Below are positions 1 through 64,000 of a DNA stretch of 64,000 nt, piece by piece (within the stretch, counting starts at the first letter, position 1; every line of letters starts with the position of its first letter). The notes beneath the pieces are model-generated. The model did not search any database and had not been told where the DNA came from. It was given only the letters and a program-made list of their open reading frames with translations. The DNA lies in assembly GCF_008838325.1 (NCBI RefSeq), contig NZ_CP042829.1:868001-932000 (forward strand), given 5' to 3'. This DNA comes from Tepidiforma bonchosmolovskayae. GTDB taxonomy: Bacteria > Chloroflexota > Dehalococcoidia > Tepidiformales > Tepidiformaceae. The translations under genes were made by a program, and so were the position numbers.

Positions 1-821
1 ACATCGTGGATGTGGAGTACGAGCTGAGCGAGGGTGCAGGCGGGACGACCCGGTTCGGGCGGCAGGAGACGCGGCTGTTCAGCGTGGCGACGAACGAGAA
101 GGACATCTGCTGGCTGAAGCTGACGGCGGTCGGGCGGCCGGGGCACGGGAGCGTGCCGCACGAGGACAACTCGGCGGTGTACCTCGTGCGGGCGCTCAAG
201 CGGCTCGTGGACTGGGAGCGGCCGCTGGTGTTTACGCCCGACACGGAGGCCTACCTCGACCGGCTGGCCGAGGCGGGGCTGATGCCGCCGCGGTCGGACC
301 GGAAGGCGGTGGAGGAGCGGATCCGGCGGTCGCCGGAGCTGCTGGCGATGTTCCAGAACACGCTGAACCTGACGATGCTGCAGGCGGGCATCAAGGCGAA
401 CGTCATCCCGGCGCGGAGCGAAGCGGTGATCGACTGCCGCCTGCTACCGGGGCAGTCGAAGCGGGACTGGATCCGGCAGGTGCGGGAACGGATCGGCGAC
501 GAGCGGGTCTCGGTGGAGCTGCTCTCGCCGGACCACGGCGAGCCGGAGGCGGTGCCGTGGGATACGGAACTGTTCCGGACGATCACGTCGGTGGTGAAGG
601 AGGCGATGGAGGATGCGGTGGTGGTCCCGGGGATGACGATCGGCGGGACGGACAACCGGTTTCTGCGGGAGCGGGGGATCCCGGCGTACGGGTTCATCCC
701 GTGCCTGCTCTCGCCGGAGGAGCGGCGCGGGTTCCACGGGAACGACGAGTTCCTGACGGTGGAGAACCTGAACCTCGGCTGCGAGCTGATGTACGAGATT
801 GTGCGGCGGATGGTGAGCTAA
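1..821 (+). CDS. M20 family metallopeptidase, C-terminal part (5' end outside window)
   Basis: The frame is open to the left edge, so only about the last 272 residues of a protein that is usually 430-470 long are present. The visible part holds the dimerisation (lid) domain, with GRPGHGSVPHEDN, a TVIPARSEAVIDCRLLP-like segment, and the end of the catalytic domain with GGTDNRFL and FHGNDE, whose His is the usual second-metal ligand of the family. The M20 family covers acetylornithine deacetylase, succinyl-diaminopimelate desuccinylase and carboxypeptidase-like enzymes, all dinuclear zinc hydrolases of amide bonds. The substrate cannot be chosen without the N-terminal half. The next gene starts about 28 bases downstream on the same strand. 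Confidence 0.85.
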   Translation, partial: IVDVEYELSEGAGGTTRFGRQETRLFSVATNEKDICWLKLTAVGRPGHGSVPHEDNSAVYLVRALKRLVDWERPLVFTPDTEAYLDRLAEAGLMPPRSDRKAVEERIRRSPELLAMFQNTLNLTMLQAGIKANVIPARSEAVIDCRLLPGQSKRDWIRQVRERIGDERVSVELLSPDHGEPEAVPWDTELFRTITSVVKEAMEDAVVVPGMTIGGTDNRFLRERGIPAYGFIPCLLSPEERRGFHGNDEFLTVENLNLGCELMYEIVRRMVS

Positions 822-835
822 GCGGCGCGGGCGGG

Positions 836-841
836 GAGAAT
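836..841 (+). promoter_or_regulatory. -10-like GAGAAT placed for leaderless start
   Basis: GAGAAT ends 7 nt before the ATG at 849, matching the spacing seen at many other genes in this window. The nearby in-frame ATG at 840 lies inside the hexamer, so it would not be translated from this promoter. Confidence 0.35.
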
Positions 842-848
842 GGTGCCG

Positions 849-2003
849 ATGGGGCACCGGCGGCGCTGGCAGGCGGCGGGGATCCTCGGCGGCGCGGTGC
901 TTGCGCTCGGGCTGCTGGCGGGGCAGCTCTGGCTGACGCTGCACCTGCAGTGGACGAACCGGGAGCCGCTGGCTGATTCGGCGATCGGGTTCAACTTCAG
1001 CTGCGACCAGGCGGAGTACCTGCTGCTGGAGGAGCCGGGCGCCGGCCCGGATGGCCACGCGCCGGACGGGCGGCCGGGGCGGGCGGAGTGGTGCGCGGAG
1101 GTGCTTCGCGAGCTGATCGAGCGGACGGGCATCCGGCTGGTGCGGCTGAGCGTGCAGTGGGACGAGGTGGAACCGGAGGAGGGACGGTACGACTTTTCCG
1201 TCATCGAGGCGCAGCTCGATGCGGTGCGGGCCGCCGGGGCGACGGCGAACGTCTCCATCGGGATGAAGGCGCAGCGCCACCCGGAGTTCTACATCCCGGC
1301 GTGGGCGCTGGAGGGGGTGGAGCTGCGGGAGTGGATGGACCTCTCGAGCGTGCCGGTGCTCCGCGAGCGGGCGCTGAGGATGGTGTCGACGGTGGCGGCT
1401 CACCTTGCCGGGCGGCCGGAGATCGATTCATGGACGGCGGAGAACGAGGGGTACATCGCTTCGCACCGGGCCCACCACTACCACCTGGGCCGGGCGTACG
1501 TGGCGGAGGTTGCGGAGACGATCCGGCGGGCCGACCCGCAGGGACGGCCGGTGGCGATTAACCACGCCCAGCATTATGTCTATGACCGGCGATGGCGGGA
1601 TGCGCTGGCCGATGCGGACGTGCTGGCGCAGAGCATGTACCCGCGGCGAAACGGCTCGGTGCTGGGGCGGCCGGTGGTGGTGGACATCATGCAGCTGGGG
1701 TGGCTGATGCCGAACTATGCCTACCAGGCGCGAGAAGCCCGGAAGGCGGGGAAGCAGTTCTGGGTGACGGAGCTCCAGGCGGAGCCGTGGACGGACGGGG
1801 ACGCGCGGCTGATTTCGCCGGAGCGGCCTTCGAGGAACCTCTCGCCGGAGACGATGCTGAAGAACGTGGCGTACGCGCGGAGGACGGGCGCCGAGCGGAT
1901 CTACCTGTGGGGCGCAGAGTGGTGGTTGTACCAGGAGCACCGGTTCGGCGACGGCCGGTGGCTGGAGGCGGCGCGGGCGGCAGCGGCCGGCGCGGCGGAG
2001 TGA
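849..2003 (+). CDS. Membrane-anchored glycoside hydrolase-like protein (clan GH-A fold)
   Basis: About 384 residues. An N-terminal arginine cluster is followed by one hydrophobic segment (roughly residues 9-32), which looks like a signal anchor, and then a TIM-barrel-like domain. TAENEG is placed like the acid/base Glu of clan GH-A and TELQAEPW like the nucleophile Glu, and the segment RLVRLSVQWDEVEPEEGRYDF is typical of strand 2 in GH5/GH42-like enzymes, where the enzyme binds a sugar chain outside the membrane. ATG 849 was chosen because a -10-like hexamer sits 7 nt before it; ATG 840 is the alternative. No sugar-use genes are adjacent, so the substrate is unknown. Confidence 0.7.
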   Translation: MGHRRRWQAAGILGGAVLALGLLAGQLWLTLHLQWTNREPLADSAIGFNFSCDQAEYLLLEEPGAGPDGHAPDGRPGRAEWCAEVLRELIERTGIRLVRLSVQWDEVEPEEGRYDFSVIEAQLDAVRAAGATANVSIGMKAQRHPEFYIPAWALEGVELREWMDLSSVPVLRERALRMVSTVAAHLAGRPEIDSWTAENEGYIASHRAHHYHLGRAYVAEVAETIRRADPQGRPVAINHAQHYVYDRRWRDALADADVLAQSMYPRRNGSVLGRPVVVDIMQLGWLMPNYAYQAREARKAGKQFWVTELQAEPWTDGDARLISPERPSRNLSPETMLKNVAYARRTGAERIYLWGAEWWLYQEHRFGDGRWLEAARAAAAGAAE

Positions 2004-2006
2004 GCG

Positions 2007-2378
2007 TCAGGCGGTGCGGCAGCGGGAGGGCTGCCTCGCGCGCTCGAGGCTGCGGGCAATGGCGCGGACGAGGTCGACGCCATCGATGAGCATGGGGATG
2101 TAGGCGGCGGCGCCGGCCCGTTCGTAGCGGGCACGCTCCTCGGGGCGTGGGATGGGTGCGAGGATGATGACGGCGGCGCCGGCGCGGACGAGCTCGTGGG
2201 CGCGCTCGGGCGGGCAATCGGCGGGGGTGGAGACGACCACGTCGCCGGGGCCGATGCCCTCGAAACCGGCGGCGCCCTCCGTGTGTACGTGGAGCTCGGG
2301 GGCGCGTTCGAGGCGGGCGACGAGCGCGCGGCGCAGTGCGCCGTCGGCAGAGACGACGTGGATCGGGCTGCCCTCCAT
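2007..2378 (-). CDS. Degenerate response-regulator receiver (pseudo-receiver)
   Basis: 123 residues. The start is the ATG at 2378, preceded by GACACT at 7 nt. The pattern resembles a single CheY-like receiver: IHVVSAD at strand 1, GDVVVSTPADC at strand 3, AAVIILAP at strand 4 and AGAAAYIPM at strand 5. The acidic pair is reduced, the phospho-acceptor Asp at the end of strand 3 is replaced by Ser, and the strand-5 Lys is missing. It probably cannot take a phosphate in the usual way. It is divergent from the GAF histidine kinase and NarL-type regulator and could modulate them, but this role is inferred only from position. Confidence 0.55.
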   Translation of the reverse strand: MEGSPIHVVSADGALRRALVARLERAPELHVHTEGAAGFEGIGPGDVVVSTPADCPPERAHELVRAGAAVIILAPIPRPEERARYERAGAAAYIPMLIDGVDLVRAIARSLERARQPSRCRTA

Positions 2379-2479
2379 GCCCGCCAGTGTCGGCAGGCGG
2401 ACGGCGGGGGTGTGAGGGCCGAACGGGCCCGAGGGGTGGGCCGAGTGTCCCGGATTCTCGTTCGCGGTTAGGGATGCGT

Positions 2480-2485
2480 TACCAT
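2480..2485 (+). promoter_or_regulatory. -10-like TACCAT before histidine kinase gene
   Basis: TACCAT ends 8 nt before ATG 2494, the loosest spacing in the leaderless set. No Shine-Dalgarno sequence is visible before that ATG. Confidence 0.35.
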
Positions 2486-2493
2486 GCGCAGCA

Positions 2494-3666
2494 ATGGGGA
2501 CAGCAGCAGAAGGGCCGGCCACAGGGCCCGGCAGTTTCGAGCGACTCTCGGAGATGGCCGTCACCAGCGAACTGCTGGCGTCGAGCGAGGACCTCTCGGA
2601 GATCCTGCATCGGCTGGCGGACCGCGCCCGGGAGGTGACGGGAGCGGAATACGCGGCGATTTCGACGTTCGACGAAGAGGGGGTGCTGACCCGGTTCATC
2701 TACAGCGGGATCAGCGACGAACAGGCGCGCCGGCTGGGCGACCCGCCGCGCGGGCGCGGGCTGCTCGGCCACCTTGCGACGTGCGACCGGCCGATCCGGC
2801 TCGATGACCTGCGGGCGAGCCCGCACTTCACCGGGTGGCCGCCGGGCCATCCGGATATGACGCGGTTCCTCGGGGTACCGATCCGGGCGGGCGGACGGGC
2901 GATTGGGTCGCTCTACATGGCGCGCGGAGCCGACCGGCCGCCGTTCACGGCGGAGGACGAGGTCGCGGCGGCGGTGCTTTCGCTGCAGGCGGCGGTGAGC
3001 GTTTCGTACGCGCTGGCGCGGGAGCGGCGCGGGCGGATCTTCCTGCTGGAGGAGCGGGAGCGGATTGCGCACGACCTGCACGACGGGACGATCCAGGCGC
3101 TCTACGCCCTCGGGCTCGAGTGCGATGCGATGGCGAACCGGGAGGATTACCCGCCGGAGGCGCGGGAGGCACTGGCGAACGCGGTGAGCCGGATCAACGA
3201 GATCATCGCGGATATCCGCAGCTATATCACGATGCTGGAAGCGGCGACGCCGGTGGAGCAGCCGGAGCTGACGCGCGACCTCGGGTTCGTGATCCGGCAG
3301 CTGGTGCCGGGGTCGATTGCGACGGTGGTGAACATCTCGGCGGCGGCGCTGCAGGAGCTGACGACGCGCGAATCGGAGGACCTGCTGTACATTGCGCGGG
3401 AGGCGCTTTCGAACGCGGTGCGCCACGGGGCGCCGACGAAGATCGCGGTCGACCTGCGGCAGACTGATGACGCGACAGTGCTGACGATCCAGGACAACGG
3501 CGTCGGGTTCGACGAGGCGACCACCCGCAAGGGGCTCGGCACGGTCACGATGCGGACGCGGGCCGAGCGGCTGGGAGCGGAGCTGACGATTATCCCGATC
3601 CCGGGGATGGGCACGACGGTGCGGGTCACAATCCCGCGGCACCGCGACGATGAGGAGGACGTATGA
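2494..3666 (+). CDS. GAF-domain sensor histidine kinase (NarX/DevS type)
   Basis: 390 residues with no membrane segment, so probably a soluble sensor. A GAF domain covers about residues 30-170. The HisKA_3 dimerisation helix follows at about 195 with ERIAHDLHDG (phospho-accepting His), then an HATPase domain with NAVRHGAP (N box), DNGVGFD (G1) and GLGTVTMRTRAERLG (G2). This is the family that pairs with NarL/LuxR-type regulators. It overlaps the regulator gene by four bases (ATGA), so the two are almost certainly co-translated partners. The GAF ligand cannot be read from the sequence; DevS-like family members bind haem or flavin. Confidence 0.9.
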   Translation: MGTAAEGPATGPGSFERLSEMAVTSELLASSEDLSEILHRLADRAREVTGAEYAAISTFDEEGVLTRFIYSGISDEQARRLGDPPRGRGLLGHLATCDRPIRLDDLRASPHFTGWPPGHPDMTRFLGVPIRAGGRAIGSLYMARGADRPPFTAEDEVAAAVLSLQAAVSVSYALARERRGRIFLLEERERIAHDLHDGTIQALYALGLECDAMANREDYPPEAREALANAVSRINEIIADIRSYITMLEAATPVEQPELTRDLGFVIRQLVPGSIATVVNISAAALQELTTRESEDLLYIAREALSNAVRHGAPTKIAVDLRQTDDATVLTIQDNGVGFDEATTRKGLGTVTMRTRAERLGAELTIIPIPGMGTTVRVTIPRHRDDEEDV

Positions 3667-4337
3667 CGGCGAGCGCAGACGGCACCATCCATGTCCTGCT
3701 TGCGGACGACCACGACCTCGTGCGGCAGGGGCTGAAGGCGGCGCTGCGGGGGCACCCGGAGTTTTCGGTGGTGGCCGAGGCGCGCGACGGGCAGGAGGCT
3801 GTGCGGGAGGCGAAGCGGACGAACCCGGACCTGGTGGTTCTGGATGTGCGGATGCCGAAGCTGAACGGCATCGAGGCATGCCGGGAGATCCGGTCGGCGG
3901 TGCCGGGCGCGAACGTGCTGATGCTGACCTCGTACAGCGACGAGGAGGCGGTGATGCAGGCGATCGTGGCCGGGGCAAGCGGGTTCATGCTGAAGGACGT
4001 GAAGACCGACGACCTGATTGCGGCGATGCGGATTGTGGGCCGGGGCGGGAAGACGCTGGACCCGGCGAGCTCGGCGGCGGTCATTGAGCAGATCCGGCGG
4101 GGGAACATCGTGACCGAGGAGGACCGGCTGGCGGCGCAGCTCACGGAGCGGGAGCTGAAGATCCTGGACCTGATCGCCGAGGGGCTGACGAACCGGGAGA
4201 TCGGCGAGCAGCTCTACCTCTCGGAGAAGACGGTGAAGCACCACGTGAGCGACATCCTGAGCAAGCTGGGGATGACGCGGCGGGTGGAGGCGGCGGGGTT
4301 CGCGATCAGGCGGGCGGCGCGGAAGCCGCAGGGGTAG
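3663..4337 (+). CDS. NarL/LuxR-family response regulator
   Basis: 224 residues. The receiver domain has the acidic DDHD at the start, phospho-acceptor Asp in VVLDVRMP, and Lys in FMLKD. The C-terminal LuxR-type helix-turn-helix has LTERELKILDLIAEGLTNREI and the recognition-helix segment SEKTVKHHVSDILSKLG. The start overlaps the stop of the upstream histidine kinase, its likely phosphodonor. The target genes are unknown. Upstream and divergent lies the pseudo-receiver gene. Confidence 0.93.
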   Translation: MTASADGTIHVLLADDHDLVRQGLKAALRGHPEFSVVAEARDGQEAVREAKRTNPDLVVLDVRMPKLNGIEACREIRSAVPGANVLMLTSYSDEEAVMQAIVAGASGFMLKDVKTDDLIAAMRIVGRGGKTLDPASSAAVIEQIRRGNIVTEEDRLAAQLTERELKILDLIAEGLTNREIGEQLYLSEKTVKHHVSDILSKLGMTRRVEAAGFAIRRAARKPQG

Positions 4338-4352
4338 GCGCGGCCGGGCGGG

Positions 4353-4817
4353 TCAGTAGCGGCCGCCGAGCTTGGCGTGGTCCCAGGAGTAGGTATCGAC
4401 CGGCTTCACGCGCACCGTGACGCGCTTGGATGCGACCTTGAGGGCGGCCTCGGGGGTTTCCATCGGCGCGGGGATGCCGTTGTACTTTTCGCCGACGAGG
4501 GCCATGACGCGGGCGGTGAAGGGGGTGTCTTCGATGATTTCGGCGTCGCCTTCGATGACGAGGCCTTTGAGCTCGTGGTAGAGCTTGCCGGATTCGAGCA
4601 TGACGGTGATTTTCGGATTGCGGCGGAGGTTCAGGACCTTCTGGCTCTTGGCGAAGGTGGTGAAGTGGATGAGGCCGTCGATGACGACGTACCACATGGC
4701 GACGAGGTGGGGGTAGCCCTTCGGCCCGATGGAGGCGACCTGGAGGGTCCAGCCCTGCTGGAGGAACTGCTGCTGCTCTTCGGGGGTGAGGGCAATTTCG
4801 GCGCGTCGGCTTGGCAT
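4353..4817 (-). CDS. Pyridoxamine 5'-phosphate oxidase-like flavin/F420-binding protein
   Basis: 154 residues in a split-barrel fold of the PPOX class. Visible elements are GWTLQVASIGPKGYPHLVAMWYV, IHFTTFAKSQKVLNLRRNPKITV and GLVIEGDAEIIED, which match the FMN- or F420-binding core of this class. The start MPSRRAEI at 4817 removes a long upstream extension that overlaps the PPK2 promoter region. It is probably a cytosolic oxidoreductase; cofactor and substrate are not determinable. It converges with the regulator gene at 4337 and is divergent from the PPK2 gene. Confidence 0.8.
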   Translation of the reverse strand: MPSRRAEIALTPEEQQQFLQQGWTLQVASIGPKGYPHLVAMWYVVIDGLIHFTTFAKSQKVLNLRRNPKITVMLESGKLYHELKGLVIEGDAEIIEDTPFTARVMALVGEKYNGIPAPMETPEAALKVASKRVTVRVKPVDTYSWDHAKLGGRY

Positions 4818-4920
4818 AGGGGCGTGTATCCGCGGCTGGAGTGTGGTTGCCGGCTCAGTAGACCGCACCATGCGGGCTGAGGGCAAGGCGCGCAGCGTGG
4901 CCGCGGAGGCATGGCGGGCG

Positions 4921-4926
4921 GATAAT
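4921..4926 (+). promoter_or_regulatory. -10 element GATAAT before ppk2
   Basis: GATAAT ends 6 nt before ATG 4933, one of the best -10 matches in the window, and predicts a leaderless ppk2 mRNA. Confidence 0.5.
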
Positions 4927-4932
4927 GGCCGG

Positions 4933-5745
4933 ATGAGCAACGGAACCCGCCAGCCCATCGTCTATCCGCCCCACACGAAGGTTGACCTGCGGAAGTTCGA
5001 CCCGGCAGCGACGAACGGGATGACCAGGGAGGAGGCTGAGGCGGAGATCGTCGGCCTGCGGCTGCGGCTGAACGAACTGCAGAACGTGCTGTATGCGGAT
5101 GCACGGTATGGGCTGCTGGTGGTGCTCCAGGGGATTGATGCAGCGGGGAAGGACAGCACGATCAATTCGGTATTTGAGCAGGTCGGGCCGATCGGCTGTT
5201 CGGTGGTGAGCTTCAAGGCGCCGACACCGGAAGAGCTGGCGCACGACTACCTCTGGCGTTACCACAAGGTGATGCCGGAGCGCGGGCACATCACGATTTT
5301 CAACAGGTCGTACTACGAGGCGGTGCTGGTGGAGCGGGTGAAGGAGATCGTTCCGAAGACAACCTGGGAGCAGCGGTACGAAGACATCAACCGGCTGGAG
5401 GAGTACCTGCTTCGGAACGGTACGGTGGTGATGAAGTTCTTCCTGGCGATTTCGAAGGAGGAGCAGCGGGAGCGGCTGCAGGAGCGGATCGACAACCCGA
5501 AGAAGCAGTGGAAGTTCCGGCTGCAGGACCTGGAGGAGCGGAAGTACTGGGACGCGTACCTTGAGGCGTTCGAGGACATGCTGGAGCGGTGCAATACGAA
5601 GCACGCGCCGTGGCATGTGGTGCCGGCGAACCGGAAGTGGTACCGGGACGTCGTGGTCGCGCGGGCGCTGGTGGAGAAGCTGGAGTCGCTCGGGCTGCGG
5701 TATCCGCCGGCGGACCCGGCGGTGCTGGGCCTGAAGGTGGAGTAG
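4933..5745 (+). CDS. ppk2: Polyphosphate kinase 2 family phosphotransferase
   Basis: 270 residues, the usual length of a one-domain PPK2. The Walker A loop is GIDAAGKDST, Walker B-like residues occur in ITIFNRSYYEAVLVERV, and the lid region has the basic segment ERIDNPKKQWKF. PPK2 enzymes move phosphate between polyphosphate and nucleotides, mainly charging NMP or NDP at the expense of polyphosphate in the cytosol. Whether this member favours AMP, ADP or GDP cannot be said. The start MSNGTRQP fits a leaderless GATAAT promoter. Confidence 0.9.
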   Translation: MSNGTRQPIVYPPHTKVDLRKFDPAATNGMTREEAEAEIVGLRLRLNELQNVLYADARYGLLVVLQGIDAAGKDSTINSVFEQVGPIGCSVVSFKAPTPEELAHDYLWRYHKVMPERGHITIFNRSYYEAVLVERVKEIVPKTTWEQRYEDINRLEEYLLRNGTVVMKFFLAISKEEQRERLQERIDNPKKQWKFRLQDLEERKYWDAYLEAFEDMLERCNTKHAPWHVVPANRKWYRDVVVARALVEKLESLGLRYPPADPAVLGLKVE

Positions 5746-5749
5746 GCGG

Positions 5750-6817
5750 CTACCAGCCGAGGGCGGCTTCGATCCCCTCGATGGTGGCGGGGGCCCGGGT
5801 GATGTCGGGCGTGCAGTGGGCGACCGCGGTGTCGGGGTCTTTGAGGCCGTGGCCGGTGAGGATGGCGACGGCCCGTCCGCCGCGGAGCCTGCCGCTGCGG
5901 CCGAGCTTGAGGAGGCCGGCGACGGAGGCGGCGCTGGCCGGTTCGACGAAGAGGCCTTCGCGGCGGGCAAGGAGGCGGTAGGCCTCGAGGATGTCGTCGT
6001 CGGTGACGGCTTCGATGAGGCCTTCGGATTCGTCGCGGGCGGCGATGGCGGTTTTCCAGCTGGCCGGGTTGCCGATGCGGATGGCGGTGGCGATGGTCTG
6101 GGGGTTGGGTACGGGCTGGCCGGAAACGAGCGGGGCGGCGCCGGCGGCCTGGAAGCCGAGCATGCGGGGGTGGCGGGCGGCGAGGCCGCGCTCCGCGCAC
6201 TCGCGGAAGCCTTTCCAGCAGGCGGTGATGTTGCCGGCGTTGCCGACGGGGATGGCGAGGACGTCGGGGGCATCGCCGAGGGCATCGCAGATTTCGTAGG
6301 CGGCGGTCTTCTGGCCTTCGATGCGGTGGGGGTTGACGGAGTTGACGAGGGCGATGGGGTGGCGGGCGGTGAGTTCGCGGGCGGCGCGGAGGGCGTCGTC
6401 GAAGTTGCCGTCGATTTCGATGATGCGGGCGCCGTAGGCGAAGGCCTGGGCCATTTTGCCGGCTGCGACCTTGCCCCCCGGGACGAGGACGTAGCAGTCG
6501 ATGCCGGTGTGGGCGGCGTAAGCGGCGGCGCTGGCGCTGGTGTTGCCGGTGGAGGCGCACATGATGGCGCGGGCGCCGGATTCGAGGGCTTTGGCGACGG
6601 CGACGACCATGCCGCGGTCTTTGAAGGAGCCGGTGGGGTTGCAGGCTTCAAGCTTGAACCAGAGCTCATCGAGGCCGCATTCGGCGGCGAGGCTGGCTGC
6701 GCGGACGAGGGGGGTTTCGCCTTCGCCGAGAGAGATGCGGGGGGTGCGGTCGGTGAGGGGCAGGACGTCGGCCCAGCGGTAGAGGACGCCGCGGGGGCGG
6801 ATGGTGGCTGCGGTCAC
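5750..6817 (-). CDS. thrC: Threonine synthase
   Basis: 355 residues, a short-form fold type II PLP enzyme that converts O-phosphohomoserine to threonine. LGEGETPLV lies near the N terminus, the Schiff-base Lys is in [19 protein letters not shown] binds the PLP phosphate side, and GNAGNI is the glycine-rich phosphate loop. It is the last gene of the minus-strand group that includes hom, so two of the steps from aspartate semialdehyde to threonine are here. Its start overlaps the stop of the coiled-coil gene (ATGA). Confidence 0.95.
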
Positions 6818-7821
6818 GGTTCCTCCGGGGGGCGGAAGGCGTGGAATTTCATCTCCCGGAGCTCCTGTTCGAGCACCTGGATCTGCTTGCGGCGCTGTTT
6901 TTCGTACATGGCGTTGAACTTGGCGAACTCTTCGCGGACGTGGTCGACGACCTCTGCGATATCGCGGCGCATGGTGGCGACCCGTTCGCCGAGGCCGGAG
7001 TGGCGGCCTTCCAGGAGGGTAATTTCGCCCTGGAGCTTATCGACGGTGCCGACGAGCCGGTCGGTGAGCGCCTCGAGCTGGTTGAGGCGATTGTCGATGC
7101 GGTGGTGCTCTTCGCGCCAGAGGGCGATTTCGTCGATGAGCTCCTGGCGGTAGTCGCGCTCGTGGGCGACGGCGGAGATGAGCTCTTCGTTGCGGCGGAC
7201 CATTTCGCCGACGACCTGGAGGCGCTCGAAGACGACCTCGAAGCGGTCATCGAGGTCGCCGAGCACGACCTGCTTGACGCGCTCTTCGAGGTCGCGGTTG
7301 ACCTCGATGGTGCGTTCGAGGCGGAGGCCGAACTGCTGGACCTGCTGCTCGACCTCGCGCTGGCGTTCGAGGAGGGTCTGGAGCTGCTGGGCGACCTGGG
7401 AGGTTTGCTGCTGGACCTGGGCGACATCGGCGAGGACGAGGCCGAGCTGGTGGGTGGCGGTATCGATCCGGCGGATGGCCTCGCTGCGCTCCTGGCGGTC
7501 GTACTCGGATTCGGCGCGGAGAAGGCGGGACTGATGCTCGGCTTCGGCGCGGACGGTGCTGACGGCCTGGCGGAGGTCTTCCATGGCCTGGTCGATGGCG
7601 TTGAGCTTTTCGGGGAGGCCACGGAAGGGGAGGAAGCGCGGCTCCATGTCGCGGATGGCGCGCTCGGCGGCGTCGAGCTGTTCGGAGAGGTCGTGGACCT
7701 GGCGGCGGAGCTGGTCGAGGTAGGCGACGGTGCGGGCCTGTTCTTCACGCGCGGCGCGGAGCTGGCCCTCGAGCCAGGTGAGGAGTTCGGTGATGGCCTG
7801 GGCCTGGGGTTCGCCGGGCAT
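6814..7821 (-). CDS. Coiled-coil protein of unknown function
   Basis: 335 residues, almost wholly heptad-like and rich in Glu, Arg, Gln and Leu, for example in the segments [17 protein letters not shown] and [17 protein letters not shown]. No signal peptide, membrane segment or catalytic motif is visible. The start MPGEPQAQ at 7821 lies one base after the hom stop, and the end overlaps thrC, so it is translated as part of the hom-thrC unit. A scaffolding or septum/chromosome-related role would fit a long cytosolic coiled coil, but nothing proves it. Confidence 0.75.
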
Positions 7822-7822
7822 G

Positions 7823-9175
7823 TCAGCCCTCCACGCGGAGGAAGGCTGAAACCTGGACGACAACGGGGAGCGTGGCCATTTCGCGGAGGGCGGCCTGGAC
7901 GGCGCCTTCGCGGGCGCGGTGGGTCATGATGACGAGGTCGGCCGTCTGGGCGTCGGTGTCGGTTTCTTTCTGGCTGACGGCGGCGATGCTGACCTCGTGG
8001 TCGCCGAGGGTGCGTGCGATCTGGGCGAGGACGCCGGGGCGGTCGGTGACCTTCACGCGGAGATAGTAGCGGGTTTCGAGGTGTTCGAGGCCAAGGACGG
8101 GGATATCGCCTTCGGGGCCCCAGTATTTCCGTTCGCGGGTGCCAAGGACGATGGCGTGGGCGAGGTCGAGAAGGTCGGCGACGACGGCAGAGGAGGTGGG
8201 CTCGGAGCCGGCGCCGCGGCCCTGGAAGAGGACGGTGCCAGTGAGGTCGCCATGGATCTGCACGGCGTTGTAGACGCCGTCGACGCGGGCGAGGGGCTCA
8301 TGCATCGGGATGAAGGCAGGGGCGACGCGGGCGATGATGCCGGCCGGGGTGCGCTCGGCGATGGCGAGGAGCTTGATGGCGTAGCCGAGCTCGCGGGCGG
8401 CTTCGAAGTCGCTGGCGGAGAGTTTGGTGATGCCCTCGGTGTGGACCTGGCGGGGGTGGACGCGGGTGCGGAAGCCGAGGGTGGCCATGATAGCGAGCTT
8501 GTAGGCCGCGTCGTAGCCTTCGACGTCGTTCGTGGGGTCGGGTTCGGCGTAGCCGAGCTCCTGGGCGGCGCGGAGGGCTTCGGCGTAGCCGCCGGGCGGA
8601 GGTTCGAGGCCCTGGCGGTGGAGGGCTTCGGCGACGGCGGCGTTGTTCGCCATGCTGGTGAGGATGTAGTTGGTGGTGCCGTTGATGATGGCGCGGATGG
8701 AGGTGATTTTGTTGGCGAGGAGGTCGCGGCGGAGGGGCGCGATGAGGGGGATGCCGCCGCCGACGCTGGCTTCGAACATGATGTCGAGGCCGCGGCTGTG
8801 GGCTTCGGCGAGGAGCTCGGGGCCGGACTTGGCGATGAGCTCCTTGTTGGCGGTGACGACGTGCTTGCCGGCCTGGATAGCGCGGCGGATGTATGTCCCC
8901 GCGGGCTCTTCGCCGCCGATGACCTCGACGATGATGTCGATGGACGGGTCGTCGAGCACGGCGCCGACGTCGTCGGTGAGGGTGCCGGGCGGGAGTTCGA
9001 CGGCGCGGGGCTTGGCGAGGTCGCGGACGGCGGCGCGGCGGACGACGATCTCGGCGCCGACCTGGCGGGCGAAGTAGTCGCGGCGCTCGATGAGGGCGCG
9101 GGCGACGCCGGAGCCGACGACCCCGAGGCCGATGAGGCCGACGCCGATCTGCCGGCGGGCGCCGTCAGTTGGCAT
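7823..9175 (-). CDS. hom: Homoserine dehydrogenase
   Basis: 450 residues. It has an N-terminal NAD(P)-binding fold (GLGVVGSGVARALIERR), the ANKELIAKSGP segment, catalytic-domain motifs GGGIPLI and NGTTNYIL, and a C-terminal ACT domain starting at LRVKVTDRPGVLAQIA, which in this family binds threonine for feedback control. It reduces aspartate semialdehyde to homoserine. The start overlaps the end of the PPIase gene by about ten bases, so it belongs to the same transcript. Confidence 0.96.
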   Translation of the reverse strand: MPTDGARRQIGVGLIGLGVVGSGVARALIERRDYFARQVGAEIVVRRAAVRDLAKPRAVELPPGTLTDDVGAVLDDPSIDIIVEVIGGEEPAGTYIRRAIQAGKHVVTANKELIAKSGPELLAEAHSRGLDIMFEASVGGGIPLIAPLRRDLLANKITSIRAIINGTTNYILTSMANNAAVAEALHRQGLEPPPGGYAEALRAAQELGYAEPDPTNDVEGYDAAYKLAIMATLGFRTRVHPRQVHTEGITKLSASDFEAARELGYAIKLLAIAERTPAGIIARVAPAFIPMHEPLARVDGVYNAVQIHGDLTGTVLFQGRGAGSEPTSSAVVADLLDLAHAIVLGTRERKYWGPEGDIPVLGLEHLETRYYLRVKVTDRPGVLAQIARTLGDHEVSIAAVSQKETDTDAQTADLVIMTHRAREGAVQAALREMATLPVVVQVSAFLRVEG

Positions 9176-10178
9176 GGTCCTCCGCCCACTTGATGTCGCT
9201 GCTGGAAAGGCTGCGCTTGATGGGGATTGCGGCGCGCTTTTCTTTGATGAGCTCGTTGATGCGGAGGTCGGCGAGCTGGGACTTCTGGGTTTCCGAAGGA
9301 GTGGCGCTGGGGTCGCGCTTTTCGATGCGGAAGATCCACCAGTCGCCGTTGGCGAGCTGGACGGGGCCGATGATATCGGCGCCGGCGCTCTTGCCTTCGA
9401 TGGCAGCGCGGACGGCCTCGGGAAGGAGCGCGGGGGGCTCGGGGTCCATGATGCCGTCTTTCTGGCGGGAGTTGAGGTCTTTGGAGGCGGTCTGGGCGAC
9501 GGTACCCATGTCTTCGCCGGCCTGGATGCGGTTGAGTACGGCTTTGGCCTCGTCTTCGGTGGTGGTGATGATGGTGCGCAGGGTGACCATCTCGGTGGTA
9601 TCGCCGATATCGGCGAGGATGGCGTCCTTCAGTTTCTTGCGGTAGACCTGCGCTTCGATCCAGCGGCGGTAGTTGGCGTCGCTCATGGTGAGCGACTGGA
9701 GGCGCTGGCGATAGAGGGTATCGAAGGTGGTGCCGGCGCCGCCGGCCGGCACGCCGAGCTGGCTGGCGATCTCGTTGGTCACGTCGTCGGGGGTGACGGT
9801 GATGCCGCGCTCGCGGGCGATGGCATTGACGATCGCTTCGGTTTCGAGCTGGGTGAGGAGCTGCTGCTCGGCGAGTCCGAGGTTGATGCCGGAGCTGGAG
9901 ACGGACTGGGCGTAGGGGAAGAGGCGGTCGGCGTAGTACTTGAGTTTGAAGCGCTCATCGCCGACCTGGAGGATGACTTTCTCGGGGACGCGGAAGTTCT
10001 GGTCGTACCAGCGCCAGCCGATGAGGGCGAGGACGATGACGAGGAGGAGGGAGGCGCCGCCGAGGATGGCGAGGCGGAGGGTTTCCTCGCTGGTGAGGTA
10101 GAACCCTCCGCGGGCGTGGGCCCGGGATTCGCGGGGCCGCGGGCGGGGGAGTGCGGTGGTACGTTCGCGTCGGGCCAT
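9165..10178 (-). CDS. Membrane-anchored parvulin-type peptidyl-prolyl isomerase (PrsA/SurA-like)
   Basis: 337 residues. A positively charged N terminus is followed by one transmembrane helix at about residues 36-56, then a SurA_N-like helical region and a rotamase-like domain near residues 215-310 (TEMVTLRTIITTTEDEAKAVLNRI, KDGIMDPEPP, GPVQLANGDWWIFRI). Such proteins fold secreted proteins on the outer face of the membrane. The rotamase core seems diverged, so it may act mainly as a chaperone. It sits between rpsR and hom. Confidence 0.8.
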   Translation of the reverse strand: MARRERTTALPRPRPRESRAHARGGFYLTSEETLRLAILGGASLLLVIVLALIGWRWYDQNFRVPEKVILQVGDERFKLKYYADRLFPYAQSVSSSGINLGLAEQQLLTQLETEAIVNAIARERGITVTPDDVTNEIASQLGVPAGGAGTTFDTLYRQRLQSLTMSDANYRRWIEAQVYRKKLKDAILADIGDTTEMVTLRTIITTTEDEAKAVLNRIQAGEDMGTVAQTASKDLNSRQKDGIMDPEPPALLPEAVRAAIEGKSAGADIIGPVQLANGDWWIFRIEKRDPSATPSETQKSQLADLRINELIKEKRAAIPIKRSLSSSDIKWAEDHAN

Positions 10179-10211
10179 GTGGTGCTCCGGTGGCGGCGCT
10201 CGCGGTGCGGA

Positions 10212-10535
10212 TTACCCGCGGATGGGGAAGATGCCCGTCTTGCGGATGTGTTCGAGGGTGTAGGGCAGGAGGGCGAGGTGCCGCGCGCGCTTGATGGCAG
10301 TCGCAACGAGGCGCTGGTGCTTGAGGCAGGTGCCGGTCTTGCGGCGCGGTTCGATCTTGCCGCGGTCGGAGATGTACATGCGGAGGCGGGCGATGTCCTT
10401 GTAGTCGACGCCGTCCATCTTTTCGACGCAGAAGCGGCAGACCTTGCGCCGGCTGCCGTAGCGGGGGCGCTGCTGGCGGGCGGGGCGCTCGCCTTCGGCG
10501 GGTGCGGGATTGGCGGTGCGTTCTTCAGAAGTCAT
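10212..10535 (-). CDS. rpsR: 30S ribosomal protein S18
   Basis: 107 residues. The first 30 form a flexible Pro/Arg-rich extension; the conserved core has [15 protein letters not shown], the family signature near [22 protein letters not shown] and [13 protein letters not shown]. The CxxC at the start of the core is the form linked to zinc binding in some bacteria. It follows rpsF and ssb in the classical order. GGAAGG lies just upstream of the start. Confidence 0.97.
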
Positions 10536-10634
10536 AGCGGTTCATCCTTCCCGATGGGTTTGTCTCCGCGGCTGCGGGGACCGGGTGTTCGCGGCTATCC
10601 GGCCGCGGGCGGGCTGGCCGCAGCCAGCGGATGG

Positions 10635-11105
10635 TCATTCGAACGGCAGGTCGTCGACGTCGATGTCCTCGCGGGCGGAGCCGCCGCGGGGGCGGTCGTA
10701 GCCGGGTTCGAAGCCGGTGCCGCGGCCGCGGGCGGAGCCGCCGTTGCTCCATTCGTCGCCGGCCTGGTCGCGGGGGCCGCCGAGGAGCTGGATGGACTGG
10801 GCGATGACCTCGGTGCGGTAGTGCTTCTGGCCCTGGTCATCTTCCCAGGTGCGGGTCTGGACGCGGCCTTCGACGAAGACCTGCTTGCCCTTGGTGATGT
10901 ACTGGGAGATGCGCTCGGCGGTATCGCCCCAGACGACGATGTTGAACCATTCGGTCTGGTCTTCCCAGTCGCCGGTCTGCTGGTTCTTGCGGCGGTTGTT
11001 CACGGCGAGGCTGAACTGGGCCTGCGGCGTGCCGGAGGCGAGGTAGCGGAGCTCGGCATCGCGGCCGGCATTCCCGATGAGGAGGATTTTGTTCAGTCCC
11101 GCCAT
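10635..11105 (-). CDS. ssb: Single-stranded DNA-binding protein
   Basis: 156 residues. The OB fold covers about residues 1-110 (NKILLIGNAGRDAELRY, WFNIVVWGDTAERISQY, GKQVFVEGRVQTR), followed by a Gly/Arg-rich linker and the acidic tail ending in DDLPFE, which recruits replication and repair proteins. The gene lies between rpsF and rpsR, the common bacterial order, and acts as the genome's main ssDNA shield unless a paralogue exists elsewhere. Confidence 0.97.
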   Translation of the reverse strand: MAGLNKILLIGNAGRDAELRYLASGTPQAQFSLAVNNRRKNQQTGDWEDQTEWFNIVVWGDTAERISQYITKGKQVFVEGRVQTRTWEDDQGQKHYRTEVIAQSIQLLGGPRDQAGDEWSNGGSARGRGTGFEPGYDRPRGGSAREDIDVDDLPFE

Positions 11106-11120
11106 GGTACGGACCTTTCG

Positions 11121-11603
11121 CTAGGGCTGGGCGGCTTCGGCCGCGGGCGCGTCGGCTTCGCCGGGAGTTTCGGCGGCCGGCGCGTCATCGGCTGACGCCG
11201 CGGCCGGGGCTTCGGCGGAGGCTTCGGCAGCGGGTGCAGGTTCGGCGGCAGGGGCAGGCGCCGGGGCTTCGCTGCGGGTTTCGCGCGGTTCGCGCGGCGG
11301 CGGCGGCGCGGGCAGTTCGTCGGCGCGGACGATCAGGTGGCGGTAGACGCGCTCATCGATGCGGAGGGCCGTTTCAATGGCGCTGACGTCGGAGGGCTCG
11401 GCTTCGATGCGGCTGACGACGTAGTCGGCATCGATGGCGTGGCGGATGGGGTAGGCCATCCGGCGGCGGCCCCAGTGGTCGATTTTGAGGACGCGGGCGC
11501 CGCGCGATTCGACAGTTTGCCGGAGCCGCTCGGCGGAGGCGTCGGGGCCGCCGGCCTCCTGCAGGGCGAGGTCGTAGACGACCGTGAGTTCGTATTCCCT
11601 CAT
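11121..11603 (-). CDS. rpsF: 30S ribosomal protein S6 with long Ala/Glu/Pro-rich tail
   Basis: 160 residues. The first 100 are a normal S6 (YELTVVYDLALQEAG, VLKIDHWGRRRMAYPI, YVVSRIEAEPSDVSAIETALRIDERVYRHLIVR). The last 60 are low-complexity Ala, Pro and Glu, probably disordered; glutamate-rich S6 tails are known in other bacteria. First gene of the S6-SSB-S18 group. AGAGG precedes the start. The 86-base space to glyA holds no clear S6:S18 leader structure that I can define. Confidence 0.95.
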   Translation of the reverse strand: MREYELTVVYDLALQEAGGPDASAERLRQTVESRGARVLKIDHWGRRRMAYPIRHAIDADYVVSRIEAEPSDVSAIETALRIDERVYRHLIVRADELPAPPPPREPRETRSEAPAPAPAAEPAPAAEASAEAPAAASADDAPAAETPGEADAPAAEAAQP

Positions 11604-11689
11604 GGAACCTCTGCCCGGGCGATGGGATTGTCCTTCGCGGGGAAGAACCGGGCTCCCGGGTCAACGAGTGAGGGTACCACCGCGCCGGG

Positions 11690-12958
11690 CTAGGCGGTAG
11701 CCGCGACCGGTTCGGCGTCGGTAATGCCGGGGACGGGGTAGGCGCGGGCGAACTCGGCGACTTCGGCGCGGACGGCTTCGCGGACGCCTTCGCCGTCGGG
11801 GTCCTTGAGGACGCGGATGATCCAGGCGGCGACGCGGCGCATTTCGTCTTCCTTCATGCCACGGCTGGTGAGGGCCGGGGTGCCGAGGCGGAGGCCGCTG
11901 GTGACGTAGGCGGAGCGCTGGTCGTAGGGGATGGTGTTGCGGTTGGTGATGATGCCGGCGCCCTGGAGGGCGTTCTGGGCCTTGAGGCCGCTGATGCCGA
12001 CGGAGTTGCAATCGACGAGGATGAGGTGGTTGTCGGTGCCGCCGGAGACGAGGCGGATGCCTGCGCGCATGAGCTCTTCGGCGAGGACGGCGGCGTTCCG
12101 GACGACCTGGGCGGCGTAGGCTTTGAACTCGGGCCGAAGGGCTTCGCCGAAGGCGACGGCCTTGGCGGCGATGGAGTGGAGGTGGGGGCCGCCCTGGGTG
12201 CCGGGGAAGACGCCGCGGTCGAGGGCATCGGCGTGCTCGGCCTTGCAGAGCGCGAGGGCGCCGCGGGGGCCGCGAAGGGTCTTGTGGGTGGTGGTGGTCA
12301 CGATATCGGCGTAGGGAACGGGGCTGGGGTGGACGCCGCCCGCGACAAGCCCGGCGATGTGGGAGATGTCAGACATGAGGATGGCGCCGGCCTCGCGGGC
12401 GATTTCGGCGAAGGCGGCGAAGTCGATGGTGCGGGGGTAGGCGGTGGCGCCGGAGACGATGATGCGCGGCCGGTGTTCGAGGGCGAGGCGGCGAACTTCG
12501 GCCATGTCGATGGTTTCGGTTTCGCGGTCGACGGTGTAGGGGACGAAGCGGTAGAGGCGGCCGGAGAAGTTGACGGGCGAGCCGTGGGTGAGGTGGCCGC
12601 CCTGGGAGAGCTCCATGCCCATGATGGTGTCGCCGGGGTTGGCGAAGGCGAGGTAGGCGGCCATGTTGGCCTCGGCGCCGGAGGTAGGCTGGACGTTGGC
12701 GTGCTCGGCGCCGAAGAGCTGCTTTGCGCGGTCGATGGCGAGCTGTTCGAGGCGGTCGCTGTGCTGATTGCCGGCGTAGTAGCGCTTGCCGGGGTAGCCT
12801 TCGGCGTACTTGTTGGTAAAGACGGAGCCGGTGGCCTCGAGGACGGCGGCGGAGGCGTAGTTCTCGCTCGCGATCATTTCGAGGGATTCGATTTGGCGGG
12901 TGCGCTCGTCGTCGATGATGGCGGCAACTTCGGGATCGGCGCGGTGGAGGATGGACAT
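11690..12958 (-). CDS. glyA: Serine hydroxymethyltransferase
   Basis: 422 residues, the full family length. PLP-binding Lys lies in [17 protein letters not shown]; other matches are [19 protein letters not shown], and [10 protein letters not shown] near the N terminus. It interconverts serine and glycine with tetrahydrofolate and supplies one-carbon units in the cytosol. It lies upstream of the rpsF group on the same strand. GGGAG is placed before the ATG. Upstream of it lies the heptamer array at 13015. Confidence 0.97.
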
Positions 12959-13014
12959 GGCGGCTCCCGGGTGGTGCGGTGGTGCTGGGTGTCGTAGAGC
13001 AAGGGTAGCAGGGT

Positions 13015-13171
13015 GAGCGGGGAGCGGGGAGCAGGGTGCGGGGAGCGGGGAGCAGGGAGCAGGGAGCAGGGAGCAGGGAGCAGGGAGCGGGGAGCGGGGA
13101 GCAGGGAGCGGGGAGCAGGGAGCGGGGAGCAGGGAGCGGGGAGCAGGGAGCGGGGAGCAGGGAGCGGGGAG
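13015..13171 (+). repeat. Heptanucleotide tandem array (GGGAGCR)n, about 22 units
   Basis: A perfect or near-perfect run of GGGAGCA and GGGAGCG units fills most of the space between glyA and the methyltransferase gene. One variant unit (GGTGCG-like) occurs near the left end. The array directly abuts the TAA stop of the minus-strand methyltransferase. Runs of GGG every seven bases on the plus strand meet the usual G-quadruplex rule. Units are tandem without spacers, so it is not a CRISPR. It resembles the short tandemly repeated heptamer arrays known from filamentous cyanobacteria. Confidence 0.97.
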
Positions 13172-13867
13172 TTAGCGGGCCCGGCGGAAGACGAAGAGGG
13201 CGTGGCCCTGCTCGCCGCGTTCGTAGGCCTGGACGAGGTAGGCGACAGCATCGAGCTGGCGGAGGTAGGTGCGGGTGCCGTAGCGCTCTTCGAAGTAGGG
13301 GCGGCGGCGGACGAGCTCGGCTTCGGCGACGCGCCAGGTGTGGGCGGCCTCGGCGCTCAGGGGGCGGTGGGCGGCGAGCTGCCAGCCGGCCCGCTCCCAG
13401 TCTTCAATGAAGGCATCGAGGCCGCCGCGGGAATCGGAGGGGGCTTCGCAGCAGAGGCAGAGGGTGGCGCCGGGCGCGGCGACGCGGTTGAACTCGTGGT
13501 AGGCGATTTCGGTGTCGAGCGCCCAGATGCTGTCGAAGGCGGCGTCGCGGAAGGGCAGGCGGCGGTTATCGGCGGCGACCCAGCGGACGGCGCTGCCGCC
13601 GGGGAGGTCGCGGCCGGCGGCGAGGAAATCGGGGTTGATGTCGGTTGCGATGGCGATGCAGCCGGTCTGTTCGGCGGCAAGGCGGGCGGTTGCGCCGACG
13701 AAGGCGCCGGCATCGAGCATCCGCCTGCCGGGGCCGAGGCCGGAGCGCTGGAGGAGCCAGCGGGTGGTTTCGATGCCGCCGACGTGGTTGTGCTCGCCGA
13801 GGAGGTCGATCCACCAGGCGGCGTAGTCGTCGGCGAGGCGCTGGAGGGCCGGATGGGCGGCGGGCAC
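13172..13867 (-). CDS. Class I SAM-dependent methyltransferase
   Basis: 231 residues from a GTG start. Motif I is MLDAGAFVGATARLA, the acidic residue of motif II is in IAIATDINPDFL, and motif IV-like is in FRDAAFDSIWALDTEIAYHEFNRV. This is the Methyltransf_11 fold; the substrate is unknown. The GTG at 13867 was chosen because TATCCT lies 6 nt before it and no other start is available downstream without losing the N-terminal helix. The 3' end touches the heptamer array. It is divergent from the small gene at 13935. Confidence 0.8.
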   Translation of the reverse strand: MPAAHPALQRLADDYAAWWIDLLGEHNHVGGIETTRWLLQRSGLGPGRRMLDAGAFVGATARLAAEQTGCIAIATDINPDFLAAGRDLPGGSAVRWVAADNRRLPFRDAAFDSIWALDTEIAYHEFNRVAAPGATLCLCCEAPSDSRGGLDAFIEDWERAGWQLAAHRPLSAEAAHTWRVAEAELVRRRPYFEERYGTRTYLRQLDAVAYLVQAYERGEQGHALFVFRRAR

Positions 13868-13873
13868 GGTTCG

Positions 13874-13879
13874 AGGATA
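13874..13879 (-). promoter_or_regulatory. -10-like TATCCT before methyltransferase GTG
   Basis: Read on the minus strand, TATCCT is followed by 6 nt and then GTG at 13867, a leaderless arrangement. Confidence 0.4.
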
Positions 13880-13921
13880 CCGAAGGCCGGTGGTGGAGGG
13901 GAGGGAAGGCCGGGGGTGGTG

Positions 13922-13927
13922 TAGGCT
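13922..13927 (+). promoter_or_regulatory. -10-like TAGGCT before small gene
   Basis: TAGGCT is followed by 7 nt (AGGAGGC) and ATG 13935. The spacer is itself SD-like, so either leaderless or very short-leader initiation is possible. Confidence 0.35.
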
Positions 13928-13934
13928 AGGAGGC

Positions 13935-14306
13935 ATGGCTGAGCAGTACGCAGCGCGTGATACGCGGACGGGGCTGGAGGTCGCGGTGACGGGGGAGTTC
14001 CCGGCGCACCCGGACGACCGGATCCGGATTGCGCGGACGACGACGCTGTTCACGCGGCTGATGTCGACGATCCTTTCGACGCCGAACGAGACGGAGCGGC
14101 GGGAGCGGTTCATCGCGATTGAGACGCAGCTGGAGCTGGCGGATGCGCTCATCCGGCAGGACATGGAGGAGGTGCAGCGGCTGATGCGGCAGACGCTGGA
14201 ACGGATGGGGATTACGCCGGAGCAGATGGACGAGATGGCGCGGAAGATCCTGGAGCAGCTGCGGGAGCGGGGCGACTTCGATTTTCCGCCGGGGCTCGAT
14301 TCGTAA
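13935..14306 (+). CDS. Small helical protein of unknown function
   Basis: 123 residues. I do not recognise the family. The N-terminal 40 residues are polar; the rest looks like three amphipathic helices with a long charged run (LMSTILSTPNETERRERF, EDMEEVQRLMRQTLERMGI). There are no cysteines, no signal and no membrane segment. AGGAGG stands right before the ATG. It converges with the GNAT-like gene, with only six bases between the stops. Confidence 0.65.
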   Translation: MAEQYAARDTRTGLEVAVTGEFPAHPDDRIRIARTTTLFTRLMSTILSTPNETERRERFIAIETQLELADALIRQDMEEVQRLMRQTLERMGITPEQMDEMARKILEQLRERGDFDFPPGLDS

Positions 14307-14312
14307 CCGGGG

Positions 14313-15008
14313 TCACGAGGCTGGCGCGGCGGGGTCGTCCCAGCCGGGCGGCGCATCGGGGCTCCAGGCGATGCCGAGGAGCGAATCGCCGCGGGTGCGG
14401 TCGACGGGACGGAAGAGCTCCCATTCCTCGGGCGCGGCCTCGATTTCGATGATGGGCCAGCCGATGGGCGCGCCGGTGCCGCGGCAGACAAAGGTTTCGG
14501 CGTCGAACTCCCTGGTGCCGTAGGCAGCGGCGATGGCGGCGCCGACGGCCTGCTGCCACGGCGTGGGGGTCATGCCGCGCCGGGGGACGACGGTGGGATT
14601 GGCGGACATGGTGCGGAAGCTGGCCGGGTGGGCCATGCGGCCGGCCGAGAGGTAGCGCGGGGCTGCCGGCAGGGGCCGGGCGGAGAGGACGTCGTGCTCG
14701 AGGCGGCGGAAGAGGCCCTGGCGGCGGAAGGCGGGGTCGACGCAGCAGAGGCCGGCGAGCCGGACCGGCTGGGCCGGGAGGCGGGGGAGGTCGATGACGC
14801 GGGGCTCGCCGAGGGCGAAGCCCGCGGGCCGGCCTTCGGGGTCGCGGGCGATGGCGGCGAAGGCGAGGACGTGGAGCGATTTTTCGAGGTAGGCGGCGTT
14901 CGCCTCGCGGTAGTTCTGGCGGAAGAGGGCAAGGATGGCGTCGCGGTCGAGCGGGCCGAGGTCGGCGGTAGGGATGACGGCGATCCGGAGGTCGGCCGGG
15001 AGGGTCAT
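14313..15008 (-). CDS. GNAT-like acetyltransferase with diverged C-terminal half
   Basis: 231 residues from ATG 15008; TACGCT lies 9 nt upstream. The first 120 residues match a GNAT fold: FRQNYREANAAYLEKS, VDPAFRRQGLFRRLEHDVL is the acetyl-CoA pyrophosphate-binding loop (R-x-x-G-x). The second half (PTVVPRRGMTPTPWQQAV and AAPEEWELFRP) does not match a family I know and may bind the acceptor. The gene is divergent from the enoyl-CoA hydratase gene at 15088. Confidence 0.6.
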   Translation of the reverse strand: MTLPADLRIAVIPTADLGPLDRDAILALFRQNYREANAAYLEKSLHVLAFAAIARDPEGRPAGFALGEPRVIDLPRLPAQPVRLAGLCCVDPAFRRQGLFRRLEHDVLSARPLPAAPRYLSAGRMAHPASFRTMSANPTVVPRRGMTPTPWQQAVGAAIAAAYGTREFDAETFVCRGTGAPIGWPIIEIEAAPEEWELFRPVDRTRGDSLLGIAWSPDAPPGWDDPAAPAS

Positions 15009-15087
15009 TGCGGCGGGAGCGTAGTGCGGCCGGGGTGCGCCCGCAAGGGCCGGGCGGGCGGTAGGATGCAGGGCGGAGGTGATGCGC

Positions 15088-15870
15088 ATGTCTGTCCACT
15101 ACGAGACTGACGGGCCGATTGTGGTCGTGACGATTGACCGGCCGGAGGTGCGGAATGCGGTCGACCGGGCGACGGCGGCGGAGCTCGCCGCGGCGTTCCG
15201 GCGGTTCGAGGCGGATGATGCGCTGGCGGTCGCGATCCTGACCGGGGCGGGCGGCACGTTCTGCGCGGGAGCAGACCTGAAGGCGGTGGCGTCGGGCGGC
15301 GGGAACGTGGTACGGGAGGAGGGCGACGGGCCGATGGGACCGACGCGGATGCGCCTTTCGAAGCCGGTGATTGCAGCGGTGGAGGGGCACGCGGTGGCCG
15401 GGGGGCTGGAGCTGGCGCTCTGGTGCGACCTGCGGGTGGCGGCCCGGGACGCGGTTTTCGGGGTGTACTGCAGGCGGTGGGGCGTGCCGCTCATCGACGG
15501 GGGAACGGTGCGGCTGCCGCGGCTCATCGGCGAGAGCCATGCGATGGACCTGATCCTGACGGGGCGGGGCGTGAGCGGGGAGGAGGCGCGGATGATGGGA
15601 CTCGCGAACCGGCTGGTGGAGCCGGGGCAGGCGCTGGAGGCGGCGAAGGAGCTGGCGCGCCAGCTGGCGGCGTTCCCGCAGCGGTGCCTGCGGAGCGACC
15701 GCCAATCGGCGCGGGAGCAGTGGGACCTGGCGTTCGAGGAGGCGATGCGGAATGAGACTCGGCTGGGGATGGCCGTGATCGCCTCGGGCGAGACGCAGGA
15801 GGGTGCCGCCCGGTTCGCGGGGGGCGCCGGGCGGCACGGTTCGTTCGCGGAGTTCGGCGGGAGCGGCTGA
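15088..15870 (+). CDS. Enoyl-CoA hydratase/isomerase (crotonase) family protein
   Basis: 260 residues. Oxyanion-hole motifs are FCAGADLK and EGHAVAGGLELAL. The region that normally has the catalytic Glu reads YCRRWGVPLIDGGTVRL, so the first of the two usual catalytic glutamates seems absent; many paralogues with other reactions on CoA thioesters show this. GGCGGAGG is spaced nine bases before ATG 15088; ATG 15082 and GTG 15079 are alternatives. It is a stand-alone gene with no fatty-acid oxidation partner beside it. Confidence 0.88.
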   Translation: MSVHYETDGPIVVVTIDRPEVRNAVDRATAAELAAAFRRFEADDALAVAILTGAGGTFCAGADLKAVASGGGNVVREEGDGPMGPTRMRLSKPVIAAVEGHAVAGGLELALWCDLRVAARDAVFGVYCRRWGVPLIDGGTVRLPRLIGESHAMDLILTGRGVSGEEARMMGLANRLVEPGQALEAAKELARQLAAFPQRCLRSDRQSAREQWDLAFEEAMRNETRLGMAVIASGETQEGAARFAGGAGRHGSFAEFGGSG

Positions 15871-15879
15871 GGCGGCGGG

Positions 15880-16425
15880 TCAGCCGTTCTTGACGAGCTC
15901 GAAGTCGGCGTTGATGCGGACTTCATCGCCGACGAGCCAGCCGCCGGCTTCGAGCGGCGCGTTCCAGGTGAGGCCGAAGTCCTTGCGGTTGATTTTGCCG
16001 GTGACGCTGAGGGCGACCACGGTTTTGCCGAAGGGGTTCTTTGCGGGGCCGTGGACTTCGGCGTCAAAGGTCACCGGGCGGGTGGTGCCACGAATGGTGA
16101 GGTCGCCGGTGATGCGGAACGTGCCGGCGCCGGTGCGCTCGATGTTCGTGGTTGTGAACGTGATGGTCGGATGGTTCGCGACGTCGAAGAAGTCGGCGGA
16201 GCGGAGGTGGTTGTCCCGGTCGGGCTGGCGGGTATCGATGCTGGCGGCATCGATGCGGAAGGCGGCCCGGGAGCGGGCGAGGTCGGTCTCGTCGATATCG
16301 AGGTCGGCTTCGAACCGGGAGAAGGTGCCGCGCACGGTGGTGATGACCATGTGCTTGACGGCGAACTCGATGGAGGAGTGGGCGGGGTCGATGACCCAGG
16401 TGCTGGTTGCGGGAGAAGCGGACAT
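15880..16425 (-). CDS. YceI family lipocalin-like protein
   Basis: 181 residues. Family signatures are WVIDPAHSSIEFAVKHMVITTVRG near the N terminus and GDLTIRGTTRPVTFDAEV, then the closing strand DEVRINADFELV. YceI proteins form a beta barrel that holds a polyisoprenoid in its cavity. No signal peptide is visible, so this one is probably cytosolic. ATG 16425 was preferred over GTG 16434 because GAGG sits about eight bases before it. Confidence 0.9.
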   Translation of the reverse strand: MSASPATSTWVIDPAHSSIEFAVKHMVITTVRGTFSRFEADLDIDETDLARSRAAFRIDAASIDTRQPDRDNHLRSADFFDVANHPTITFTTTNIERTGAGTFRITGDLTIRGTTRPVTFDAEVHGPAKNPFGKTVVALSVTGKINRKDFGLTWNAPLEAGGWLVGDEVRINADFELVKNG

Positions 16426-16538
16426 GGGATGCACCTCGTTCCGTGGGATGTCGTTGCGATCGCAACTTCGAGCCTACAGCAACTTCTGCTTAGCCGGCAA
16501 CCTTTCGTAAGGACGCGCGGGAGCGGCGGCGGGTCGGG

Positions 16539-16544
16539 CAGAAT
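16539..16544 (+). promoter_or_regulatory. -10-like CAGAAT for leaderless small gene
   Basis: CAGAAT is followed by 7 nt and ATG 16552. As at 836, an earlier in-frame ATG (16543) lies within the hexamer. Confidence 0.35.
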
Positions 16545-16551
16545 GTGGGCG

Positions 16552-16869
16552 ATGGGCAGCTGGCCGTGGGGACGGATGGCGGACGAGTGCGACGTGCACC
16601 TGGTGCCGATCGTGAGCGCGGAGGGGTGCGTGTACTGCCGGCGGTTCCTGGCGGATGCGCCGCCGGGGTCGGCGATGACGGAAGGGGCGCGGCTGGAGGA
16701 GCTGGAGCAATGGCTGGCGGCGCGGCTTTCGGTGCCGGCGGAGCTGCTCTACCGGCGGATTGAGGAGCTGGTGGGGCGGCGGATCAGCCTGTCGGAGCTG
16801 GAGGACCCGGACCTGCTGCTGCAGCGGGCGCGAGGGCCGCGGCGGGCCTGGGACTGGGACGACTGGTAG
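16552..16869 (+). CDS. Small hypothetical protein with Cys cluster
   Basis: 105 residues; ATG 16543 would add three. Not recognised. The N-terminal third has VSAEGCVYCRR (a CxxC) preceded by a further Cys at about residue 14, then a helical segment (LEELEQWLAARLSVPAELLYRRIEELVGRR) and an acidic, tryptophan-rich end WDWDDW. The CxxC could bind metal or be redox active. The gene is followed by a strong hairpin and converges with the carotenoid oxygenase gene. Confidence 0.55.
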   Translation: MGSWPWGRMADECDVHLVPIVSAEGCVYCRRFLADAPPGSAMTEGARLEELEQWLAARLSVPAELLYRRIEELVGRRISLSELEDPDLLLQRARGPRRAWDWDDW

Positions 16870-16876
16870 ACACGGT

Positions 16877-16924
16877 CCGGCCCGGCTCCGCCGCGGGGAG
16901 GAGACGCCGCGGGGGCCGGGCCGG
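16877..16924. terminator. Long GC hairpin between convergent genes
   Basis: CCGGCCCGGC..CCGCGG at 16877-16896 pairs with CCGCGG..GCCGGGCCGG at 16907-16924 with single-base bulges and a loop of about ten bases. It lies between two convergent genes and can fold from either strand. There is no T run, so it is not a classical intrinsic terminator. Confidence 0.5.
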
Positions 16925-16951
16925 GAGGGGGAGGGGGCGCCGTGCGGGCGG

Positions 16952-18418
16952 CTACTTCTGGGCCTGGATGCGCTGCTCGCTGATCCAGGCGCCGTGGAAG
17001 CCGTAGGGGACGCGCTGGGGAAGCGGCACGCGGGCGACGGGCGGGGCCTCCATGTCCTGGGCATTGATAACGACGAATTCGGAGCCGCCGGTGTTGTGGT
17101 CGTAGACGTAGGTCACGACGAAGCCGTCGTCCTCGGCGGTCGCGCCGGGGCGCGGGACGAAGACGCCTTCGCCGCCGTAGCGGCCCTTGCCGTGATAGTG
17201 GACCCAGTGGCGGCCGGTGTGGAGGTCGTATTTGATGATGGCGTCGGACTCGGGCATGCCGTTGCCGGCTTCGAAGCGGGCGGTGTAGCCGTAGCGGGCG
17301 GGGTAGGCGATAAGGGAGTCGTTGACGCGGGGGAAGTCGGAGGTCTGGTCGTCGAGGGCTTCCTCCTTGAGGGCGCCGGTGCGGAGGTTAAAGCGCCAGC
17401 GGTAGAGGACCTGATTGCCGTCTTCGCGGACGAGGCGGCGGTCTTCGGGGGTTGGGGCGATGGAGGAGTCGAGGGCGCCGAGGTCGACGTCCTTCATGCG
17501 GCAGGCGTCGAGGACGACTTCGTCGCCCTGTTCGAAGGCGTTGAGGGTGTGGAAGACGTAGCAGGGCGGGGCTTCGAACCAGCGGACCTGGTCGCCGGTG
17601 GCGTGGCGGGGGAGGATGCCGAAGCGGGCGGGGAGGTCTTTGTTGAAGTAGAGAGGCGACTCGCCGCGCATGGCGCGCTGCATATCGAAGACGAGGGGGA
17701 GGTCCATGAAGATGGAGTAGTGCTCGGTGACGGCGAAGTCGTGCATCATGACGCCGCGGGGGAGGTCGATGGGCGTGGTGAGGACGATTTCGCCTTCGGG
17801 GCTGACGACGGAGTACTGGAGGTAGGGGACTTTGGCGCCCTGCCTGGCGAGGTCGAAGCCCATCATGTTGTAGCCGAAGAAGAGCATCTCGCCGGTGCGC
17901 TCGTCGACCTTGGGGTGGGCGGTGAAGGCGTGGAGCAGGCGGCCGTTGTAGTTGTAGGTGCCGAGGGTTTCGAGGCCGGGAAGCTTGATGTGGTGGGGGT
18001 CGCCGGCTTCCCAGAGGGCGAAGAGGCGGCCATCGTGCCAGACGAGGGCGGTGTTGCCGGTGTTGCCGCGGGAGGGGCCGTTGGGGTTATCGAACTCGGG
18101 CTCGCCGAGGCCGCTGCCCCAGAGCGCGCGGCCGGCGGCCTTTTCGCGCTTGTAGGCTTCGGTCTGGACGTAACGGTTGCGGTAGGAGACGCGGCCGTCC
18201 TTGATGCGGACGCCGTGGAGCATGCCGTCGCCACCGAACCAGTGGTAGTTCTTGATGACATCGAACTGGGGGTTGGGGCCGTTGCGGACGAACATGCCTT
18301 CGAGGCCCTCGGGGAGTTCGCCGATCACTGGGAGGTCTTCGGCGGTGACCTCTTCGCGGACGGGCGCGAAGTTGCCTTCGAGGAAGGGGCTGGTGACGCG
18401 TTCTTCGGCCATGACCAT
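16952..18418 (-). CDS. Carotenoid oxygenase (RPE65/CCD family)
   Basis: 488 residues, full length for this seven-bladed propeller family. GMFVRNGPNPQF and WFGGDGMLHGVRI mark the N terminus. Histidines in likely iron-ligand positions occur in HAFTAHPKVD, MMHDFAVTEHY, CYVFHTLNAFEQGD and near the end in YGFHGAWI. Family members use non-haem Fe(II) and O2 to cut carotenoids, apocarotenoids or stilbenes at a double bond. No carotenoid-synthesis gene is in this window, so the substrate is open. Start ATG 18418; ATG 18412 is an alternative. Confidence 0.92.
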   Translation of the reverse strand: MVMAEERVTSPFLEGNFAPVREEVTAEDLPVIGELPEGLEGMFVRNGPNPQFDVIKNYHWFGGDGMLHGVRIKDGRVSYRNRYVQTEAYKREKAAGRALWGSGLGEPEFDNPNGPSRGNTGNTALVWHDGRLFALWEAGDPHHIKLPGLETLGTYNYNGRLLHAFTAHPKVDERTGEMLFFGYNMMGFDLARQGAKVPYLQYSVVSPEGEIVLTTPIDLPRGVMMHDFAVTEHYSIFMDLPLVFDMQRAMRGESPLYFNKDLPARFGILPRHATGDQVRWFEAPPCYVFHTLNAFEQGDEVVLDACRMKDVDLGALDSSIAPTPEDRRLVREDGNQVLYRWRFNLRTGALKEEALDDQTSDFPRVNDSLIAYPARYGYTARFEAGNGMPESDAIIKYDLHTGRHWVHYHGKGRYGGEGVFVPRPGATAEDDGFVVTYVYDHNTGGSEFVVINAQDMEAPPVARVPLPQRVPYGFHGAWISEQRIQAQK

Positions 18419-18578
18419 GGGGTGAGCACCTCGCTGCCGGGCGGAATCCTATTCAAATGTTTGAACAGGTTGGTGGGAGTATACGCGATGGTGTCAAGGG
18501 GGAGGGTGAGGAAGCGGGAAGGGGAGGCGGCCCGTAGAATCGGCGGCAGACTGTACTTCGAAGGGGGAGCTCTGCGGC

Positions 18579-19358
18579 ATGGGACTGGAAGGACGGGTTG
18601 CGCTCGTGACCGGCGGGGGCCGGGGGATTGGGCGGGCGATTTCGCTGGCGCTTGCGGCGGACGGCGCGGCGGTAGCGGTGAACTACCGGCGGGACGAAGA
18701 GGCCGCCCGGGAGACGGTGGCGGAGATCGAGCGGATGGGCGGCCGGGCGAAGATGTACATGGCCTCGGTGGATGATTTCGAGCAGGACCGGGCGATGGTG
18801 GAGCAGGTCATCGCCGATTTCGGGTACATCGACATCCTCGTGAACAACGCGGGGATTGCGAGCCGGGGGCTGAGCGTGGCGGACACGGACCCGGCGGAGC
18901 TGGAGCGGGTGGTGCGAACGCATGCGTTCGGGCCGCACTACCTTTCGAAGCTGGTGCTGCCGAGCATGCGGACGCGGCCGCGGGGCGACATCATCATGAT
19001 TTCGAGCGTGGCGGCGCGGATGCTGAGCGCGAACGGCGGGCCGTACAACATGGGGAAGGCGGCGATGGAGGCGCTGGCGATGACGCTCTACAAGGAGGAG
19101 CGCCGGCACAACATCCGGGTGAACATCGTGGCGCCGGGCCTGACGGAGACGGAGATGGGGAGCCGGCTGGCGCGGGCGACGCAGGGGGTGCAGAGCCTGC
19201 GGGAGATCGACCAGCGGTCGCCGTTCGGGCGGGTGTGCCAGCCGGAGGATGTGGCGAAAGTGGTGCGCTTCCTGGTGAGCGATGACGCGTTCTACCTGAC
19301 CGGGCAGCGGATCGAGGTGGACGGCGGGGGCACGGCGGCGCTGCCGAACCTGTTCTGA
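18579..19358 (+). CDS. Short-chain dehydrogenase/reductase
   Basis: 259 residues, classical SDR. The cofactor loop is TGGGRGIGRAI, NNAG is at about residue 88, the catalytic Ser is in MISSVAA and the catalytic pair is YNMGK; the C terminus has YLTGQRIEVDGGG. The pattern of the FabG-like subgroup with NYRRDEE suggests NADP(H). The gene is preceded by TAGAAT at 18536, about 40 bases upstream, and GAAGGGGG. It is followed after about eleven bases by the aldolase-like gene, so both may act on the same small metabolite. Confidence 0.9.
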   Translation: MGLEGRVALVTGGGRGIGRAISLALAADGAAVAVNYRRDEEAARETVAEIERMGGRAKMYMASVDDFEQDRAMVEQVIADFGYIDILVNNAGIASRGLSVADTDPAELERVVRTHAFGPHYLSKLVLPSMRTRPRGDIIMISSVAARMLSANGGPYNMGKAAMEALAMTLYKEERRHNIRVNIVAPGLTETEMGSRLARATQGVQSLREIDQRSPFGRVCQPEDVAKVVRFLVSDDAFYLTGQRIEVDGGGTAALPNLF

Positions 19359-19369
19359 GGTGCCGCCGG

Positions 19370-19942
19370 ATGACGGGCGTGCCGGAGAAGGTGCTGGCGA
19401 CGATGCAGGAGGTGGGGCGGGACCTCTACCAGCTGGGGCTGGTTTCGAGCCACGGCGGGAACCTGAGCATCCGCGAAGGAGCCGGGATGTGGATCACCGG
19501 GACGGGCACGATGCTGGGGCGGCTGCGGGAGCGACACATCGCGCACGTCCGGCCGGACGGGACGTACGTGGGCCCGCCGCCGTCGAGCGACACGGTGCTG
19601 CATTCGACGATTTACGCGATGACGGGCGCGGGGGCGGTTGCGCATGCCCACCCGCGGCACGCCATCGCGCTGAGCTTCGGGACGGACCGGTTCGTGCCGA
19701 TCGACTTCGAGGGGCAGCACTTTTTGAAGGCGGTGCCGGTGGTGGAGCAGGGGCCGAACCAGGCGGCGCAGATTGCTGCGGCGCTCCAGGAGGCGGTGGC
19801 GGTGCTGCTGCGCGGGCACGGGGCGTACGCCCGCGGCGCGAACCTCTGGGAGACGCTGCACTGGCTGACGGCGCTGGAGGAGAGCGCGCAGGTGGCGATC
19901 CTCGCCGGGCTGGCGGGCCAGCGGCCGGGGCCGGCGGGCTGA
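19370..19942 (+). CDS. Class II aldolase/adducin family protein
   Basis: 190 residues. HAHPRH and LLRGHGAYARG supply the zinc-binding histidines of the family, and SSHGGNLSIR is the N-terminal phosphate-binding motif. Known members are L-fuculose-phosphate aldolase, ribulose-phosphate epimerases and methylthioribulose dehydratase. The specific substrate is not clear. GAGGT precedes the start, and the gene is close behind the SDR gene, so the two are probably one transcript. Confidence 0.85.
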   Translation: MTGVPEKVLATMQEVGRDLYQLGLVSSHGGNLSIREGAGMWITGTGTMLGRLRERHIAHVRPDGTYVGPPPSSDTVLHSTIYAMTGAGAVAHAHPRHAIALSFGTDRFVPIDFEGQHFLKAVPVVEQGPNQAAQIAAALQEAVAVLLRGHGAYARGANLWETLHWLTALEESAQVAILAGLAGQRPGPAG

Positions 19943-19946
19943 GCGG

Positions 19947-20780
19947 CTACTGCCGCCGGACGGCTCCGGGGATGCCGCTGGGGTCGATCCGCATGCCGTA
20001 GAGCTCCTGGTTGTGGCTGTGGGCGAGCTGGTGGAGGTTGAAGACAGCGAGCATCGCCTGCCACTGGCCCTGGGCTTCGAGGGTCTGGTTGACGGCCTCC
20101 TTGGCGAGCTTCAGGGCGAAGGAGGGTTTCTGGGCGATCTTCTCGGCGAGGGCGAGGGTGAAGGATTCGAGCTCTTCGCGCGGGACGACGTGGTTGACCA
20201 TGCCGAGGCGGTAGGCGTCCTGGGCAGTGACCCAGTCGGCGGTGAAGAGCATCTCCTTGGCCTTGCGGGCGCCGAGCTCCCAGGGGTGGGCGAAGTATTC
20301 GACGCCGCAGACGCCCATCTGGACGACGGGGTCGGAGAACATGGCGTCGTCGCTGGCGACAATGAGGTCGCAGACCCAGGCGAGCATGAGGCCGCCGGCG
20401 ATGCACTTGCCCTGGACCTGGGCGATGGTGGGCTTGAGGATGTTGCGCCAGCGGCGGCACATGCCGAGGTAGATCTCCTCTTCGACGGCCATGTAGCCTT
20501 CGGCGCCCTTTTTGTTGAACTCGCGCCAGGTGCCGACGGTGGGATAGCTGGAGAGGGGCGGGCCGCCGCCGCGGAGGTCGTGGCCGGCGGAGAAGTGGGG
20601 GCCGGCGCCGGCGAGGATGATGACCTTGACCGACTCGTCGGCGGCAGCCTCATCGAAGGCGGCGTTCAGGTCGTAGGTGAGCTGGTAGTTCTGGGCGTTG
20701 CGGGCTTCGGGGCGGTTCTGGGTGATGCGGGCAACGCCGGGCGCCGGGATTTCGTAGATGACGGTTTCGAAGGTCGGCAT
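19947..20780 (-). CDS. Enoyl-CoA hydratase/isomerase family protein
   Basis: 277 residues. ITQNRPEARNAQNYQL, the oxyanion motif FSAGHDLRGG, and QGKCIAGGLMLA are visible; the region after it (SDPVVQMGVCGVEYFAHPWELG) is close to the subgroup often annotated as crotonase-like hydratases in Actinobacteria. Cytosolic; probably acts on a CoA thioester. GGAGG with TACACT about 13 nt before the ATG gives a short-leader promoter. It converges with the aldolase gene, four bases apart. Confidence 0.88.
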   Translation of the reverse strand: MPTFETVIYEIPAPGVARITQNRPEARNAQNYQLTYDLNAAFDEAAADESVKVIILAGAGPHFSAGHDLRGGGPPLSSYPTVGTWREFNKKGAEGYMAVEEEIYLGMCRRWRNILKPTIAQVQGKCIAGGLMLAWVCDLIVASDDAMFSDPVVQMGVCGVEYFAHPWELGARKAKEMLFTADWVTAQDAYRLGMVNHVVPREELESFTLALAEKIAQKPSFALKLAKEAVNQTLEAQGQWQAMLAVFNLHQLAHSHNQELYGMRIDPSGIPGAVRRQ

Positions 20781-20843
20781 GAGAAGCCTCCGCAGTGTAG
20801 GGGTCGGGCGCGATTGTAGACCCGCTGCGGGAGGCGCGGGGGC

Positions 20844-21122
20844 CTAGCCGACCGCCGACCAGGCGGCAACCTTTTCGGCGAAGCGCTCGCGGATGGCGGG
20901 GGCGAGGTCGCCGACGAAGGGGGCGAGCTCGGCGAGGCGGGCATCGCAGTAGGCGATGGCGGATTCAACGCTGGTAACGTCGTCGTTTTCGGCGGCTTCG
21001 AGGAAGAGGGCGGAGGCGAGGATGCCGGGGTCGGCGCGGACGGCTTCCCTGGCGGCCTCCGGGGTTTCGAGGGGCCGCTGGTAGATGCGGGAGAGCTGGC
21101 GGAGGAGGGGGTCAGCGAGCAT
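20844..21122 (-). CDS. Small hypothetical protein
   Basis: 92 residues, mostly helical (LADPLLRQLSRIYQRPL, AREAVRADPGILASALFLEAAEN, ESAIAYCDARLAELAPFVGDL). No recognised motif, no signal and no membrane segment. It sits between the zinc ribbon gene and the enoyl-CoA hydratase gene on the same strand and may be co-transcribed with the former (36 bases apart). Confidence 0.5.
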   Translation of the reverse strand: MLADPLLRQLSRIYQRPLETPEAAREAVRADPGILASALFLEAAENDDVTSVESAIAYCDARLAELAPFVGDLAPAIRERFAEKVAAWSAVG

Positions 21123-21158
21123 GGGCCGTGCCTCCCGGCGGCGGCCGCCTGCGCGGCG

Positions 21159-21518
21159 CTACTGGCGTGCGACTTCTTCGCGCGGGGGCTTGAGCTTGCT
21201 GTAGCAGGTGGAGCAGTAGACGGGGCGCTCGCCGCGGGGGACGAAGGGGACTTCCGTCATCTGGCCGCACTCAGCGCAGGATGCGGGGTGCATCTGCCGG
21301 GGGGTTTTGCCGCCGAAGCTGGCGAAGTTGCCGTAGCGGACGTAGCCATCGGCCTGCTCGAGCGAGTTCTGGCTGGAGCGGCGGGCGGTCCGGCAGGAGG
21401 GGCAGCGGGTCGGCTCGTTCATGAGCCCCTTGTTCGCGTAGAACTCCTGCTCACCGGCGGTGAACACAAAGACGGTGCCGCAGTCGCGGCAGCTGATCTG
21501 CTTATCGGCAAACGCCAA
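21159..21518 (-). CDS. Two-zinc-ribbon protein (probable zinc-binding domain family)
   Basis: 119 residues. The N-terminal domain has CRDCGTVFVFTAGEQEFYANKG and CPSCRTARR; the C-terminal domain has CAECGQMTEVPFVPRG and CSTCY. Together they give two four-cysteine zinc knuckles. Proteins of this design are common in Chloroflexota, Dehalococcoidia and some other phyla, with no firm function; binding to nucleic acid or a role in stress is guessed. It lies downstream of and in line with the PPOX gene, with about 70 bases between. Confidence 0.85.
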   Translation of the reverse strand: MAFADKQISCRDCGTVFVFTAGEQEFYANKGLMNEPTRCPSCRTARRSSQNSLEQADGYVRYGNFASFGGKTPRQMHPASCAECGQMTEVPFVPRGERPVYCSTCYSKLKPPREEVARQ

Positions 21519-21590
21519 GCTGAACTCCTGAATTCCGCACCATGCGGGTCTCAGATTCCATGGTAGCAGGTGGCAGGAAGGGATTGGAGG

Positions 21591-22007
21591 TCAGCCGCGG
21601 GCGGTGACGCCGGAGACGCGCTGGGGGTAGACGCGGATGATGACGCGGCCGTCGCGGCGGAGGCGCTCCTCGAAGCCGGCGGGCGGCTCCCACGCCGGGT
21701 CGCGGCGCATGGCGCGGTTAACGAGGACGTGGCCGGGGACGATGCCGTCGCGTTCGATGACGGCGCGGCCTTCGACGGTGACGAAGCGGTGGGGCGGCCC
21801 CTCATCGAGGGCGGTGACGGCGATGCGGGGGTCGCGGGCGAGGGTACGGGCTTTGAGGCGGTCGGCGGTGGTGCTGAAGATGATGGTGTCGCCGCCGACG
21901 GCGTAGAAGACGACGGAGCTGGAGGGCGAGCCGTCGGCGCGGAGGGTGGTTACGACCGCCCAGCGGAGCTGGCGGAGAAGCGCATCCTGTTCGGGTGTTC
22001 CAATCAT
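21591..22007 (-). CDS. PPOX-class F420/FMN-dependent enzyme
   Basis: 138 residues from ATG 22007. LRWAVVTTLRADGSPSSSVVFYAVGGD, STTADRLKARTLARDPRIAV and VTVEGRAVIERD match the split-barrel F420-dependent family found in Actinobacteria and Chloroflexota. It is probably an oxidoreductase or a flavin/F420-binding protein in the cytosol. The upstream hydrolase ends at 22033, so the gene may be second in a two-gene unit. Confidence 0.8.
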   Translation of the reverse strand: MIGTPEQDALLRQLRWAVVTTLRADGSPSSSVVFYAVGGDTIIFSTTADRLKARTLARDPRIAVTALDEGPPHRFVTVEGRAVIERDGIVPGHVLVNRAMRRDPAWEPPAGFEERLRRDGRVIIRVYPQRVSGVTARG

Positions 22008-22032
22008 TGGGGGGAGCCTCCGGGCGAAAGGG

Positions 22033-22827
22033 TCAGGCTGTGCGGCGCAGGAAGTCGAGGACGAGCGCGTTGAACGCGTCGGCGCGTTCGAAATAGACGG
22101 AATGGCCGGCGGCGGGGACGGCGACGTACTCGCCGCGGGGCAGGGCGCGGGCGAACGCTTCGACGGCGGCAGGCGGGACGACGATGTCCTCTTCGCCGGC
22201 GATGCAGAGGACGGGCAGGTCGAGGGCGGCAACGTCGGCGGGGGTGATGGTCCAGAGTTCGCCGAGCTGGCGGCGGAGAGCGTCCTTTTCGAGGGCGACG
22301 GCGAGGGCATCGATGCCGCGGTAGAGCCAGTGGAGTTCGGGCTGTTCGCGGGCCATCCGCTCGCCGGCGGCGGGGTGGATGCCGCGGGCGAAGAGGTCGG
22401 CCTCGAGGCCGGGGGGTTTGGCGGCCCACGCTGCGGCGGTTTCGGGCGACCAGAAGCCGCCGTGGGTGTCGCACATCACCAGCGCGCGGACCCGGCCGGG
22501 GTTGGCGAGGGCGTACGCGAGGCAGGACCAGCCGCCCATCGACTGGGCGACCAGGCGGACGGGCTGCCCGGGGGCGGCGGCATCGATCAGCGCGGCGAGG
22601 TCGTCGGCGAAGGCGCGGGCGCCGGGCTCGGGCGCGTCCTGGGTGGAGGGCGCGAAACCGCGGTGGGCGAAGACCAGGCAGCGGAAGTCGCGGGAGAAGG
22701 CGGGGATTTGCTGCCACCAGGAGAGGTGGTTACCGCCGAGGCCGTGGGCGAAGACGACGAGCGGAGCATCGGCGGGGCCGTGGAGGTCGTAGTAGATGCG
22801 GGCCCCGGGGCGTTCGAGCCATGCCAT
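22033..22827 (-). CDS. Alpha/beta hydrolase
   Basis: 264 residues. HGLGG is the oxyanion loop, the nucleophile elbow is AQSMGGWS, and the catalytic His is in PAAGHSVYFER near the end; the acid is likely in CIAGEEDIVVP. The ATG at 22827 overlaps nothing on this strand and has TAGAAT 7 nt upstream. It is divergent from another hydrolase of the same fold, and the two reading starts are less than 90 bases apart. The substrate is unknown. Confidence 0.88.
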   Translation of the reverse strand: MAWLERPGARIYYDLHGPADAPLVVFAHGLGGNHLSWWQQIPAFSRDFRCLVFAHRGFAPSTQDAPEPGARAFADDLAALIDAAAPGQPVRLVAQSMGGWSCLAYALANPGRVRALVMCDTHGGFWSPETAAAWAAKPPGLEADLFARGIHPAAGERMAREQPELHWLYRGIDALAVALEKDALRRQLGELWTITPADVAALDLPVLCIAGEEDIVVPPAAVEAFARALPRGEYVAVPAAGHSVYFERADAFNALVLDFLRRTA

Positions 22828-22834
22828 GGGGCGG

Positions 22835-22840
22835 ATTCTA
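22835..22840 (-). promoter_or_regulatory. -10 element TAGAAT, leaderless hydrolase
   Basis: On the minus strand CGTAGAAT is followed by 7 nt and ATG 22827. The CG before the hexamer recurs at 29987, 51023 and 18535. Confidence 0.5.
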
Positions 22841-22913
22841 CGCGGGAAGGCGCGTTGGGGCGGTTCGCCCTATGATGCTGCCGAAATTCCCTGCGCCCGA
22901 GGTTGGACCGCGT

Positions 22914-23717
22914 ATGCCGTACGTTCCCACGCGCGACATCATCACCTACTACGAGGAAGCCGGTTCGGGTGAGCCGCTGGTGCTCATCCGGGGCCTCGGG
23001 AGCGACCTGCAGGCGTGGGCGCCGCAGGTGCCGCTGCTGGCGAAGCACTTCCGCGTGATTACGTACGACAACCGCGGCGCGGGGCGCACGGGGGCGCCGG
23101 ACCGGCCGTACAGCATTGCGGGGATGGCGGACGACCTGGCGGCGCTGCTGGACGAGCTGAAGGTGGAGAAGGCGCACGTCCTCGGGTATTCAATGGGCGG
23201 GATGATTGCGCAGGAGTTTGCGCTGCGGCACCCGGGGCGGCTCGAGAAGCTCATCCTGCTGGCGACGACGGCGAAGCCGGACGGCTATGTGCGGGCGGTG
23301 GTCCAGTCGTTCATCACGGTGCGGCGGACGAACATTTCGCGTGAGGGGTTTGTGCGGACGCTGGCGCCGTACCTGTACACGGCGGAGCTGTTCGACGACG
23401 AGGAGCGGTACGAGCGCGCGATTCTCGTGAGCGTGCAGAACCCGTACGCGCAGCAGGACCATGCGTTCATCCGGCAGGCGCAGGCGATCCTGGCGCACGA
23501 TACGAGCGGGCGGCTGGGGAGCATCAAGGCGCCGACGCTGGTGGTGACGAACCGGGACGACATCCTGATTCCGCCGCGGCACGGCGAAGCGCTGGCGAAG
23601 GGGATCCCCGGGGCGCAGCACCGTTCGCTCGACGGGGCGCATGCGGGGGTAACCGAGTACCCGGTGGAGCACTGCACGGCGTTTGCGGAGTTCCTCGGGG
23701 CGGCCGTCACGGCCTGA
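22914..23717 (+). CDS. Alpha/beta hydrolase
   Basis: 267 residues. RGLGSD is the oxyanion loop, YDNRGAGRT is typical, the nucleophile elbow is GYSMGGM, the acid is in TNRDDILIP and the His in SLDGAHAGV. Close to the 3-oxoadipate enol-lactonase-like group, but the reaction is not fixed by that. The start MPYVPTRD was chosen by fold; ATG 22872 or 22875 just after TATGAT would add about 14 residues. Confidence 0.88.
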   Translation: MPYVPTRDIITYYEEAGSGEPLVLIRGLGSDLQAWAPQVPLLAKHFRVITYDNRGAGRTGAPDRPYSIAGMADDLAALLDELKVEKAHVLGYSMGGMIAQEFALRHPGRLEKLILLATTAKPDGYVRAVVQSFITVRRTNISREGFVRTLAPYLYTAELFDDEERYERAILVSVQNPYAQQDHAFIRQAQAILAHDTSGRLGSIKAPTLVVTNRDDILIPPRHGEALAKGIPGAQHRSLDGAHAGVTEYPVEHCTAFAEFLGAAVTA

Positions 23718-23752
23718 GGGGCGGGGCGGTAGCGGGGCGGGGCGGCATCCTG

Positions 23753-23782
23753 TTGCAAGGTTGCCGGGGGTCGTCGTATGTT
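23753..23782 (+). promoter_or_regulatory. Candidate rho promoter (TTGCAA-N18-TATGTT)
   Basis: TTGCAA at 23753-23758 and TATGTT at 23777-23782 are 18 bases apart, the best two-hexamer promoter that I found on the plus strand. It predicts an untranslated leader of about 160 bases before rho, which would leave room for Rho autoregulation. Confidence 0.4.
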
Positions 23783-23946
23783 GGAGGTGCTGGAAGGGAC
23801 GGCGCCACGGAGGGTGGCGTACTCCAGCTCCCCACACGTCCAGGCTTCAGCACGAGCCCATTCGCGGAAGACCAGCGACACGAACCGCAGCGTCAGCCCA
23901 CCCCACACGTCCTCGGGCGCCATCAGACACGCACACGGGAAGACCC

Positions 23947-26028
23947 TTGCAAGAGACCGAAGCCAACAACCTGATCCCTACGACCGATGCACCTGCCAGC
24001 GAAAACGGCCACACCGCGGAGGCGCCGGCGGCTCGCCGGCGGGTGAGCCGCACGCGGAAGGCGGAGCTGCCGCCTCCCGAGGTGCTGGAAAGCGCAGTGG
24101 ACGTGGCCGCCCAGGCCGCGTCCGACGCCCCGCCGTCGCCGAACGGCAGCCAGGCAGCAGAGCACGAGGCGGCTGCGCCGCGGCGGCGGGTGCGGAGCCG
24201 TTCGGCTGCTGCCGGGCAGCCCGCCGACGGTGGCGAGGCTGCGGGGGCGGCAGCACAGCAGGACCCGGTTGAAGCCGCCGGCGCGTCCCCTGCGGCCGCG
24301 GCAGCAGCTCCGGAGGCCGGCGCGGCCGAAGCGGCGGCCCCGGAGCGGCCTGAGCGGCCGGGCGCCATCCGCCGGACCGGCGGGCGCATGGCCGGCGAAC
24401 CGGAGGCGACCCAGGCGGCCGCGCAGGAGCCGGAGGCCGCCGATGCCGAGGGCGAGGCTGCGGCCGAGCCACAGCGGACCCGCATCTTCCGGCGTGAGGG
24501 ACAGAGCGACCGCGAACGGCCGGCAGTGCCGGAGGTCATCGTCCGGCGCGAGCCGACGCCCCCGCCGCAGCCGCAGGGACAATCGCGGGCAGAGCGCGAG
24601 GCTGCACGGCGGGAGCGGCGCTGGCGGGACCGGGAGAACCGGAATGACCGCGGCTGGCGGGACCGGGAGTTCCGCGAGCGGGAGTTCGCCCGGGAGCGGC
24701 TGGAGCGCGAACTGGAGCGCGAGATCGCGCGGGAGGAGCGGGCCCAGGCCGGGGCTCCGCCGCTGAATATCGCTGAGCTGGAGCAGAAGAGCCGCGAGGA
24801 GCTGATCGCCATCGCCCAGGAAATGGGCCTCGAGGATGTGTACGCGCTGCGGAAGAGCGACCTGATCTTCCGGCTGCTGCAGGCGCAGGCGGAGGCCCGG
24901 GGGAACGTGTTCAGCGGCGGCTTCCTGGAAGTGAGCGACGACGGGAACTACGGGTTCCTGCGCGGGCCTTCGATGCTGCCGGGGCCGAACGACATCTATG
25001 TGTCGCAGTCGCAGCTGCGGCGGTTTGCGCTGCGGCCGGGCGACTACGTGACCGGGCAGGTTCGGCACCCGAAGGACAACGAGAAGTTCTACGGGCTGCT
25101 GAAGGTGGAAGCCGTGAACGGGATGGACCCGGAGACGGCGAAGCGGCGGCCGCACTTCGAGAACCTGACGGCGATCTTCCCGTACCAGCAGCTGAAGCTG
25201 GAGACGACGCCGGACAACCTGACGCACCGGATCATCGACCTGATTGCGCCGATCGGGCGCGGGCAGCGCGGGCTGATCGTTTCGCCGCCGAAGGCCGGCA
25301 AGACGATGCTGCTGAAGAACATCGCGAACGGCATCTCCACGAACTACCCGGACGTGCACCTGATGGTGCTGCTCATCGGCGAGCGGCCCGAAGAGGTGAC
25401 GGACATGCAGCGGAGCGTCCGGGGCGAGGTGGTGAGCTCGACGTTCGACGAGCCGGTGGAGGACCACACCCGGGTGGCCGAGATGGCGCTGGAGCGGGCG
25501 AAGCGGCTGGTGGAAGGCGGGAAGGACGTGGTGATCCTGCTGGATTCGATCACGCGGCTGACGCGGGCGTACAACCTTGCGCTGCCGCCGAGCGGCCGGA
25601 CGCTCTCCGGCGGCGTGGACCCGATCGCGCTCTACCCGCCGAAGCGGCTGTTCGGCGCGGCGCGGAAGTGCGAGGAGGGCGGTTCGCTGACGATCCTGGC
25701 GACCTGCCTGGTGGACACCGGCTCGCGGATGGATGAGGTGGTGTTCGAGGAGTTCAAGGGCACAGGCAACATGGAGCTGCGGCTCGACCGGCGGCTGGCG
25801 GAGCGGCGGTACTACCCGGCGATCGACATCCAGGCGTCGGGGACGCGGCGGGAAGAGCTGCTGCTCGACGAGAAAACGCTCAAGGGCGTCTGGCTTGTGC
25901 GGCGGATGACCGCTATGATTTCGCAGAACTCGCCGAACCAGCTCGAGGCGACCGAGAGGCTGCTCGAGCGGCTTGCGAGGACGAACAACAACGAGGAGTT
26001 TCTCGCCAGCCTGAAGTCGGACCTCTAG
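23947..26028 (+). CDS. rho: Transcription termination factor Rho with long N-terminal insert
   Basis: About 693 residues from a TTG start. The first 270 or so are low-complexity Ala/Glu/Arg/Pro followed by Arg/Glu-rich helical repeats. Then come the Rho_N helix bundle ([22 protein letters not shown]), the cold-shock RNA-binding domain ([16 protein letters not shown]) and the RecA-like motor with Walker [11 protein letters not shown] and Walker [12 protein letters not shown], plus the Q/R-loop region. The hexamer terminates transcription of untranslated RNA. TTG 23947 is the only sensible start after the upstream low-quality stretch, but it is uncertain. The insert is like those of Actinobacteria. 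Confidence 0.92.
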
Positions 26029-26041
26029 GGGGTTCCCCTAC
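26028..26041 (+). terminator. Short hairpin after rho
   Basis: AGGGG-GTT-CCCCT begins at the rho stop. The stem is five pairs and no T run follows, so it may only slow polymerase. The rest of 26042-26164 holds an AGGAAAGGAGG stretch far from any start and no riboswitch that I can identify. Confidence 0.25.
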
Positions 26042-26164
26042 GGGTCCTGCCCCCCGGCATTCAGAGGCCGCCGGGATAGCCAGGAAAGGAGGAGAGGAGC
26101 AGGCTACGGCTGTGCTCAGCCCGCGTCAGCGGTTCGCTTCCGCGACGCGCCAGCACATTTGCTT

Positions 26165-27385
26165 ATGGGAATCGAAGGAACCCGCGCGCGTTCTCACGCG
26201 CATGCACGGCGCCACGGGCGACTTACGGTCCACGTCCTGATCGTGGCGCTGGCACTCGTCGCCGTTGTTTCGGCCACGCGATTCCCGGCCCGCTCCTCGG
26301 CATCGGCACAGGCACCGGTTCCCCAGTTCGCATTCTCGGGCGTCGCAGGTGCGGCGCAGCGCCCGGGCCAGGCCGTTTTCCGGCCGGCAGCAACAACGCA
26401 GACCCTCGGCTCGGTGGTGGCGGTGGCGTCCCGCACGGAGGCGCTCGACGCGAGGGCGGTGGGCGGCGTTTCGCCGGTGCACTCGCTTTCGGCAGGGGTG
26501 ACGGCAGCGGCGGCGACCTCGGGCGAGGTGGGCGCCGGCATCAAGCCGCTGGCGGACATCATCGACCCGCGGAGCCCGATTGTGGAGTACGAGACGCAGG
26601 CGGGCGACACGGTGTCGGGCGTGGCGGCGAAGTTCGGGATTTCGATGCAGACGCTGCTGGACAACAACCCGACGGTGCGGAACCCGAACCTGCTGCCGAA
26701 GGGGCTGATTCTCATCATCCCGCGGAAGGACGGCATCCTGCACAAGGTGGCGTACGGAGAGACGGTCGACTCGATCGTGAAGCAGTACGACAACATCACA
26801 GCGGCGCAGGTGATCGAGTACAAGCCGAACAACATTACGGACCCGAACAACCTGGAGGCGGGCAAGATGCTGCTCCTGGTGGGGGCGAAGATTAAGCCAC
26901 CGCCACCGCCTCCTCCGCCGCCGCAGCGGCCCTCGCAGCCGGGGGTGCCGTCGGGCCCGTCGGCGGGCGGTGCGCCTGCGCCGAGCTCGGGCGGCATCTT
27001 CAAGAACTTCCCGCTGGCGGCATGGCGCGGTATCAGCGACCCGTTCGGCACGCCGCGGGGCGGTTCGTCGTACCACACGGGCATCGACCTCGACCTGTAC
27101 GGCTTCGGTCCCTCGCCCCTGTTCGCGGTCTGCGACGGCGTGGTGAGCCGGACAGAGTACCTGACCTACAGCTACGGCTACTACGTGGTGATCGACTGCG
27201 GCGGCGGGTGGACGACGCTCTACGCGCACATGAGCCAGATCGACGTGGTGCCGGGCCAGGCGGTAAGCGCAGGGCAGACGATCGGCCTGACGGGGCTGAC
27301 GGGCTTCACGACGGGCCACCACCTGCACTTCGAAATCCGGTACAACGGCGGCTTCGTCGACCCGGCGCTCTACCTGAACTTCTAG
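26165..27385 (+). CDS. Secreted peptidoglycan hydrolase: two LysM domains plus M23 peptidase
   Basis: 406 residues. A basic N terminus and one hydrophobic helix (about residues 22-40) form a signal or anchor. LysM 1 (VEYETQAGDTVSGVAAKFGI) and LysM 2 (HKVAYGETVDSIVKQYDNI) bind the glycan strands. A nine-proline run (about residues 244-252) links to an M23 domain with zinc ligands in YHTGIDLDL and HHLHFE. M23 enzymes cut peptide cross-links in the wall or activate amidases. GTG or TTG starts slightly upstream are possible; ATG 26165 lacks a good SD sequence. Confidence 0.9.
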   Translation: MGIEGTRARSHAHARRHGRLTVHVLIVALALVAVVSATRFPARSSASAQAPVPQFAFSGVAGAAQRPGQAVFRPAATTQTLGSVVAVASRTEALDARAVGGVSPVHSLSAGVTAAAATSGEVGAGIKPLADIIDPRSPIVEYETQAGDTVSGVAAKFGISMQTLLDNNPTVRNPNLLPKGLILIIPRKDGILHKVAYGETVDSIVKQYDNITAAQVIEYKPNNITDPNNLEAGKMLLLVGAKIKPPPPPPPPPQRPSQPGVPSGPSAGGAPAPSSGGIFKNFPLAAWRGISDPFGTPRGGSSYHTGIDLDLYGFGPSPLFAVCDGVVSRTEYLTYSYGYYVVIDCGGGWTTLYAHMSQIDVVPGQAVSAGQTIGLTGLTGFTTGHHLHFEIRYNGGFVDPALYLNF

Positions 27386-27450
27386 CCTCTTCCACGGGGT
27401 GCTGCGGCAGGCGGCAAGAGCGCTGACCTGAACGGCGGGGCGCGGTGCGC

Positions 27451-27456
27451 TACGCT
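27451..27456 (+). promoter_or_regulatory. -10-like TACGCT before small gene
   Basis: TACGCT is followed by 6 nt and ATG 27463; no Shine-Dalgarno sequence fits. Confidence 0.4.
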
Positions 27457-27462
27457 GGTGGC

Positions 27463-27948
27463 ATGCCGGCGTACCAGCCCGAGGACCTCGACCCGGTCGA
27501 GCGCGCGCTGCTGGGCGTGCTCTCAGTGGGGCTGCCGCCATCCAAAGCGGCAGGGAGCGATACGTTCAGGGTCGACCATGTGACGGCGGTGGTGGTGAGC
27601 CTGGCGGAGACCGGCGAACGGGGCGCGCACCTTGCCGAGGACGGCATCCGGGTGACGGCGGCGTTCCGGGCGCGGCTGCGGGCAGCGGTGGAATCGCTGG
27701 TGGAGAAAGGGCTGGTCATCCAGCAGGCAGCGGGCATGCCCGCCGCGGCCGGGGGCTACGAAACGGGGCTGCAGATTGACCTGGTGGACCCGGACGAGCA
27801 CCCGGTACTGCTGGACCGCTATCTTTCGCAGCTGTGCATGGAGCAGCTGTTCAACATCCCGGCGGTGTACCCGTACCTGATGGAGCGGTACTCCTCGAGC
27901 GGCGAGGTGTGGCGGCGGCTGCGCGAAGGCGGCTACGCGCGGGACTGA
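27463..27948 (+). CDS. Hypothetical helical protein
   Basis: 161 residues; not recognised. It starts YQPEDLDPVERALLGVLSVGLPPSKAAGSDTFR and contains a helical region ending in LVEKGLVIQQAAG, a pattern that may be a winged-helix-like domain, then a hydrophobic/aromatic end (LFNIPAVYPYLMERY). The start ATG 27463 is chosen over GTG 27445 because of the -10-like hexamer. The end overlaps the CLC gene on the other strand by about 16 bases. Confidence 0.6.
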   Translation: MPAYQPEDLDPVERALLGVLSVGLPPSKAAGSDTFRVDHVTAVVVSLAETGERGAHLAEDGIRVTAAFRARLRAAVESLVEKGLVIQQAAGMPAAAGGYETGLQIDLVDPDEHPVLLDRYLSQLCMEQLFNIPAVYPYLMERYSSSGEVWRRLREGGYARD

Positions 27949-29975
27949 CCGGGCGGTTCGCCGGCGGGCGGGGCGAGCAGGTCGATGACGGCGCTGCGGG
28001 CGCGGGGGAGGAAGGTGACGGTAACGCGGTCCCCGGGGAGGAGGATGAGCTCACCGCGAGGGACGAACGCCTGGCCGCCGCGCTCGACAGCCGCGACGCG
28101 TGCGCCCGGGGGAAAGGGGACGTCGGCGAGCCGGCGGTGCGCAAGGGGTGATGCGGGCGTGAGCGTGACATCGAGGGCGTCGATGTTCTCGGAGAGGGGA
28201 TTGAGCGGCCGGAGCTGCTGGGAGGCGGCGCGGCGGTAGGCCCTGAGGAGGGCCCGTGCGTCGACCTGGCCGATGATGGGTGCGCCTTCGACGGCGGTAT
28301 CGACGACGGGAAGCCAGCGGCGCTCGTGCTCGGCGAGGGCGTCGAGGGCGCGGTCGAGCGGCCATTCGGCCTGGACGACGGCCGGGAGCGGGACGGCGAT
28401 CCTGGCCACGGTGCCGTCGGGGCTTCCCTCGAGGCGGCCGGCGAGCACCTCGGCGGGCGCGCCACCATCGAGGATGGTGACCGCGTAACGGGCGCCGGCT
28501 TCCCGGAGACGGGCGAGGGCGTCGGCGGCGGGGAGGCTCGGGTCGAGGGTGATGAGCGGAATGGCAGCCTGTCGCGCGGGCAGGGCTGAGAGTAGCGGGA
28601 AGGCGAACCGATGGCGGTGAGCTGGGGAGTCGGCGCGCGTGGGAGGCTGCTGGCGGTAGATGGTTTCGTCGCCGACGACGAGGGTCGCGATGGCGACGGC
28701 GGCCATGGCGGGGGCCAGGAGGGAGAGGTTGCCGGTCATCTCGGCGACCATCAGGAGCATGGAGAGCGGGACGTGGGCGATGGCGCCGAAGAGGGCGGTC
28801 ATGCCGATGATGACGACGGGACCGGGCTCTTGCGGGAAGCCGGGGAGGGTGTGGCCGAGCCGCCAGTAGGCGGCGCCGAGGAGGCCGCCAATCACCATGC
28901 CGGGGCCGAAGATGCCGCCGGAGCCGCCGGAGCCGACGGTGAGCGAGGTGGTGAGGATGCGGAGGAAGGGGAGCGCGAGGAGAAGCCAGGGCGAAAAGGC
29001 GAGGGCGCCCGCCGGGGTGAAGGCCTGCTGGACCCAGCCGTAGCCGACGTGGATCGCCTCGGGGAAGGCGATGCCGATGGCGCCGACGGCCGCCCCGCCA
29101 AGGGCAGGCTTCGCCCAGGTAGGCAGCGGCAGGCGGTGGAAGGCGGCCTCGGTGCCGTAGAAGACGCGGGCGAAGAGGAGCCCGGCGAGCCCGGCGAGCA
29201 GGCCGAGGAGGGCGTAGTAGGGGAGTTCGCCGGGGTGAGAGAAGGCGAAACCGCCGGCGTTGCCGAAGATGGGGGTGAAGTCGGTATAGGCGCCGAAGAG
29301 GGCGTAGGCGGTGATGGAGCTGATGAGGGCGAGGAGGATGACGTCGGCTTCGAGGTCGTGCTTGTAGAGGACCTCGGCGGCCATCATGGCGCCGCCCAGC
29401 GGCGCGCGGAAGATGGCGCCGATGCCGGCGCCGATACCGGCTGCGAGGGCGCGCCGCCGTTCCGCTGGCTCGAGGCCGAGGCGGTCGGCGATGAGCGAGC
29501 CGAGGCCGCCGCCGACCTGGGCATTGGGGCCCTCGGGCCCGGCAGCACCGCCGCTGCCGATGGTGATCGCAGAGGCGAGCAGCTTGACCGGGATGACCGG
29601 CCAGCGGACACGTCCGCTGTTCCAGTGAAAGGTGCGGATACCGTTGTCGGTGCCGTGCCCCGCGGCCTCGGGGGCGAGGAAGGTGGTGAGAAGGCCGCTG
29701 GCGAGGCCGCCGAAGGCGATGACGAGGGGGAGGGCCCAGGCGCGGTCGGGGCCGCTGCCGGCGCTGCCGCCATCTCCCAGGGGCATGGGGGGGTGGTACC
29801 CAGCAAGGCCGCCGAGGAGGAGCCGGTCGAAGAGTCCGATCAGCTCGTGGAAGGCGATCGACCCAGCGCCGGCCGCGAGGCCGATGAGGACTCCGAGCCA
29901 GACGGCGCGGGAGATGCGCCGTGATTGGGTGAGACGGCGCCTCCCCGCGAGGGAGGATCTCCTGGCGGCGACCAC
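27933..29975 (-). CDS. CLC family chloride channel/antiporter with CBS and TrkA-C domains
   Basis: 680 residues from GTG 29975. The CLC part spans about residues 22-440, with the selectivity motifs GSGGAAGPEGPNAQVGG and GSGGSGGIFGPGM. Next comes a CBS pair (DPSLPAADALARLREAG and EWPLDRALDALAEHERRWLPVVD), where nucleotides may bind, and then a TrkA_C-like domain near the end (AHRRLADVPFPPGARVAAVERGG, LLPGDRVTV). The family's gating Glu lies in the GPEGP motif. CLC with CBS is usual; the extra RCK C-lobe is rarer. TAGAAT lies 6 nt before the GTG. Confidence 0.9.
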   Translation of the reverse strand: MVAARRSSLAGRRRLTQSRRISRAVWLGVLIGLAAGAGSIAFHELIGLFDRLLLGGLAGYHPPMPLGDGGSAGSGPDRAWALPLVIAFGGLASGLLTTFLAPEAAGHGTDNGIRTFHWNSGRVRWPVIPVKLLASAITIGSGGAAGPEGPNAQVGGGLGSLIADRLGLEPAERRRALAAGIGAGIGAIFRAPLGGAMMAAEVLYKHDLEADVILLALISSITAYALFGAYTDFTPIFGNAGGFAFSHPGELPYYALLGLLAGLAGLLFARVFYGTEAAFHRLPLPTWAKPALGGAAVGAIGIAFPEAIHVGYGWVQQAFTPAGALAFSPWLLLALPFLRILTTSLTVGSGGSGGIFGPGMVIGGLLGAAYWRLGHTLPGFPQEPGPVVIIGMTALFGAIAHVPLSMLLMVAEMTGNLSLLAPAMAAVAIATLVVGDETIYRQQPPTRADSPAHRHRFAFPLLSALPARQAAIPLITLDPSLPAADALARLREAGARYAVTILDGGAPAEVLAGRLEGSPDGTVARIAVPLPAVVQAEWPLDRALDALAEHERRWLPVVDTAVEGAPIIGQVDARALLRAYRRAASQQLRPLNPLSENIDALDVTLTPASPLAHRRLADVPFPPGARVAAVERGGQAFVPRGELILLPGDRVTVTFLPRARSAVIDLLAPPAGEPPGQSRA

Positions 29976-29981
29976 ATCAGG

Positions 29982-29987
29982 ATTCTA
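29982..29987 (-). promoter_or_regulatory. -10 element TAGAAT, leaderless CLC gene
   Basis: On the minus strand CGTAGAAT is followed by 6 nt and GTG 29975. Confidence 0.5.
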
Positions 29988-30053
29988 CGCGGGGCAGCTG
30001 TGCGCGGGCACGGGCAGCCGGGGCCGGCCCGGCGGCCGGCCCCCTGGCGGCGG

Positions 30054-31868
30054 CTAGACGATCTCGAGCTCGCGGAGCTTCTCTTCGGTGACGACGCCGT
30101 CCTTCCAGCCGCGGACGCGGTAGTACTCGTCGAGCATCCGGTCGAGCTCGCAGACCTGGCCCTGGGAGCCTTTGGAGTTGGAGGGCTCTTCGAGGAACCG
30201 CCTGGGGAGGGTATCGGAGCCTTCGCGGAAGCCGGCGAGGTTGTTGTAGTACCGCTCGAGGTTGTAGATCCGTTCGCCGGCCTTGAGGACGTCGTCGGGG
30301 CCGAAGCTGTCGATGCCGACCATGACGCGGTACTGTTCGGCGTACTCTTCGGGGCCTTCGGCGAAGGCGGAGAACTTGCAGAGGTCGAGGGAATCGGAGA
30401 AGGCGTGGATGTCCTGGAGGAGCTTGAGGAGCTCGCCCTTGCCCTGCCAGGCGAGGGGGTCGGTCTTGAGGCCGATGACGCCGAGCTCGGAGGCGGGGCT
30501 GTAGCCGCGGAGGTGGCAGGCGCCGCGGTTGGAGGTGGCGTAGCCGAGGCCCATGCCTTTGAGGCCGCGGGGGTCGTAGGCGGGGGTGGCCTGGCCTTTG
30601 ACGGTCATGGCGATTTCGAGGTGGCCGATGGAGCGGGCGAACGGCTCGATGCCGTCGGCGAGGCGGTTGCCGATGCCCTCACGGAAGGCGACCTTGCGCA
30701 TGACCTCGATCATGCCGTCGCGGTCGCCCCAGGCGAGCCCTTCGCCGGCGGGGATGTACTCGCGCTGGGTGGCTTCCATGAGGCAGGAGAGGACCTGGCC
30801 GATCTCGATGGCGTCGTAGCCCCAGTCGTTGGCGCGGTCGATCATGAAGGCGACGGAGGCGACGTCGTCGTTGCCGCAGTTGGCGCCGAGCGACCAGGCG
30901 GGCTCATATTCGACGGACTCCATCTTGACCCTGTAGGGGCCTTCTTTGATTTCGACCTCCTTCTTGCAGGCGACGGGGCAGGCGTGGCAGGTGGGGTCGT
31001 CGATGAGGTAGTGCTCTTTGACGTACTCGCCGGAGAGCTTTTCGGCGCCGTCGAAGTGGGTCTCCTGGCTGTTGCGGGCGCCGAGTGCGCCGATGGTGTT
31101 GGTGACGTTCATGAGGACGTTGGTGCCATAGACGGAGAGGCCGCCCTTGCGGGGGGAGGTGATGTTCGCCTCGTCCATGATTTTCTTGAGGGCGTTGCTA
31201 TGGGCGGTGCGCCAGGCGTCGCGGTCGGCGGCGCGGGGGTAGTTGCGGGCGGCCTTGATGACGACGGCCTTGAGCTTCTTGGCGCCGCCGACGCAGCCGG
31301 TGCCGCCGCGGCCGGAGGCGCGGTCGTTTTCGTTGATCCAGCTGGCGAAGCGGACGGTGTTTTCGCCGGCCTGGCCGATGGCGATGACGCTCAGGTCGTC
31401 GGTGCCGTGGCGCTCGCGGAGGATGTCGCGGGTTTCGTGGACGCCCTTGCCCCAGAGGTCGGAGGCATCACGGAGTTCGACCTGGCCATCGTGGACGTAG
31501 GCGTAGACGGGCTTTGGGGAGATGCCTTTGAAGACGAGGCCGTCGAAGCCGGCCCAGCGGAGGCGGGCGGCGCTCCAGCCTCCCTGGTGGCTGTCGGTGA
31601 CGGTGCCGGTGAGCGGGCTCTTGGTAACGATGGCGAGGCGGCCGCTCATCGAGGCTTCGGTGCCGGTGAGGGGCCCGTTCATAAAGCAGAGGACGTTGTC
31701 GGGGCCGAGCGGGTCGACGCGGGGGCCGGCTTCGAAGACGTAGCGGACGCCGACGCCGCGGGCGCCGATGTATTTGCGGGCCCATTCTTCGGGGATGGGC
31801 GCATAGCTGACGGTGCCGCTGGTGAGGTCGACGGTGCCGACGCGGCCGGCGTAGCCTCCGAGTGCCAT
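30054..31868 (-). CDS. Aldehyde:ferredoxin oxidoreductase family (tungstopterin) protein
   Basis: 604 residues from ATG 31868, the usual length of about 600. The N-terminal domain binds the bis-pterin (GPLTGTEASMSGRLAIVTKSP, SHQGG). The [4Fe-4S] ligands are Cys294, Cys297 and Cys301 in THACPVAC-like order, with the fourth Cys in DLCKF. NDRASGRGGTG is family typical. Members oxidise aldehydes to acids with ferredoxin, or act on other oxo substrates. No ferredoxin, tungsten transport or pterin gene is adjacent. GGAGG stands about ten bases before the ATG; the longer upstream frame is only the shadow of the genes on the plus strand. Confidence 0.93.
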   Translation of the reverse strand: MALGGYAGRVGTVDLTSGTVSYAPIPEEWARKYIGARGVGVRYVFEAGPRVDPLGPDNVLCFMNGPLTGTEASMSGRLAIVTKSPLTGTVTDSHQGGWSAARLRWAGFDGLVFKGISPKPVYAYVHDGQVELRDASDLWGKGVHETRDILRERHGTDDLSVIAIGQAGENTVRFASWINENDRASGRGGTGCVGGAKKLKAVVIKAARNYPRAADRDAWRTAHSNALKKIMDEANITSPRKGGLSVYGTNVLMNVTNTIGALGARNSQETHFDGAEKLSGEYVKEHYLIDDPTCHACPVACKKEVEIKEGPYRVKMESVEYEPAWSLGANCGNDDVASVAFMIDRANDWGYDAIEIGQVLSCLMEATQREYIPAGEGLAWGDRDGMIEVMRKVAFREGIGNRLADGIEPFARSIGHLEIAMTVKGQATPAYDPRGLKGMGLGYATSNRGACHLRGYSPASELGVIGLKTDPLAWQGKGELLKLLQDIHAFSDSLDLCKFSAFAEGPEEYAEQYRVMVGIDSFGPDDVLKAGERIYNLERYYNNLAGFREGSDTLPRRFLEEPSNSKGSQGQVCELDRMLDEYYRVRGWKDGVVTEEKLRELEIV

Positions 31869-32026
31869 GATATCGATGCCTCCTATTGCTGCGGTTGGCA
31901 GCGGCAAGTATATCGCGCAGCGGCAAGGGGAGCGGGGGAGGCGGGGGCGGGGCTTTCCCTGGCCGTGACGTGCGGCGCGCGGCGGGGGAGTGGCGGCGGA
32001 GCCGGCCCCAGGGCGAAACTGGGGAG

Positions 32027-32482
32027 ATGCGGCTCTCCAGGTTTTTCGGGCGCAGGGATTACGGCTGGGTGCGGCCGGAACCGCCGCGGGAGGTGACGCT
32101 GCGGGCGGTGGCATTCGTGCGCAGCCCGGTGGCGAAGCCGCGGCCGCACGGCTGGGCGACGGTCGAGAGCAGCATCGTGTTCGAGCCGGAGCACGCGGCG
32201 CGGCTGGAGGGGATCGAGCGGTTCGGCCACGTGATCGTGGTGTTCTACCTCGACGTGGCGGAGGGGGCGCCGGAGAAGCCTGAGCAGCTGGAGCTGGCAG
32301 GGGGGCGCATGGCTGGGATCTTCGCGACGAGAAGCCAGCTGCGGCCGAACCACCTGGGTGTCTCGGTGGCGGAGCTGCTGGGCCGGGAGGGGCTGGAGCT
32401 GCGGGTGCGGGGGCTGGATGCGATCGATCGGACGCCCGTGCTGGACGTGAAGCCGTACCTGGCCGAGTACGACCGGAGGTAG
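32027..32482 (+). CDS. trmO: TsaA/TrmO-like tRNA methyltransferase family protein
   Basis: 151 residues. FATRSQLRPNHLGVSVAELL is the signature of the TsaA/VirR fold, and GLDAIDRTPVLDVKPYL closes the core. TrmO uses SAM to N6-methylate t6A37 in some tRNAs. The second TrmO domain of the E. coli protein is absent, as in the short archaeal and bacterial homologues. The ATG at 32027 follows GGGGAG directly. The gene is 50 bases before a hydrolase gene and divergent from the AOR. Confidence 0.8.
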   Translation: MRLSRFFGRRDYGWVRPEPPREVTLRAVAFVRSPVAKPRPHGWATVESSIVFEPEHAARLEGIERFGHVIVVFYLDVAEGAPEKPEQLELAGGRMAGIFATRSQLRPNHLGVSVAELLGREGLELRVRGLDAIDRTPVLDVKPYLAEYDRR

Positions 32483-32522
32483 CGGCCGGCCGCAGTCGGT
32501 TGCCCCGGGAGCGGGCAGCCCC

Positions 32523-32528
32523 TAGAGT
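32523..32528 (+). promoter_or_regulatory. -10-like TAGAGT before hydrolase fusion
   Basis: TAGAGT is followed by 6 nt (CGGGGC) and ATG 32535. Confidence 0.4.
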
Positions 32529-32534
32529 CGGGGC

Positions 32535-34031
32535 ATGCCGCTCTTCGGGGAGCCGGGGCAGCGCATCGCGTATGAGCGGTATCCGCACGCAGGCGGCGGG
32601 CCGCCCCTGTACCTCATCCACGGTTTCACGGCGAGCGCTGCATCGTTCGCGGCGAATATTGCCCCGCTGCGGGAGCACTTCACGGTGGTGACCGTGGAGC
32701 TGCTGGGACACGGCGGCTCGGATGCGCCGGACGACCCCGCCCTCTACGGGCCCGGCCCGGCGGTGGAGCGAATCCTGGGGCTGATGGATGCGCTTGGCGA
32801 CGAGCGGGGGCTGCTTTGCGGACATTCGCTCGGCGGCGCGGTGGCGGTGCAGTGCGCGCTGGCGGCGCCGGAGCGGTTCGCGGGGCTCGTGATCATCAAC
32901 TCGGCGTCGGCGGCCGGGACGCCGGCATGGGCCGAGGCGGCGCGGGCGGGGATGGCCGAGCTGGCGGCACGGGTCCGGGCTGAAGGCACCGGCTTCCTGA
33001 AGCGGACACGGCTCTACCCTGCGCACAGCCGCCGGCTGGACGAGCGGTCGCGCGAGCTGCTGACGCGGGACTTCGACCGGCTGACGCCGGCGGGGCTGGC
33101 CGGGACGGCGGAAGGGCTGATTCCGTTCGTTAATGCGTTCGAGCGGCTGCCGGAGCTGCAGGTGCCGGTGCTGGTCGTGGCCGGGCAGCGGGACCGGGAC
33201 TTTATGGAGGTGCTGCCGGGATTCCTGGCGCAGCTGCCGCACGGGCTGGCGCGGGTCGTGGAGCTGCCGGAAGCGGGGCACGCCGCCAACCTCGAGCAGC
33301 CACGCGAGTTCGAGGCGGCGGTTATCGACTTCGCACGGGAGATCGGCTACCTGCCGGCGGCGGACGGCACGGCGCCGCGGCATGCGGCGGGGTCGAGCAC
33401 GCTGAATGTGCTGGGCGGGCTGCTGGTGGCGGCGGGGCTGGGGATGCTCGCGGCGGCGCTGGTGGTGGCACAGCTCGGGAAGGACGGCGGGCGGAGCTTC
33501 GTGGCGGCCGAGCCGGAGGCGACGCCGACGGCGGGGTTCACGCCGGTGACGGCGGTAGCGGGGACGCGGACGGCGATTCCGCTGCCGGCGGGCGGGGTTG
33601 CGACGCTGACGCCAGCTGCGACCGTTTCGGGTTCGACACCGGCGGCAGGGGCAGCGGTGCCGCCTTCGCCCACGCCGACGGCCACACCGCGGGCGGCAGG
33701 CGCGGCTGCCACGCCCACACCGACCGCGACGCTGGCCCCTTCGCCGACGCCGACGGCGACGGCCACGCCGGCGGGTCCGTACGCGGCGATTGCGGGGCCG
33801 CTCCGGGTTGGGGTGGGCGAATCGGCAACGTACTTCGATGCCTCGCGGCCGGTGCCGCTGCGGGTGACGTGGGTGACGCCCTCCGGGACGGTGCGGGACG
33901 TGCACGGGGTGACGGTGACGTTCCCGTCGGAGGGGTGTTTCGCGGTGACGATGGAGGCGGTGTTCCCCGACGGGGTGACGCGGACGGCGGTGGTGAACGT
34001 GGCGGTGGGCGGCGCGACCTGCGGCGGCTGA
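32535..34031 (+). CDS. Alpha/beta hydrolase fused to membrane-anchored Pro/Thr-rich Ig-like tail
   Basis: 498 residues. Residues 1-275 are a complete alpha/beta hydrolase, MenH-like: oxyanion loop HGFTAS, nucleophile elbow GHSLGGAV, acid in AGQRDRD and His in EAGHAANLE. Then come a hydrophobic helix (about 292-315, TLNVLGGLLVAAGLGML), a linker of about 120 residues rich in Thr, Pro and Ala with many PTPTAT repeats, and a beta-rich end of about 80 residues (GPLRVGVGESATYFD, VRDVHGVTVTFPSEGCF) of PKD/Ig type. The hydrolase lacks a signal peptide, so it should stay inside and the tail outside. The gene is intact in one frame. Confidence 0.8.
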   Translation: MPLFGEPGQRIAYERYPHAGGGPPLYLIHGFTASAASFAANIAPLREHFTVVTVELLGHGGSDAPDDPALYGPGPAVERILGLMDALGDERGLLCGHSLGGAVAVQCALAAPERFAGLVIINSASAAGTPAWAEAARAGMAELAARVRAEGTGFLKRTRLYPAHSRRLDERSRELLTRDFDRLTPAGLAGTAEGLIPFVNAFERLPELQVPVLVVAGQRDRDFMEVLPGFLAQLPHGLARVVELPEAGHAANLEQPREFEAAVIDFAREIGYLPAADGTAPRHAAGSSTLNVLGGLLVAAGLGMLAAALVVAQLGKDGGRSFVAAEPEATPTAGFTPVTAVAGTRTAIPLPAGGVATLTPAATVSGSTPAAGAAVPPSPTPTATPRAAGAAATPTPTATLAPSPTPTATATPAGPYAAIAGPLRVGVGESATYFDASRPVPLRVTWVTPSGTVRDVHGVTVTFPSEGCFAVTMEAVFPDGVTRTAVVNVAVGGATCGG

Positions 34032-34087
34032 CGGGTGCGGCGGCCGGATGTGAACGGCCCGTAAACGACCGGGCAGCGCGGATCGCG

Positions 34088-34093
34088 TAGATT
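34088..34093 (+). promoter_or_regulatory. -10-like TAGATT before phosphatase
   Basis: CGTAGATT is followed by 6 nt and ATG 34100. Confidence 0.45.
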
Positions 34094-34099
34094 GTGGGC

Positions 34100-34852
34100 A
34101 TGCACGATACGACGATTCCCGGCGACCTCGAAGGCGTTCACAATTTCCGGCCGGTGGGACCGTACCGCGTGGCAGGCGGGCGGACGATGCGGCCGGGGCG
34201 GCTCTTTCGCTCGGGCGCGCTCGAACCGATGACGCCGCGGGACCGGGAGGTCCTGGAGCGGGTCATCGGGGTGCGGACGATCCTGGACCTGCGCCACCCG
34301 GATGAGCTGGCGATGGCGAACGGCCCGCACCCGCTGAGCGACCGGGTGGTCTGGCTTTCGATCTTCCGGGAGGAGTGGCGGCAGGAGGACCTTATCGCCG
34401 AACTGAACGGGCTGTACGGGCTGGGGCCATCGCCGCGCCGGTACCTGCACTACCTGGAGATCGGCGGCGACCGGCTGGCGCGGGCGTTCGAGCTGTTCGC
34501 GGAGGAGCCGCGCTACCCGTTCCTGGTGCACTGCACGGCGGGCAAGGACCGGACCGGGGTGCTGATCGGGATGATCATGGACGTGCTGGGGGCCGACCCG
34601 GCCGATATTGCGTACGAGTACGGGCTGAGCGATGCGAGCATCGACCGGCTGCTGGCGTACCTGCGTGCGAGCGGCCGGCAGCTCGAGGGGACGGAGGAGG
34701 AGATCCGGGCGCGGCTTTCGACGCCGCCGGAGCGGATGGCGGGGTTCATCGAGCTGCTGCATAAGGAGCACGGCGGCGCGGAGGCGTTCTTCCGGAAGCA
34801 GGGTGTGAGCGAGGCGACGATCGACCGGGTGCGGGAGCTGCTGACCGTCTGA
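34100..34852 (+). CDS. Tyrosine-protein phosphatase (PTP-like, SidP/LipA type)
   Basis: 250 residues. HCTAGKDRTG holds the Cys-x5-Arg signature with the catalytic Cys, and the Lys after Gly is typical of the bacterial LipA/Y-phosphatase3 group, which acts on phosphotyrosine or phosphoinositide. The first residues HDTTIPGDLEGVHNFRPVG fit that group, whose domains begin with NFRDLGG. The general acid is likely in DLRHPDEL. It is cytosolic. No kinase gene is nearby. It is followed by lepB on the opposite strand, about eleven bases apart. Confidence 0.88.
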   Translation: MHDTTIPGDLEGVHNFRPVGPYRVAGGRTMRPGRLFRSGALEPMTPRDREVLERVIGVRTILDLRHPDELAMANGPHPLSDRVVWLSIFREEWRQEDLIAELNGLYGLGPSPRRYLHYLEIGGDRLARAFELFAEEPRYPFLVHCTAGKDRTGVLIGMIMDVLGADPADIAYEYGLSDASIDRLLAYLRASGRQLEGTEEEIRARLSTPPERMAGFIELLHKEHGGAEAFFRKQGVSEATIDRVRELLTV

Positions 34853-34863
34853 GGCCGTGGGCG

Positions 34864-35814
34864 TCAGTCTTCGGCGCCGGCCAGGCGGGGCGCCTGGTTC
34901 GGGGCGAGGCCGAACTTTTCGCGCGGCCACCAGGTGAGAAAGGCCTTTCCAACAATGTCGTCGATGGGGATGGGGCCAAGGACGCGGCTGTCCTGGGAAT
35001 GGTTGCGGTTGTCGCCCATGACGAAGTAGCTGTCCGGGGGTACGACAACGGGCGCCATGTCGCCGAGCGGCACGTCGCCATCGGCGAGGTACGGCTCGAT
35101 CAGGCGGCGGCCGTTGATGTAGACCACGCCGCCGCGCATTTCGACGGTTTCGCCGGGGAGGCCGATGACGCGCTTGACGAGGTCGCGATGGACGCCGGAG
35201 GGGTGGTGGAAGACGACGATGTCGCCGCGTTCGGGGGCGTGGAAGAGGTAGCGGCGGGCCGGCGGGCCGGGGTCCCAGCCGGGGACGTAGCGGGCGAGGG
35301 CCTCGACGTCGACGCGGGTGTAGACGAGGGAGTTAACGAGGAGGAACTCGCCGTCTTCGAGGGTGGGATACATGGAGGTGCCGTCGACGCGGTAGTGCTG
35401 GACGCTGGCGCGGACGGCCAGGAAGACGAGGACGGCGAGGAGGATGGTCTCGACGATTTCGCGGACGAGGGGCAGGGCGCGGCTGCCGGCGGCGGGCGAG
35501 ACCGCGGGGGCGGGTTCGAGCGCGGGCGCCGGAGACGCGTGTGCGCCGTGCGGAGCATCGGCCGGGCCGGGAGGGAGGAAGGGTCCGGGAAGGGCGGAGG
35601 GGTCGCGGCCGCGGGGGCCGTGCTGGGGCGCCCAGCGGCGGGGGTCGCGGTAGAGCCAGTCGAAGGTGGGGGGCGGCAGGCCGCCGGGGTCGGCGTCGCG
35701 CGGCGCAGCGGAGGGGAGCCAGTTGCCGGAGGGGTCGGCGGCGGGTTCATCGTCGCCGGCGACGCGGAGCGAAGGCCAGCTGAGGCGCCGCTGGGGCTGC
35801 GGGGCGTCGCCCAT
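34864..35814 (-). CDS. lepB: Signal peptidase I with long proline-rich N terminus
   Basis: 316 residues from ATG 35814. The first 115 are polar and proline-rich (WPSLRVAGDDEPAADPSGNW and later APALEPAPAVSP). One transmembrane helix follows at about 118-136 (ETILLAVLVFLAVRASV). The catalytic Ser147 is in DGTSMYPTL and the general base Lys214 in RDLVKRVIGLPGE; MGDNRNHSQDSR is box E. The enzyme cleaves signal peptides on the outer face of the membrane. ATG 35832 would add six residues. Confidence 0.94.
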   Translation of the reverse strand: MGDAPQPQRRLSWPSLRVAGDDEPAADPSGNWLPSAAPRDADPGGLPPPTFDWLYRDPRRWAPQHGPRGRDPSALPGPFLPPGPADAPHGAHASPAPALEPAPAVSPAAGSRALPLVREIVETILLAVLVFLAVRASVQHYRVDGTSMYPTLEDGEFLLVNSLVYTRVDVEALARYVPGWDPGPPARRYLFHAPERGDIVVFHHPSGVHRDLVKRVIGLPGETVEMRGGVVYINGRRLIEPYLADGDVPLGDMAPVVVPPDSYFVMGDNRNHSQDSRVLGPIPIDDIVGKAFLTWWPREKFGLAPNQAPRLAGAED

Positions 35815-35954
35815 GGTCACATTACGCCACATCGGACCACACCCGGCCACCCCGGCTGTCAACGGGATGTGACCGACCCTTTCACCAGATGGTTCGGCAC
35901 CGCGACCGCCGGGGCGCAGATCGCCCGGGCCGGAATGTTCGCCGGGGAGCGGGT

Positions 35955-36806
35955 TCAGCGGCCTTCGAGCCAGGCATTGAAGCGGGGGGTGCGGCGCTCG
36001 CGGAAGGCGGCGACACCCTCCCGGGCGTCGGGGTGGTGGTCGCTGATGGCGGTTCGGGCGGCGATATCTTCGAGGGCCTGGGCCCAGGTGCTTTCGGCGG
36101 CGAGGTAGAGGGAGCGCTTGAGGAGGCGCATGGCGACCTGCGGGCCTTCGGCGAGTTCGCGGGCAAGGGCCATGGCGCGGTCCATGAGTTCGGCGGGCTC
36201 GCAGAGTTCGTGGACGAGGCCGAGTTCGAGGGCTTCGGCACCGGAGACGATGCGCTTGCGCATGAGGAAGTCCATGGCCCGTGCGACGCCGAGGAGCTGG
36301 ACGAGGAGGGCGTGGCCGCCTTCATCGGGGAGGAGGCCGAAGCGGAGGGTGGCGCTGCCGAGGCGGGCTTCGGTGGAGGCGATGCGGAAATCGCAGGCGA
36401 GGGCGAGGGAGAGGCCGGACTGGATGGCGACGCCGTTGATGGCGGCGATGGTGAGCTTGTCGAGATTGCGGATGGCGGTATTGAGGGACTGGGAGAGGAC
36501 GCGGAGGCCGTTGTAGGTGCCGATCTCCTCGCGGTGGCCGGGGAAGATATCGGGGACGAGGGCGGGCCCCTCGGGCAGGGGCCGGCCGGTGATATCGTCG
36601 CCGGCACAGAAGGCGCGGCCGCTGCCGGTGAAGAGGAGGACGCGGACGCGGTCATCCATCTGGGCCTGCGTGATGGCTTCGATGAGGTCGCGTTTGATCG
36701 GCTGGGCGAGGCCGTTGAGGCGTTCGGGCTGGTTGAAGGTGATAACGGCGATGCCGGGCGGTTCGAGCCGGATATCGAAACCGCGGAAGGAGCCGGTGGG
36801 GAACAT
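35955..36806 (-). CDS. Enoyl-CoA hydratase/isomerase family protein
   Basis: 283 residues from ATG 36806. ITFNQPERLNGLAQ, AFCAGDDITG (oxyanion) and NGVAIQSGLSLALACDF are clear. FGLLPDEGG suggests the catalytic region, with Asp-Glu where the family has Pro-Glu. The C-terminal end RRTPRFNAW fits the family. TACACT lies about 30 bases upstream. It is the third crotonase-fold gene of the window. It is divergent from the rplJ leader, with no overlap. Confidence 0.88.
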   Translation of the reverse strand: MFPTGSFRGFDIRLEPPGIAVITFNQPERLNGLAQPIKRDLIEAITQAQMDDRVRVLLFTGSGRAFCAGDDITGRPLPEGPALVPDIFPGHREEIGTYNGLRVLSQSLNTAIRNLDKLTIAAINGVAIQSGLSLALACDFRIASTEARLGSATLRFGLLPDEGGHALLVQLLGVARAMDFLMRKRIVSGAEALELGLVHELCEPAELMDRAMALARELAEGPQVAMRLLKRSLYLAAESTWAQALEDIAARTAISDHHPDAREGVAAFRERRTPRFNAWLEGR

Positions 36807-37135
36807 GGGTGCCTCGGAAGCGGGAGTGTGCGGAAGGAGTGTACAGGCCGGCGGGCGGGCCTGTGCTTGTCCGTTGGGGGTGATGCGGATAGGGTATGGA
36901 AGACAGTCGAAGAGCCTGAGACCGCAGGTCCCAATGCGACGCGTCCCGGCCGGGGCGCGGGGAGAATGCCGAGAGGCGCCTGCCGAGGCGGAGATGCGAT
37001 GCGCATGCCGGCGCGACGGTGCCAGCATGTGCGTGGGGCGTCCCTGCCGCGGCGGCAGGGATTTTTTCGTTTCTGCGGGATCGGGCGCAGCCATGTGCGG
37101 GGGAGACCCCGCCGCCAGACAGGAAGGAGGTCGGT
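36807..37135 (+). promoter_or_regulatory. rplJ-rplL leader (L10 leader-like attenuator region)
   Basis: A 329-base gene-free stretch before rplJ. From about 36905 it is full of short pairing segments (GCCGAGAGGCGCCTGCCGAGGCGGAG, CGATGCGCATGCCGGCGCG), followed by an intrinsic terminator at 37042. Placed before rplJ-rplL, this matches the known design in which L10(L12)4 binds its own leader. I cannot prove the L10-binding kink-turn by eye. Confidence 0.55.
37042..37067 (+). terminator. Intrinsic terminator/attenuator in rplJ leader
   Basis: CCCTGCC-GCGGC-GGCAGGG (stem of seven pairs or more) is followed by ATTTTTTC, the only textbook intrinsic terminator that I found. It lies about 70 bases before the rplJ start, so it must be bypassed for expression and fits attenuation. 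Confidence 0.75.
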
Positions 37136-37660
37136 ATGCCGACTCCACGGAAGGTCGCGATGCTCGCCGAGGTGAAGGACCGCATGGCGCGGGCCTCGGT
37201 TGCGGTGAGCGCCGACTATCGTGGGCTGACGGTCGCGCAGATCACGGAGTTGCGCCGGGCGCTCCGCCCGACGGGCGCAGAAGTGAAGGTCGTGAAGAAC
37301 ACGCTTGCGGCGATGGCGGCGAAGGAAGCCGGCCGGGCCGAGATGGCGGAGATCGTGAAGGGGCCGACGGCGATTGTCTTCGGCTTCGAGGACCCGATCG
37401 GGCCGGTGAAGGCGTTCACGGAGCACCTGCGCAGCAAGCGGCTGAACATCGAGGTGCACGGCGGCTGGCTGGAAGGCCGGGTGCTGAGCCGGGCCGAGGT
37501 GGAGAGCCTCGCGACGATGCCGCCGAAGGAGCAGCTCATTGCGGACGTGGTGAGCAAGCTGCAGTCGCCGCTCTACCAGTTCTCGGGGCTGCTGCAGTCG
37601 ACGATTCGGAACTTCGCCGGGCTGATCGATGCCCGGGCCAAGCAGCTGGAATCGGCCTAG
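37136..37660 (+). CDS. rplJ: 50S ribosomal protein L10
   Basis: 174 residues. VAVSADYRGLTVAQITELRRALRPTGAEVKVVKNTLA is the typical N terminus, GPTAIVFGFEDPI follows, and the C-terminal helix (SPLYQFSGLLQSTIRNFAGLIDARAKQ) holds L12 dimers. GAAGGAGGT is spaced well before the ATG. First gene of rplJL, with a leader that carries an attenuator. Confidence 0.97.
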   Translation: MPTPRKVAMLAEVKDRMARASVAVSADYRGLTVAQITELRRALRPTGAEVKVVKNTLAAMAAKEAGRAEMAEIVKGPTAIVFGFEDPIGPVKAFTEHLRSKRLNIEVHGGWLEGRVLSRAEVESLATMPPKEQLIADVVSKLQSPLYQFSGLLQSTIRNFAGLIDARAKQLESA

Positions 37661-37702
37661 GGCCGCCAGCAATCCTGTACACGGATACCAAAGGAGAAAC
37701 AG

Positions 37703-38098
37703 ATGGCTTCGAAAGTCGAAGAAGTGCTGGAAATCATCAAGGGGATGACGATCCTCGAGCTGCGCGACCTGAACAAGGCGATCGAGGAGGAGTTCGGCAT
37801 CACCGCGGCGGCGCCGATGGTGGTTGCGGCTGGCGCGGCGCCGGCGGCTGGTGCGGCCCCGGCGGCTGCGGCCGAGGAGGAGAAGACGGAGTTCAACGTC
37901 ATCCTCAAGAGCTTCGGCGACAACAAGATCAACGTGATCAAGGCGATCCGCGAAGTGATCAGCGGCCTCGGCCTGAAGGAGGCGAAGGACCTCGTGGAGG
38001 CGGCGCCGACGAAGGTGAAGGAAGGCATCGGCAAGGAAGAGGCGGAGACGATCAAGAAGAAGCTGACCGAAGCCGGCGCGGTCGTCGAAATCGAGTAG
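37703..38098 (+). CDS. rplL: 50S ribosomal protein L7/L12
   Basis: 131 residues. The N-terminal dimerisation region ([23 protein letters not shown]), an alanine-rich hinge (about residues 33-55), and the C-terminal domain that recruits factors ([39 protein letters not shown]). AAAGGAGA precedes the start. It forms the stalk together with L10. Confidence 0.98.
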
Positions 38099-38123
38099 CG
38101 GCCCCGGCAGGGGGAGAACGCAG

Positions 38124-38152
38124 CGGGCCCGGCAGATGCCGGGCCCGTTTCT
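38124..38152 (+). terminator. Hairpin terminator after rplL
   Basis: CGGGCCCGGC-AGAT-GCCGGGCCCG, a ten-pair stem, is followed by TTTCTCG. It ends the rplJL operon and may also serve the antiporter gene on the other strand. Confidence 0.7.
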
Positions 38153-38180
38153 CGTGCTGTGCGGCTGGCGCCGCGCCGGT

Positions 38181-39899
38181 TCAGATCGGGTGGTCGAAGG
38201 CCTCGGCCTGGTAGTGGATATCGCGGACGGCGTTGGAGAGGTGGAGCGCTTCCTGCGCATCGAAGCCGAGGTAGACGAGGGTCTGGCGCATGATTTCGAG
38301 GCCGCCTTCGTACTCGGGGACGATGACCTCGTTGGCGCCGAGTTCGCAGAGTGGGCGGATTTCGCCGCCCGTGCGGGCGCGGACGAGGATCGGGACGGCG
38401 GGGTTGAGGGCGCGGGCTGCGGCGGTCGCGACGAAGGCTGAGCTTTCTTCAGGGACGGTGATGACGACGGCGCGGGCGTGTTCGATGCCGGTCCGTTCGA
38501 GGACTTCGCGGGTGCCGGCATCGCCCCAGATGGTGGGGATGCCGGCGGCGTTGAGGGTTCGGGCACGCTCCAGGTTGATTTCGACGACGGCGAAGGGGAT
38601 GCCGAGCTGGCTGAGGGCGTGGCCGGTGAGTTCGCCGACGCGGCCATAGCCGACGATGACGACGTGGCCGGAGCGCGGGAGCCGGGGCTCGGGGATTTCG
38701 CCCTGGCGGTCGACGAAGCGCCAGATGGGGCCGAGGCGGCGGAGGACGGCTTCGATGGGGTCGAGGGTGCGGAAGGCGAGCGGGTTGACGACGATGGAGA
38801 TGGCTGCGACGGCGAGGATGATGGCGTAGGTCTCCTCGGTCATGAGGCCCTCGCGCATGCCTTCGGACCCGACGATAAAGGTGAACTCGCCGAGCTGGGC
38901 GAGGCCGGCGCCGACGACCAGCGCGGTCCGGCCGGAGAAGGGGAAGATGGCAGCGGTGACGAAGGCGATAGCGGCGTTGACGAAGAGGACGGAGAGGAGG
39001 ATGGCGAGGAAGAGGGGTTTATTGGCGCGGACGACATCGGGGTCGAGGAGGATGCCGACGGAGACGAAGAAGAGGACGGCGAAGGCATCGCGGAGGGGGA
39101 CGACGTCGGCAGCGACCTGGTGGGAGGTTTCGGTTTCGGAGACGGCGACGCCGGCGATGAAGGCGCCCAGGGCGATCGAAAGGCCAAAGGCGGCGGCGCT
39201 GGCGGCGATGCCGAGGGCAGCGGCGACGAAGGCGAGGACGAACAGTTCGCGGGAGCCGGTGCGCGCGACGACAGAGAGGAGCAGCGGCAGGAGGCGAGCG
39301 CCGACCACGAGCATGATGACGACGAAGAGCGCGGCACGGCCGAGCGCGAGGGCGAGGTCCTGCCAGAAGGCGCCGTTCTCCCCGGGCTGGAGGGTGGGAA
39401 GGACCGCGAGGATGATGACGGTGATGATGTCCTGGGCGATGAGCCAGCCGATGACGACGCGGGCATGGATGGTGCCCATGAGGCCCCGGTCTTCGAGGGT
39501 GCGGATGAGGATGACGGTGGAGGCGATGCTGATGGCGAGGCCGAGGACGAGGGCTTCGCGCCAGGGGAGGCCGAAGGCGAGGCCGATCCCGGTTCCGACG
39601 GCGGTGGCGGCGAAGACCTGGATGATTGCGCCGGGGATTGCGATGGTGCGGACCGAGAGGAGGTCGCTGAGGTTGAAGTGGAGGCCGACGCCGAACATGA
39701 GGAAGATGACGCCGATGTTGGCGAGCTGCTGGATGGCGGCGGAATCGGCGCTGTAGCCGGGTGTGGCGGGGGAGATGACGAGGCCGGCCGCGAGGTAGCC
39801 GACGATGGGGGAGAGGCGGAGGAGGCGCGCGGCGAAGCCGCCCACGGCGGCCAGGCCGAGGGCGATGGCGATGGACGTGATGAGCGAAAAGTCGTCCAC
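38181..39899 (-). CDS. CPA2 cation:proton antiporter with RCK (TrkA-N) domain (KefB/YbaL-like)
   Basis: 572 residues from GTG 39899. About 12 hydrophobic segments (residues 6-385) with the CPA2 features LSPIVGYLAAGLVISP and FLMFGVGLHFNL. A Rossmann-like RCK_N domain follows at about residue 410 (GHVVIVGYGRVGELTGHALSQLG, VVEINLERARTL), and ends with a TrkA-C-like remnant. These transporters exchange K+ or Na+ for H+ and are controlled by nucleotides bound to RCK. TACGCA lies 7 nt before GTG. It is convergent with rplL. Confidence 0.92.
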   Translation of the reverse strand: MDDFSLITSIAIALGLAAVGGFAARLLRLSPIVGYLAAGLVISPATPGYSADSAAIQQLANIGVIFLMFGVGLHFNLSDLLSVRTIAIPGAIIQVFAATAVGTGIGLAFGLPWREALVLGLAISIASTVILIRTLEDRGLMGTIHARVVIGWLIAQDIITVIILAVLPTLQPGENGAFWQDLALALGRAALFVVIMLVVGARLLPLLLSVVARTGSRELFVLAFVAAALGIAASAAAFGLSIALGAFIAGVAVSETETSHQVAADVVPLRDAFAVLFFVSVGILLDPDVVRANKPLFLAILLSVLFVNAAIAFVTAAIFPFSGRTALVVGAGLAQLGEFTFIVGSEGMREGLMTEETYAIILAVAAISIVVNPLAFRTLDPIEAVLRRLGPIWRFVDRQGEIPEPRLPRSGHVVIVGYGRVGELTGHALSQLGIPFAVVEINLERARTLNAAGIPTIWGDAGTREVLERTGIEHARAVVITVPEESSAFVATAAARALNPAVPILVRARTGGEIRPLCELGANEVIVPEYEGGLEIMRQTLVYLGFDAQEALHLSNAVRDIHYQAEAFDHPI

Positions 39900-39959
39900 G
39901 TGGGGATGCGTAGCCTAGCAGGCCGGGGCCTGCCCGGCGCGCCCGGGCGGGGCGGGAAG

Positions 39960-41003
39960 TCAGGACTGGCCGGGGACGAGGACGACCTTGCAGTCGCGGG
40001 GGTCGGCGAGGGCGTCGAAGGCGGCGGGGAGCTCGTCGAGGGTGACGGTCCGGGTGATCATCGGGGCGGTATCGATGGCGCCGCTGCCGAGCGCCTGGAG
40101 CGCTTCGGCGTACTCGGCGGGGGTGTAGCCGAGGACGAACTTGAGGGTGAGCTGCTTGTTGATGCCGACGAGGGGCAGGATGCGGTCTTCCTGCATGCAG
40201 ACGCCGACGACGATGACGCGGCCCATGCGGTCGACGAGGTCCATGGCCTGCTGGAGGGTGCCCTGGACGCCGATGCACTCGAAGGCGACGGGCGGCGCCG
40301 GGCGGCCGGTGGCGGCCTGGATCGCCTCGAGGGCCGGGGTTTCGCGGGGGTCGATGACGAGGTCGGCGCCGAGGCGGCCGGCGAGGGCGCGGCGCTCGGG
40401 GGAGAGCTCGGAGACGGCGACGTGCTGGACGCCTTCGTGCTTGAGCCAGAGGAGGGTCATCAGGCCGATTGGGCCGGCGCCCATGACGAGGGCCGTTTCG
40501 CCGGGCTGCATGCGGGCCTCGCGGACGGCGTGGAGGCCGACGGCGCACGGTTCGGTCGTTGCGGCGACGGTGTCGGGCAGGGTATCGGGCACCCGGAGCA
40601 GGAGCGGCGCGCTCATGAGCACGTATTCGCCGTAGGCGCCGGGGTACTTCGCGCTGTAGCCAATGGCGGACATGCCGGTGGGGGAGGCAGGGTCGAGGAG
40701 GACGGGGATGGAGGTCACGCGGGTGCCCGGCGCCCAGGCTTCGGCGCCGGGGCCGGCTTCGACGACCTCGGCGACGAACTCATGGCCCATGACGATGCCG
40801 GCGCCCTCGGCTGCTGCGTCCCACTGGGCGGAGCCGGAGCGGCGGGCAGCTTCGATCATGTCGTCGAGGTACTTCGCGGCGTGGAGGTCGGAACCGCAGA
40901 TACCGCAGGCGCGGACGCGTGCGAGCACCTGGCCGGGCCCGGGACGGGGGACGTCGACGGTTTCGATGGCGAGCTGCCTGCCGCGGAGCACCATGGCGCG
41001 CAT
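39960..41003 (-). CDS. Zinc-dependent alcohol dehydrogenase (MDR family)
   Basis: 347 residues from ATG 41003. Catalytic zinc ligands are in ACGICGSDLH and VMGHEF; the nucleotide fold is VMGAGPIGLMTLLWL. The four-Cys structural zinc loop of classical ADHs is missing, and an insert (YLDDMIEAARRSGSAQWDAAAEG) replaces part of the catalytic domain. The group resembles threonine/sorbitol dehydrogenase-like MDRs. The substrate is unknown. It is divergent from rdgB. Confidence 0.88.
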   Translation of the reverse strand: MRAMVLRGRQLAIETVDVPRPGPGQVLARVRACGICGSDLHAAKYLDDMIEAARRSGSAQWDAAAEGAGIVMGHEFVAEVVEAGPGAEAWAPGTRVTSIPVLLDPASPTGMSAIGYSAKYPGAYGEYVLMSAPLLLRVPDTLPDTVAATTEPCAVGLHAVREARMQPGETALVMGAGPIGLMTLLWLKHEGVQHVAVSELSPERRALAGRLGADLVIDPRETPALEAIQAATGRPAPPVAFECIGVQGTLQQAMDLVDRMGRVIVVGVCMQEDRILPLVGINKQLTLKFVLGYTPAEYAEALQALGSGAIDTAPMITRTVTLDELPAAFDALADPRDCKVVLVPGQS

Positions 41004-41099
41004 GGGATGGTTTGCCTCGTGCGAAGTTTCGCGGGCGGGAATGTACCACAGGCCGCCGGGAGTTTGCCCGGGGCCGGTGCCGTCGGGGACACTCTTTGC

Positions 41100-41723
41100 G
41101 TGGCGAAGGAGCCAGGTTCGCGACGGATCGTGCTGGCGACGAACAACCCGGGGAAGGTGCGGGAGTTCCGGCGGCTGCTGGAGCCGGCCGGGTGGGCGGT
41201 GCTGACGCCGCGGGAGCTCGGGGTGGAGTTCACGGTGGAGGAGGACGGGACGAGCTACGCCGAGAACGCGGCGAAGAAGGCCCAGGCGTGCGCCGATGCG
41301 ACGGGGATGCTGGCGCTGGCGGACGACTCGGGCATCGAGGTGGACGCGCTCGGGGGCGGACCGGGCATATACTCGGCGCGGTTCGGCGGGCCGGGGCTGG
41401 ACGATGCGGGCAGGACGCGGCTGCTGCTCGAGCGGCTGGCGGGCGTGCCGGAGGGGCAGCGGACGGCGCGCTACCGGGCGGTGGTGGCGCTGGCGTGGCC
41501 GCGGTCGGCGGGCAGGCCGCCGGTCACGTTCGAGGGGGTGGAGGAGGGCCGGATCGGCCTCGAGCCGCGGGGCGAGCGAGGGTTTGGGTACGACCCGGTC
41601 TTCCTGGTGGAGGACGGGCGGACGCAGGCAGAGCTGACCGACGAGGAGAAGGACGCGATCAGCCACCGGGGCAAGGCCGTGCGGGCGGCCATCGCATGGC
41701 TGGAGGCGGAGGGCGAGGGGTGA
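41100..41723 (+). CDS. rdgB: RdgB/HAM1 family non-canonical purine NTP pyrophosphatase
   Basis: 207 residues from a GTG start. TNNPGKVREF binds the nucleotide, DDSGIEVDAL holds the metal site, GFGYDPVF and SHRGKA recognise the base. It hydrolyses dITP, XTP and ITP, keeping them out of DNA and RNA. GTG 41100 is the first start before the fold, with GACACT six bases upstream; no ATG fits. The lipoprotein gene starts within its stop codon region (GTGA overlap). Confidence 0.92.
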   Translation: MAKEPGSRRIVLATNNPGKVREFRRLLEPAGWAVLTPRELGVEFTVEEDGTSYAENAAKKAQACADATGMLALADDSGIEVDALGGGPGIYSARFGGPGLDDAGRTRLLLERLAGVPEGQRTARYRAVVALAWPRSAGRPPVTFEGVEEGRIGLEPRGERGFGYDPVFLVEDGRTQAELTDEEKDAISHRGKAVRAAIAWLEAEGEG

Positions 41724-42232
41724 GGCGGGGGGCAATGCTGGCAGCGCTGGCAGGGGCGGCTGCGGTGCTGGCGGCGTGCGGCACGGCGGATGCGAACTTC
41801 CCGGCGGAGACGGTCTGCCCCTCGCCGCAGGCGGTGCCGACCAGCCGGGCGACGCCGGGGGCGGTCTCGCCGCAGGCGTTCGTGGGGCGCGTCCGGGCGG
41901 GCGCAGCGGAGCTGCGCCGGGCGCGCGAGGAGCTGCGGGAGGTGTATCCGAATGACACCTTCTACCGGCGCGAGGCGTTCCGGCCGGATTTCGCGGCGTA
42001 TGCCGACCGGACGCTCTGCCTCGCGCAGGAGCTGCGGGCGCTGCAGGCGCCGACCGAGCGGCTGGCGGCGTGGAAGGCGCGGGTCGACGGGGCGCTGGAC
42101 GAGCTGATTGCGCACACGGCCGCGGGGCGGGAGGCGGTGCGGCGGCGGAACGTTTCGGCGTACCGGGAGTGGTACCGCGAAGCGGATGCACGGATCGATG
42201 CGGTGGAGACTGCAGCGGCGGCGGCGCCGTGA
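41720..42232 (+). CDS. Putative lipoprotein
   Basis: 170 residues. A signal peptide with a lipobox (AAAVLAAC, Cys at about residue 20) is followed by a Thr/Pro-rich stretch and a helical region (VRAGAAELRRAREELREVYP, YADRTLCLAQELRALQA). Probably attached to the outer face of the membrane; function unknown. The GTG 41720 overlaps the rdgB stop (GTGA), giving coupled translation; ATG 41735 would give a shorter signal. Confidence 0.7.
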   Translation: MRRGAMLAALAGAAAVLAACGTADANFPAETVCPSPQAVPTSRATPGAVSPQAFVGRVRAGAAELRRAREELREVYPNDTFYRREAFRPDFAAYADRTLCLAQELRALQAPTERLAAWKARVDGALDELIAHTAAGREAVRRRNVSAYREWYREADARIDAVETAAAAAP

Positions 42233-42264
42233 GTGCGCCGGCGGCAGGGCGCCGGCGGGCGTGC

Positions 42265-42270
42265 TACGCT
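42265..42270 (+). promoter_or_regulatory. Extended -10 TGCTACGCT before lipA
   Basis: TACGCT with a TGC just before it (extended -10) is followed by 7 nt (CGGAGGC) and ATG 42278. Confidence 0.45.
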
Positions 42271-42277
42271 CGGAGGC

Positions 42278-43201
42278 ATGGAACGGGCGACGGCGCGGCC
42301 GCCGTGGCTAAAGGTCCGCTTCCCGGCCGGGGGCCGGTTCGGGGAGCTGCTGGCGCTGATGCGCGAGAGCGAACTGCACACGGTGTGCGAGGAGGCGCGC
42401 TGCCCGAACATCGGGGAGTGCTGGGGCCGGGGGACGGCGACGTTCATGATCCTCGGCGATACGTGCACCCGCTCCTGCGGGTTCTGCGCGGTGAAGACGG
42501 GCCGCCCGGGCACGCTCGACACGGACGAGCCGCGCAGGGTGGCGCTCGCCATCCAGCGGATGGGCCTGCGACACGCCGTCATCACGAGCGTGAACCGGGA
42601 TGAGCTGCCGGACGGCGGCGCGCGGATGTTCGCGGAGACGATCCGGTGGGGGCGGCGGCTCTCGCCGGGCACGACGTTCGAGGTGCTGATCCCGGACTTC
42701 AAGGGGGACGAGGCGGCGCTCGCGACGGTGATGGCTGCGCGGCCCGAGATCCTGAACCACAACACGGAGACGGTGCCGCGGCTGTACCGCACGGTGCGGC
42801 CGCAGGCGGTCTACGAGCGGTCGCTGCGGGTGCTGCGGCGGGCGAAGGAGCTCGACCCGGGCGCGCTGACGAAGAGCGGGCTGATGGTCGGGCTGGGGGA
42901 AACCCGGGAGGAGCTGCTGGCGGTCTTCCGGGACCTCGCAGCGAACGGGGTGGACATCCTGACGGTCGGGCAGTACCTGCAGCCGACGCCGGCCCACCTG
43001 CCGATCGTGCGGTACTACGAGCCGCGGGAGTTCGAGGAGCTGAAGGCGGAGGCGCTGGCGATGGGATTCCGGCACGTGGAGGCGGGGCCGCTGGTGCGGA
43101 GCTCATACCACGCGGAAGAGCAGGCTGTGGCGGCGCGTGACGCTGGCGCGGATGCCGGTATGATTCCGCTGACAGTGCGGCGGGCGGACGCGCCGGCGTA
43201 A
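42278..43201 (+). CDS. lipA: Lipoyl synthase
   Basis: 307 residues. The auxiliary cluster motif is C-x4-C-x5-C in [12 protein letters not shown]; the radical SAM cluster is CTRSCGFC; the C-terminal RSSY motif is SSYHAE-like. It inserts two sulfurs into octanoyl chains on E2 and H proteins. A lipoate ligase or LipB is not in the window. The gene is followed by the kinase gene after about 36 bases. Confidence 0.97.
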
Positions 43202-43240
43202 CGGCCGCTTCGCCCCCGGGCATGCAGTGCGGGGGGTTTG

Positions 43241-43915
43241 ATGACCGAGGAGTGGCCGCCGGAGCCGGATGCCGAGACGCTTCGCCGGGAGACGATGGGC
43301 GCGTTCGCGCATGAGATCCGGACCCCCTTGACGTCGATCCGGATGGTGATGGAGCTGGCGAAGCGGAGCGCCGACGCGGACGGCGGGTTGCGCCTCGACC
43401 GGGAGCTGGCGGAGATGCTGGCGGCCTCCGTGGACGACCTGCAGCAGCTGGCGGATGACCTGCAGGAGATGTCGCGGCTGGAGCGGGGGAAGCTGGCGCT
43501 GGCGCCGGGGCCGTGCGACCTGGCGGCGGCGGTGAGCGCGGCCGGGGAGCTGCTGGGCGGCTCGCCGGCAATCGAAGGCGAAGCGCCGCCGGCGGTGGAG
43601 GGGCCGTGGGATGCGGGGCGGCTGGTGCGGGCGCTGGCGGGGCTGGCGCGTTCAGCGAATCGGATGGGCGACGGGAGCGGCACGGTGCGGCTGACCTGCC
43701 GGGTGGAGCCGGGGCAGGCGGTGGTGGAGTTTGCGAGCGGCAGGCCGGGCGGCGAGGAGCGGCCGATCGCGGCGGACGCAGGATTTGCGTTTTTCCGGGC
43801 GCGACAGCTTGTCGTGGCCATGGGCGGCTCCGTACACTGCGAACGTCGCGACCGATTCGCCAGGGTAGCGGCAGTGCTGCCGCTGGGCGGGCCCGGAGGC
43901 CGTGGAGGTGGCTGA
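43241..43915 (+). CDS. HisKA histidine kinase with degenerate or missing ATP-binding domain
   Basis: 224 residues. A clear HisKA region: FAHEIRTPLTSIRMVMELAK (H box) and a long helix with LQQLADDLQEMSRLERGKL. The rest should be a HATPase but lacks visible G1 (DxGxG) and G2 boxes; only ANRMGDGSGTVRL could be a faint N box, and the end (AFFRARQLVVAMGGSV) keeps the last helix-strand. It has no membrane segment or sensor domain. It may be a phosphatase, a phospho-relay or an inhibitor. GGGGGGT lies before the ATG. The receiver gene follows after five bases. Confidence 0.7.
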   Translation: MTEEWPPEPDAETLRRETMGAFAHEIRTPLTSIRMVMELAKRSADADGGLRLDRELAEMLAASVDDLQQLADDLQEMSRLERGKLALAPGPCDLAAAVSAAGELLGGSPAIEGEAPPAVEGPWDAGRLVRALAGLARSANRMGDGSGTVRLTCRVEPGQAVVEFASGRPGGEERPIAADAGFAFFRARQLVVAMGGSVHCERRDRFARVAAVLPLGGPGGRGGG

Positions 43916-43920
43916 ACCCG

Positions 43921-44274
43921 ATGAAGATTCTGCTCGCGGAGGACGAGCGGACGATCTCTCGCCTGATTCGGCAGGTGCTGACGAATAACGGGCATGAGGT
44001 GACGTGGTGCGCCTCGGGGCGGGAGGCGGTGGAGCTGCTGGAGCGCGAGCGGTTCGACCTGGTGCTGCTGGACCTGCATCTTGCGGACGGCGACGGGATG
44101 CGGGTGGTCGCGGCGATCGAGGCGGCCTCGGAGCCGGGTCCGCCGGTGGTGCTGATGACGGGGGAAGGGGTGCTGGACGCGGACGACCCGCGTACGCGGC
44201 GGGTGGCGACCATCCTTCCGAAGCCGTTCGACCTGAACGAACTTGAGCGGGCGGTGAATTCGTTCGTGGCGTGA
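43921..44274 (+). CDS. Single-domain response regulator (CheY-like)
   Basis: 117 residues. AEDERT is the acidic patch, LVLLDLHLADGDG carries the phospho-acceptor Asp, VVLMTGEG the switch Thr and ILPKPFDL the Lys. There is no output domain, so it acts by protein contact. Adjacent to and in line with the degenerate kinase, it is probably its partner. Confidence 0.9.
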   Translation: MKILLAEDERTISRLIRQVLTNNGHEVTWCASGREAVELLERERFDLVLLDLHLADGDGMRVVAAIEAASEPGPPVVLMTGEGVLDADDPRTRRVATILPKPFDLNELERAVNSFVA

Positions 44275-44299
44275 TTGCCCGGCGAACGGGGAGCCGTGC

Positions 44300-44305
44300 T
44301 AGCAT
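44300..44305 (+). promoter_or_regulatory. Extended -10 TGCTAGCAT before cimA leader
   Basis: TAGCAT, preceded by TGC, is followed by 7 nt and ATG 44313, and TTGCCC lies 19 bases upstream at 44275. Confidence 0.4.
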
Positions 44306-44312
44306 GGGACTG

Positions 44313-44378
44313 ATGAAACTGGCCAGCCGGCCCAAGGTGAGAGCCACCCCGCGTACATCGCGCGGGGTTGCGATTTAG
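44313..44378 (+). CDS. Candidate 21-codon leader peptide before cimA
   Basis: ATG 44313 (or ATG 44304 in frame) reads 21 codons, ending in ...RGVAI and TAG. It lies within the 178-base space before cimA and includes a hairpin of eight pairs at 44346-44368 (ACCCCGCG/CGCGGGGT). Its Val, Ile and Leu codons are not in a run, so classical attenuation is only weakly supported. It could be a sensor of branched-chain supply. Confidence 0.3.
   Translation: MKLASRPKVRATPRTSRGVAI
44346..44368 (+). promoter_or_regulatory. Hairpin in cimA leader
   Basis: ACCCCGCG at 44346-44353 pairs perfectly with CGCGGGGT at 44361-44368 around a seven-base loop. No T run follows; it spans the end of the candidate leader ORF. 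Confidence 0.45.
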
Positions 44379-44452
44379 TGCCTTTCCCAACCCCCTGCCC
44401 TGATTGCCCCTGAGCGTTCCCGCCGAACCCCTGAGTTGGAGAAAGGATTCGT

Positions 44453-46036
44453 ATGCCCACCGACCGCGTTCAGCTGTATGACACGACGCTCCGCGACGGT
44501 TCCCAGATGGAGGGAATCTCGCTGTCGGTCGAGGACAAGATCCGGATTACGAAGAAGCTCGACGAGCTGGGCTTCGAGTGGATCGAGGGCGGCTTCCCGG
44601 GTTCGAACCCGAAAGACGCGGAGTACTTCCGGCGGCTGCGGGACGTGAAGCTGCGGCACGCGAAGGTTAGCGCCTTCGGCGGGACGCGGAAGCCGAACAC
44701 GACGTGCGAGACGGACGCGAACATCCAGAGCATGGTCGCGGCGGATACGCCGGGCGTGACGCTGGTGGGGAAGGCGAGCCTCTACCAGGTGACGGACATC
44801 CTGGAGACGACGCCGGAAGAGAACCTGGCGATGATTGCGGACACGGTCCGCTACTTCAAGCAGCTCGGGAAGACGGTGTTCTTCGATGCCGAGCACTTCT
44901 TCGACGGGTTCTACGGCGACCCGGACTATTCGCTCCAGTGCCTCGTGACGGCGGCGCGGGCAGGGGCGGATGCGCTGGTGCTGTGCGACACGAACGGGGG
45001 GATGACGACGCGGCGGATGCTGCAGGCGATCGAGGCGGTGCAGCAGCGGGTGAAGGACGTGCGGCTGGGCATCCACCTGCACAACGACGCGGGGCTGGCG
45101 GTGGCGAACTCGCTGCACGCGGTCGAGGCGGGGGTCTGGCAGGTGCAGGGGTGCGTGAACGGCTACGGGGAGCGGTGCGGGAACGCGGACATCCTGACGG
45201 TGGCGGCGGACCTGAAACTGAAGTACGGCATCGACGTGCTGGACGACGAGCAGCTGGCGCGGCTGACGGAGGTGGCGAATTACGTGGCCGAGCTGGCGAA
45301 CATGGCGCTCAACCCGCAGACGCCGTACGTGGGGGCCTCGGCGTTCGCGCACAAGGCGGGCTACCACGTGGCGGGCATCATCAAGGACGAGCGGGCGTAC
45401 CAGCACGTGGACCCGGCGCTGGTGGGGAACCGGTCGCGGGTGCTGGTCTCGGAGCTTTCGGGCCAGCGGAACCTGCTGATGAAGCTGAAGGAGGTCGGGC
45501 TCGACTTCCTGTCGCAGGACGAGATCAAGCAGCTGCTCGAACTGGTGAAGGAGCGTGAGGCGCAGGGCTACCAGTACGAGGGGGCGGAGGCGAGCTTCGA
45601 GATGCTGGTGCGGCGGAGTCTGCCGGGCTACCGCGCGCCGTTCGAACTCGAGGACTTCGTGATTGTGGAGCGGCGGCGGGTGCGGAAGGGCGACGGCGCG
45701 AACGAGATGCTCGCCGAGGCGATGGTGAAGCTGAACATCAACGGGGAGACGGTCCACACGGCGCACGAGGGGAACGGCCCGGTGAACGCGCTCGACGGGG
45801 CGGTGCGGAAGGCGCTGAACCCGCTCTTTCCGCAGCTCGAGCGGGTGAAGCTGGTGGACTACAAGGTGCGGATTCTCGACAGCCAGTCGGCGACGGGGGC
45901 ACGCGTGCGGGTGCTCATTGAGAGCACGGACGGGACGCGGCACTGGACGACGGTGGGCTCATCGACGGACATCATCGAGGCGAGCTGGCTCGCGCTGGCC
46001 GATGCGCTGGAGTACGCGCTGACGACCGAGGGGTGA
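44453..46036 (+). CDS. cimA: (R)-citramalate synthase
   Basis: 527 residues, the length of CimA and longer than a bare HMGL domain. The N-terminal domain has LYDTTLRDGSQMEG (metal and substrate site), EGGFPGSNPKD and HLHNDAGLAVANS; the C-terminal LeuA-like allosteric domain runs from about residue 400 (NEMLAEAMVKLNINGETVHTAHEGNGPVNALDGA). It joins pyruvate and acetyl-CoA to citramalate, the threonine-independent route to isoleucine. thrC and hom in the same window mean the cell may run both routes. GGAGAAAGG precedes the ATG. Confidence 0.92.
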   Translation: MPTDRVQLYDTTLRDGSQMEGISLSVEDKIRITKKLDELGFEWIEGGFPGSNPKDAEYFRRLRDVKLRHAKVSAFGGTRKPNTTCETDANIQSMVAADTPGVTLVGKASLYQVTDILETTPEENLAMIADTVRYFKQLGKTVFFDAEHFFDGFYGDPDYSLQCLVTAARAGADALVLCDTNGGMTTRRMLQAIEAVQQRVKDVRLGIHLHNDAGLAVANSLHAVEAGVWQVQGCVNGYGERCGNADILTVAADLKLKYGIDVLDDEQLARLTEVANYVAELANMALNPQTPYVGASAFAHKAGYHVAGIIKDERAYQHVDPALVGNRSRVLVSELSGQRNLLMKLKEVGLDFLSQDEIKQLLELVKEREAQGYQYEGAEASFEMLVRRSLPGYRAPFELEDFVIVERRRVRKGDGANEMLAEAMVKLNINGETVHTAHEGNGPVNALDGAVRKALNPLFPQLERVKLVDYKVRILDSQSATGARVRVLIESTDGTRHWTTVGSSTDIIEASWLALADALEYALTTEG

Positions 46037-46057
46037 GCGGCGGGATGCCCGGTGCGG

Positions 46058-46063
46058 TAGGCT
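46058..46063 (+). promoter_or_regulatory. -10-like TAGGCT before holA
   Basis: TAGGCT is followed by 7 nt and GTG 46071. Confidence 0.4.
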
Positions 46064-46070
46064 GAGGCGC

Positions 46071-47186
46071 GTGATCCTGCTGCTCTACGGAGGCGACGAG
46101 GCGGCCATCCGCCGGCGGCTGCGCGAACTGAAGGAGCAGGCCGACGGCGGGACGGGCATGCTCGTCCATAACTTCACGGAGATCGACGGGCGGGATGCGA
46201 AGCCGGCCGACGTGGCGGCGCCGGCGATGGCGCCGCCCTTTCTTGCGCCGCTGCGGCTGGTGGTGGTGGAGAACCTGCTGGCGCGGTTCGAGCCGCGGGG
46301 CGGGGCACGGGGTTCGCGCTCAGCCGGCGCGTGGGCGGAGCTGCCGGCGCTGCTGGAGAAGGTGCCGGAGTCCTCGGCGGTGGTATTCGTCGGGCGGCCG
46401 TTCCTTGCGGAGCAGCAGATGCGGCAGGTGACGGATGCGAACCCGCTGGTGCAGCTCATCAAGAAGGTGCCGGGCGTGCAGGCGGAGCACTATCCGGCGC
46501 TCACGAAGCAGCAGGACCGGGTGCGGTACATCCGGGAGGAGGCGAGCATCCGGGGGATCCGGTTCCGGAGCGGCGCGCCGGCGCGGGAGGAGTTGCAGCC
46601 CGGGGAGGAGCCGCCGCCCGAGACCGACCCGGTGGCGTACCTAGCGAATACGCTCGGCGGCAACACGCTGCTGATTGCGAACGAGCTGGACAAGCTCGCG
46701 CTCTGGGCGATGGGGCGGGAGGTTTCGGTGCTGGATGTGATGCGGGTGTGCGCGGGCGAGCGGGAGCCGGACCACTTCCGGATGGTGGATGCGCTGATGG
46801 ACGGCGACCTGGGGACGGCGCTCGACCTGCTGCGGCGGCGGCTGGCCCTGGGGGAGTCGCAGCAGGGGATTCTCGGGGCGGTGTTCGAGCGGTACCGGTC
46901 GCTCGGGGCGCTGGCCGCGCTGCTGGAGGAAGGGGCAAGCGAGGAGGAGATCGACCGCCAGCTGGGGAATGTGGCGCGGTACCAGAACCTGAAGCAGGCG
47001 GCCGTGCAGCGGGCGCGGAGGCACGGCACGGCGGCGGTGCGGGAGGCGTTCGCCATCCTGGTGGAGGCGGACCGGGCGCACAAGACGAACGAGATGGACG
47101 AGGACGTGGCGCTGGAGGTGGCGTTTGCCCGGCTGGCGCGGCTGGCGCCGGTGCGGGGGCCGCTGGCTGCGGGGCGGCGGCGTTAG
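46071..47186 (+). CDS. holA: DNA polymerase III subunit delta
   Basis: 371 residues from GTG. ILLLYGGDEAAIRRRLRELKEQ is the N-terminal pattern, PFLAPLRLVVVENLLARFEPRGG follows, and the AAA+ lid and collar domains run from LLIANELDKLALWAMG. Delta opens the beta clamp in the clamp loader. The frame ends four bases into the ABC gene of the other strand. The TAGGCT hexamer supports the GTG start. Confidence 0.85.
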   Translation: MILLLYGGDEAAIRRRLRELKEQADGGTGMLVHNFTEIDGRDAKPADVAAPAMAPPFLAPLRLVVVENLLARFEPRGGARGSRSAGAWAELPALLEKVPESSAVVFVGRPFLAEQQMRQVTDANPLVQLIKKVPGVQAEHYPALTKQQDRVRYIREEASIRGIRFRSGAPAREELQPGEEPPPETDPVAYLANTLGGNTLLIANELDKLALWAMGREVSVLDVMRVCAGEREPDHFRMVDALMDGDLGTALDLLRRRLALGESQQGILGAVFERYRSLGALAALLEEGASEEEIDRQLGNVARYQNLKQAAVQRARRHGTAAVREAFAILVEADRAHKTNEMDEDVALEVAFARLARLAPVRGPLAAGRRR

Positions 47187-48172
47187 CCGGCGGTGTCCTG
47201 CCAGATGGGGTTGTAGCAGGCGACGCGGCGGTTGCCCTCCCCGGCCGGCTCGAGGGGCGGCGGGGGCGCTTCACGGCAGCGGCTGAGCGCTTTGCTGCAG
47301 CGGGGAAGGAAGGGGCAGCGGGCGGCGGGTGCGGTCATCTCGGGCGGGCTGCCGGGGATCTGGTGGAGATGGGCCCGGACGCCGTCGACGCGGGGAAGCG
47401 TGGCGAGGAGGCCGTGGCTGTACGGATGGAGCGGGCGGCGCAGGATGTCGCGCACGGGGCCTTCTTCGACGATGCGGCCGGCGTACATGACGGCGACGCG
47501 GTCGGCGACCTGGGCGACGACGCCGAAGTCGTGGGTGACGAGGAGGACGGCGGTGCCGCGCTCGGCGCGGAGGCGTTCGAGCTGGTAGAGGATCTGGGCC
47601 TGGACGGTGACATCGAGGGCGCTGGTGGGCTCATCGGCGATGAGGAGCTGCGGGTCGAGGGCGGTGGCGATGCCGATCATGACGCGCTGACACATGCCGC
47701 CGGAGAGCTGGAAGGGGTAGGAGCGGGCGATGCGCTCGGGCTCAGCGAGACCGACGCGGTAGAGGAGGTCGACGGCCTGGCGGCGGGCCTCCCTGCGGCC
47801 GAGGTCGAGGTGGCTGGTGAGGATTTCGGCGACCTGGCTGCCGATATCGATAACGGGGTTCAGGCCGGCGACGGGGTCCTGGAAGATCATGGCGATGCGG
47901 CGGCCGCGGTAGCTGCGGAGTTCGGCATCGGGGAGGGCGAGGAGGTTGGTCCCGGCGAGGGAGATGGCGCCGGCGGTGATGGCGGCCTCGGCGGGCAGGA
48001 GGCGGGGAATGGCGAGACCGACGGTGGACTTGCCGGAGCCGGATTCGCCGACGATGGCGAGGAGTTCGCCGGGCTGGAGGGCGAAGGAGACGCCGGAGAC
48101 GGCGTAGACGGTGGCATCCCGGGCGCGGTATTCGACGGAGAGGCCGCGCACATCGAGGAGCGGTTGGGCCAT
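47183..48172 (-). CDS. Oligopeptide/dipeptide ABC transporter ATP-binding protein (OppD/DppD type)
   Basis: 329 residues. Walker A GESGSGKST, signature LSGGMCQRV, Walker B LLIADEPTSALD and H-loop THD are complete. The C-terminal oligopeptide extension keeps the cysteine pattern CPFLPRCSKALSRC, which may hold an iron-sulfur cluster in this family. No permease or binding protein gene is adjacent, so it must serve a transporter encoded elsewhere or be left over. GGAG precedes the ATG. Confidence 0.92.
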   Translation of the reverse strand: MAQPLLDVRGLSVEYRARDATVYAVSGVSFALQPGELLAIVGESGSGKSTVGLAIPRLLPAEAAITAGAISLAGTNLLALPDAELRSYRGRRIAMIFQDPVAGLNPVIDIGSQVAEILTSHLDLGRREARRQAVDLLYRVGLAEPERIARSYPFQLSGGMCQRVMIGIATALDPQLLIADEPTSALDVTVQAQILYQLERLRAERGTAVLLVTHDFGVVAQVADRVAVMYAGRIVEEGPVRDILRRPLHPYSHGLLATLPRVDGVRAHLHQIPGSPPEMTAPAARCPFLPRCSKALSRCREAPPPPLEPAGEGNRRVACYNPIWQDTAG

Positions 48173-48224
48173 GTGCTCCTGCCGGCAGCCGAGGGTCCCC
48201 CGGCGGGTGGTGATTCAGGACAGT

Positions 48225-48863
48225 CTAATCGCTCGGCCGGAAGGAGGAGATGAAGCGGCCCTGGATTTCGACGTTGTCGGGGGTGGTGTAGATGGGCTCC
48301 ATGGTGCTGTTGGCGGGCTGGAGCCGGATGCGGCCGTTTTCGCGGTAGATGCGCTTGAGGGTCACTTCGCCGCGGTCCTTGAGCCAGACGGCGACGCGGT
48401 CGCCGTCGTCGGCGGTGCGGACGGGTTCGAGGAAGACGATGTCGCCGTCGTCGATGAGGTCTTCGATCATGGATGTGCCGCGGACGCGGAGGGCGAAGAC
48501 GTTGGTGCGGCCGCGGACCATGTCTTCGGTGACGGCGAGGACCTCTTCGGCGTCGGCGGCCCAGCGGTCGGAGGAGGGGACGGGGATGGGCTGGCCGGCG
48601 GCGATGGTGCCGAGGAGGGGGACTTCGATGATGCGGGGGCGGCGGCCGCGGGCGCCGAGGAGTTCGATGCCGCGGGAGATTTCGCGGTCGCGGCGGATGT
48701 AGCCTTTTTCTTCGAGCTTGCGGAGGTTGTAGTCGACGACGGAGGTGCTGGAGATGCCGCAGCCCTCCTGGATGTCGCGGATGGAGGGCGGGTAATCGTG
48801 CTCCTCGATGAAGGCGCGGAGGAAGTCGAGAATCTGCTGCTGGCGGGGTGAGAGGTTGTTCAT
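48225..48863 (-). CDS. lexA: LexA repressor
   Basis: 212 residues. The winged helix (SPRQQQILDFLRAFIEEHDYPPSIRDI) binds DNA. The self-cleavage site is Ala89-Gly90 (TIAAGQ), the catalytic Ser131 lies in GTSMIED and Lys170 in EVTLKRIYR. Activated RecA stimulates cleavage and derepresses the SOS genes. A perfect SOS box stands 12 bases before the start. LexA thus controls itself. Confidence 0.96.
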   Translation of the reverse strand: MNNLSPRQQQILDFLRAFIEEHDYPPSIRDIQEGCGISSTSVVDYNLRKLEEKGYIRRDREISRGIELLGARGRRPRIIEVPLLGTIAAGQPIPVPSSDRWAADAEEVLAVTEDMVRGRTNVFALRVRGTSMIEDLIDDGDIVFLEPVRTADDGDRVAVWLKDRGEVTLKRIYRENGRIRLQPANSTMEPIYTTPDNVEIQGRFISSFRPSD

Positions 48864-48874
48864 GGGGGGCCGTC

Positions 48875-48888
48875 CGAACGGATGTTCG
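48875..48888. promoter_or_regulatory. LexA (SOS/Cheo) box
   Basis: CGAAC-GGAT-GTTCG fits the Gram-positive/actinobacterial SOS consensus GAAC-N4-GTTC in both halves. It is placed just upstream of lexA. Confidence 0.85.
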
Positions 48889-48925
48889 CGGGAACGGTAA
48901 CAAAGTGCAGGGTTTATCGTCAATC

Positions 48926-48938
48926 GTGTTCGGAACAC
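48926..48938. promoter_or_regulatory. Perfect 6-bp inverted repeat in lexA upstream region
   Basis: GTGTTC-G-GAACAC. The half-site resembles the LexA half but in inverted order and with a one-base spacer, so it is probably not a standard SOS box. It may serve lexA or the PIG-L gene (49030). Confidence 0.35.
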
Positions 48939-49029
48939 CAGGCGGGAGCGGCCCGGCGGTTCGCGCGGGGCGGGATGAGCTGCGACGATCGCAGGGGGCC
49001 GTTCAGCGGATGCCCGGTGGAGGGACGCG

Positions 49030-49713
49030 ATGCCGACAGCGCTGGTGATTGCGGCGCACCCGGATGATGGGGAGCTGGGGTGCGGCGGGTACGTGCTCCA
49101 GCTGGTGGAGGCGGGGTGGACGGTGCACTGGGTGGTGACGACGAACGGGGCGAAGGGGACGGCAGACCGTACAATGCCGCGGGAGCGGCTGATTGCGCTG
49201 CGGCGGGAGGAGCAGGCGGAGGCGTGCCGGCGGCTCGGGACGGAGCCGCCGCGGATGCTGGGGTACGAGGATGGGGAGCTGGCGTATTCGCGGGAGCTGG
49301 TGGGCGCGCTGGTGCGGGCGATCCGGGAGACGCGGCCGCTGCTGGTGCTGACGCACGACCCGACGGATTTCATCATCCGTGACCGGTTCATCAACCATGC
49401 GGACCACCGGGCGACGGGGGCGGCGGCGCTGGATGCGGTGTACCCGGCCGCGCGGGACCACCTGAACTTCCCGGAGCAGGTTGCCGAGGGGCTGGAGCCG
49501 TGGCGGGTGCGGGAGGTGCTGCTCTGGAACACGAATCAGCCCAACTTCGAGGTGGAGATTGGGGCGCAGCTGGAGCGGAAGGTTTGGGCGCTGGCCGCGC
49601 ACGTTTCGCAGTTCGGGGAGACGGAGGAGCTGGCGCGGTTTGCGCAGGAGCGGTGGCGGACCGGCGAGGGGCGGTACGTTGAGCGGTTCCGGCGGGTGGT
49701 GCTGGACTTCTGA
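49030..49713 (+). CDS. PIG-L family deacetylase
   Basis: 227 residues. AAHPDDGE and the later NHADHRATG give the zinc-binding His-Asp-Asp and His of the family, which removes N-acetyl from sugar amines such as GlcNAc-phospholipids, mycothiol or bacillithiol precursors. Which of these applies is unknown. GGTGGAGGG lies a short distance before the ATG. It is divergent from lexA. Confidence 0.92.
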   Translation: MPTALVIAAHPDDGELGCGGYVLQLVEAGWTVHWVVTTNGAKGTADRTMPRERLIALRREEQAEACRRLGTEPPRMLGYEDGELAYSRELVGALVRAIRETRPLLVLTHDPTDFIIRDRFINHADHRATGAAALDAVYPAARDHLNFPEQVAEGLEPWRVREVLLWNTNQPNFEVEIGAQLERKVWALAAHVSQFGETEELARFAQERWRTGEGRYVERFRRVVLDF

Positions 49714-49719
49714 GCGGGC

Positions 49720-50454
49720 TCAGCGGCGGGCTGCGAGGGCGAAAGGGACGACGACGAGGGGCTCGGAGGTGGGGGCCGGGGCGCCGCCCTCAGCTTCGAG
49801 GGTGACGGCAAACGCGGCGAAACGGCGGAGGTCGCCGCCGGGCGCGAGGACGAGCGGCCCGCCGGAGGCGAAGAGGCCGGCCGATTGCGGGGTATCTCCG
49901 GCGATCAGCCAGGCCTGGTAGGTGCGGCCGGCGGGGGGAGGCGGCAGGCCATCGAGGACGGCGACGGCGAGCCCGGCGCGCGGGGCGAGGAGGACGCTGG
50001 CCTGGACGCCGGAGCTGCTGGTGGCGGCGGCGCGGAGGGTTTCGCCGCGGGCTGCGTCGGCGAGGAGGGCATCGCGGGCGGCGAGCGCGGCGGACGGCTG
50101 TTCCTGGTCGCCGCGGCCGACGAGCCAGCCGAGCCCGCCGCCGGCGGCGAGCAGGAGGACGGCAGCTGCGATGCGGGCCGCCCAGGGCGAGGCGGGCAGC
50201 AACCGGGGCCGGGCAACGCGGGATGGGCTGCGGCGGACGGCGGCGAGCACGGCTGCGCGGGTCTCCGGTGAGGGCCCGGGCGCATCGGCTGCGAGCGGGA
50301 GGAGGGCGGCGACACGGACGAGTTCTGTGTACTCCTCGGCACAGGGCTGGCAGCCGGCAAGGTGGCGGCGGATGGCCTCGGCCTCGGACTCTGGGAGGAC
50401 GCCGAGGGCGAGTTCGGGGAGGTATTCAGCGGGGTGGCCGGGCTGCTGGGTCAT
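49720..50454 (-). CDS. RskA-type anti-sigma factor (zinc finger)
   Basis: 244 residues. The N-terminal anti-sigma domain has HLAGCQPC (HxxxCxxC zinc motif), then one transmembrane helix at about residues 90-110 (WAARIAAAVLLLAAGGGLGWLVG), then an extracytoplasmic RskA domain (LAVAVLDGLPPPPAGRTYQAWLI). It holds the ECF sigma factor until a stress signal arrives, usually by proteolysis. Its start overlaps the sigma gene stop by four bases, so the pair is co-translated. Confidence 0.92.
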   Translation of the reverse strand: MTQQPGHPAEYLPELALGVLPESEAEAIRRHLAGCQPCAEEYTELVRVAALLPLAADAPGPSPETRAAVLAAVRRSPSRVARPRLLPASPWAARIAAAVLLLAAGGGLGWLVGRGDQEQPSAALAARDALLADAARGETLRAAATSSSGVQASVLLAPRAGLAVAVLDGLPPPPAGRTYQAWLIAGDTPQSAGLFASGGPLVLAPGGDLRRFAAFAVTLEAEGGAPAPTSEPLVVVPFALAARR

Positions 50455-51011
50455 CGGCGGGGGTCTCCTGGGCGGAGGATGCCGGCGAGTTTGAGAAGGC
50501 CGAGCCGGAGACGACTGCGGATGGTGGGAGAGGGAACGCCGAGGAGGCGGCCGACCTCGTTGCTGGTGAGTCCATAGTAGTAGACGAGTTCGATGGCGCT
50601 GCGCTGCTCGCCGGGGAGGCTGGCGAGGGCAGCGCGGACGGCGGCGGCGTCGATCGCCTGCTCGGCGGCGAGGTCGGTGCGGTCGGCGCCAGGGAGGGGT
50701 GCGGCGTCGTCGATGGGGGCCGATGCGACGTTGCGCCGCCTCCGGCGGAGTTCATCGATGCAGAGGTTGCGGGTGATGGCGAGGAGCCAGCTGGAGACGC
50801 TGGCGCGGGACGGGTCGTAGCTGGCGGCGCTGCGCCAGGCGCGGAGGAAGGTCTCCTGGACGACCTCTTCGGCGTCGGATTCGGAGCCGAGCATGCGGAG
50901 GGCGAAGCCGTAGCAGGGCCGGCTGTACCGGTCATAGAGGCGGGCGAGGGCGGCGTCATCGCCGCGGGCGACGGCGCGGATGGCTGCGATATCGTCGGCG
51001 ACGGCCTGCAC
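50451..51011 (-). CDS. ECF RNA polymerase sigma factor (SigK/RskA-coupled type)
   Basis: 186 residues from GTG 51011. Region 2 is LYDRYSRPCYGFALRML...AEEVVQETFLRAWRSAASYDP, region 4 is LASLPGEQRSAIELVYYYGLTSNEVGRLLGVPSPTIRSRLRLGL. With the downstream RskA-type factor it forms a membrane stress circuit. TAGAAT is 6 nt before the GTG. An 11-bp inverted repeat is placed where the -35 would be. Confidence 0.94.
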   Translation of the reverse strand: MQAVADDIAAIRAVARGDDAALARLYDRYSRPCYGFALRMLGSESDAEEVVQETFLRAWRSAASYDPSRASVSSWLLAITRNLCIDELRRRRRNVASAPIDDAAPLPGADRTDLAAEQAIDAAAVRAALASLPGEQRSAIELVYYYGLTSNEVGRLLGVPSPTIRSRLRLGLLKLAGILRPGDPRR

Positions 51012-51017
51012 ACCGGG

Positions 51018-51023
51018 ATTCTA
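51018..51023 (-). promoter_or_regulatory. -10 element TAGAAT, leaderless ECF sigma gene
   Basis: On the minus strand CGTAGAAT is followed by 6 nt and GTG 51011. Confidence 0.5.
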
Positions 51024-51024
51024 C

Positions 51025-51058
51025 GAACGGCCCGGCGGAGCTGATCACCGGGCCGTTC
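51025..51058. promoter_or_regulatory. 11-bp perfect inverted repeat between dnaA and sigma gene
   Basis: GAACGGCCCGG (51025-51035) pairs with CCGGGCCGTTC (51048-51058) around a 12-base loop. It starts at the dnaA stop and ends next to the sigma -10. No T run. It may be a dnaA terminator or a regulator's operator on the sigma promoter. Confidence 0.6.
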
Positions 51059-52358
51059 AGGCGATGGCGCGCTGGCGGAGGGCGGGGTGCTGGCCGAGGA
51101 GGGCGAGGCCCTTCCGGCTGAGGGCGCTGACGGTGCTCTTATCGCGGCCGCCGAGGAGGGCGCCGACCTGGGCGAGGCTGAGGCCGTGCTCCTGGAGGAG
51201 GGCGGCAGCGACGGCGCGGGCTTCGCCGACGCGGGCACCGCGGGCGCGGCCGGCCAGGTCGCCGGAATCGACGCCGAAGTAGCGGGCGACCCGCTCGAGG
51301 AGCTCGGCGGTCGGCTCGGCGCCGGCGGCTTCGGCGATGGCGACGCGGGCGATTTCGGCATCGAGGCGGGCGAGGTCGAGCCGGCCGACACGCTGGAGTG
51401 CGATGGCCTGGTTGACGGCGCCGAGGAGGAGGCGGACGGAGGGGGCGCGGCAGCTGGCGAGGCGCTGGACGGCCCAGGCGGGGAGGGCGATGCGATGGCG
51501 GCGGGCGACGCGTTCGATGAAGGCGCGGCGGGCGTCGTCGTCGAACGGTTCGACGCGGGTGACGATGCCCTGGGCGAGGCGGGAAGAGAGGCGATCGAGG
51601 AGGTCGAGGTCGAACGGGTGGCGCTCGGAGGCGACGGCGACGTGGCCGCCGCGGTGCATGACGGCATCGAGTGCAGAGGCGAACTCCTCCTGGGTGGCGC
51701 GGCGGCCGGCGAGCTGCTGGAGGTCATCGAGGAGGAGGAGGTCGACCTCGCGGATGGCGGCGTGGAAGTCGCCCTGGCGGCTGGTGCGGACGCCTTCGAC
51801 GAAGCGGGCGGTGAAGGCGGCGGCATCGAAGCAGGCGACGCGCCGGCCGAGGCGGCTGGCGAGGCAGGCGGCGGCGTGGAGGAGGTGGGTCTTGCCAAGG
51901 CCGGGCGGCCCGTAGACGACGACGGGGGAGGGGGCGCCGGGGACGGCTTCGGCGAGGTCGCGGATGGCGTGGAAGGCGAGGAGGTTGCCTTCGGAAGGCT
52001 GGTATTCGTCGAAGGTGTAGCGGCAGTTGACGTTGCCGAGGATTTCGCCGGCTGGGCGGGCGGCAGCGGGGTCGATGCCGGGGCCGACGATGGTGACGGC
52101 GACGTCGCCGAAGACCTGGGCGACGGCGCGCTCGATGACGGGCCGGAGGCGGGTATCGAGCCAGTCGCGGGCGATGTCGTTGGGGGTTTCAATGGCGAGG
52201 GTGGCGCCGTCGAAGGAGCGCGGACGGGCGCCCTTGAGCCAGGTGGCGAAGGTGTGCGGGTTGAGCTGGACCTCGAGGCAGCCGAGGACGGCGCGCCACG
52301 AGCGGGCGAGGTGGCGGGGTTCGCTGCTCGCACTGGCGGGTTCCAACGGCACACACAC
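51057..52358 (-). CDS. dnaA: Chromosomal replication initiator DnaA
   Basis: 433 residues from GTG 52358, with a GGAGGAAGGAG ribosome site. Domain I (TFATWLKGARPRSFDGATLAIETPN), AAA+ with Walker A GPPGLGKTHLL, Walker B LLLLDDLQQLAG, and domain IV (LSLAQVGALLGGRDKSTV) are all present. DnaA opens the origin. Domain IV differs from the usual: GGRDHTTV reads GGRDKSTV and the Gln of RPRQ is replaced, both at residues that touch the DnaA box. No DnaA-box cluster is visible nearby. Possibly a second DnaA, though full length is preserved. Confidence 0.9.
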   Translation of the reverse strand: MCVPLEPASASSEPRHLARSWRAVLGCLEVQLNPHTFATWLKGARPRSFDGATLAIETPNDIARDWLDTRLRPVIERAVAQVFGDVAVTIVGPGIDPAAARPAGEILGNVNCRYTFDEYQPSEGNLLAFHAIRDLAEAVPGAPSPVVVYGPPGLGKTHLLHAAACLASRLGRRVACFDAAAFTARFVEGVRTSRQGDFHAAIREVDLLLLDDLQQLAGRRATQEEFASALDAVMHRGGHVAVASERHPFDLDLLDRLSSRLAQGIVTRVEPFDDDARRAFIERVARRHRIALPAWAVQRLASCRAPSVRLLLGAVNQAIALQRVGRLDLARLDAEIARVAIAEAAGAEPTAELLERVARYFGVDSGDLAGRARGARVGEARAVAAALLQEHGLSLAQVGALLGGRDKSTVSALSRKGLALLGQHPALRQRAIA

Positions 52359-52709
52359 TCCTTCCTCCCGCCGCGCGGCGGGCGTTTTGCGACAGGGTTT
52401 GCTGGCGGATTGGCCGTGCTCCCGGGGCCGTTCCCCCGGGGTTTTGCCGGGTGGGCAGGGCCGAAGGGTACGCCGGGGGCCGCCGGCCGTTCAACGCTCT
52501 TATGTCGAAGCTGCAGGAGGCTGGAAGAAGGATTCACGCGGCGCAGGGTTTATGTGCGCCGGGGCGATTCGCGCCCAGCATAGGTGGCAACGGGCAAGGG
52601 CCGGCGGCCGCCGGGAGGATTTGTTTTTGAGGATGGCGTTGTTGCTCCGGGGACGAGGACGGGGGCGCCCGGCCGGGCGCCCCCGCTGGGTGCAGGTGCG
52701 GCGGACGGC
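52359..52709. other. 351-base gene-free region between dnaA and phoX-like genes
   Basis: I looked for DnaA boxes (TTATCCACA-like), AT-rich stretches, tRNAs and repeats and found none. The only features are the dnaA ribosome site at 52360-52372 and short GC-rich inverted segments (CCCCCGGGG-like, CCGCCGGCC). The shadow frames that cross it have no support. Confidence 0.6.
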
Positions 52710-54710
52710 TCAGGAGCCGATGATGCCGCCGTCTTCCTTGCGGATGAAGATGACCGCCGGGCGGGGCTCCTTGCCGTCGGGGAAGCGGCTGGAGGCGTTC
52801 TCGAGGGTGGTGCCTTCGCCGGGGTGCTGGATGGAGACGAAGAGGGTGTCGTTGTTGTCGGAGAAGATGAGGCTGGCGCATTCGCCGCCGGGGACGCCGG
52901 AGAGGAACTGGCGGTTGTAGCCGCGCTCGGGGCCGCTCACCGGGACGGCGAAGACGCCGTCGTTCTTCTTGAAGGAGCTGGGCTGGCCGTCGGTGGCGAT
53001 CCAGAGGTTGCCGCGGTTATCGAAGGTGATGTTATCGGGGCTGGAGATGGGGCTGACGAGGGACTGGTCGAAGCCGGCGAAGTAGGTGCCCTTATCTTTG
53101 GCCGGGTCGCCGCAGATCATGAGGAACCGCCAGCGGAAGGTGGGGGCGGCGTGGTCGCCGCCGTCGGGGATGATTTCGATGATGTGGCCGTGGCGGTTTT
53201 CGGGGCGGGGATTGGCGGCATCGACACCGGGCTTGCCGCTGGTGCCGCGCTGGGAGTTGTTGGTCATGACGGCGTAGACGGTGCCGGTCTGGGGATGGAC
53301 TTCGACGTCTTCGGGCCGGTCCATCTTGGTGGCGCCGACGAGGTCGGCAGCGCGGCGGGTGTTGATGCAGACTTCGGCCTGGGTGGGGAAGCCGTTGGCG
53401 GCGGTGAGGGGGCCCTGGCCGGCGACGAGCGGGAGCCAGCGGCCGGTGCCGTCGTCGTTGAACTTCGCGGCGTAGAGGGTTCCGCTCTCCATGAGGCGCA
53501 TGTTCGCCTCGCGGTCATCGGGGTTGTAGCGGCCGGCGCTGACGAAGCGGTAGAGGTATTCGAACCGCTCGTCATCGCCGGAGTAGACGACGGCGCGGCC
53601 GTCTTTGGCGATGACGGTGGAGGTGGCTTCGTGCTTGAAGCGGCCGAGGGCGGTGTGCTTGCGGGGGAGGGAGCCGGGGTCGCGGGGGTCGAATTCGACG
53701 ACCCAGCCGAAGCGGAAGGCCTCGTTCGGCTCCTGGGCAAGGTCGAACCGCTTGTGGAACCGTTCCCACTTCCGCTCGCTTTCGCCGCCGGGGAGGCCGT
53801 ACCGCTTGTGAACGGCCTGCTTCGCCGTGTCGGTGACCTTATCGTTGTTGGCGAAGTACTGGTGGAAGTTTTCTTCGCAGGTCATCACGGTGCCCCAGGG
53901 GGTGATGCCTGCGGCGCAGTTGTTCAGGGTGCCGAGGACGGTGTAGCCGGTGGGGTCCTCGCTGGTGCGGAGCCAGGGGTGGCCGGCAGCCGGGCCGGTG
54001 AAGCGCATCGGCGTGGTGGCGGTGATGCGGCGGTTGTGCCATGCGCCGAGGGTGTAGCGCCAGCCGCGGGTGGCGTGGCGCTCGATGTGGACGACGCTGA
54101 CGCCGTGGGCCTGGAGCTCGATGTCGACCTGCTCCTTCGTCGGGTTCTTATCGTCGTACCCGCGGAACATCAGCTCGGGGTTGGTGTATTCGTGGTTGGC
54201 GATGAGAAGGGCCCGGTTCGGCGCGAGGGGGATGAAGCCGAGGAAGTCGTTGTTGTAGCCGAACTGGCGGGCCTGCTTCTCGGCGGACTGGTTATCGATG
54301 TCGAAGCCGGTGGTCGGGTCGAGGAAGAGGGGGTCGCCCCAGCGGATGAGGATTTCGTACTTGTAGCCGGGCGGGACGAGAACCTTATCGGAGCTGTCGA
54401 GTTTGACCGGGGTGAAGTTCAGCCCGGAGCTGCCACCGGCCGACTGGGCGCGGGCGGTTTCAGCGCCGAAGACGGTGTTCCGGCCGGCGACGAGCATGCC
54501 GGCGGCGAGGGCGCCGAAGCCGAGGAGGCGGCGGGAGATGTAGCGCCGGGCGACGGCGCCGAAGTAGTCGTTCTGGCTCTCGTTCGGCGCGGGATGGGCG
54601 CACTGGTTGCCGCAGCTCCAGCGGCAGGTTTCGGGATGGACGAAGCACTGGTTGGACCGGAAGTCGTCGACGACGGGAAGGAGGTCCGACGGGTCGGGGT
54701 CCAGGGTCAT
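52710..54710 (-). CDS. PhoX-family phosphatase (DUF839), Tat-exported
   Basis: 666 residues. A Tat-like signal lies after a cytosolic start of about 60 residues (ISRRLLGFGALAAGMLVAG). Propeller motifs of the PhoX family are present: CEENFHQYF, ANHEYTNPELMF, MDRPEDVEVHP, SPDNITFDNRGNLWIATDG. PhoX alkaline phosphatases use iron and calcium to release phosphate from organic esters outside the cell. The N terminus, with several cysteines (CRWSCGNQC), is unusually long. It starts ahead of the ABC operon on the same strand, so the two are not obviously joined. Confidence 0.9.
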   Translation of the reverse strand: MTLDPDPSDLLPVVDDFRSNQCFVHPETCRWSCGNQCAHPAPNESQNDYFGAVARRYISRRLLGFGALAAGMLVAGRNTVFGAETARAQSAGGSSGLNFTPVKLDSSDKVLVPPGYKYEILIRWGDPLFLDPTTGFDIDNQSAEKQARQFGYNNDFLGFIPLAPNRALLIANHEYTNPELMFRGYDDKNPTKEQVDIELQAHGVSVVHIERHATRGWRYTLGAWHNRRITATTPMRFTGPAAGHPWLRTSEDPTGYTVLGTLNNCAAGITPWGTVMTCEENFHQYFANNDKVTDTAKQAVHKRYGLPGGESERKWERFHKRFDLAQEPNEAFRFGWVVEFDPRDPGSLPRKHTALGRFKHEATSTVIAKDGRAVVYSGDDERFEYLYRFVSAGRYNPDDREANMRLMESGTLYAAKFNDDGTGRWLPLVAGQGPLTAANGFPTQAEVCINTRRAADLVGATKMDRPEDVEVHPQTGTVYAVMTNNSQRGTSGKPGVDAANPRPENRHGHIIEIIPDGGDHAAPTFRWRFLMICGDPAKDKGTYFAGFDQSLVSPISSPDNITFDNRGNLWIATDGQPSSFKKNDGVFAVPVSGPERGYNRQFLSGVPGGECASLIFSDNNDTLFVSIQHPGEGTTLENASSRFPDGKEPRPAVIFIRKEDGGIIGS

Positions 54711-54820
54711 GGGATGCTACCTCGCTGCGTGGGATGGTGTGCCGTGCGGGCCACGGGCCATCGTTCCCCGGCGAGGTAAAGGGGCAGTGATCAACCGTTG
54801 AACGGATGGTTAGCGGAGGG

Positions 54821-55558
54821 TCAGGAAGACTCGCCGATCTCCCAGCGGCGCAGCTGGCGGACGGCGAGGATGGTCATGCCGGCAGCGACGGCGGCGGCGA
54901 GGAAGACGGCGGGGAGGGGGTCGAGGCGGGGCTGGTAGACGGCCGGCGGGAGGTCGAAGAAGGCGCCGGCGATGCCGGCGGTGTACTGGCGGATGGAGAG
55001 GAAGCGGATGCCGCCGAAGAGGCCGGAGAGCGCCCCTTCCCAGAGGAAGACGTAGAGCAGGCCGGCGACGAGCGCGCGGCTCGTGGCGATGCTGAGCCAG
55101 GTGAAGGCAGCAGTGTAGACGAAGGCGCCGGCAACGACGGCGACGGCGAAGCCGAGGACGATGCCGGGGTCGCCGCCCTGGAGCGCGAGGGCACCGGCAA
55201 GGGCAGCGGAGGGGAGGAGGAGGGCGGCGGCAGCGAGCCAGGCGACCACGAGGCGGGCGAGGACGATCGCGCGGCGGGGCACCGGGGTGGCGAGGAGGTA
55301 GACGAGGGTGCCGTCTTCGGCGTCCTGCCCGAAGGCGCCGGTAGCGAAGACGAGGGTGACAAGGGGGAGGATGGTAGTGGTGACGATGCCGCCGAGGAGG
55401 CCGCGGGCGGTGAACCGCTCGGGGTCGGCGTCGGCGGGGGCGGCCAGGCGGAACAGGAGGGCGATGGCGACGGGGACGAGGGCGAGGAGGGCGACGACGA
55501 CCGTGCGGCGCTGGCCGAGGAGCTGGCGGACGGTCAGGCGGGCGATGTCGGGGTTCAC
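54821..55558 (-). CDS. ABC-2 type transporter permease
   Basis: 245 residues. Six hydrophobic segments (for example VVALLALVPVAIALLFRL and TTTILPLVTLVFATGAFG) with the ABC-2 feature LLATPVPRRAIVLARL. Last gene in a four-gene operon and paired with the ATPase at 55555 by a four-base overlap. The cargo is unknown. Confidence 0.85.
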   Translation of the reverse strand: MNPDIARLTVRQLLGQRRTVVVALLALVPVAIALLFRLAAPADADPERFTARGLLGGIVTTTILPLVTLVFATGAFGQDAEDGTLVYLLATPVPRRAIVLARLVVAWLAAAALLLPSAALAGALALQGGDPGIVLGFAVAVVAGAFVYTAAFTWLSIATSRALVAGLLYVFLWEGALSGLFGGIRFLSIRQYTAGIAGAFFDLPPAVYQPRLDPLPAVFLAAAVAAGMTILAVRQLRRWEIGESS

Positions 55559-56481
55559 CGGTGCACCAGGTAGCTGAACACGGTTTCGAGCGATTCGTCG
55601 GTGGGGCGGACCTCGAAGAGGGTCACGCCGGCCTCGCGGGCGGCACGGGGGAGGGCGCGGGCGGCAGCGAGGAGCTCGGCGGAGCGGACTTCGAGGCGGC
55701 CGTCTTCGAAGGCGATGCCGCGGATGGCAGGCTCCGCGAGGAGGCGGGCGGCGAGGGCGCGGTCGTCGCTGGAGCGGACGGTGAAGGTGTGAGGGCGGTC
55801 GGTCATGAGGGCGCGGATGCGGCGGAAGTCGCCGGAGGCGGCGAGCCTGCCGGCGACGATGACGAGGACGGTATCGGCGAGCCGTTCGACCTCTTCGAGG
55901 ATGTGGGAGGAGTAGAGGATGGTGCGGCCTTCGGCGGCCATGCGGCGGAAGAGGTCCATGAGGTGGAGGCGCTGGCGGGGGTCGGCGCCGTTGAAGGGCT
56001 CATCGAGGATGAGGACCTGCGGGTCGTGGACGAGGGCGGCGGCGATCTTGATCCGCTGTTTCATTCCCTTGGAGTAACCGCCGGCCTGGCGGGCGGCATG
56101 GGGGCCCATTTCGACGAGGTCGATGGCGCGGGCGGCAGCGGCGGCGGGGTCGGGGAGGCCGTGGAGGCGGGCGGCGAGTTCGACCAGTTCGCGGCCGGTC
56201 AGGAAGCCGTAGACGGCCTCGCGCTCGGGGACGAGGCCGACGCGGCGGTAGATGGCGGGGTTCTGCCAGGCGGGTTCGCCGAGGATGCGGACCTCGCCGG
56301 CAGACGGCCGGAGGAGGCCGGCCATCATGTGGAGGAGGGTGGACTTTCCGGCGCCGTTCGGGCCGAGGAGGCCGGTGACGCCGGCGCCGACCTCGAAGGA
56401 GACGTCGTTGACGGCGACGACGTTGCCGTACCAGCGGGAGACGCCGCGGAGTTCGATGGCCGGGCCCGGTGGCGCGGTCAT
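55555..56481 (-). CDS. ABC transporter ATP-binding protein
   Basis: 308 residues. Walker A GPNGAGKSTLL, signature YSKGMKQRI, Walker B VLILDEPFNG and the H-loop SSH are present. The type with a C-terminal extension suits ABC-2 exporters. It overlaps the neighbours on both sides by four bases. Confidence 0.93.
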   Translation of the reverse strand: MTAPPGPAIELRGVSRWYGNVVAVNDVSFEVGAGVTGLLGPNGAGKSTLLHMMAGLLRPSAGEVRILGEPAWQNPAIYRRVGLVPEREAVYGFLTGRELVELAARLHGLPDPAAAAARAIDLVEMGPHAARQAGGYSKGMKQRIKIAAALVHDPQVLILDEPFNGADPRQRLHLMDLFRRMAAEGRTILYSSHILEEVERLADTVLVIVAGRLAASGDFRRIRALMTDRPHTFTVRSSDDRALAARLLAEPAIRGIAFEDGRLEVRSAELLAAARALPRAAREAGVTLFEVRPTDESLETVFSYLVHR

Positions 56482-57365
56482 GCCTGCACCCGCTGGAACC
56501 GCCGCAGGACCAGTCCGAGGGCGGCGCCGGCGTGGAGGGCGGCGAGGAGGGGGTAGGTGGCGATGGGGAGGTCGGCGCGGGCCTGGATCGCATCCGGACC
56601 GGGGTCGCGGGCAAAGATCGCGAGGGCGACACCGTAGAGGAGGTCAAAGGGGCTGAACCAGGCGGCGTAGCGGCCGGCGCCGCCGCCGATTTCGACGAGG
56701 ATTGCGGCGAGGGGGAGGGTGACGAGAAACCAGGCGGCGATGCCGACGGTGGCGTAGGCGCGGCGGCCGGCCCAGGCGGCGATGGCGAGCGAGCCGAGGC
56801 CGGCGACGGCGGCGATGGCCAGGCCGGCGGCGAGCGACTGCGGGAGTTCGCGCCAGTGGTCGGCGACGTAGCCGGCGAGGTCGTCGCTGGCGAGGCCGTT
56901 GCCGATGACGAGGAGGAGGAGCGGGCCGAGGGTGAGGACCGCGAGGGCGGTGATGAAGGCAGCGGCTTTGGCAAGGGCGTAGTCGGAGCGGAGGAGGGGG
57001 CGGGAGAAGTAGAGCGCCAGGGTGCGGTAGCGGAGGTCGCGGCCGAAGACCTCGGGGGCGACGCCGGCGCAGAAGAGGGCGACCGGCACCTCGCTGTAGC
57101 CGAGGTAGTTCCAGGGGGCGATGATATCGACCCGGCTGCCGAGGAGGGCGGCGACGCCGAGCTGGATGAGGGCGGGGATGAACGCGAAGGCGGTGACGGT
57201 GAAGGGGATGACCTTGGCGCCCGTGCGGCGGCCGATTCCGAAGCAGCCGCGGAGGGTGAAGGTGTAGAGCGCGAGGGCGGCGGCCGGGCGGCCGAGGCGG
57301 GGGCCCTCGTAGGTGCGGTAGCCGAGGTCGTAGATGGCGCCGGCGCGGGGGTCAGCGGGCGGCAA
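56478..57365 (-). CDS. ABC-2 type transporter permease (TTG start)
   Basis: 295 residues from TTG 57365, which overlaps the end of the upstream ATPase by 14 bases. GAIYDLGYRTYEGPRLGR at the N terminus and six hydrophobic segments (FIPALIQLGVAALLG, AFITALAVLTLGPLLLLVIG, AIAAVAGLGSLAIAAWAG) mark an ABC-2 permease; YFSRPLLRSDYALAKAA is the family element before a helix. No ATG or GTG start fits, because the frame upstream belongs to the ATPase shadow. The end overlaps the next ATPase. Confidence 0.85.
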   Translation of the reverse strand: MPPADPRAGAIYDLGYRTYEGPRLGRPAAALALYTFTLRGCFGIGRRTGAKVIPFTVTAFAFIPALIQLGVAALLGSRVDIIAPWNYLGYSEVPVALFCAGVAPEVFGRDLRYRTLALYFSRPLLRSDYALAKAAAFITALAVLTLGPLLLLVIGNGLASDDLAGYVADHWRELPQSLAAGLAIAAVAGLGSLAIAAWAGRRAYATVGIAAWFLVTLPLAAILVEIGGGAGRYAAWFSPFDLLYGVALAIFARDPGPDAIQARADLPIATYPLLAALHAGAALGLVLRRFQRVQA

Positions 57366-58272
57366 CGGCGGCCTCCAGTTCGGGACGGAAGAGGTCTTCG
57401 AGCGCCTGGCGGCGGCGTTCGAGGCGGATGAGGCCGCAGTTGAGGTCGGCGGCGGCGTCGCGGACGGCATCGAGGACGTGGTCGCCGGCGACGGGGAGGA
57501 GGAGGTACCGCCCGTCGCGTTCGACGCGAAAGCCCTGGGCGCGGAGGGCGTCGGCGAGGGCGTCGTCGTCGCCTTCGACCTCGACGAGGAGGGTGCCGGT
57601 GGCGGCCGTGAAATCGGCGAGCGGCCCCTGGCGGAGGAGGCGGCCCCCGTCGATGACGACGACCTGGTCGCAGACGCGCTCGATTTCGCCGAGGAGGTGG
57701 GTCGCCATGACGATGGAGATGCCGAATTCGCGGCCGGTGCGGCGGACGAGGTCGAGCATGTCGTCGCGGCCGGCGGGGTCGAGGCCGTTTGTCGGCTCAT
57801 CGAGGAAGAGCAGGCGGGGGTCGTGGACGAGCGCCTGGGCGAGCTTGACGCGCTGCTTCATGCCGGTGGAGTAGCCGCGGATCTCGCGGTAGCGCTCTTC
57901 GAAGAGGCCGACGTGGCGGAGGGTTTCGGCGGTGCGCTCCCGGGCGGCGTCGCCGGGGAGGCCGGTGACGCGGGCCATGTGGGCGACGAACTCGGTGGCG
58001 GAGACGTCGCCGGGGAGGCAGTCGTGCTCGGGCATGTAGCCGACGAACTGGCGGAGTTCGGTGCCCTGCGCGGCGACGTCGTAGCCGAGGACGCGGGCGG
58101 TACCGGACGTCGGGGGGAGGAGGCCGAGGAGGATGCGGATAAGGGTGGATTTGCCGGCGCCGTTGGCGCCGACGAGGCCGGTGATGCCGGCCGGGACGGC
58201 GAGGTCGAGCTGCTCGAGGGCGGTGATGGTGCCGAAGCGGCGGGTGAGCCCGGCGGTTTCGATGATGTGCAC
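57352..58272 (-). CDS. ABC transporter ATP-binding protein
   Basis: 306 residues. Walker A GANGAGKSTLI, signature YSTGMKQRV, Walker B LLFLDEPTNGLD. First gene of the operon with two ATPase-permease pairs, so either two exporters or a heteromeric one. The gene starts right after the composite repeat region. Confidence 0.94.
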   Translation of the reverse strand: MHIIETAGLTRRFGTITALEQLDLAVPAGITGLVGANGAGKSTLIRILLGLLPPTSGTARVLGYDVAAQGTELRQFVGYMPEHDCLPGDVSATEFVAHMARVTGLPGDAARERTAETLRHVGLFEERYREIRGYSTGMKQRVKLAQALVHDPRLLFLDEPTNGLDPAGRDDMLDLVRRTGREFGISIVMATHLLGEIERVCDQVVVIDGGRLLRQGPLADFTAATGTLLVEVEGDDDALADALRAQGFRVERDGRYLLLPVAGDHVLDAVRDAAADLNCGLIRLERRRQALEDLFRPELEAAVAAR

Positions 58273-58290
58273 GGGGAGAGTGTAGAGCAG

Positions 58291-58446
58291 GAGGGGGGAG
58301 GGAGGAGGGAGCCCCGCGTCCGCCGCTCCGCCCCGCCGAGGGAGGAGGGAGGAGGGAGCCCCGCGTCCGCCGCTCCGCCCCGCCGAGGGAGGAGGGAGCG
58401 GGGAGCGGGGAGCGGGGAGCGGGGAGCGCAGACCATCCCTCGTCAG
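58291..58446 (+). repeat. Composite G-rich repeat with 30-bp direct duplication
   Basis: The 30-base segment at 58311-58340 (starting GCCCCGCGTCCGCCGCTCCG) recurs perfectly at 58358-58387, a period of 47. GGGAGGAGGGA spacers lie before each copy. Five perfect GGGAGCG heptamers (58394-58428) follow, and the element closes with GCGCAGACCATCCCTC, which recurs in the element at 60689. Confidence 0.95.
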
Positions 58447-58472
58447 TTAGGGCGGGGTTACACGGAATCGTG

Positions 58473-58478
58473 TACACT
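58473..58478 (+). promoter_or_regulatory. -10-like TACACT before HTH gene
   Basis: TACACT is followed by 6 nt and GTG 58485. It overlaps the palindrome GTGTACAC (58470-58477), which could be an operator of the HTH protein. Confidence 0.4.
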
Positions 58479-58484
58479 GCCCGC

Positions 58485-58877
58485 GTGGAAGAACGGGAAC
58501 GGTACGCGGCGGGCGGAAGCACGGGGGGCGGGAGCGGGTGGACGCCGGAACGGGTGACAGCGCTCCGGCGGCGGCTGGGGCTGACGCAGGCGGAGTTCGC
58601 CCGGCGGCTCGGGGTGCGCCAGCAGACGGTCTCGGAGTGGGAGACGGGCCTCCACCGGCCGCGCGGGGCGAGCACGACGCTCCTCCGGATGCTGGCGGAG
58701 GAGGCCGGGAGGTGGGAGGAGGGAGCCCTACCCCTGCGTCCCAACCCCGCCGAGGGAGGAGGGAGCCCCGCCCGGCCCTGGCCCCGCCCCGAGGGAGGAG
58801 GGAGCGGGGAGCGGGGAGCGGGGAGCGGGGAACTGGGAGCGGGGAGCGGGGAGCAGGAAGCGGGGGACGGGCGATGA
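58485..58877 (+). CDS. Small XRE-type HTH protein with repeat-derived tail
   Basis: 130 residues from GTG. The helix-turn-helix lies at about residues 23-73: ALRRRLGLTQAEFARRLGVRQQTVSEWE, a Cro/C1 fold. The last 45 residues are read from a heptamer element and give low-complexity Gly/Ser/Glu ([17 protein letters not shown]). GTG 58470 would add five residues. The TACACT site gives GTG 58485. Probably a repressor; targets unknown. Confidence 0.65.
   Translation: MEERERYAAGGSTGGGSGWTPERVTALRRRLGLTQAEFARRLGVRQQTVSEWETGLHRPRGASTTLLRMLAEEAGRWEEGALPLRPNPAEGGGSPARPWPRPEGGGSGERGAGSGELGAGSGEQEAGDGR
58712..58866 (+). repeat. Composite G-rich repeat inside HTH gene
   Basis: GGGAGGAGGGAGCCC blocks, a GC-rich segment and GGGAGCG/GGGAACT-type heptamers repeat the layout of 58291-58446, but diverged. 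The element makes up the 3' part of the HTH gene and ends a few bases before its stop. Confidence 0.9.
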
Positions 58878-58886
58878 GGGAGGGGC

Positions 58887-60050
58887 ATGATGGGCAGGGG
58901 TGAGGCGGTGCGGGCCCGGGGGGCACGGCCCGGGCGGGAGGCGCTGCCGTTCCGGGACGAGGCGGAGCTCCAGGCGGCGTGGGGCCGCGGGCCGGCGGGG
59001 CCGCTCCGGCTGGCGGACGGCCGCACGGCACGCGTCGTGTTCCCCGGGGTGCCCGGCGACGGGACGGGGCCGGACTTCCGCGGCGCCATCGTGGAGGTCG
59101 AGGGCGACCTCCTCCGCGGCGATGTCGAGCTGCACCTCCGCCACTCGGGCTGGTTCGCGCACGGGCACGACCGCGACCCGGCCTACGCCGGCGTCGCCCT
59201 CCACGTGGTGGCGGGGAACGACCTGCCGCTCCGGGCCACGCCCCACAGGGGCGTGCGGCGGGTGCCGCTGCTCGTCTTCGCGCCGGCGCCGGCGGGGACG
59301 CCGGCAGCGTTCGTGCCGCCGTGCGCGTTCGCCCGGGCGGCCGGGCTCGACGTCGAAGCGACGCTGGCCCGGATGGGGGTCCGGCGGCTGCGGATGAAGG
59401 CGAACCGCGCTGCGCTCCTCGCGGCCGCGCGCGGACCCGGGACGGCGCTCTTCGCCCTGGCGGCCGAGGCGCTGCTGGGGCCGGCGCACCGGGCGCTTGC
59501 GCGGGCGGTGCAGGAGCAGCCCGGGCTCGGCGGGCTGCTCGAGGCGGGGGCGGGATACGGCGGCGAGGAGCGCGCGCTGGCGATGACGGCAGCCCTCCGC
59601 GCGGCCGCCGGGCCGCTCCGGGCGGGGGGACGGGTGCGCCCGGCGGCGGCCCCGGCGGCGCGGCTCGGGGCGCTCGGGGCGCTGGCCGCGCGGTGGTGGC
59701 CCCGAGGGTCGGACGGCGGCTGGCCGGCGCTGCTGACGCCGGGCGCGGGCTGGCAGGCCGCCCGGGCGCCGGGCATCGGCCGGGGCGCGGCGATCGAGGT
59801 GGCGGCGAACGCGGTCATCCCGGCGGCGCTGGGGACCGGCGCGTGGCCGGAGGAGGCGGCGCTGGAGGCGTGGGCGGCGCTCCCCTCGCCGGGAACGTAC
59901 GGGAAGCTCCGCCCGCTCGAACGGTGGCTCGGCGGGCTGGACAGCCGGCCGTTCGGGTCGGCGGGCCGGCTCCAGGGCGGGCTCCTGCTCCAGGCCGACT
60001 ACTGCGAGAAGGGCGCCTGCGGCCGCTGCCCGCTCTCGCCGCCGGCCTGA
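58887..60050 (+). CDS. DUF2851 family protein
   Basis: 387 residues. FRGAIVEVEGDLLRGDVELHLRHSGWFAHGHDRDPAYAGVALHVV is the family core and resembles a nuclease-like or beta-sandwich fold; the C terminus has the conserved pattern YCEKGACGRCPL with three cysteines that could bind a metal or cluster. Members occur in Chloroflexota and Bacteroidota. The function is not known. The gene is eight bases after the HTH gene and overlaps the GNAT gene at its 3' end. Confidence 0.85.
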   Translation: MMGRGEAVRARGARPGREALPFRDEAELQAAWGRGPAGPLRLADGRTARVVFPGVPGDGTGPDFRGAIVEVEGDLLRGDVELHLRHSGWFAHGHDRDPAYAGVALHVVAGNDLPLRATPHRGVRRVPLLVFAPAPAGTPAAFVPPCAFARAAGLDVEATLARMGVRRLRMKANRAALLAAARGPGTALFALAAEALLGPAHRALARAVQEQPGLGGLLEAGAGYGGEERALAMTAALRAAAGPLRAGGRVRPAAAPAARLGALGALAARWWPRGSDGGWPALLTPGAGWQAARAPGIGRGAAIEVAANAVIPAALGTGAWPEEAALEAWAALPSPGTYGKLRPLERWLGGLDSRPFGSAGRLQGGLLLQADYCEKGACGRCPLSPPA

Positions 60051-60676
60051 CGGGTCCGGAGGTCCATCGGGGCGCCGGGCGCCCGGCGGAAGACGAACGC
60101 CCGCACCTGCCAGCGGCCCTCGTGGAAGCGGATATGGCCGGCGAGCGGGGCGCGCTCCTGCTCGGTGACGCGCCAGAGCCGCTCGGCAACCTCGCGGTCG
60201 ACCTGCCAGCGGGTTTCGACGATGCGGAAGCCGAGGGCGAGGTAGGCGCGGTGGGCGTGGACGGCAAAGGTGTTCGAGGTGAGGACGAACTCGCGGCCGG
60301 GGAACTCCTGCTCGAGGGCGCGCATCAGGACCGCGAGCATGCGGCGGGCGACGCCGCGGCCCTGGTGCTCGGGCGGGACGTGGACGGCCCAGAGGTAGAG
60401 CCCGGCGGGGTCTTCGAGGTTGACGGAGCAGCGGCCGACCGCGCGGCCGGCTTCGACGGCGACGTAGTGGCGGTGGCGGCCTGGCGCAGTGTGCTCGGCG
60501 AGGGCGGCCGCTGCGCGGGCGGGGTCGCGGAGGTGGCCGAGGTCGAAGGCGTGGTAGGGGAAGCCGTATTCGCCCCAGCGGGCCATCTGGGCGACGAGGT
60601 CGGCGTCCCAGGGGCGGAGGGTGAGCCCTTCGCCCTCGAGGAGGGGAACCGGTGCCCGGGAGGGTTCGGCGGCCAC
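59999..60676 (-). CDS. GNAT family N-acetyltransferase
   Basis: 225 residues from GTG 60676. GLTLRPWDADLVAQMARW opens a GNAT fold; VPPEHQGRGVARRMLAVLM is the acetyl-CoA loop and NTFAVHAHRAYLALGFRIVE the closing element. The longer upstream frame would read the G-rich repeat as protein; TATACT, 6 nt before GTG 60676, decides for the short start. The 3' end overlaps the DUF2851 gene by about 52 bases. Confidence 0.8.
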   Translation of the reverse strand: MAAEPSRAPVPLLEGEGLTLRPWDADLVAQMARWGEYGFPYHAFDLGHLRDPARAAAALAEHTAPGRHRHYVAVEAGRAVGRCSVNLEDPAGLYLWAVHVPPEHQGRGVARRMLAVLMRALEQEFPGREFVLTSNTFAVHAHRAYLALGFRIVETRWQVDREVAERLWRVTEQERAPLAGHIRFHEGRWQVRAFVFRRAPGAPMDLRTRQAGGESGQRPQAPFSQ

Positions 60677-60682
60677 AGGGGA

Positions 60683-60688
60683 AGTATA
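60683..60688 (-). promoter_or_regulatory. -10 element TATACT, leaderless GNAT gene
   Basis: On the minus strand TATACT is followed by 6 nt and GTG 60676. It is the closest match to TATAAT in the leaderless group and excludes the repeat-coded extension. Confidence 0.55.
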
Positions 60689-60798
60689 GGGAGGAGGGAG
60701 GAGGGAGCCCCGCCACCCGCACCGGCACCGCCCCGGGGGAGCGGGGAGCGGGGAGCGGGGAGGGGGGAACGGGGAGCGGGGAGCGCAGCTCATCCCTC
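60689..60798 (+). repeat. Composite G-rich repeat upstream of GNAT gene
   Basis: GGGAGGAGGGAGGAGGGAGCCCCGCC, a CCGCACCGGCACCG segment, and GGGAGCG heptamers (one GGGAACG) end with GCGCAGCTCATCCCTC, as in the 58291 element. It lies between divergent genes. Confidence 0.93.
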
Positions 60799-60892
60799 AT
60801 CCCTGAGGCCTGTTCCCGCGGGCGGCGGGGGCGGTCTGGTAGGCTGTGGGTGCCCGCGCTGGCAAGGCGGTGCGGGCGGGGGGTTCGAGAGC

Positions 60893-62170
60893 ATGGGTGA
60901 TGAGTCGACGATGGGGACGCCCAGGGGTGCCGGGGCGCCGGGGGCTTCCGGAAGCCCCGGACCGGGGACGCCGGGTGCGCAGGGGCCGACGCCGGGCGCG
61001 GGCGCACCGGTGGTAGGCTACGGGCCGGGGCTGCAGGCGTGGTACAGCGGGCCGTACCCGCCGCCGGGGGCGCGGGAGAGCACCTGGACCATGATCTGGC
61101 GGACCGGCGTGAAGGCGGTCGTCGCGGCGGGCTGCTTCGGCGTGACGCTGGGATTTGCGTTCTTCCTGCCGGTCATCATCCTTGCGGTCATCATCGCTGC
61201 AGTCTCGGATTCGGGCGGGAACGGCGAGGACGTGGTGTACGGCGAGGCCGGTGCGCCGGGAAAGCTGCTCTCCATCCCGGTGACGGGCGTCATTCTCGGG
61301 GAGGAGCTGGAGCCGGCCGGGTTCTTCGGGCTGCCGGGCGTGGTGTACGGCTACGAGGTGCGGGAGAAGCTGCGGAAAGCGGCCGAGGACAGCGACATTG
61401 CCGGCGTCATCCTCGAGTTCGAGACGCCGGGCGGGACGATCTTCGGGGCGCGGGCGATCGCTGCCGGGATTGAGGAGTACCGCGCGAAGACAGGGAAGCC
61501 GGTGGTGGCGTTCGTCGCGGGGCTGAGCGCCTCGGGCGGGATGTACGCGATGGCGCCCGCGGACCTGATCCTGGCGGACTACGGCAGCCTTGTGGGGAGC
61601 ATCGGCGTGACGATGGGCGCGGTGGAGTACTGGGACGGCATCTTCGCGACCGAAGGCGGCATCCTCGGCGGCGGGGTGACGACGCGGAACGGGATCGTCT
61701 TTCAGCCGATCACGGCGGGCCGTTCGAAGGATGTGGGGGCGCCGTACCGGCCGCTGACGGACCAGGAGAAGGCGGAGCTTCAGCGCGGGGTCGAAAACGA
61801 GTACGCGGAGTTCGTGCGGTACGTGGCCGCCAAACGGGAGATCCCGGAGGCGACAATCCGGGACCGGATCGGGGCGATGGTCTACGACAACGCGACCGCG
61901 CAGGAGCTCGGGCTGATCGACGGGACGGCGGACCGGCCGGAGGCGTACGCGCGGGCGGCGGCGCTGGCGGGGCTCGAGGCGGGGAAGTTCCGGGTTGTCC
62001 GGGAGACCGGCGGCGGGTGGTCCTGGGGCGGGCTGCTGGGGAAGCTGGGGCTCGGGAGCGGGGACCGGGCGGAGGCGCCGGCCGCGGGGCCGACGCGCAT
62101 CTGCTTCCCGGCGCACGCAATTCTGGCCTACTACGGCGACCCGGTGGCGCTCTGCGCGCGGGGGCGGTAG
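60893..62170 (+). CDS. sppA: Signal peptide peptidase SppA-like (S49) protein
   Basis: 425 residues. The first 65 are Gly/Pro/Ala-rich and polar; one hydrophobic region lies at about residues 72-104. The S49 domain starts at VTGVILGEELEP. The nucleophile Ser214 is in LSASGGMY and the Lys base is Lys279 in AGRSKDVGAPY. Single-domain SppA removes remnant signal peptides in the membrane. TAGGCT is about 47 bases upstream. Confidence 0.88.
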   Translation: MGDESTMGTPRGAGAPGASGSPGPGTPGAQGPTPGAGAPVVGYGPGLQAWYSGPYPPPGARESTWTMIWRTGVKAVVAAGCFGVTLGFAFFLPVIILAVIIAAVSDSGGNGEDVVYGEAGAPGKLLSIPVTGVILGEELEPAGFFGLPGVVYGYEVREKLRKAAEDSDIAGVILEFETPGGTIFGARAIAAGIEEYRAKTGKPVVAFVAGLSASGGMYAMAPADLILADYGSLVGSIGVTMGAVEYWDGIFATEGGILGGGVTTRNGIVFQPITAGRSKDVGAPYRPLTDQEKAELQRGVENEYAEFVRYVAAKREIPEATIRDRIGAMVYDNATAQELGLIDGTADRPEAYARAAALAGLEAGKFRVVRETGGGWSWGGLLGKLGLGSGDRAEAPAAGPTRICFPAHAILAYYGDPVALCARGR

Positions 62171-62203
62171 CGGTCCGCCGGGCGGCGCGTGCCGGACAAC
62201 GCG

Positions 62204-62232
62204 GACGGGGGCCGGGAATTCCGGCCCCCGTC
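62204..62232. terminator. 12-bp GC hairpin between convergent sppA and P450
   Basis: GACGGGGGCCGG-GAATT-CCGGCCCCCGTC, a perfect stem of 12 pairs. It can fold in both transcripts. No T run. Confidence 0.6.
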
Positions 62233-62263
62233 GCACGAGGGGAAAGGCAGGAGGAGCGCCCGG

Positions 62264-63544
62264 CTACTTCTCGGGCGTGAACTTCACCGGCAGGTGCTTA
62301 ATGCCGCCGATGAAGGTGGAGCGGAGCCGCTGGGGCGGCCCGGCGAGGTCGATGTCGGGGAAGCGGCGGAAGAGTTCCTGGAAGAGGACCTTCAGCTCGA
62401 GGCGGGCGAAGCCGGCGCCGAGGCAGAAGTGCTCGCCGATGCCGAAGGCGAGGTGGTCGTTCGGGGTGCGGGTGATATCGAAGACGTCGGCGTTGGGGAA
62501 GACATCTTCGTCGCGGTTGACGGAGGGGTACCACATGACGACGCGCTCACCGGCCCTGATCGGCTGGTGGCGGATGGCGGTGTCCTCCTTGGCGACGCGG
62601 GCCATGTGGGTGACCGGCGAGACCCAGCGGAGGATCTCCTCGACGGCGGAGTCGATGAGCGACATGTCGTTGAGGAGCTTCTTTTTCTGGTCGGGGTGTT
62701 CGCAGAGGGCGAGGAGGCCGCCGGACATGGCGTTCCGGGTGGTTTCGTTGCCGGCGAGGATGAGGAGGAAGCAGAACCAGAGGATGTCCTCGTCGGTGAG
62801 CTTTTCGCCGTCGACTTCGGAGTCGACGAGCAGGGAGATGATGTCCTCGGTGCGGGCGGTCTTCCGCGCCATGAGGGCCTGGGCGAAGTAGCCGAACATC
62901 TGCATGGTGCCCATGTTGCCCGTGATGCGGGCGGCCTCGGGGGTGCCGCGCTGGTCCTCGGGGACGTCGGTCTGGTACTCGGGGTCGCCGGAGCCGAGGA
63001 CCTTGTTGGTGAGCGCGAACATCAGCTCCCAGTCCTTCTCGGGGACGCCGAGCATCTGGCAGATGACGGCGAGGGGGATGTTGCAGGCGATATCGAGGAC
63101 GAAGTCGGACTCGCCCTTCTTCGCGATGCGGTCGAGGAGGATGTTGGTGGTCTCCCGGATCTTCGGCTCCCAGAGGGCGACAGCGCGGGGGGTGAAGCCC
63201 TTGTTCACGAGGCGCCGCATTTTGACGTGGCGCGGCGGGTCCATCGTGATGATCATCTTGCCGTTGCCCTGGGCGGCGAGGAGGGCCTCGCTCTCATCGA
63301 TGGGCTCGTACTCGGTGATGCCTTTTTCGGAGCTGAAGATCTCCGGGTGGCGGGAGACGAAGAGGACGTCTTCGTACTTGACGAGGTTCCAGTGGCCCTT
63401 GGCGTCTTCGGTGGGCGGGGTCCAGGAGATCGGGTCCTCCCTGCGGAGGAGCTTGAACGCCTGGTGGGAGAGGCCCTGCTCGAAGAGGAGGCCGTCGTTC
63501 AGGTCGATATCGGCGAGGGTGAGGGTCTGAGTTTCGGTGGTCAC
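62264..63544 (-). CDS. Cytochrome P450 (CYP125/142-like group)
   Basis: 426 residues from GTG 63544; GGAG precedes it. The I-helix motif is AGNETT (264-269), ExxR is Glu303-Arg306 in EEILR, and the haem-binding loop FGIGEHFCLGAG holds Cys374. The AGNETTRN pattern and HMARVA resemble actinobacterial sterol/alkane hydroxylases. It needs ferredoxin and reductase partners, none of which are adjacent. The next gene upstream on the same strand is a paralogue. Confidence 0.93.
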   Translation of the reverse strand: MTTETQTLTLADIDLNDGLLFEQGLSHQAFKLLRREDPISWTPPTEDAKGHWNLVKYEDVLFVSRHPEIFSSEKGITEYEPIDESEALLAAQGNGKMIITMDPPRHVKMRRLVNKGFTPRAVALWEPKIRETTNILLDRIAKKGESDFVLDIACNIPLAVICQMLGVPEKDWELMFALTNKVLGSGDPEYQTDVPEDQRGTPEAARITGNMGTMQMFGYFAQALMARKTARTEDIISLLVDSEVDGEKLTDEDILWFCFLLILAGNETTRNAMSGGLLALCEHPDQKKKLLNDMSLIDSAVEEILRWVSPVTHMARVAKEDTAIRHQPIRAGERVVMWYPSVNRDEDVFPNADVFDITRTPNDHLAFGIGEHFCLGAGFARLELKVLFQELFRRFPDIDLAGPPQRLRSTFIGGIKHLPVKFTPEK

Positions 63545-63659
63545 GTGGTGCTCCGCAGTGCTGTCTGGTTGGTTCTGTCCCGGGGAATTTACCGTCCGGT
63601 CGATAGGGTACGGCACCGGCGCCCGCGCCGGAAGATGGCGCGGGCGCGGAGGTGCAGGG

Positions 63660-64000
63660 TCAGCGTTCCGAGGTGAAGCGGACCGGCATGTGCTTGATGC
63701 CGTTGATGAAGGTGGAGCGGAGGCGCTCCGGGGGGCCGACGACGTCGATATCGGGGAAGCGGCGGAAGAGCTCTTCGAACATCACCTTCAGCTCTTTGCG
63801 GGCGAAACCGGCGCCGAGGCAGAAGTGTTCGCCGATGCCGAAAGCGAGGTGGTCGTTCGGGGTGCGGCGGATATCGAAGCGGTAGGGGTCTTCGAAGACG
63901 TCTTCGTCGCGGTTGGCGGAGGGGTACCACATGAGGACGCGGTCGCCGGCGCGGATCTGTTTGCCGCGGAGCTCGACGTCGGCGGTGGCGGTGCGGGCCA
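63660..64000 (-). CDS. Cytochrome P450, C-terminal part (5' end outside window)
   Basis: The last 113 residues run from the right edge and line up with the neighbouring P450: RAGDRVLMWYPSANRDEDVF and haem-binding FGIGEHFCLGAG. The identity in this stretch is very high by eye, pointing to a recent tandem duplication. The start lies beyond 64000. Confidence 0.92.
   Translation of the reverse strand, partial: ARTATADVELRGKQIRAGDRVLMWYPSANRDEDVFEDPYRFDIRRTPNDHLAFGIGEHFCLGAGFARKELKVMFEELFRRFPDIDVVGPPERLRSTFINGIKHMPVRFTSER

Follow-up and report, generated by a model that had tools for sequence, protein, structure and literature searches.

Bacteria are known to carry heptameric G-quadruplex (G4) microsatellites. 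In filamentous cyanobacteria there are short tandemly repeated repetitive (STRR) heptamers, with known units that differ from the GGGAGCR unit considered here. KOPS, another short G-rich sequence, has the motif GRGNAGGG. According to the accessible part of the xanthomonad study (Rehm et al., 2015; PMC4692102), heptamers in that group prefer neither leading nor lagging strand and neither origin nor terminus, four units are the preferred number, and arrays are under-represented between divergent genes. The same text mentions three heptanucleotides of Calothrix and refers to a proposal that heptamers suit the active site of the polymerase. KOPS is oriented toward the terminus (PMC2680272, in part), and bacterial G4s are described as enriched on the leading strand, following GC skew (Quadrupia, PMC12581993, in part).

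The arrays described here share many features with the Xanthomonas (GGGAATC) and Nostoc (GGGGAYT) heptamers, as these appear in the available text of PMC4692102. Both have a period of 7 and a GGG tract, are dispersed and mostly intergenic, lie near stop codons, and occupy the same sites with variable length and sequence in related species. With their period-7 GGG units, dispersal and variation at orthologous sites, our arrays belong with the G4 microsatellites of the Rehm et al. (2015) type. They are unlike those of PMC4692102, as far as that text goes, in their near-total polarity, their confinement to the origin half of the chromosome, and in not avoiding divergent gaps. An even spread without leading or lagging preference, which is a xanthomonad finding and not part of the definition, was not seen, 35 of 36 arrays being polar. 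Because they are polar and confined, we file them as a variant of the heptameric G4 microsatellites. Our preferred reading, which we hold to have an even chance of being right, is that (GGGAGNN)n is a dispersed intergenic heptameric microsatellite of G-quadruplex type whose expansion depends on the direction of replication and which serves as a site of recombination. Near-perfect polarity, a limit at about half a megabase and the marking of both ends of an inversion contrast with the strand-neutral, even spread described for xanthomonads; origin-confined polar heptamer arrays are not reported in the available portions of the literature on heptamer arrays, G4s and replichores, KOPS, inverted skew, and Tepidiforma.

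The window is the whole stretch of 64,000 nucleotides that was analysed. Its genome (G000) has 2,746,948 bases, and G004, G001 and G003 (the last in eight contigs) are congeners. An earlier note on this DNA had described about 22 GGGAGCR heptamers abutting a stop codon, and this was confirmed. Tandem Repeats Finder gave a period of 7 with 22.4 copies and 89% matches, as well as a period-14 solution with 11.2 copies and 93% matches. The array ends flush against the TAA of the minus-strand methyltransferase gene, read as TTA at 13172-13174 (Table 1). A few degenerate units, e.g., GGGTGCG, lie near its low end. The claim that its G-tracts are of G4 type holds at the level of the motif, and four heptamer units are given -8.4 kcal/mol by an RNA model with G-quadruplex terms. 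Three further arrays are present in the window. The 47-bp repeat adjoining the second of them has 2.5 copies, in which GGGAGGAGGGAG is joined to a C-rich CCCCGC part, and G004 arrays have comparable G-rich/C-rich composite segments beside them.

Table 1. Heptamer arrays of the window and the genes beside the first of them (window coordinates).
Feature	Coordinates	Strand	Remarks
(GGGAGCR)~22 array	13015..13171	+	G-rich strand is +, 5'->3' toward the origin 416 kb off
glyA (serine hydroxymethyltransferase, PF00464)	11690..12958	-	start-codon side 56 bp from the array
Methyltransferase gene (Methyltransf_11, PF08241)	13172..13867	-	TAA abuts the array
Second heptamer array, 6 units	58387..58428	+	adjoins 47-bp tandem repeat 58291-58406
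Third heptamer array	58793..58865	+	
Fourth heptamer array	60736..60784	+	inversion breakpoint vs G004 (window 60804-60825) 39 bp from the unit run

Three exact GGGAGCR units occur 236 times in G000 (101 on the plus and 135 on the minus strand), compared with 0 occurrences of a reversed control pattern in the same genome, and the array of the window is therefore far beyond chance. A 79-base probe matched G000 at 66 places, corresponding to 36 arrays after weak rows were removed and neighbours merged. The 10 rows dropped from these 66 had E above 1e-3; five were isolated (all toward the origin), four extended listed arrays, and one was opposite-oriented inside the 790-kb locus. In G004, 15 of 65 rows were dropped, all toward the origin and six of them 613-714 kb from it, and in G001 9 of 26 were dropped, eight toward the origin and four beyond 530 kb. 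Array counts in G001 and G003 are lower bounds, 40 of 79 and 40 of 59 first-look candidates having been scored, respectively.

In the genus, the GGGAGCR pattern was found in five of six genomes (the sixth having 72% completeness); it was also found in one of 31 other genomes of the family, and in none of 24 genomes of the class; a looser pattern (GGAGNNN repeated, with GGAG five times) was found in 17 of 61 genomes. Five exact units are present in at least 119 stretches of public genomes, a set from which the species of the window was perhaps left out. Among the matches listed are Moorena, Nostoc and Fischerella (cyanobacteria), Streptomyces, Glycomyces and Micromonospora, as well as Bacteroidales, Verrucomicrobia, Planctomycetes, Acidobacteria, Lysobacter, and others. 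That the unit recurs in unrelated phyla suggests a tendency of the heptamer itself to form arrays, and agrees better with a property of the sequence than with a single dedicated protein. The likeness to cyanobacterial STRR proposed in the earlier note is supported in this respect: both are heptameric tandem arrays, the GGGAGCR unit itself is present in Moorena, Nostoc, Fischerella and others, and PMC4692102 describes similar heptamers.

Run length differs at 19 of 20 orthologous sites at which both flanks were matched, within a range of 2-66 units and with contrasts as large as 2 vs 61, 4 vs 66, and 5 vs 46. The most frequent units are GGGAGCG (49%) and GGGAGCA (34%) in G000, GGGAGCT (28%), GGGAGCC (26%) and GGGAGCG (24%) in G004, and GGGAGTT and GGGAGCT (22% each) in G001. 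Unit variants are species-specific, and arrays change copy number fast at fixed sites. Slippage-prone length change, which had been proposed for the array of the window, is thus supported by these 19 sites. Both copies and lengths vary across related genomes (28 arrays in G004 and at least 53 in G001), and the array is neither the sole copy in its own genome, which has 36, nor of constant length.

Gene context was taken from gene calls made with our own codon-score script, not from annotation. Thirty-four of the 36 G000 arrays are intergenic, 15 between tandem, 12 between divergent and 7 between convergent genes, in proportion to the share of intergenic bp of each class (49, 34, and 17%, respectively). 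Array edges lie within 10 bp of a gene on 16 of 29 stop sides vs 2 of 39 start sides; avoidance of starts fits room being kept for promoters. Placement at gene ends therefore stands as far as edges near stops are concerned, but there is no excess at gene ends over other intergenic contexts. The stop-side edges are also what would speak for arrays acting as a transcription terminator, roadblock, or 3'UTR element at gene ends, a role of this kind having been suggested earlier. However, gene ends are no more favoured than other intergenic surroundings, and neither strand is preferred, the G-rich strand being sense in 6 tandem pairs and template in 9. At the array of the window, the fold of the G-rich strand is not above shuffles (z 0.36), the promoter/terminator scan found no overlapping terminator pattern, there is no Rfam match, and the GC hairpin and U tract of an intrinsic terminator are absent. 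A single terminator-like match (13197-13209) was seen, within the methyltransferase gene. We consider such a role highly improbable, and the flush stop in the window has another possible origin in gene loss.

In four congeners the order is methyltransferase, a gene of about 240 aa, array, and glyA. In G000 the ~240-aa gene is absent at the glyA site, and the array begins at the methyltransferase stop. The product of this gene, which we take to be SGNH-hydrolase-like, carries DLTHVNxxGHARRA near its end in the four congeners. A search of 38 G000 pieces, which make up 26.6% of the genome, did not find the gene; it may lie elsewhere. The flush stop would thus fit loss of the neighbouring gene. 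Across five species the unit and length of the repeat differ at the glyA site, and two species have some runs on the other strand. Upstream of glyA, G003 and G001 have GGAGGTT runs in which the G-rich strand lies against the usual polarity, adjoining CTCC-type runs that keep it.

In G000, the arrays change strand and GC skew switches in the interval from 1.20 to 1.30 Mb, a region that holds rnpA, yidC, jag, parA, and parB (names read from translations). Three parS-like sites lie at 1,296,936-1,297,342. From rnpA, parS, yidC and parAB, the predicted origin of G000 is at 1.297 Mb. Clusters of parS are at the strand switch also in G004 (569 kb) and G001 (1.230 Mb), and 16S rRNA and ribosomal protein L4 run with the fork in all three genomes only if the parS/parAB place is the origin. 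Gene orientation shows a weak bias that agrees with this, with 307 codirectional and 253 head-on genes (p 0.025). The tRNA directions are even, four codirectional and four head-on, and no convincing dif site was found in the sampled stretches, so that the terminus is not placed by dif. A dnaA gene (Bac_DnaA_C match) lies in the window at 51123-51302 on the minus strand, 378 kb from the parAB/parS origin region. The opposite assignment, with 1.2-1.3 Mb as the terminus and the arrays as FtsK-orienting KOPS, was rejected in view of parS, rnpA-yidC-parAB, and the directions of 16S and L4.

GC skew is inverted in G000 and G004, where the leading strand is C-rich, and up to 800 kb from the origin coding DNA has a skew of about -0.2. 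The usual bacterial sign is the opposite, according to the available text of PMC7717575 and PMC12581993, and the inversion bears on any placement of the origin by skew. Between 60 and 510 kb, codirectional genes have a leading-strand skew of -0.216, head-on genes one of -0.154, and intergenic DNA one of -0.159. In G000 (C1:1206001-1298000) the skew stays near zero over some 90 kb left of the origin and changes abruptly to -0.17 immediately right of parS, giving an asymmetric plateau.

Relative to this origin, the G-rich strand runs 5'->3' inward in 35 of the 36 G000 arrays (p 1e-9), in all 28 of G004, and in 48 of 53 in G001, the other five of which point away. Matches in G003 are mostly uniform per contig (17 plus and 2 minus on one, 14 minus on another, 8 minus on a third). 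The sequences flanking arrays in G000 and G004 have about 85-96% identity and for the most part occupy corresponding sites, so these two samples are not independent; because most sites are common to both, their polarity is largely inherited. Polarity tracks the replication arm, not genes. In nearly all arrays the G-rich strand is the leading-strand template and matches the nascent lagging strand in sense. Along the arms, the same polarity is seen in single GGGAG and in G4 motifs as a whole. When heptamer arrays were masked, G4 motifs pointed 99 to the origin and 6 away in G000 (20 sampled stretches), and 118 and 9 in G004. A strong replicative strand bias of G4s, in step with GC skew, is common to our genomes and to Quadrupia (as far as its available text shows), but here the sign is opposite, with the motifs on the leading-strand template.

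On the preferred reading, expansion in the observed orientation would be favoured by structures that G-tracts form on the nascent lagging strand, and arrays in the opposite orientation, with the G-rich strand on the lagging-strand template, would be deleted or selected against. In trinucleotide repeats, expansion is favoured in one replication orientation and loss in the other, and it is by analogy with that work that we infer the orientation-dependent expansion step.

According to the preferred reading, long arrays would also recombine. Given their uniform polarity, co-oriented arrays on one arm would produce deletion or duplication only, and arrays on opposite arms would produce origin-spanning inversions that leave every array still pointing to the origin. 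G000 and G004 differ by an origin-spanning inversion of 685 kb. Its ends in G000 are at 928,804/928,825 (39 bp from an array) and 1,614,016/1,614,265 (inside an array, 0 bp), and the four flanking ends in G004 are 17, 211, 167, and 29 bp from arrays. DNA within 100 bp of an array makes up about 0.9% of the sampled domain DNA in G000 and 1.6% in G004, figures that are higher relative to intergenic DNA alone, so that two inversion ends could lie near arrays by chance with a low but appreciable probability. Of the three apparent breaks between G000 and G004, the third is away from arrays. Between G000 and G001, two of four breaks are at arrays, where they bound a moved segment of about 2 kb (G000 926.9-928.5 kb), and two are not. 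The breaks away from arrays count against the preferred reading, as do the five G001 arrays that point away, the GGAGGTT runs at glyA, and the largely inherited polarity of G000 and G004. That inversion ends and the moved segment are bounded by arrays might also indicate that arrays seed one another by recombination or gene conversion and become homogenised, as a diffuse mobile repeat, and the species-specific unit variants common to many loci agree with this. Independent expansion of similar seeds would equally give common units, however, and such spread appears improbable to us. The arrays offer one system in which to ask whether replication direction decides expansion vs shrinkage of G-rich repeats in a natural genome, and whether repeat arrays cause the symmetric inversions known across bacteria.

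Arrays are nearly all confined to the surroundings of the origin: in G000, 34 of 36 are no more than 510 kb away, and 27 of 28 (G004) and 51 of 53 (G001) within 530 kb. Counts per 172-kb eighth of an arm, from the origin outward, are 12, 11, 11, 0, 1, 1, 0, 0 in G000; 9, 9, 8, 1, 0, 1, 0, 0 in G004; and 11, 25, 15, 1, 0, 1, 0, 0 in G001. This sharp limit near 510 kb is not accounted for by composition. The proximal share predicted from G4 or GGGAG density is 39-52%, compared with 34/36 and 27/28 seen (P 2e-10 to 3.5e-8). The size of the coding skew is similar at 60-510 and 510-800 kb (0.205 vs 0.209 in G000, 0.198 vs 0.231 in G004), and across 510 kb the intergenic skew falls from 0.174 to 0.064 in G000 and rises from 0.079 to 0.190 in G004. 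It could be argued that arrays hitch-hike on base composition, with asymmetric strands providing G-rich slippage seeds on one strand and nothing else being special, as single GGGAG and all G4 motifs have the polarity of the arrays and coding skew is about 0.2 near them. Seeds and skew go on past 510 kb but arrays do not, which makes this explanation rather unlikely.

The replication-direction model does not account for the limit either, and the limit is the best argument for a selected landmark. Arrays might mark an origin-centred domain of about 1 Mb, to be read directionally by a translocase, condensin, or G4-binding protein in a KOPS-like manner. A step-like domain in three genomes, strict polarity, and the conservation of many sites between G000 and G004 all favour this possibility. 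Like the KOPS and SRS of FtsK/SpoIIIE (PMC2680272, PMC5869595, both in part), the arrays have a short G-rich polar motif with strand bias per arm, and GAGCAGGG inside the array resembles the KOPS motif. The FtsK gamma domain is present in six of six genus genomes; a short-motif search for the FtsK recognition helix gave chance matches alone. Unlike KOPS and SRS, the arrays here point to the origin, are tandem-clustered, and are concentrated near the origin. In 116 of 138 sampled cases GGGNAGGG is directed toward the origin, the wrong polarity for KOPS, which points to the terminus in the accessible part of PMC2680272. In addition, units drift between species, runs at orthologous sites go from 2 to 66 units, and the same GGGAGCR heptamer is found in unrelated phyla. 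Directional landmarks therefore seem to us somewhat unlikely. It is also unlikely, in a broader form, that selected polar arrays mark the ~1-Mb domain and either orient a DNA-tracking machine or serve as safe recombination sites, safe because uniform polarity would leave room only for deletions or duplications inside one arm and for origin-spanning inversions.

One array lies far from the origin (about 890-920 kb) in both G000 (C1:378465-378609) and G001 (C1:2117672), with both flanks in common, and G004 has an array at a similar distance.

What the first reader, a model, noticed from the sequence alone, without database searches (positions are those of the whole stretch)
58291..58446. Composite repeat: a 47-bp period duplication plus heptamers plus a shared terminal box
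The 30-bp segment occurs twice perfectly at a period of 47, and the same architecture (GGGAGGAGGGA, GC segment, heptamers, GCGCAG..CATCCCTC end) recurs at 60689 and in part at 58712. Three copies in 2.5 kb with the same orientation suggest a mobile or amplifying non-coding element rather than simple slippage. No transposase is visible here.
Basis: partly seen in the sequence, partly recalled or inferred. Interest (0 to 1): 0.6.

Follow-up and report, generated by a model that had tools for sequence, protein, structure and literature searches.

The report
Strand-oriented G-rich satellite islands
The odd repeats are three of about 47 short G-rich satellite islands that lie between genes on the half of this bacterium's chromosome around its GC-skew switch, nearly always with the G-rich side on the G-rich strand of that chromosome arm, at the same gene borders in sister species, where they mark places at which the chromosome has been rearranged.

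Summary
The repeats are real. E1 (58291-58446) carries a 47-bp unit twice (46/47 identical), then GGGAGCG heptamers and a box shared with E3 (60689). E2 (58712) shares units and heptamers only; a fourth, heptamer-only array lies at 13013. Stretches of the 2.75-Mb genome hold 47 such clusters. 36 of 38 catalogued sites lie in the 36% of the chromosome around the GC-skew switch (1.297 Mb). Away from that centre, 32 of 33 clusters have the G-rich strand on the G-rich strand of their arm, whatever the gene direction. They are not freely mobile: all 38 G004 array clusters map to G000 gene borders with array sequence, heptamers are species-specific, and an array-free sister has short seeds there. 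E3 and an oppositely oriented island at 1614 kb are the two ends of a centre-symmetric inversion against G004.

Best explanation: purine seeds on skewed DNA, expanded by slippage and unequal exchange, homogenised by recombination, and serving as substrates for inter-arm inversion. Known kind (G-rich heptamer repeats of Xanthomonas and Nostoc); new: arm polarity, centre clustering, breakpoint role. Whether the centre is origin or terminus is contradictory and unresolved.

The parts
58291..58446 (+). Island E1: two 47-bp composite units, a partial third, five heptamers and the end box; it lies between the divergent ABC ATPase and HTH genes
58293..58339 (+). 47-bp unit, copy 1 (purine block plus C-rich block CCCCGCGTCCGCCGCTCCGCCCCGCCGA)
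58340..58386 (+). 47-bp unit, copy 2 (1 mismatch to copy 1)
58394..58428 (+). Five GGGAGCG heptamers; the stretch 58387-58428 has G4Hunter 2.07
58426..58441 (+). End box GCGCAGACCATCCCTC; read here as a remnant of the inverted C-rich half seen in islands near the skew switch
58707..58869 (+). Island E2: two diverged composite units plus about nine heptamers; it encodes the C-terminal tail of the HTH ORF
60688..60805 (+). Island E3: one composite unit, about seven heptamers and the end box (60783-60798), between divergent GNAT and S49 peptidase genes; one end of the inversion between G000 and G004
13013..13173 (+). Fourth island in the window: about 22 heptamers (GGGAGCA/GGGAGCG) and no composite unit
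57352..58272 (-). ABC transporter ATPase (PF00005), left flank of E1
58470..58877 (+). HTH_3 protein; E1 lies upstream and E2 runs into its 3' end
58887..60050 (+). DUF2851 protein
59999..60793 (-). GNAT acetyltransferase ORF; the real start is probably near 60676, because the ORF as listed reads into E3
60893..62170 (+). Peptidase S49 (SppA-like), right flank of E3; elsewhere in the genome in G004

Best explanation
E1-E3 belong to a family of intergenic G-rich satellite islands. Short purine seeds (GGGAG/GGAGG tracts) at gene borders, which composition alone makes strongly arm-polar, grow by replication slippage and unequal exchange into heptamer arrays and 39-55-bp composite units. Exchange between islands homogenises them within each species. 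Islands on opposite arms are inverted repeats, so recombination between them inverts the central segment; such inversions keep both arm balance and island polarity and are tolerated. I see no need for a dedicated host function. SHOWN: arrays, polarity, clustering around the skew switch, shared sites, species-specific heptamers, breakpoints at islands. INFERRED: slippage and conversion as the engine, and the reason growth is confined to the half around the skew switch (fork-associated hyper-recombination if the centre is the terminus, copy number or repair differences if it is the origin).
For: Genome-wide 39 forward and 42 reverse hits of the 20-mer, with no overlap in position. Away from the centre 32 of 33 clusters follow the G-rich strand of their arm (p about 8e-9; clusters). 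The same rule holds in G004 and in sampled places of G001. Islands occur in every gene context, and in tandem gaps orientation does not follow transcription (13 antisense, 8 sense). 36 of 38 sites lie within 36% of the half-chromosome (KS p about 1e-13); there are none at 430-780 kb against 13 at 780-1200 kb, although skew is alike, and intergenic GGGAG density outside islands is the same near and far (5.4 near and 5.5 far on the left, 5.0 and 5.0 per kb on the right), so seeds and skew do not explain the clustering. A third-order Markov model gives 13.3 forward and 0 reverse pair seeds per Mb in the left arm, so composition can set polarity. Sites are shared with G004. Heptamers are species-specific: G000 GGGAGCG/GGGAGCA 65%; G004 GGGAGCT/GGGAGCC 34%; G001 GGGAGTT 23%. 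Breakpoints: E3 and the 1614-kb island, in opposite orientation, midpoint 1271 kb. Over the whole window against G004 only E3 breaks colinearity; against G001 the breaks at 900.5/904.9 kb, E1 and E3 all have a G001 array at the junction. Seed state in G005.
Against: No reads or populations: expansion, contraction and conversion are inferred from comparison. G002 and G005 have almost no arrays but are draft assemblies, where repeats can be lost. Breakpoints tend to be intergenic anyway, so part of the island-breakpoint link is expected. The confinement to the central half is unexplained. Outside the pattern searches the genome was sampled, not read whole.
Confidence: 0.6

Rival explanations
1. 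Functional polar guide sequences (KOPS/AIMS-like) that tell a DNA translocase or segregation machine which way the chromosome runs.
For: Strict arm polarity and clustering at one pole of the chromosome in three genomes; an FtsK with a gamma domain is present.
Against: Isolated copies of the component octamers are not consistently enriched near the centre; heptamers differ between species; two congeners have almost none; within about 150 kb of the centre both orientations share one gap; about one site per 20-30 kb is sparse. If the centre is the origin, the sign is opposite to KOPS.
Confidence: 0.1
2. A non-autonomous mobile element, inserted in one orientation with respect to the fork (as single-strand transposons of the IS200/IS605 kind do).
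For: Composite units are dispersed (83-87% identity between islands); G001 has an island at a border that is empty in G000; polarity relative to replication arms.
Against: Sites shared between G000 and G004; no constant ends; no target duplication recognised; seeds in the array-free species; no transposase in the flanks.
Confidence: 0.12
3. Plain microsatellites whose polarity is only GC skew, with no link to rearrangement.
For: The Markov model predicts the polarity of seeds; both orientations occur where skew is near zero.
Against: Does not explain absence in equally skewed DNA farther out, the dispersed composite units, or breakpoints falling at islands.
Confidence: 0.15

Closest known systems
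GGGAATC / GGGGA(T/C)T G-quadruplex heptamer repeats of Xanthomonas and Nostoc (Rehm et al. 2015, PMC4692102)
   Same: G-rich heptamers with four or more G-tracts, intergenic, the same gene borders in related species, strong variation in length and sequence, some inverted pairs.
   Different: That paper reports dispersal over the whole chromosome, both strands about equally, and (for Xanthomonas) no preference for leading or lagging strand, origin or terminus; here there is strict arm polarity and clustering at one pole, 39-55-bp composite units, and islands at rearrangement breakpoints. The paper found increased stability around repeats, here the opposite.
Short tandemly repeated repetitive (STRR) heptamers of cyanobacteria
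   Same: Heptamer arrays; the exact GGGAGCR four-heptamer pattern occurs in Moorena, Nostoc and other cyanobacteria.
   Different: No composite unit or arm rule is known to me for these; not tested here.
AIMS / KOPS (PMC5993296, PMC2680272)
   Same: Strand-biased and related to chromosome position.
   Different: Those are single octamers, thousands per genome, most abundant and most biased at the terminus; these are a few dozen long arrays with changing sequence.
BoxC / PIT triplex motifs (PMC4666352)
   Same: Intergenic purine-rich inverted repeats linked to instability.
   Different: A conserved 37-nt consensus with no strand bias in E. coli; not tandem.

Membership tests
G-rich heptamer SSR (Rehm type) | Tandem G-rich heptamers with at least four G3 tracts | tested here: met
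G-rich heptamer SSR (Rehm type) | Mostly intergenic and at conserved gene borders in related species | tested here: met
G-rich heptamer SSR (Rehm type) | Whole-chromosome, strand-neutral distribution | tested here: not met
   descriptive of the published cases rather than definitional, hence a variant
G-rich heptamer SSR (Rehm type) | Folds as G-quadruplex in vitro | not testable with these tools
   only sequence scores: G4Hunter 2.0-2.4 for the heptamer stretches of E1-E3
KOPS/AIMS | Octamer biased to one replication strand | tested here: met
   but many unrelated G-rich octamers are too
KOPS/AIMS | Abundance rises towards the terminus outside arrays | tested here: inconclusive
   GGGAGGAG rises (21.8 against 11.6 per 100 kb), most others do not; origin or terminus identity of the centre is unresolved
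KOPS/AIMS | Recognised by FtsK gamma | not testable with these tools
   FtsK gamma is present; binding not tested
Non-autonomous transposon (MITE/REP) | Constant ends or terminal inverted repeats, target duplication | tested here: not met
   island ends differ; the end box is in E1 and E3 but not E2
Non-autonomous transposon (MITE/REP) | Presence/absence at orthologous sites | tested here: inconclusive
   none clear against G004; one island in G001 at a border empty in G000
CRISPR array | Identical repeats with unique spacers next to cas genes | tested here: not met
   the 'spacer' (C-rich block) is repeated too and the neighbours are not cas genes

The most novel reading that the evidence does not exclude
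A self-organising recombination system: arm-polar satellite islands confined to one pole of the chromosome act as a set of matched inverted repeats that let the two arms exchange segments symmetrically, and their polarity and placement are maintained by selection, so that they work as a chromosome-architecture element and not only as tolerated junk.
Probability: 0.12. Interest if true: 0.8.

Novelty: new variant of a known kind. Interest (0 to 1): 0.56.

Why it matters
It links three things that are usually studied apart: strand-asymmetric composition, growth of simple repeats, and symmetric inversion about the origin-terminus axis. Arm-polar repeats are by construction inverted between arms, so recombination between them gives the symmetric inversions that bacterial genome comparisons show so often. 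The genus offers array-rich and apparently array-poor species with shared sites, a natural experiment on how satellites start. The sharp limit of the islands to one half of the chromosome, with equal seeds elsewhere, points to a position-dependent mutational process that could be measured.

Tried and rejected
Rfam: no family in the window. Plasmid collection: no match for E1. Simple hairpin or terminator: E1 folds no better than shuffles (z -0.7 and -0.5), E3 modestly (z -2.9), and E1 and E3 lie between divergent genes, so they are not terminators; the inverted island at 1411 kb does fold far better (z -8.8). Transcription-driven orientation: rejected. I first took the 1.25-1.30 Mb centre as the terminus from the skew sign and wrote notes in those terms; searches then found rpmH, yidD, yidC, parA, parB and parS sites there, so all statements here refer to the skew switch. 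Looking for dif or a DnaA-box cluster to settle it failed. Two attempts to fetch regions failed on my coordinates.

Full report
OBSERVATION. Island E1 has two 47-bp units (58293-58339, 58340-58386) that differ at one base, a partial third, five GGGAGCG heptamers and a box GCGCAGACCATCCCTC; E3 (60689) has one unit, heptamers and the same box with two changes; E2 (58707) has two diverged units and heptamers but no box. Shuffles never reach the counts. A fourth, heptamer-only array lies at 13013-13173.

EXTENT. The window is G000:C1:868001-932000 of a single 2,746,948-bp contig. The exact three-heptamer 20-mer occurs 81 times, 39 on + and 42 on -; every + place lies at 378-1204 kb and every - place at 1424-1730 kb. 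The composite unit start GAGGGAGGAGGGAGCCCC occurs 56 times with up to one mismatch. In the fetched stretches the arrays fall into 47 clusters. Between about 1.13 and 1.43 Mb many islands hold both orientations, + (G-rich) units first and - units after, around a short core often containing GAGATGCTCA or GAGCATCTCA; the 'terminal box' of E1 and E3 looks like the stump of such an inverted half. One such island (1411 kb) folds as a very stable hairpin (z -8.8).

POLARITY. GC skew is positive on the left arm, negative on the right, and switches at about 1.297 Mb. Away from the centre 32 of 33 clusters have the G-rich strand on the arm's G-rich strand. The same rule holds in G004, whose switch lies near 0.5-0.57 Mb, and in sampled places of G001. 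Islands lie in divergent, convergent and tandem gaps, and in tandem gaps orientation does not follow transcription. Composition is enough to set the polarity of seeds: a third-order Markov model of non-array DNA gives 13.3 forward and 0 reverse heptamer pairs per Mb in the left arm.

POSITION. 36 of 38 catalogued sites lie in the 36% of the chromosome around the switch. Skew and intergenic seed density are the same farther out, where islands are nearly absent. So polarity may be passive, but the confinement is not explained by composition.

CONSERVATION. Same-genus genomes G001, G003 and G004 have many G-rich heptamer arrays; G002 and G005 almost none; other genera of the family far fewer. All 38 G004 clusters in the fetched stretches map to a G000 gene border with array sequence (the one without a called cluster, at G000 1118.4 kb, has a short degenerate array). 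In the other direction, 38 of 47 G000 clusters have a G004 array; five borders mapped without a called array, and the four of these that could be read show short heptamer seeds; four could not be mapped. Heptamers differ by species. In G005 the E1 border reads GTAGGGGAGGGATGAGGGATGAGG and the E3 border AGTGTAAGGGAGGAGGGATGAGGGAGG: seeds without arrays. This looks like growth in place, not insertion, with one possible exception: a G001 island at a border that is empty in G000 at 887.9 kb.

REARRANGEMENT. In G004 the left neighbour of E3 (GNAT side) is joined through an array to the 1613.99-kb flank, and the right neighbour (S49 peptidase) through an array to the 1614.3-kb flank. E3 (+) and the 1614-kb island (-) are therefore the two ends of an inversion whose midpoint is 1271 kb, near the skew switch. 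In a test not chosen around islands, the whole 64-kb window, the G004 counterpart is colinear from 868.0 to 928.8 kb and breaks only at E3; against G001 the moves to another place occur at 900.5/904.9 kb, E1 and E3, each with a G001 array at the junction. More junctions at islands were seen in stretches chosen around islands, which is a biased sample. Symmetric inversion is common in bacteria (PMC5850607); what is new here is the repeat set that could carry it.

CENTRE: ORIGIN OR TERMINUS. The usual sign rule (G-rich leading strand) makes 1.297 Mb the terminus. Translation genes support this: tuf at 270 kb (+), rpsB at 2480 kb (-), rpmA at 2440 kb (-) and infB at 2265 kb (-), recognised by sequence motifs, would be co-directional with forks from about 0/2.7 Mb, and tRNAs crowd there. 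But 1.297 Mb carries rpmH, yidD, at least six parS-like sites in 530 bp, yidC, parA and parB, which normally mark an origin, and 55% of predicted genes in the arms point away from it (319 of 579, p 0.016). dnaA (window 51057-52358) is at neither pole. No dif and no DnaA-box cluster was found. I leave this open. If the centre is the terminus, hyper-recombination where forks meet, shown in E. coli (PMC12809603, abstract read), would explain why islands grow there; if it is the origin, the genome has inverted skew, and the cause must be sought elsewhere.

KNOWN KIND. The nearest described class is the G-rich heptamer repeats of Xanthomonas and Nostoc (PMC4692102), which are intergenic and border-conserved but are reported without strand or position preference. 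This is a variant of that kind. That identification is inference.

Noticed in passing
G000:C1:1295988-1303107 (outside the window; loci L328, L083): rpmH, yidD, at least six parS-like sites, yidC, parA and parB sit at a GC-skew switch that has the sign of a terminus, while tuf, rpsB, rpmA and infB lie near the opposite pole. Either inverted GC skew or a displaced parABS cluster.
   Followed up: partly
window 51057-52358 (-): The dnaA gene (best PF00308 match of the genome) lies about 375 kb from the skew switch and 6 kb from E1.
   Followed up: partly
window 58470-58877: The last 50 or so codons of the HTH ORF are array sequence of E2 (tail ...[20 protein letters not shown]), so an island extends a coding frame.
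   Followed up: no
L248, L250, L251, L270, L310 (G001 and G003): Islands of G001 and G003 contain a further dispersed hairpin module (CGCGGGGCTCCGTCCCCGCGGAGGGC or close) and (GGAGGTT)n, not seen in the G000 islands read.
   Followed up: no
L268:1-1240 against G000:C1:1418.5-1419.9 kb: G001 and G000 are 97-98% identical here although flanks and typical identity are 82-92%: probably a recent exchange that includes an island.
   Followed up: no
G000:C1 whole: GC content is highest (0.71-0.76) around the skew switch and lowest (0.64-0.70) at the opposite pole, with skew fading to zero over several hundred kb there.
   Followed up: partly
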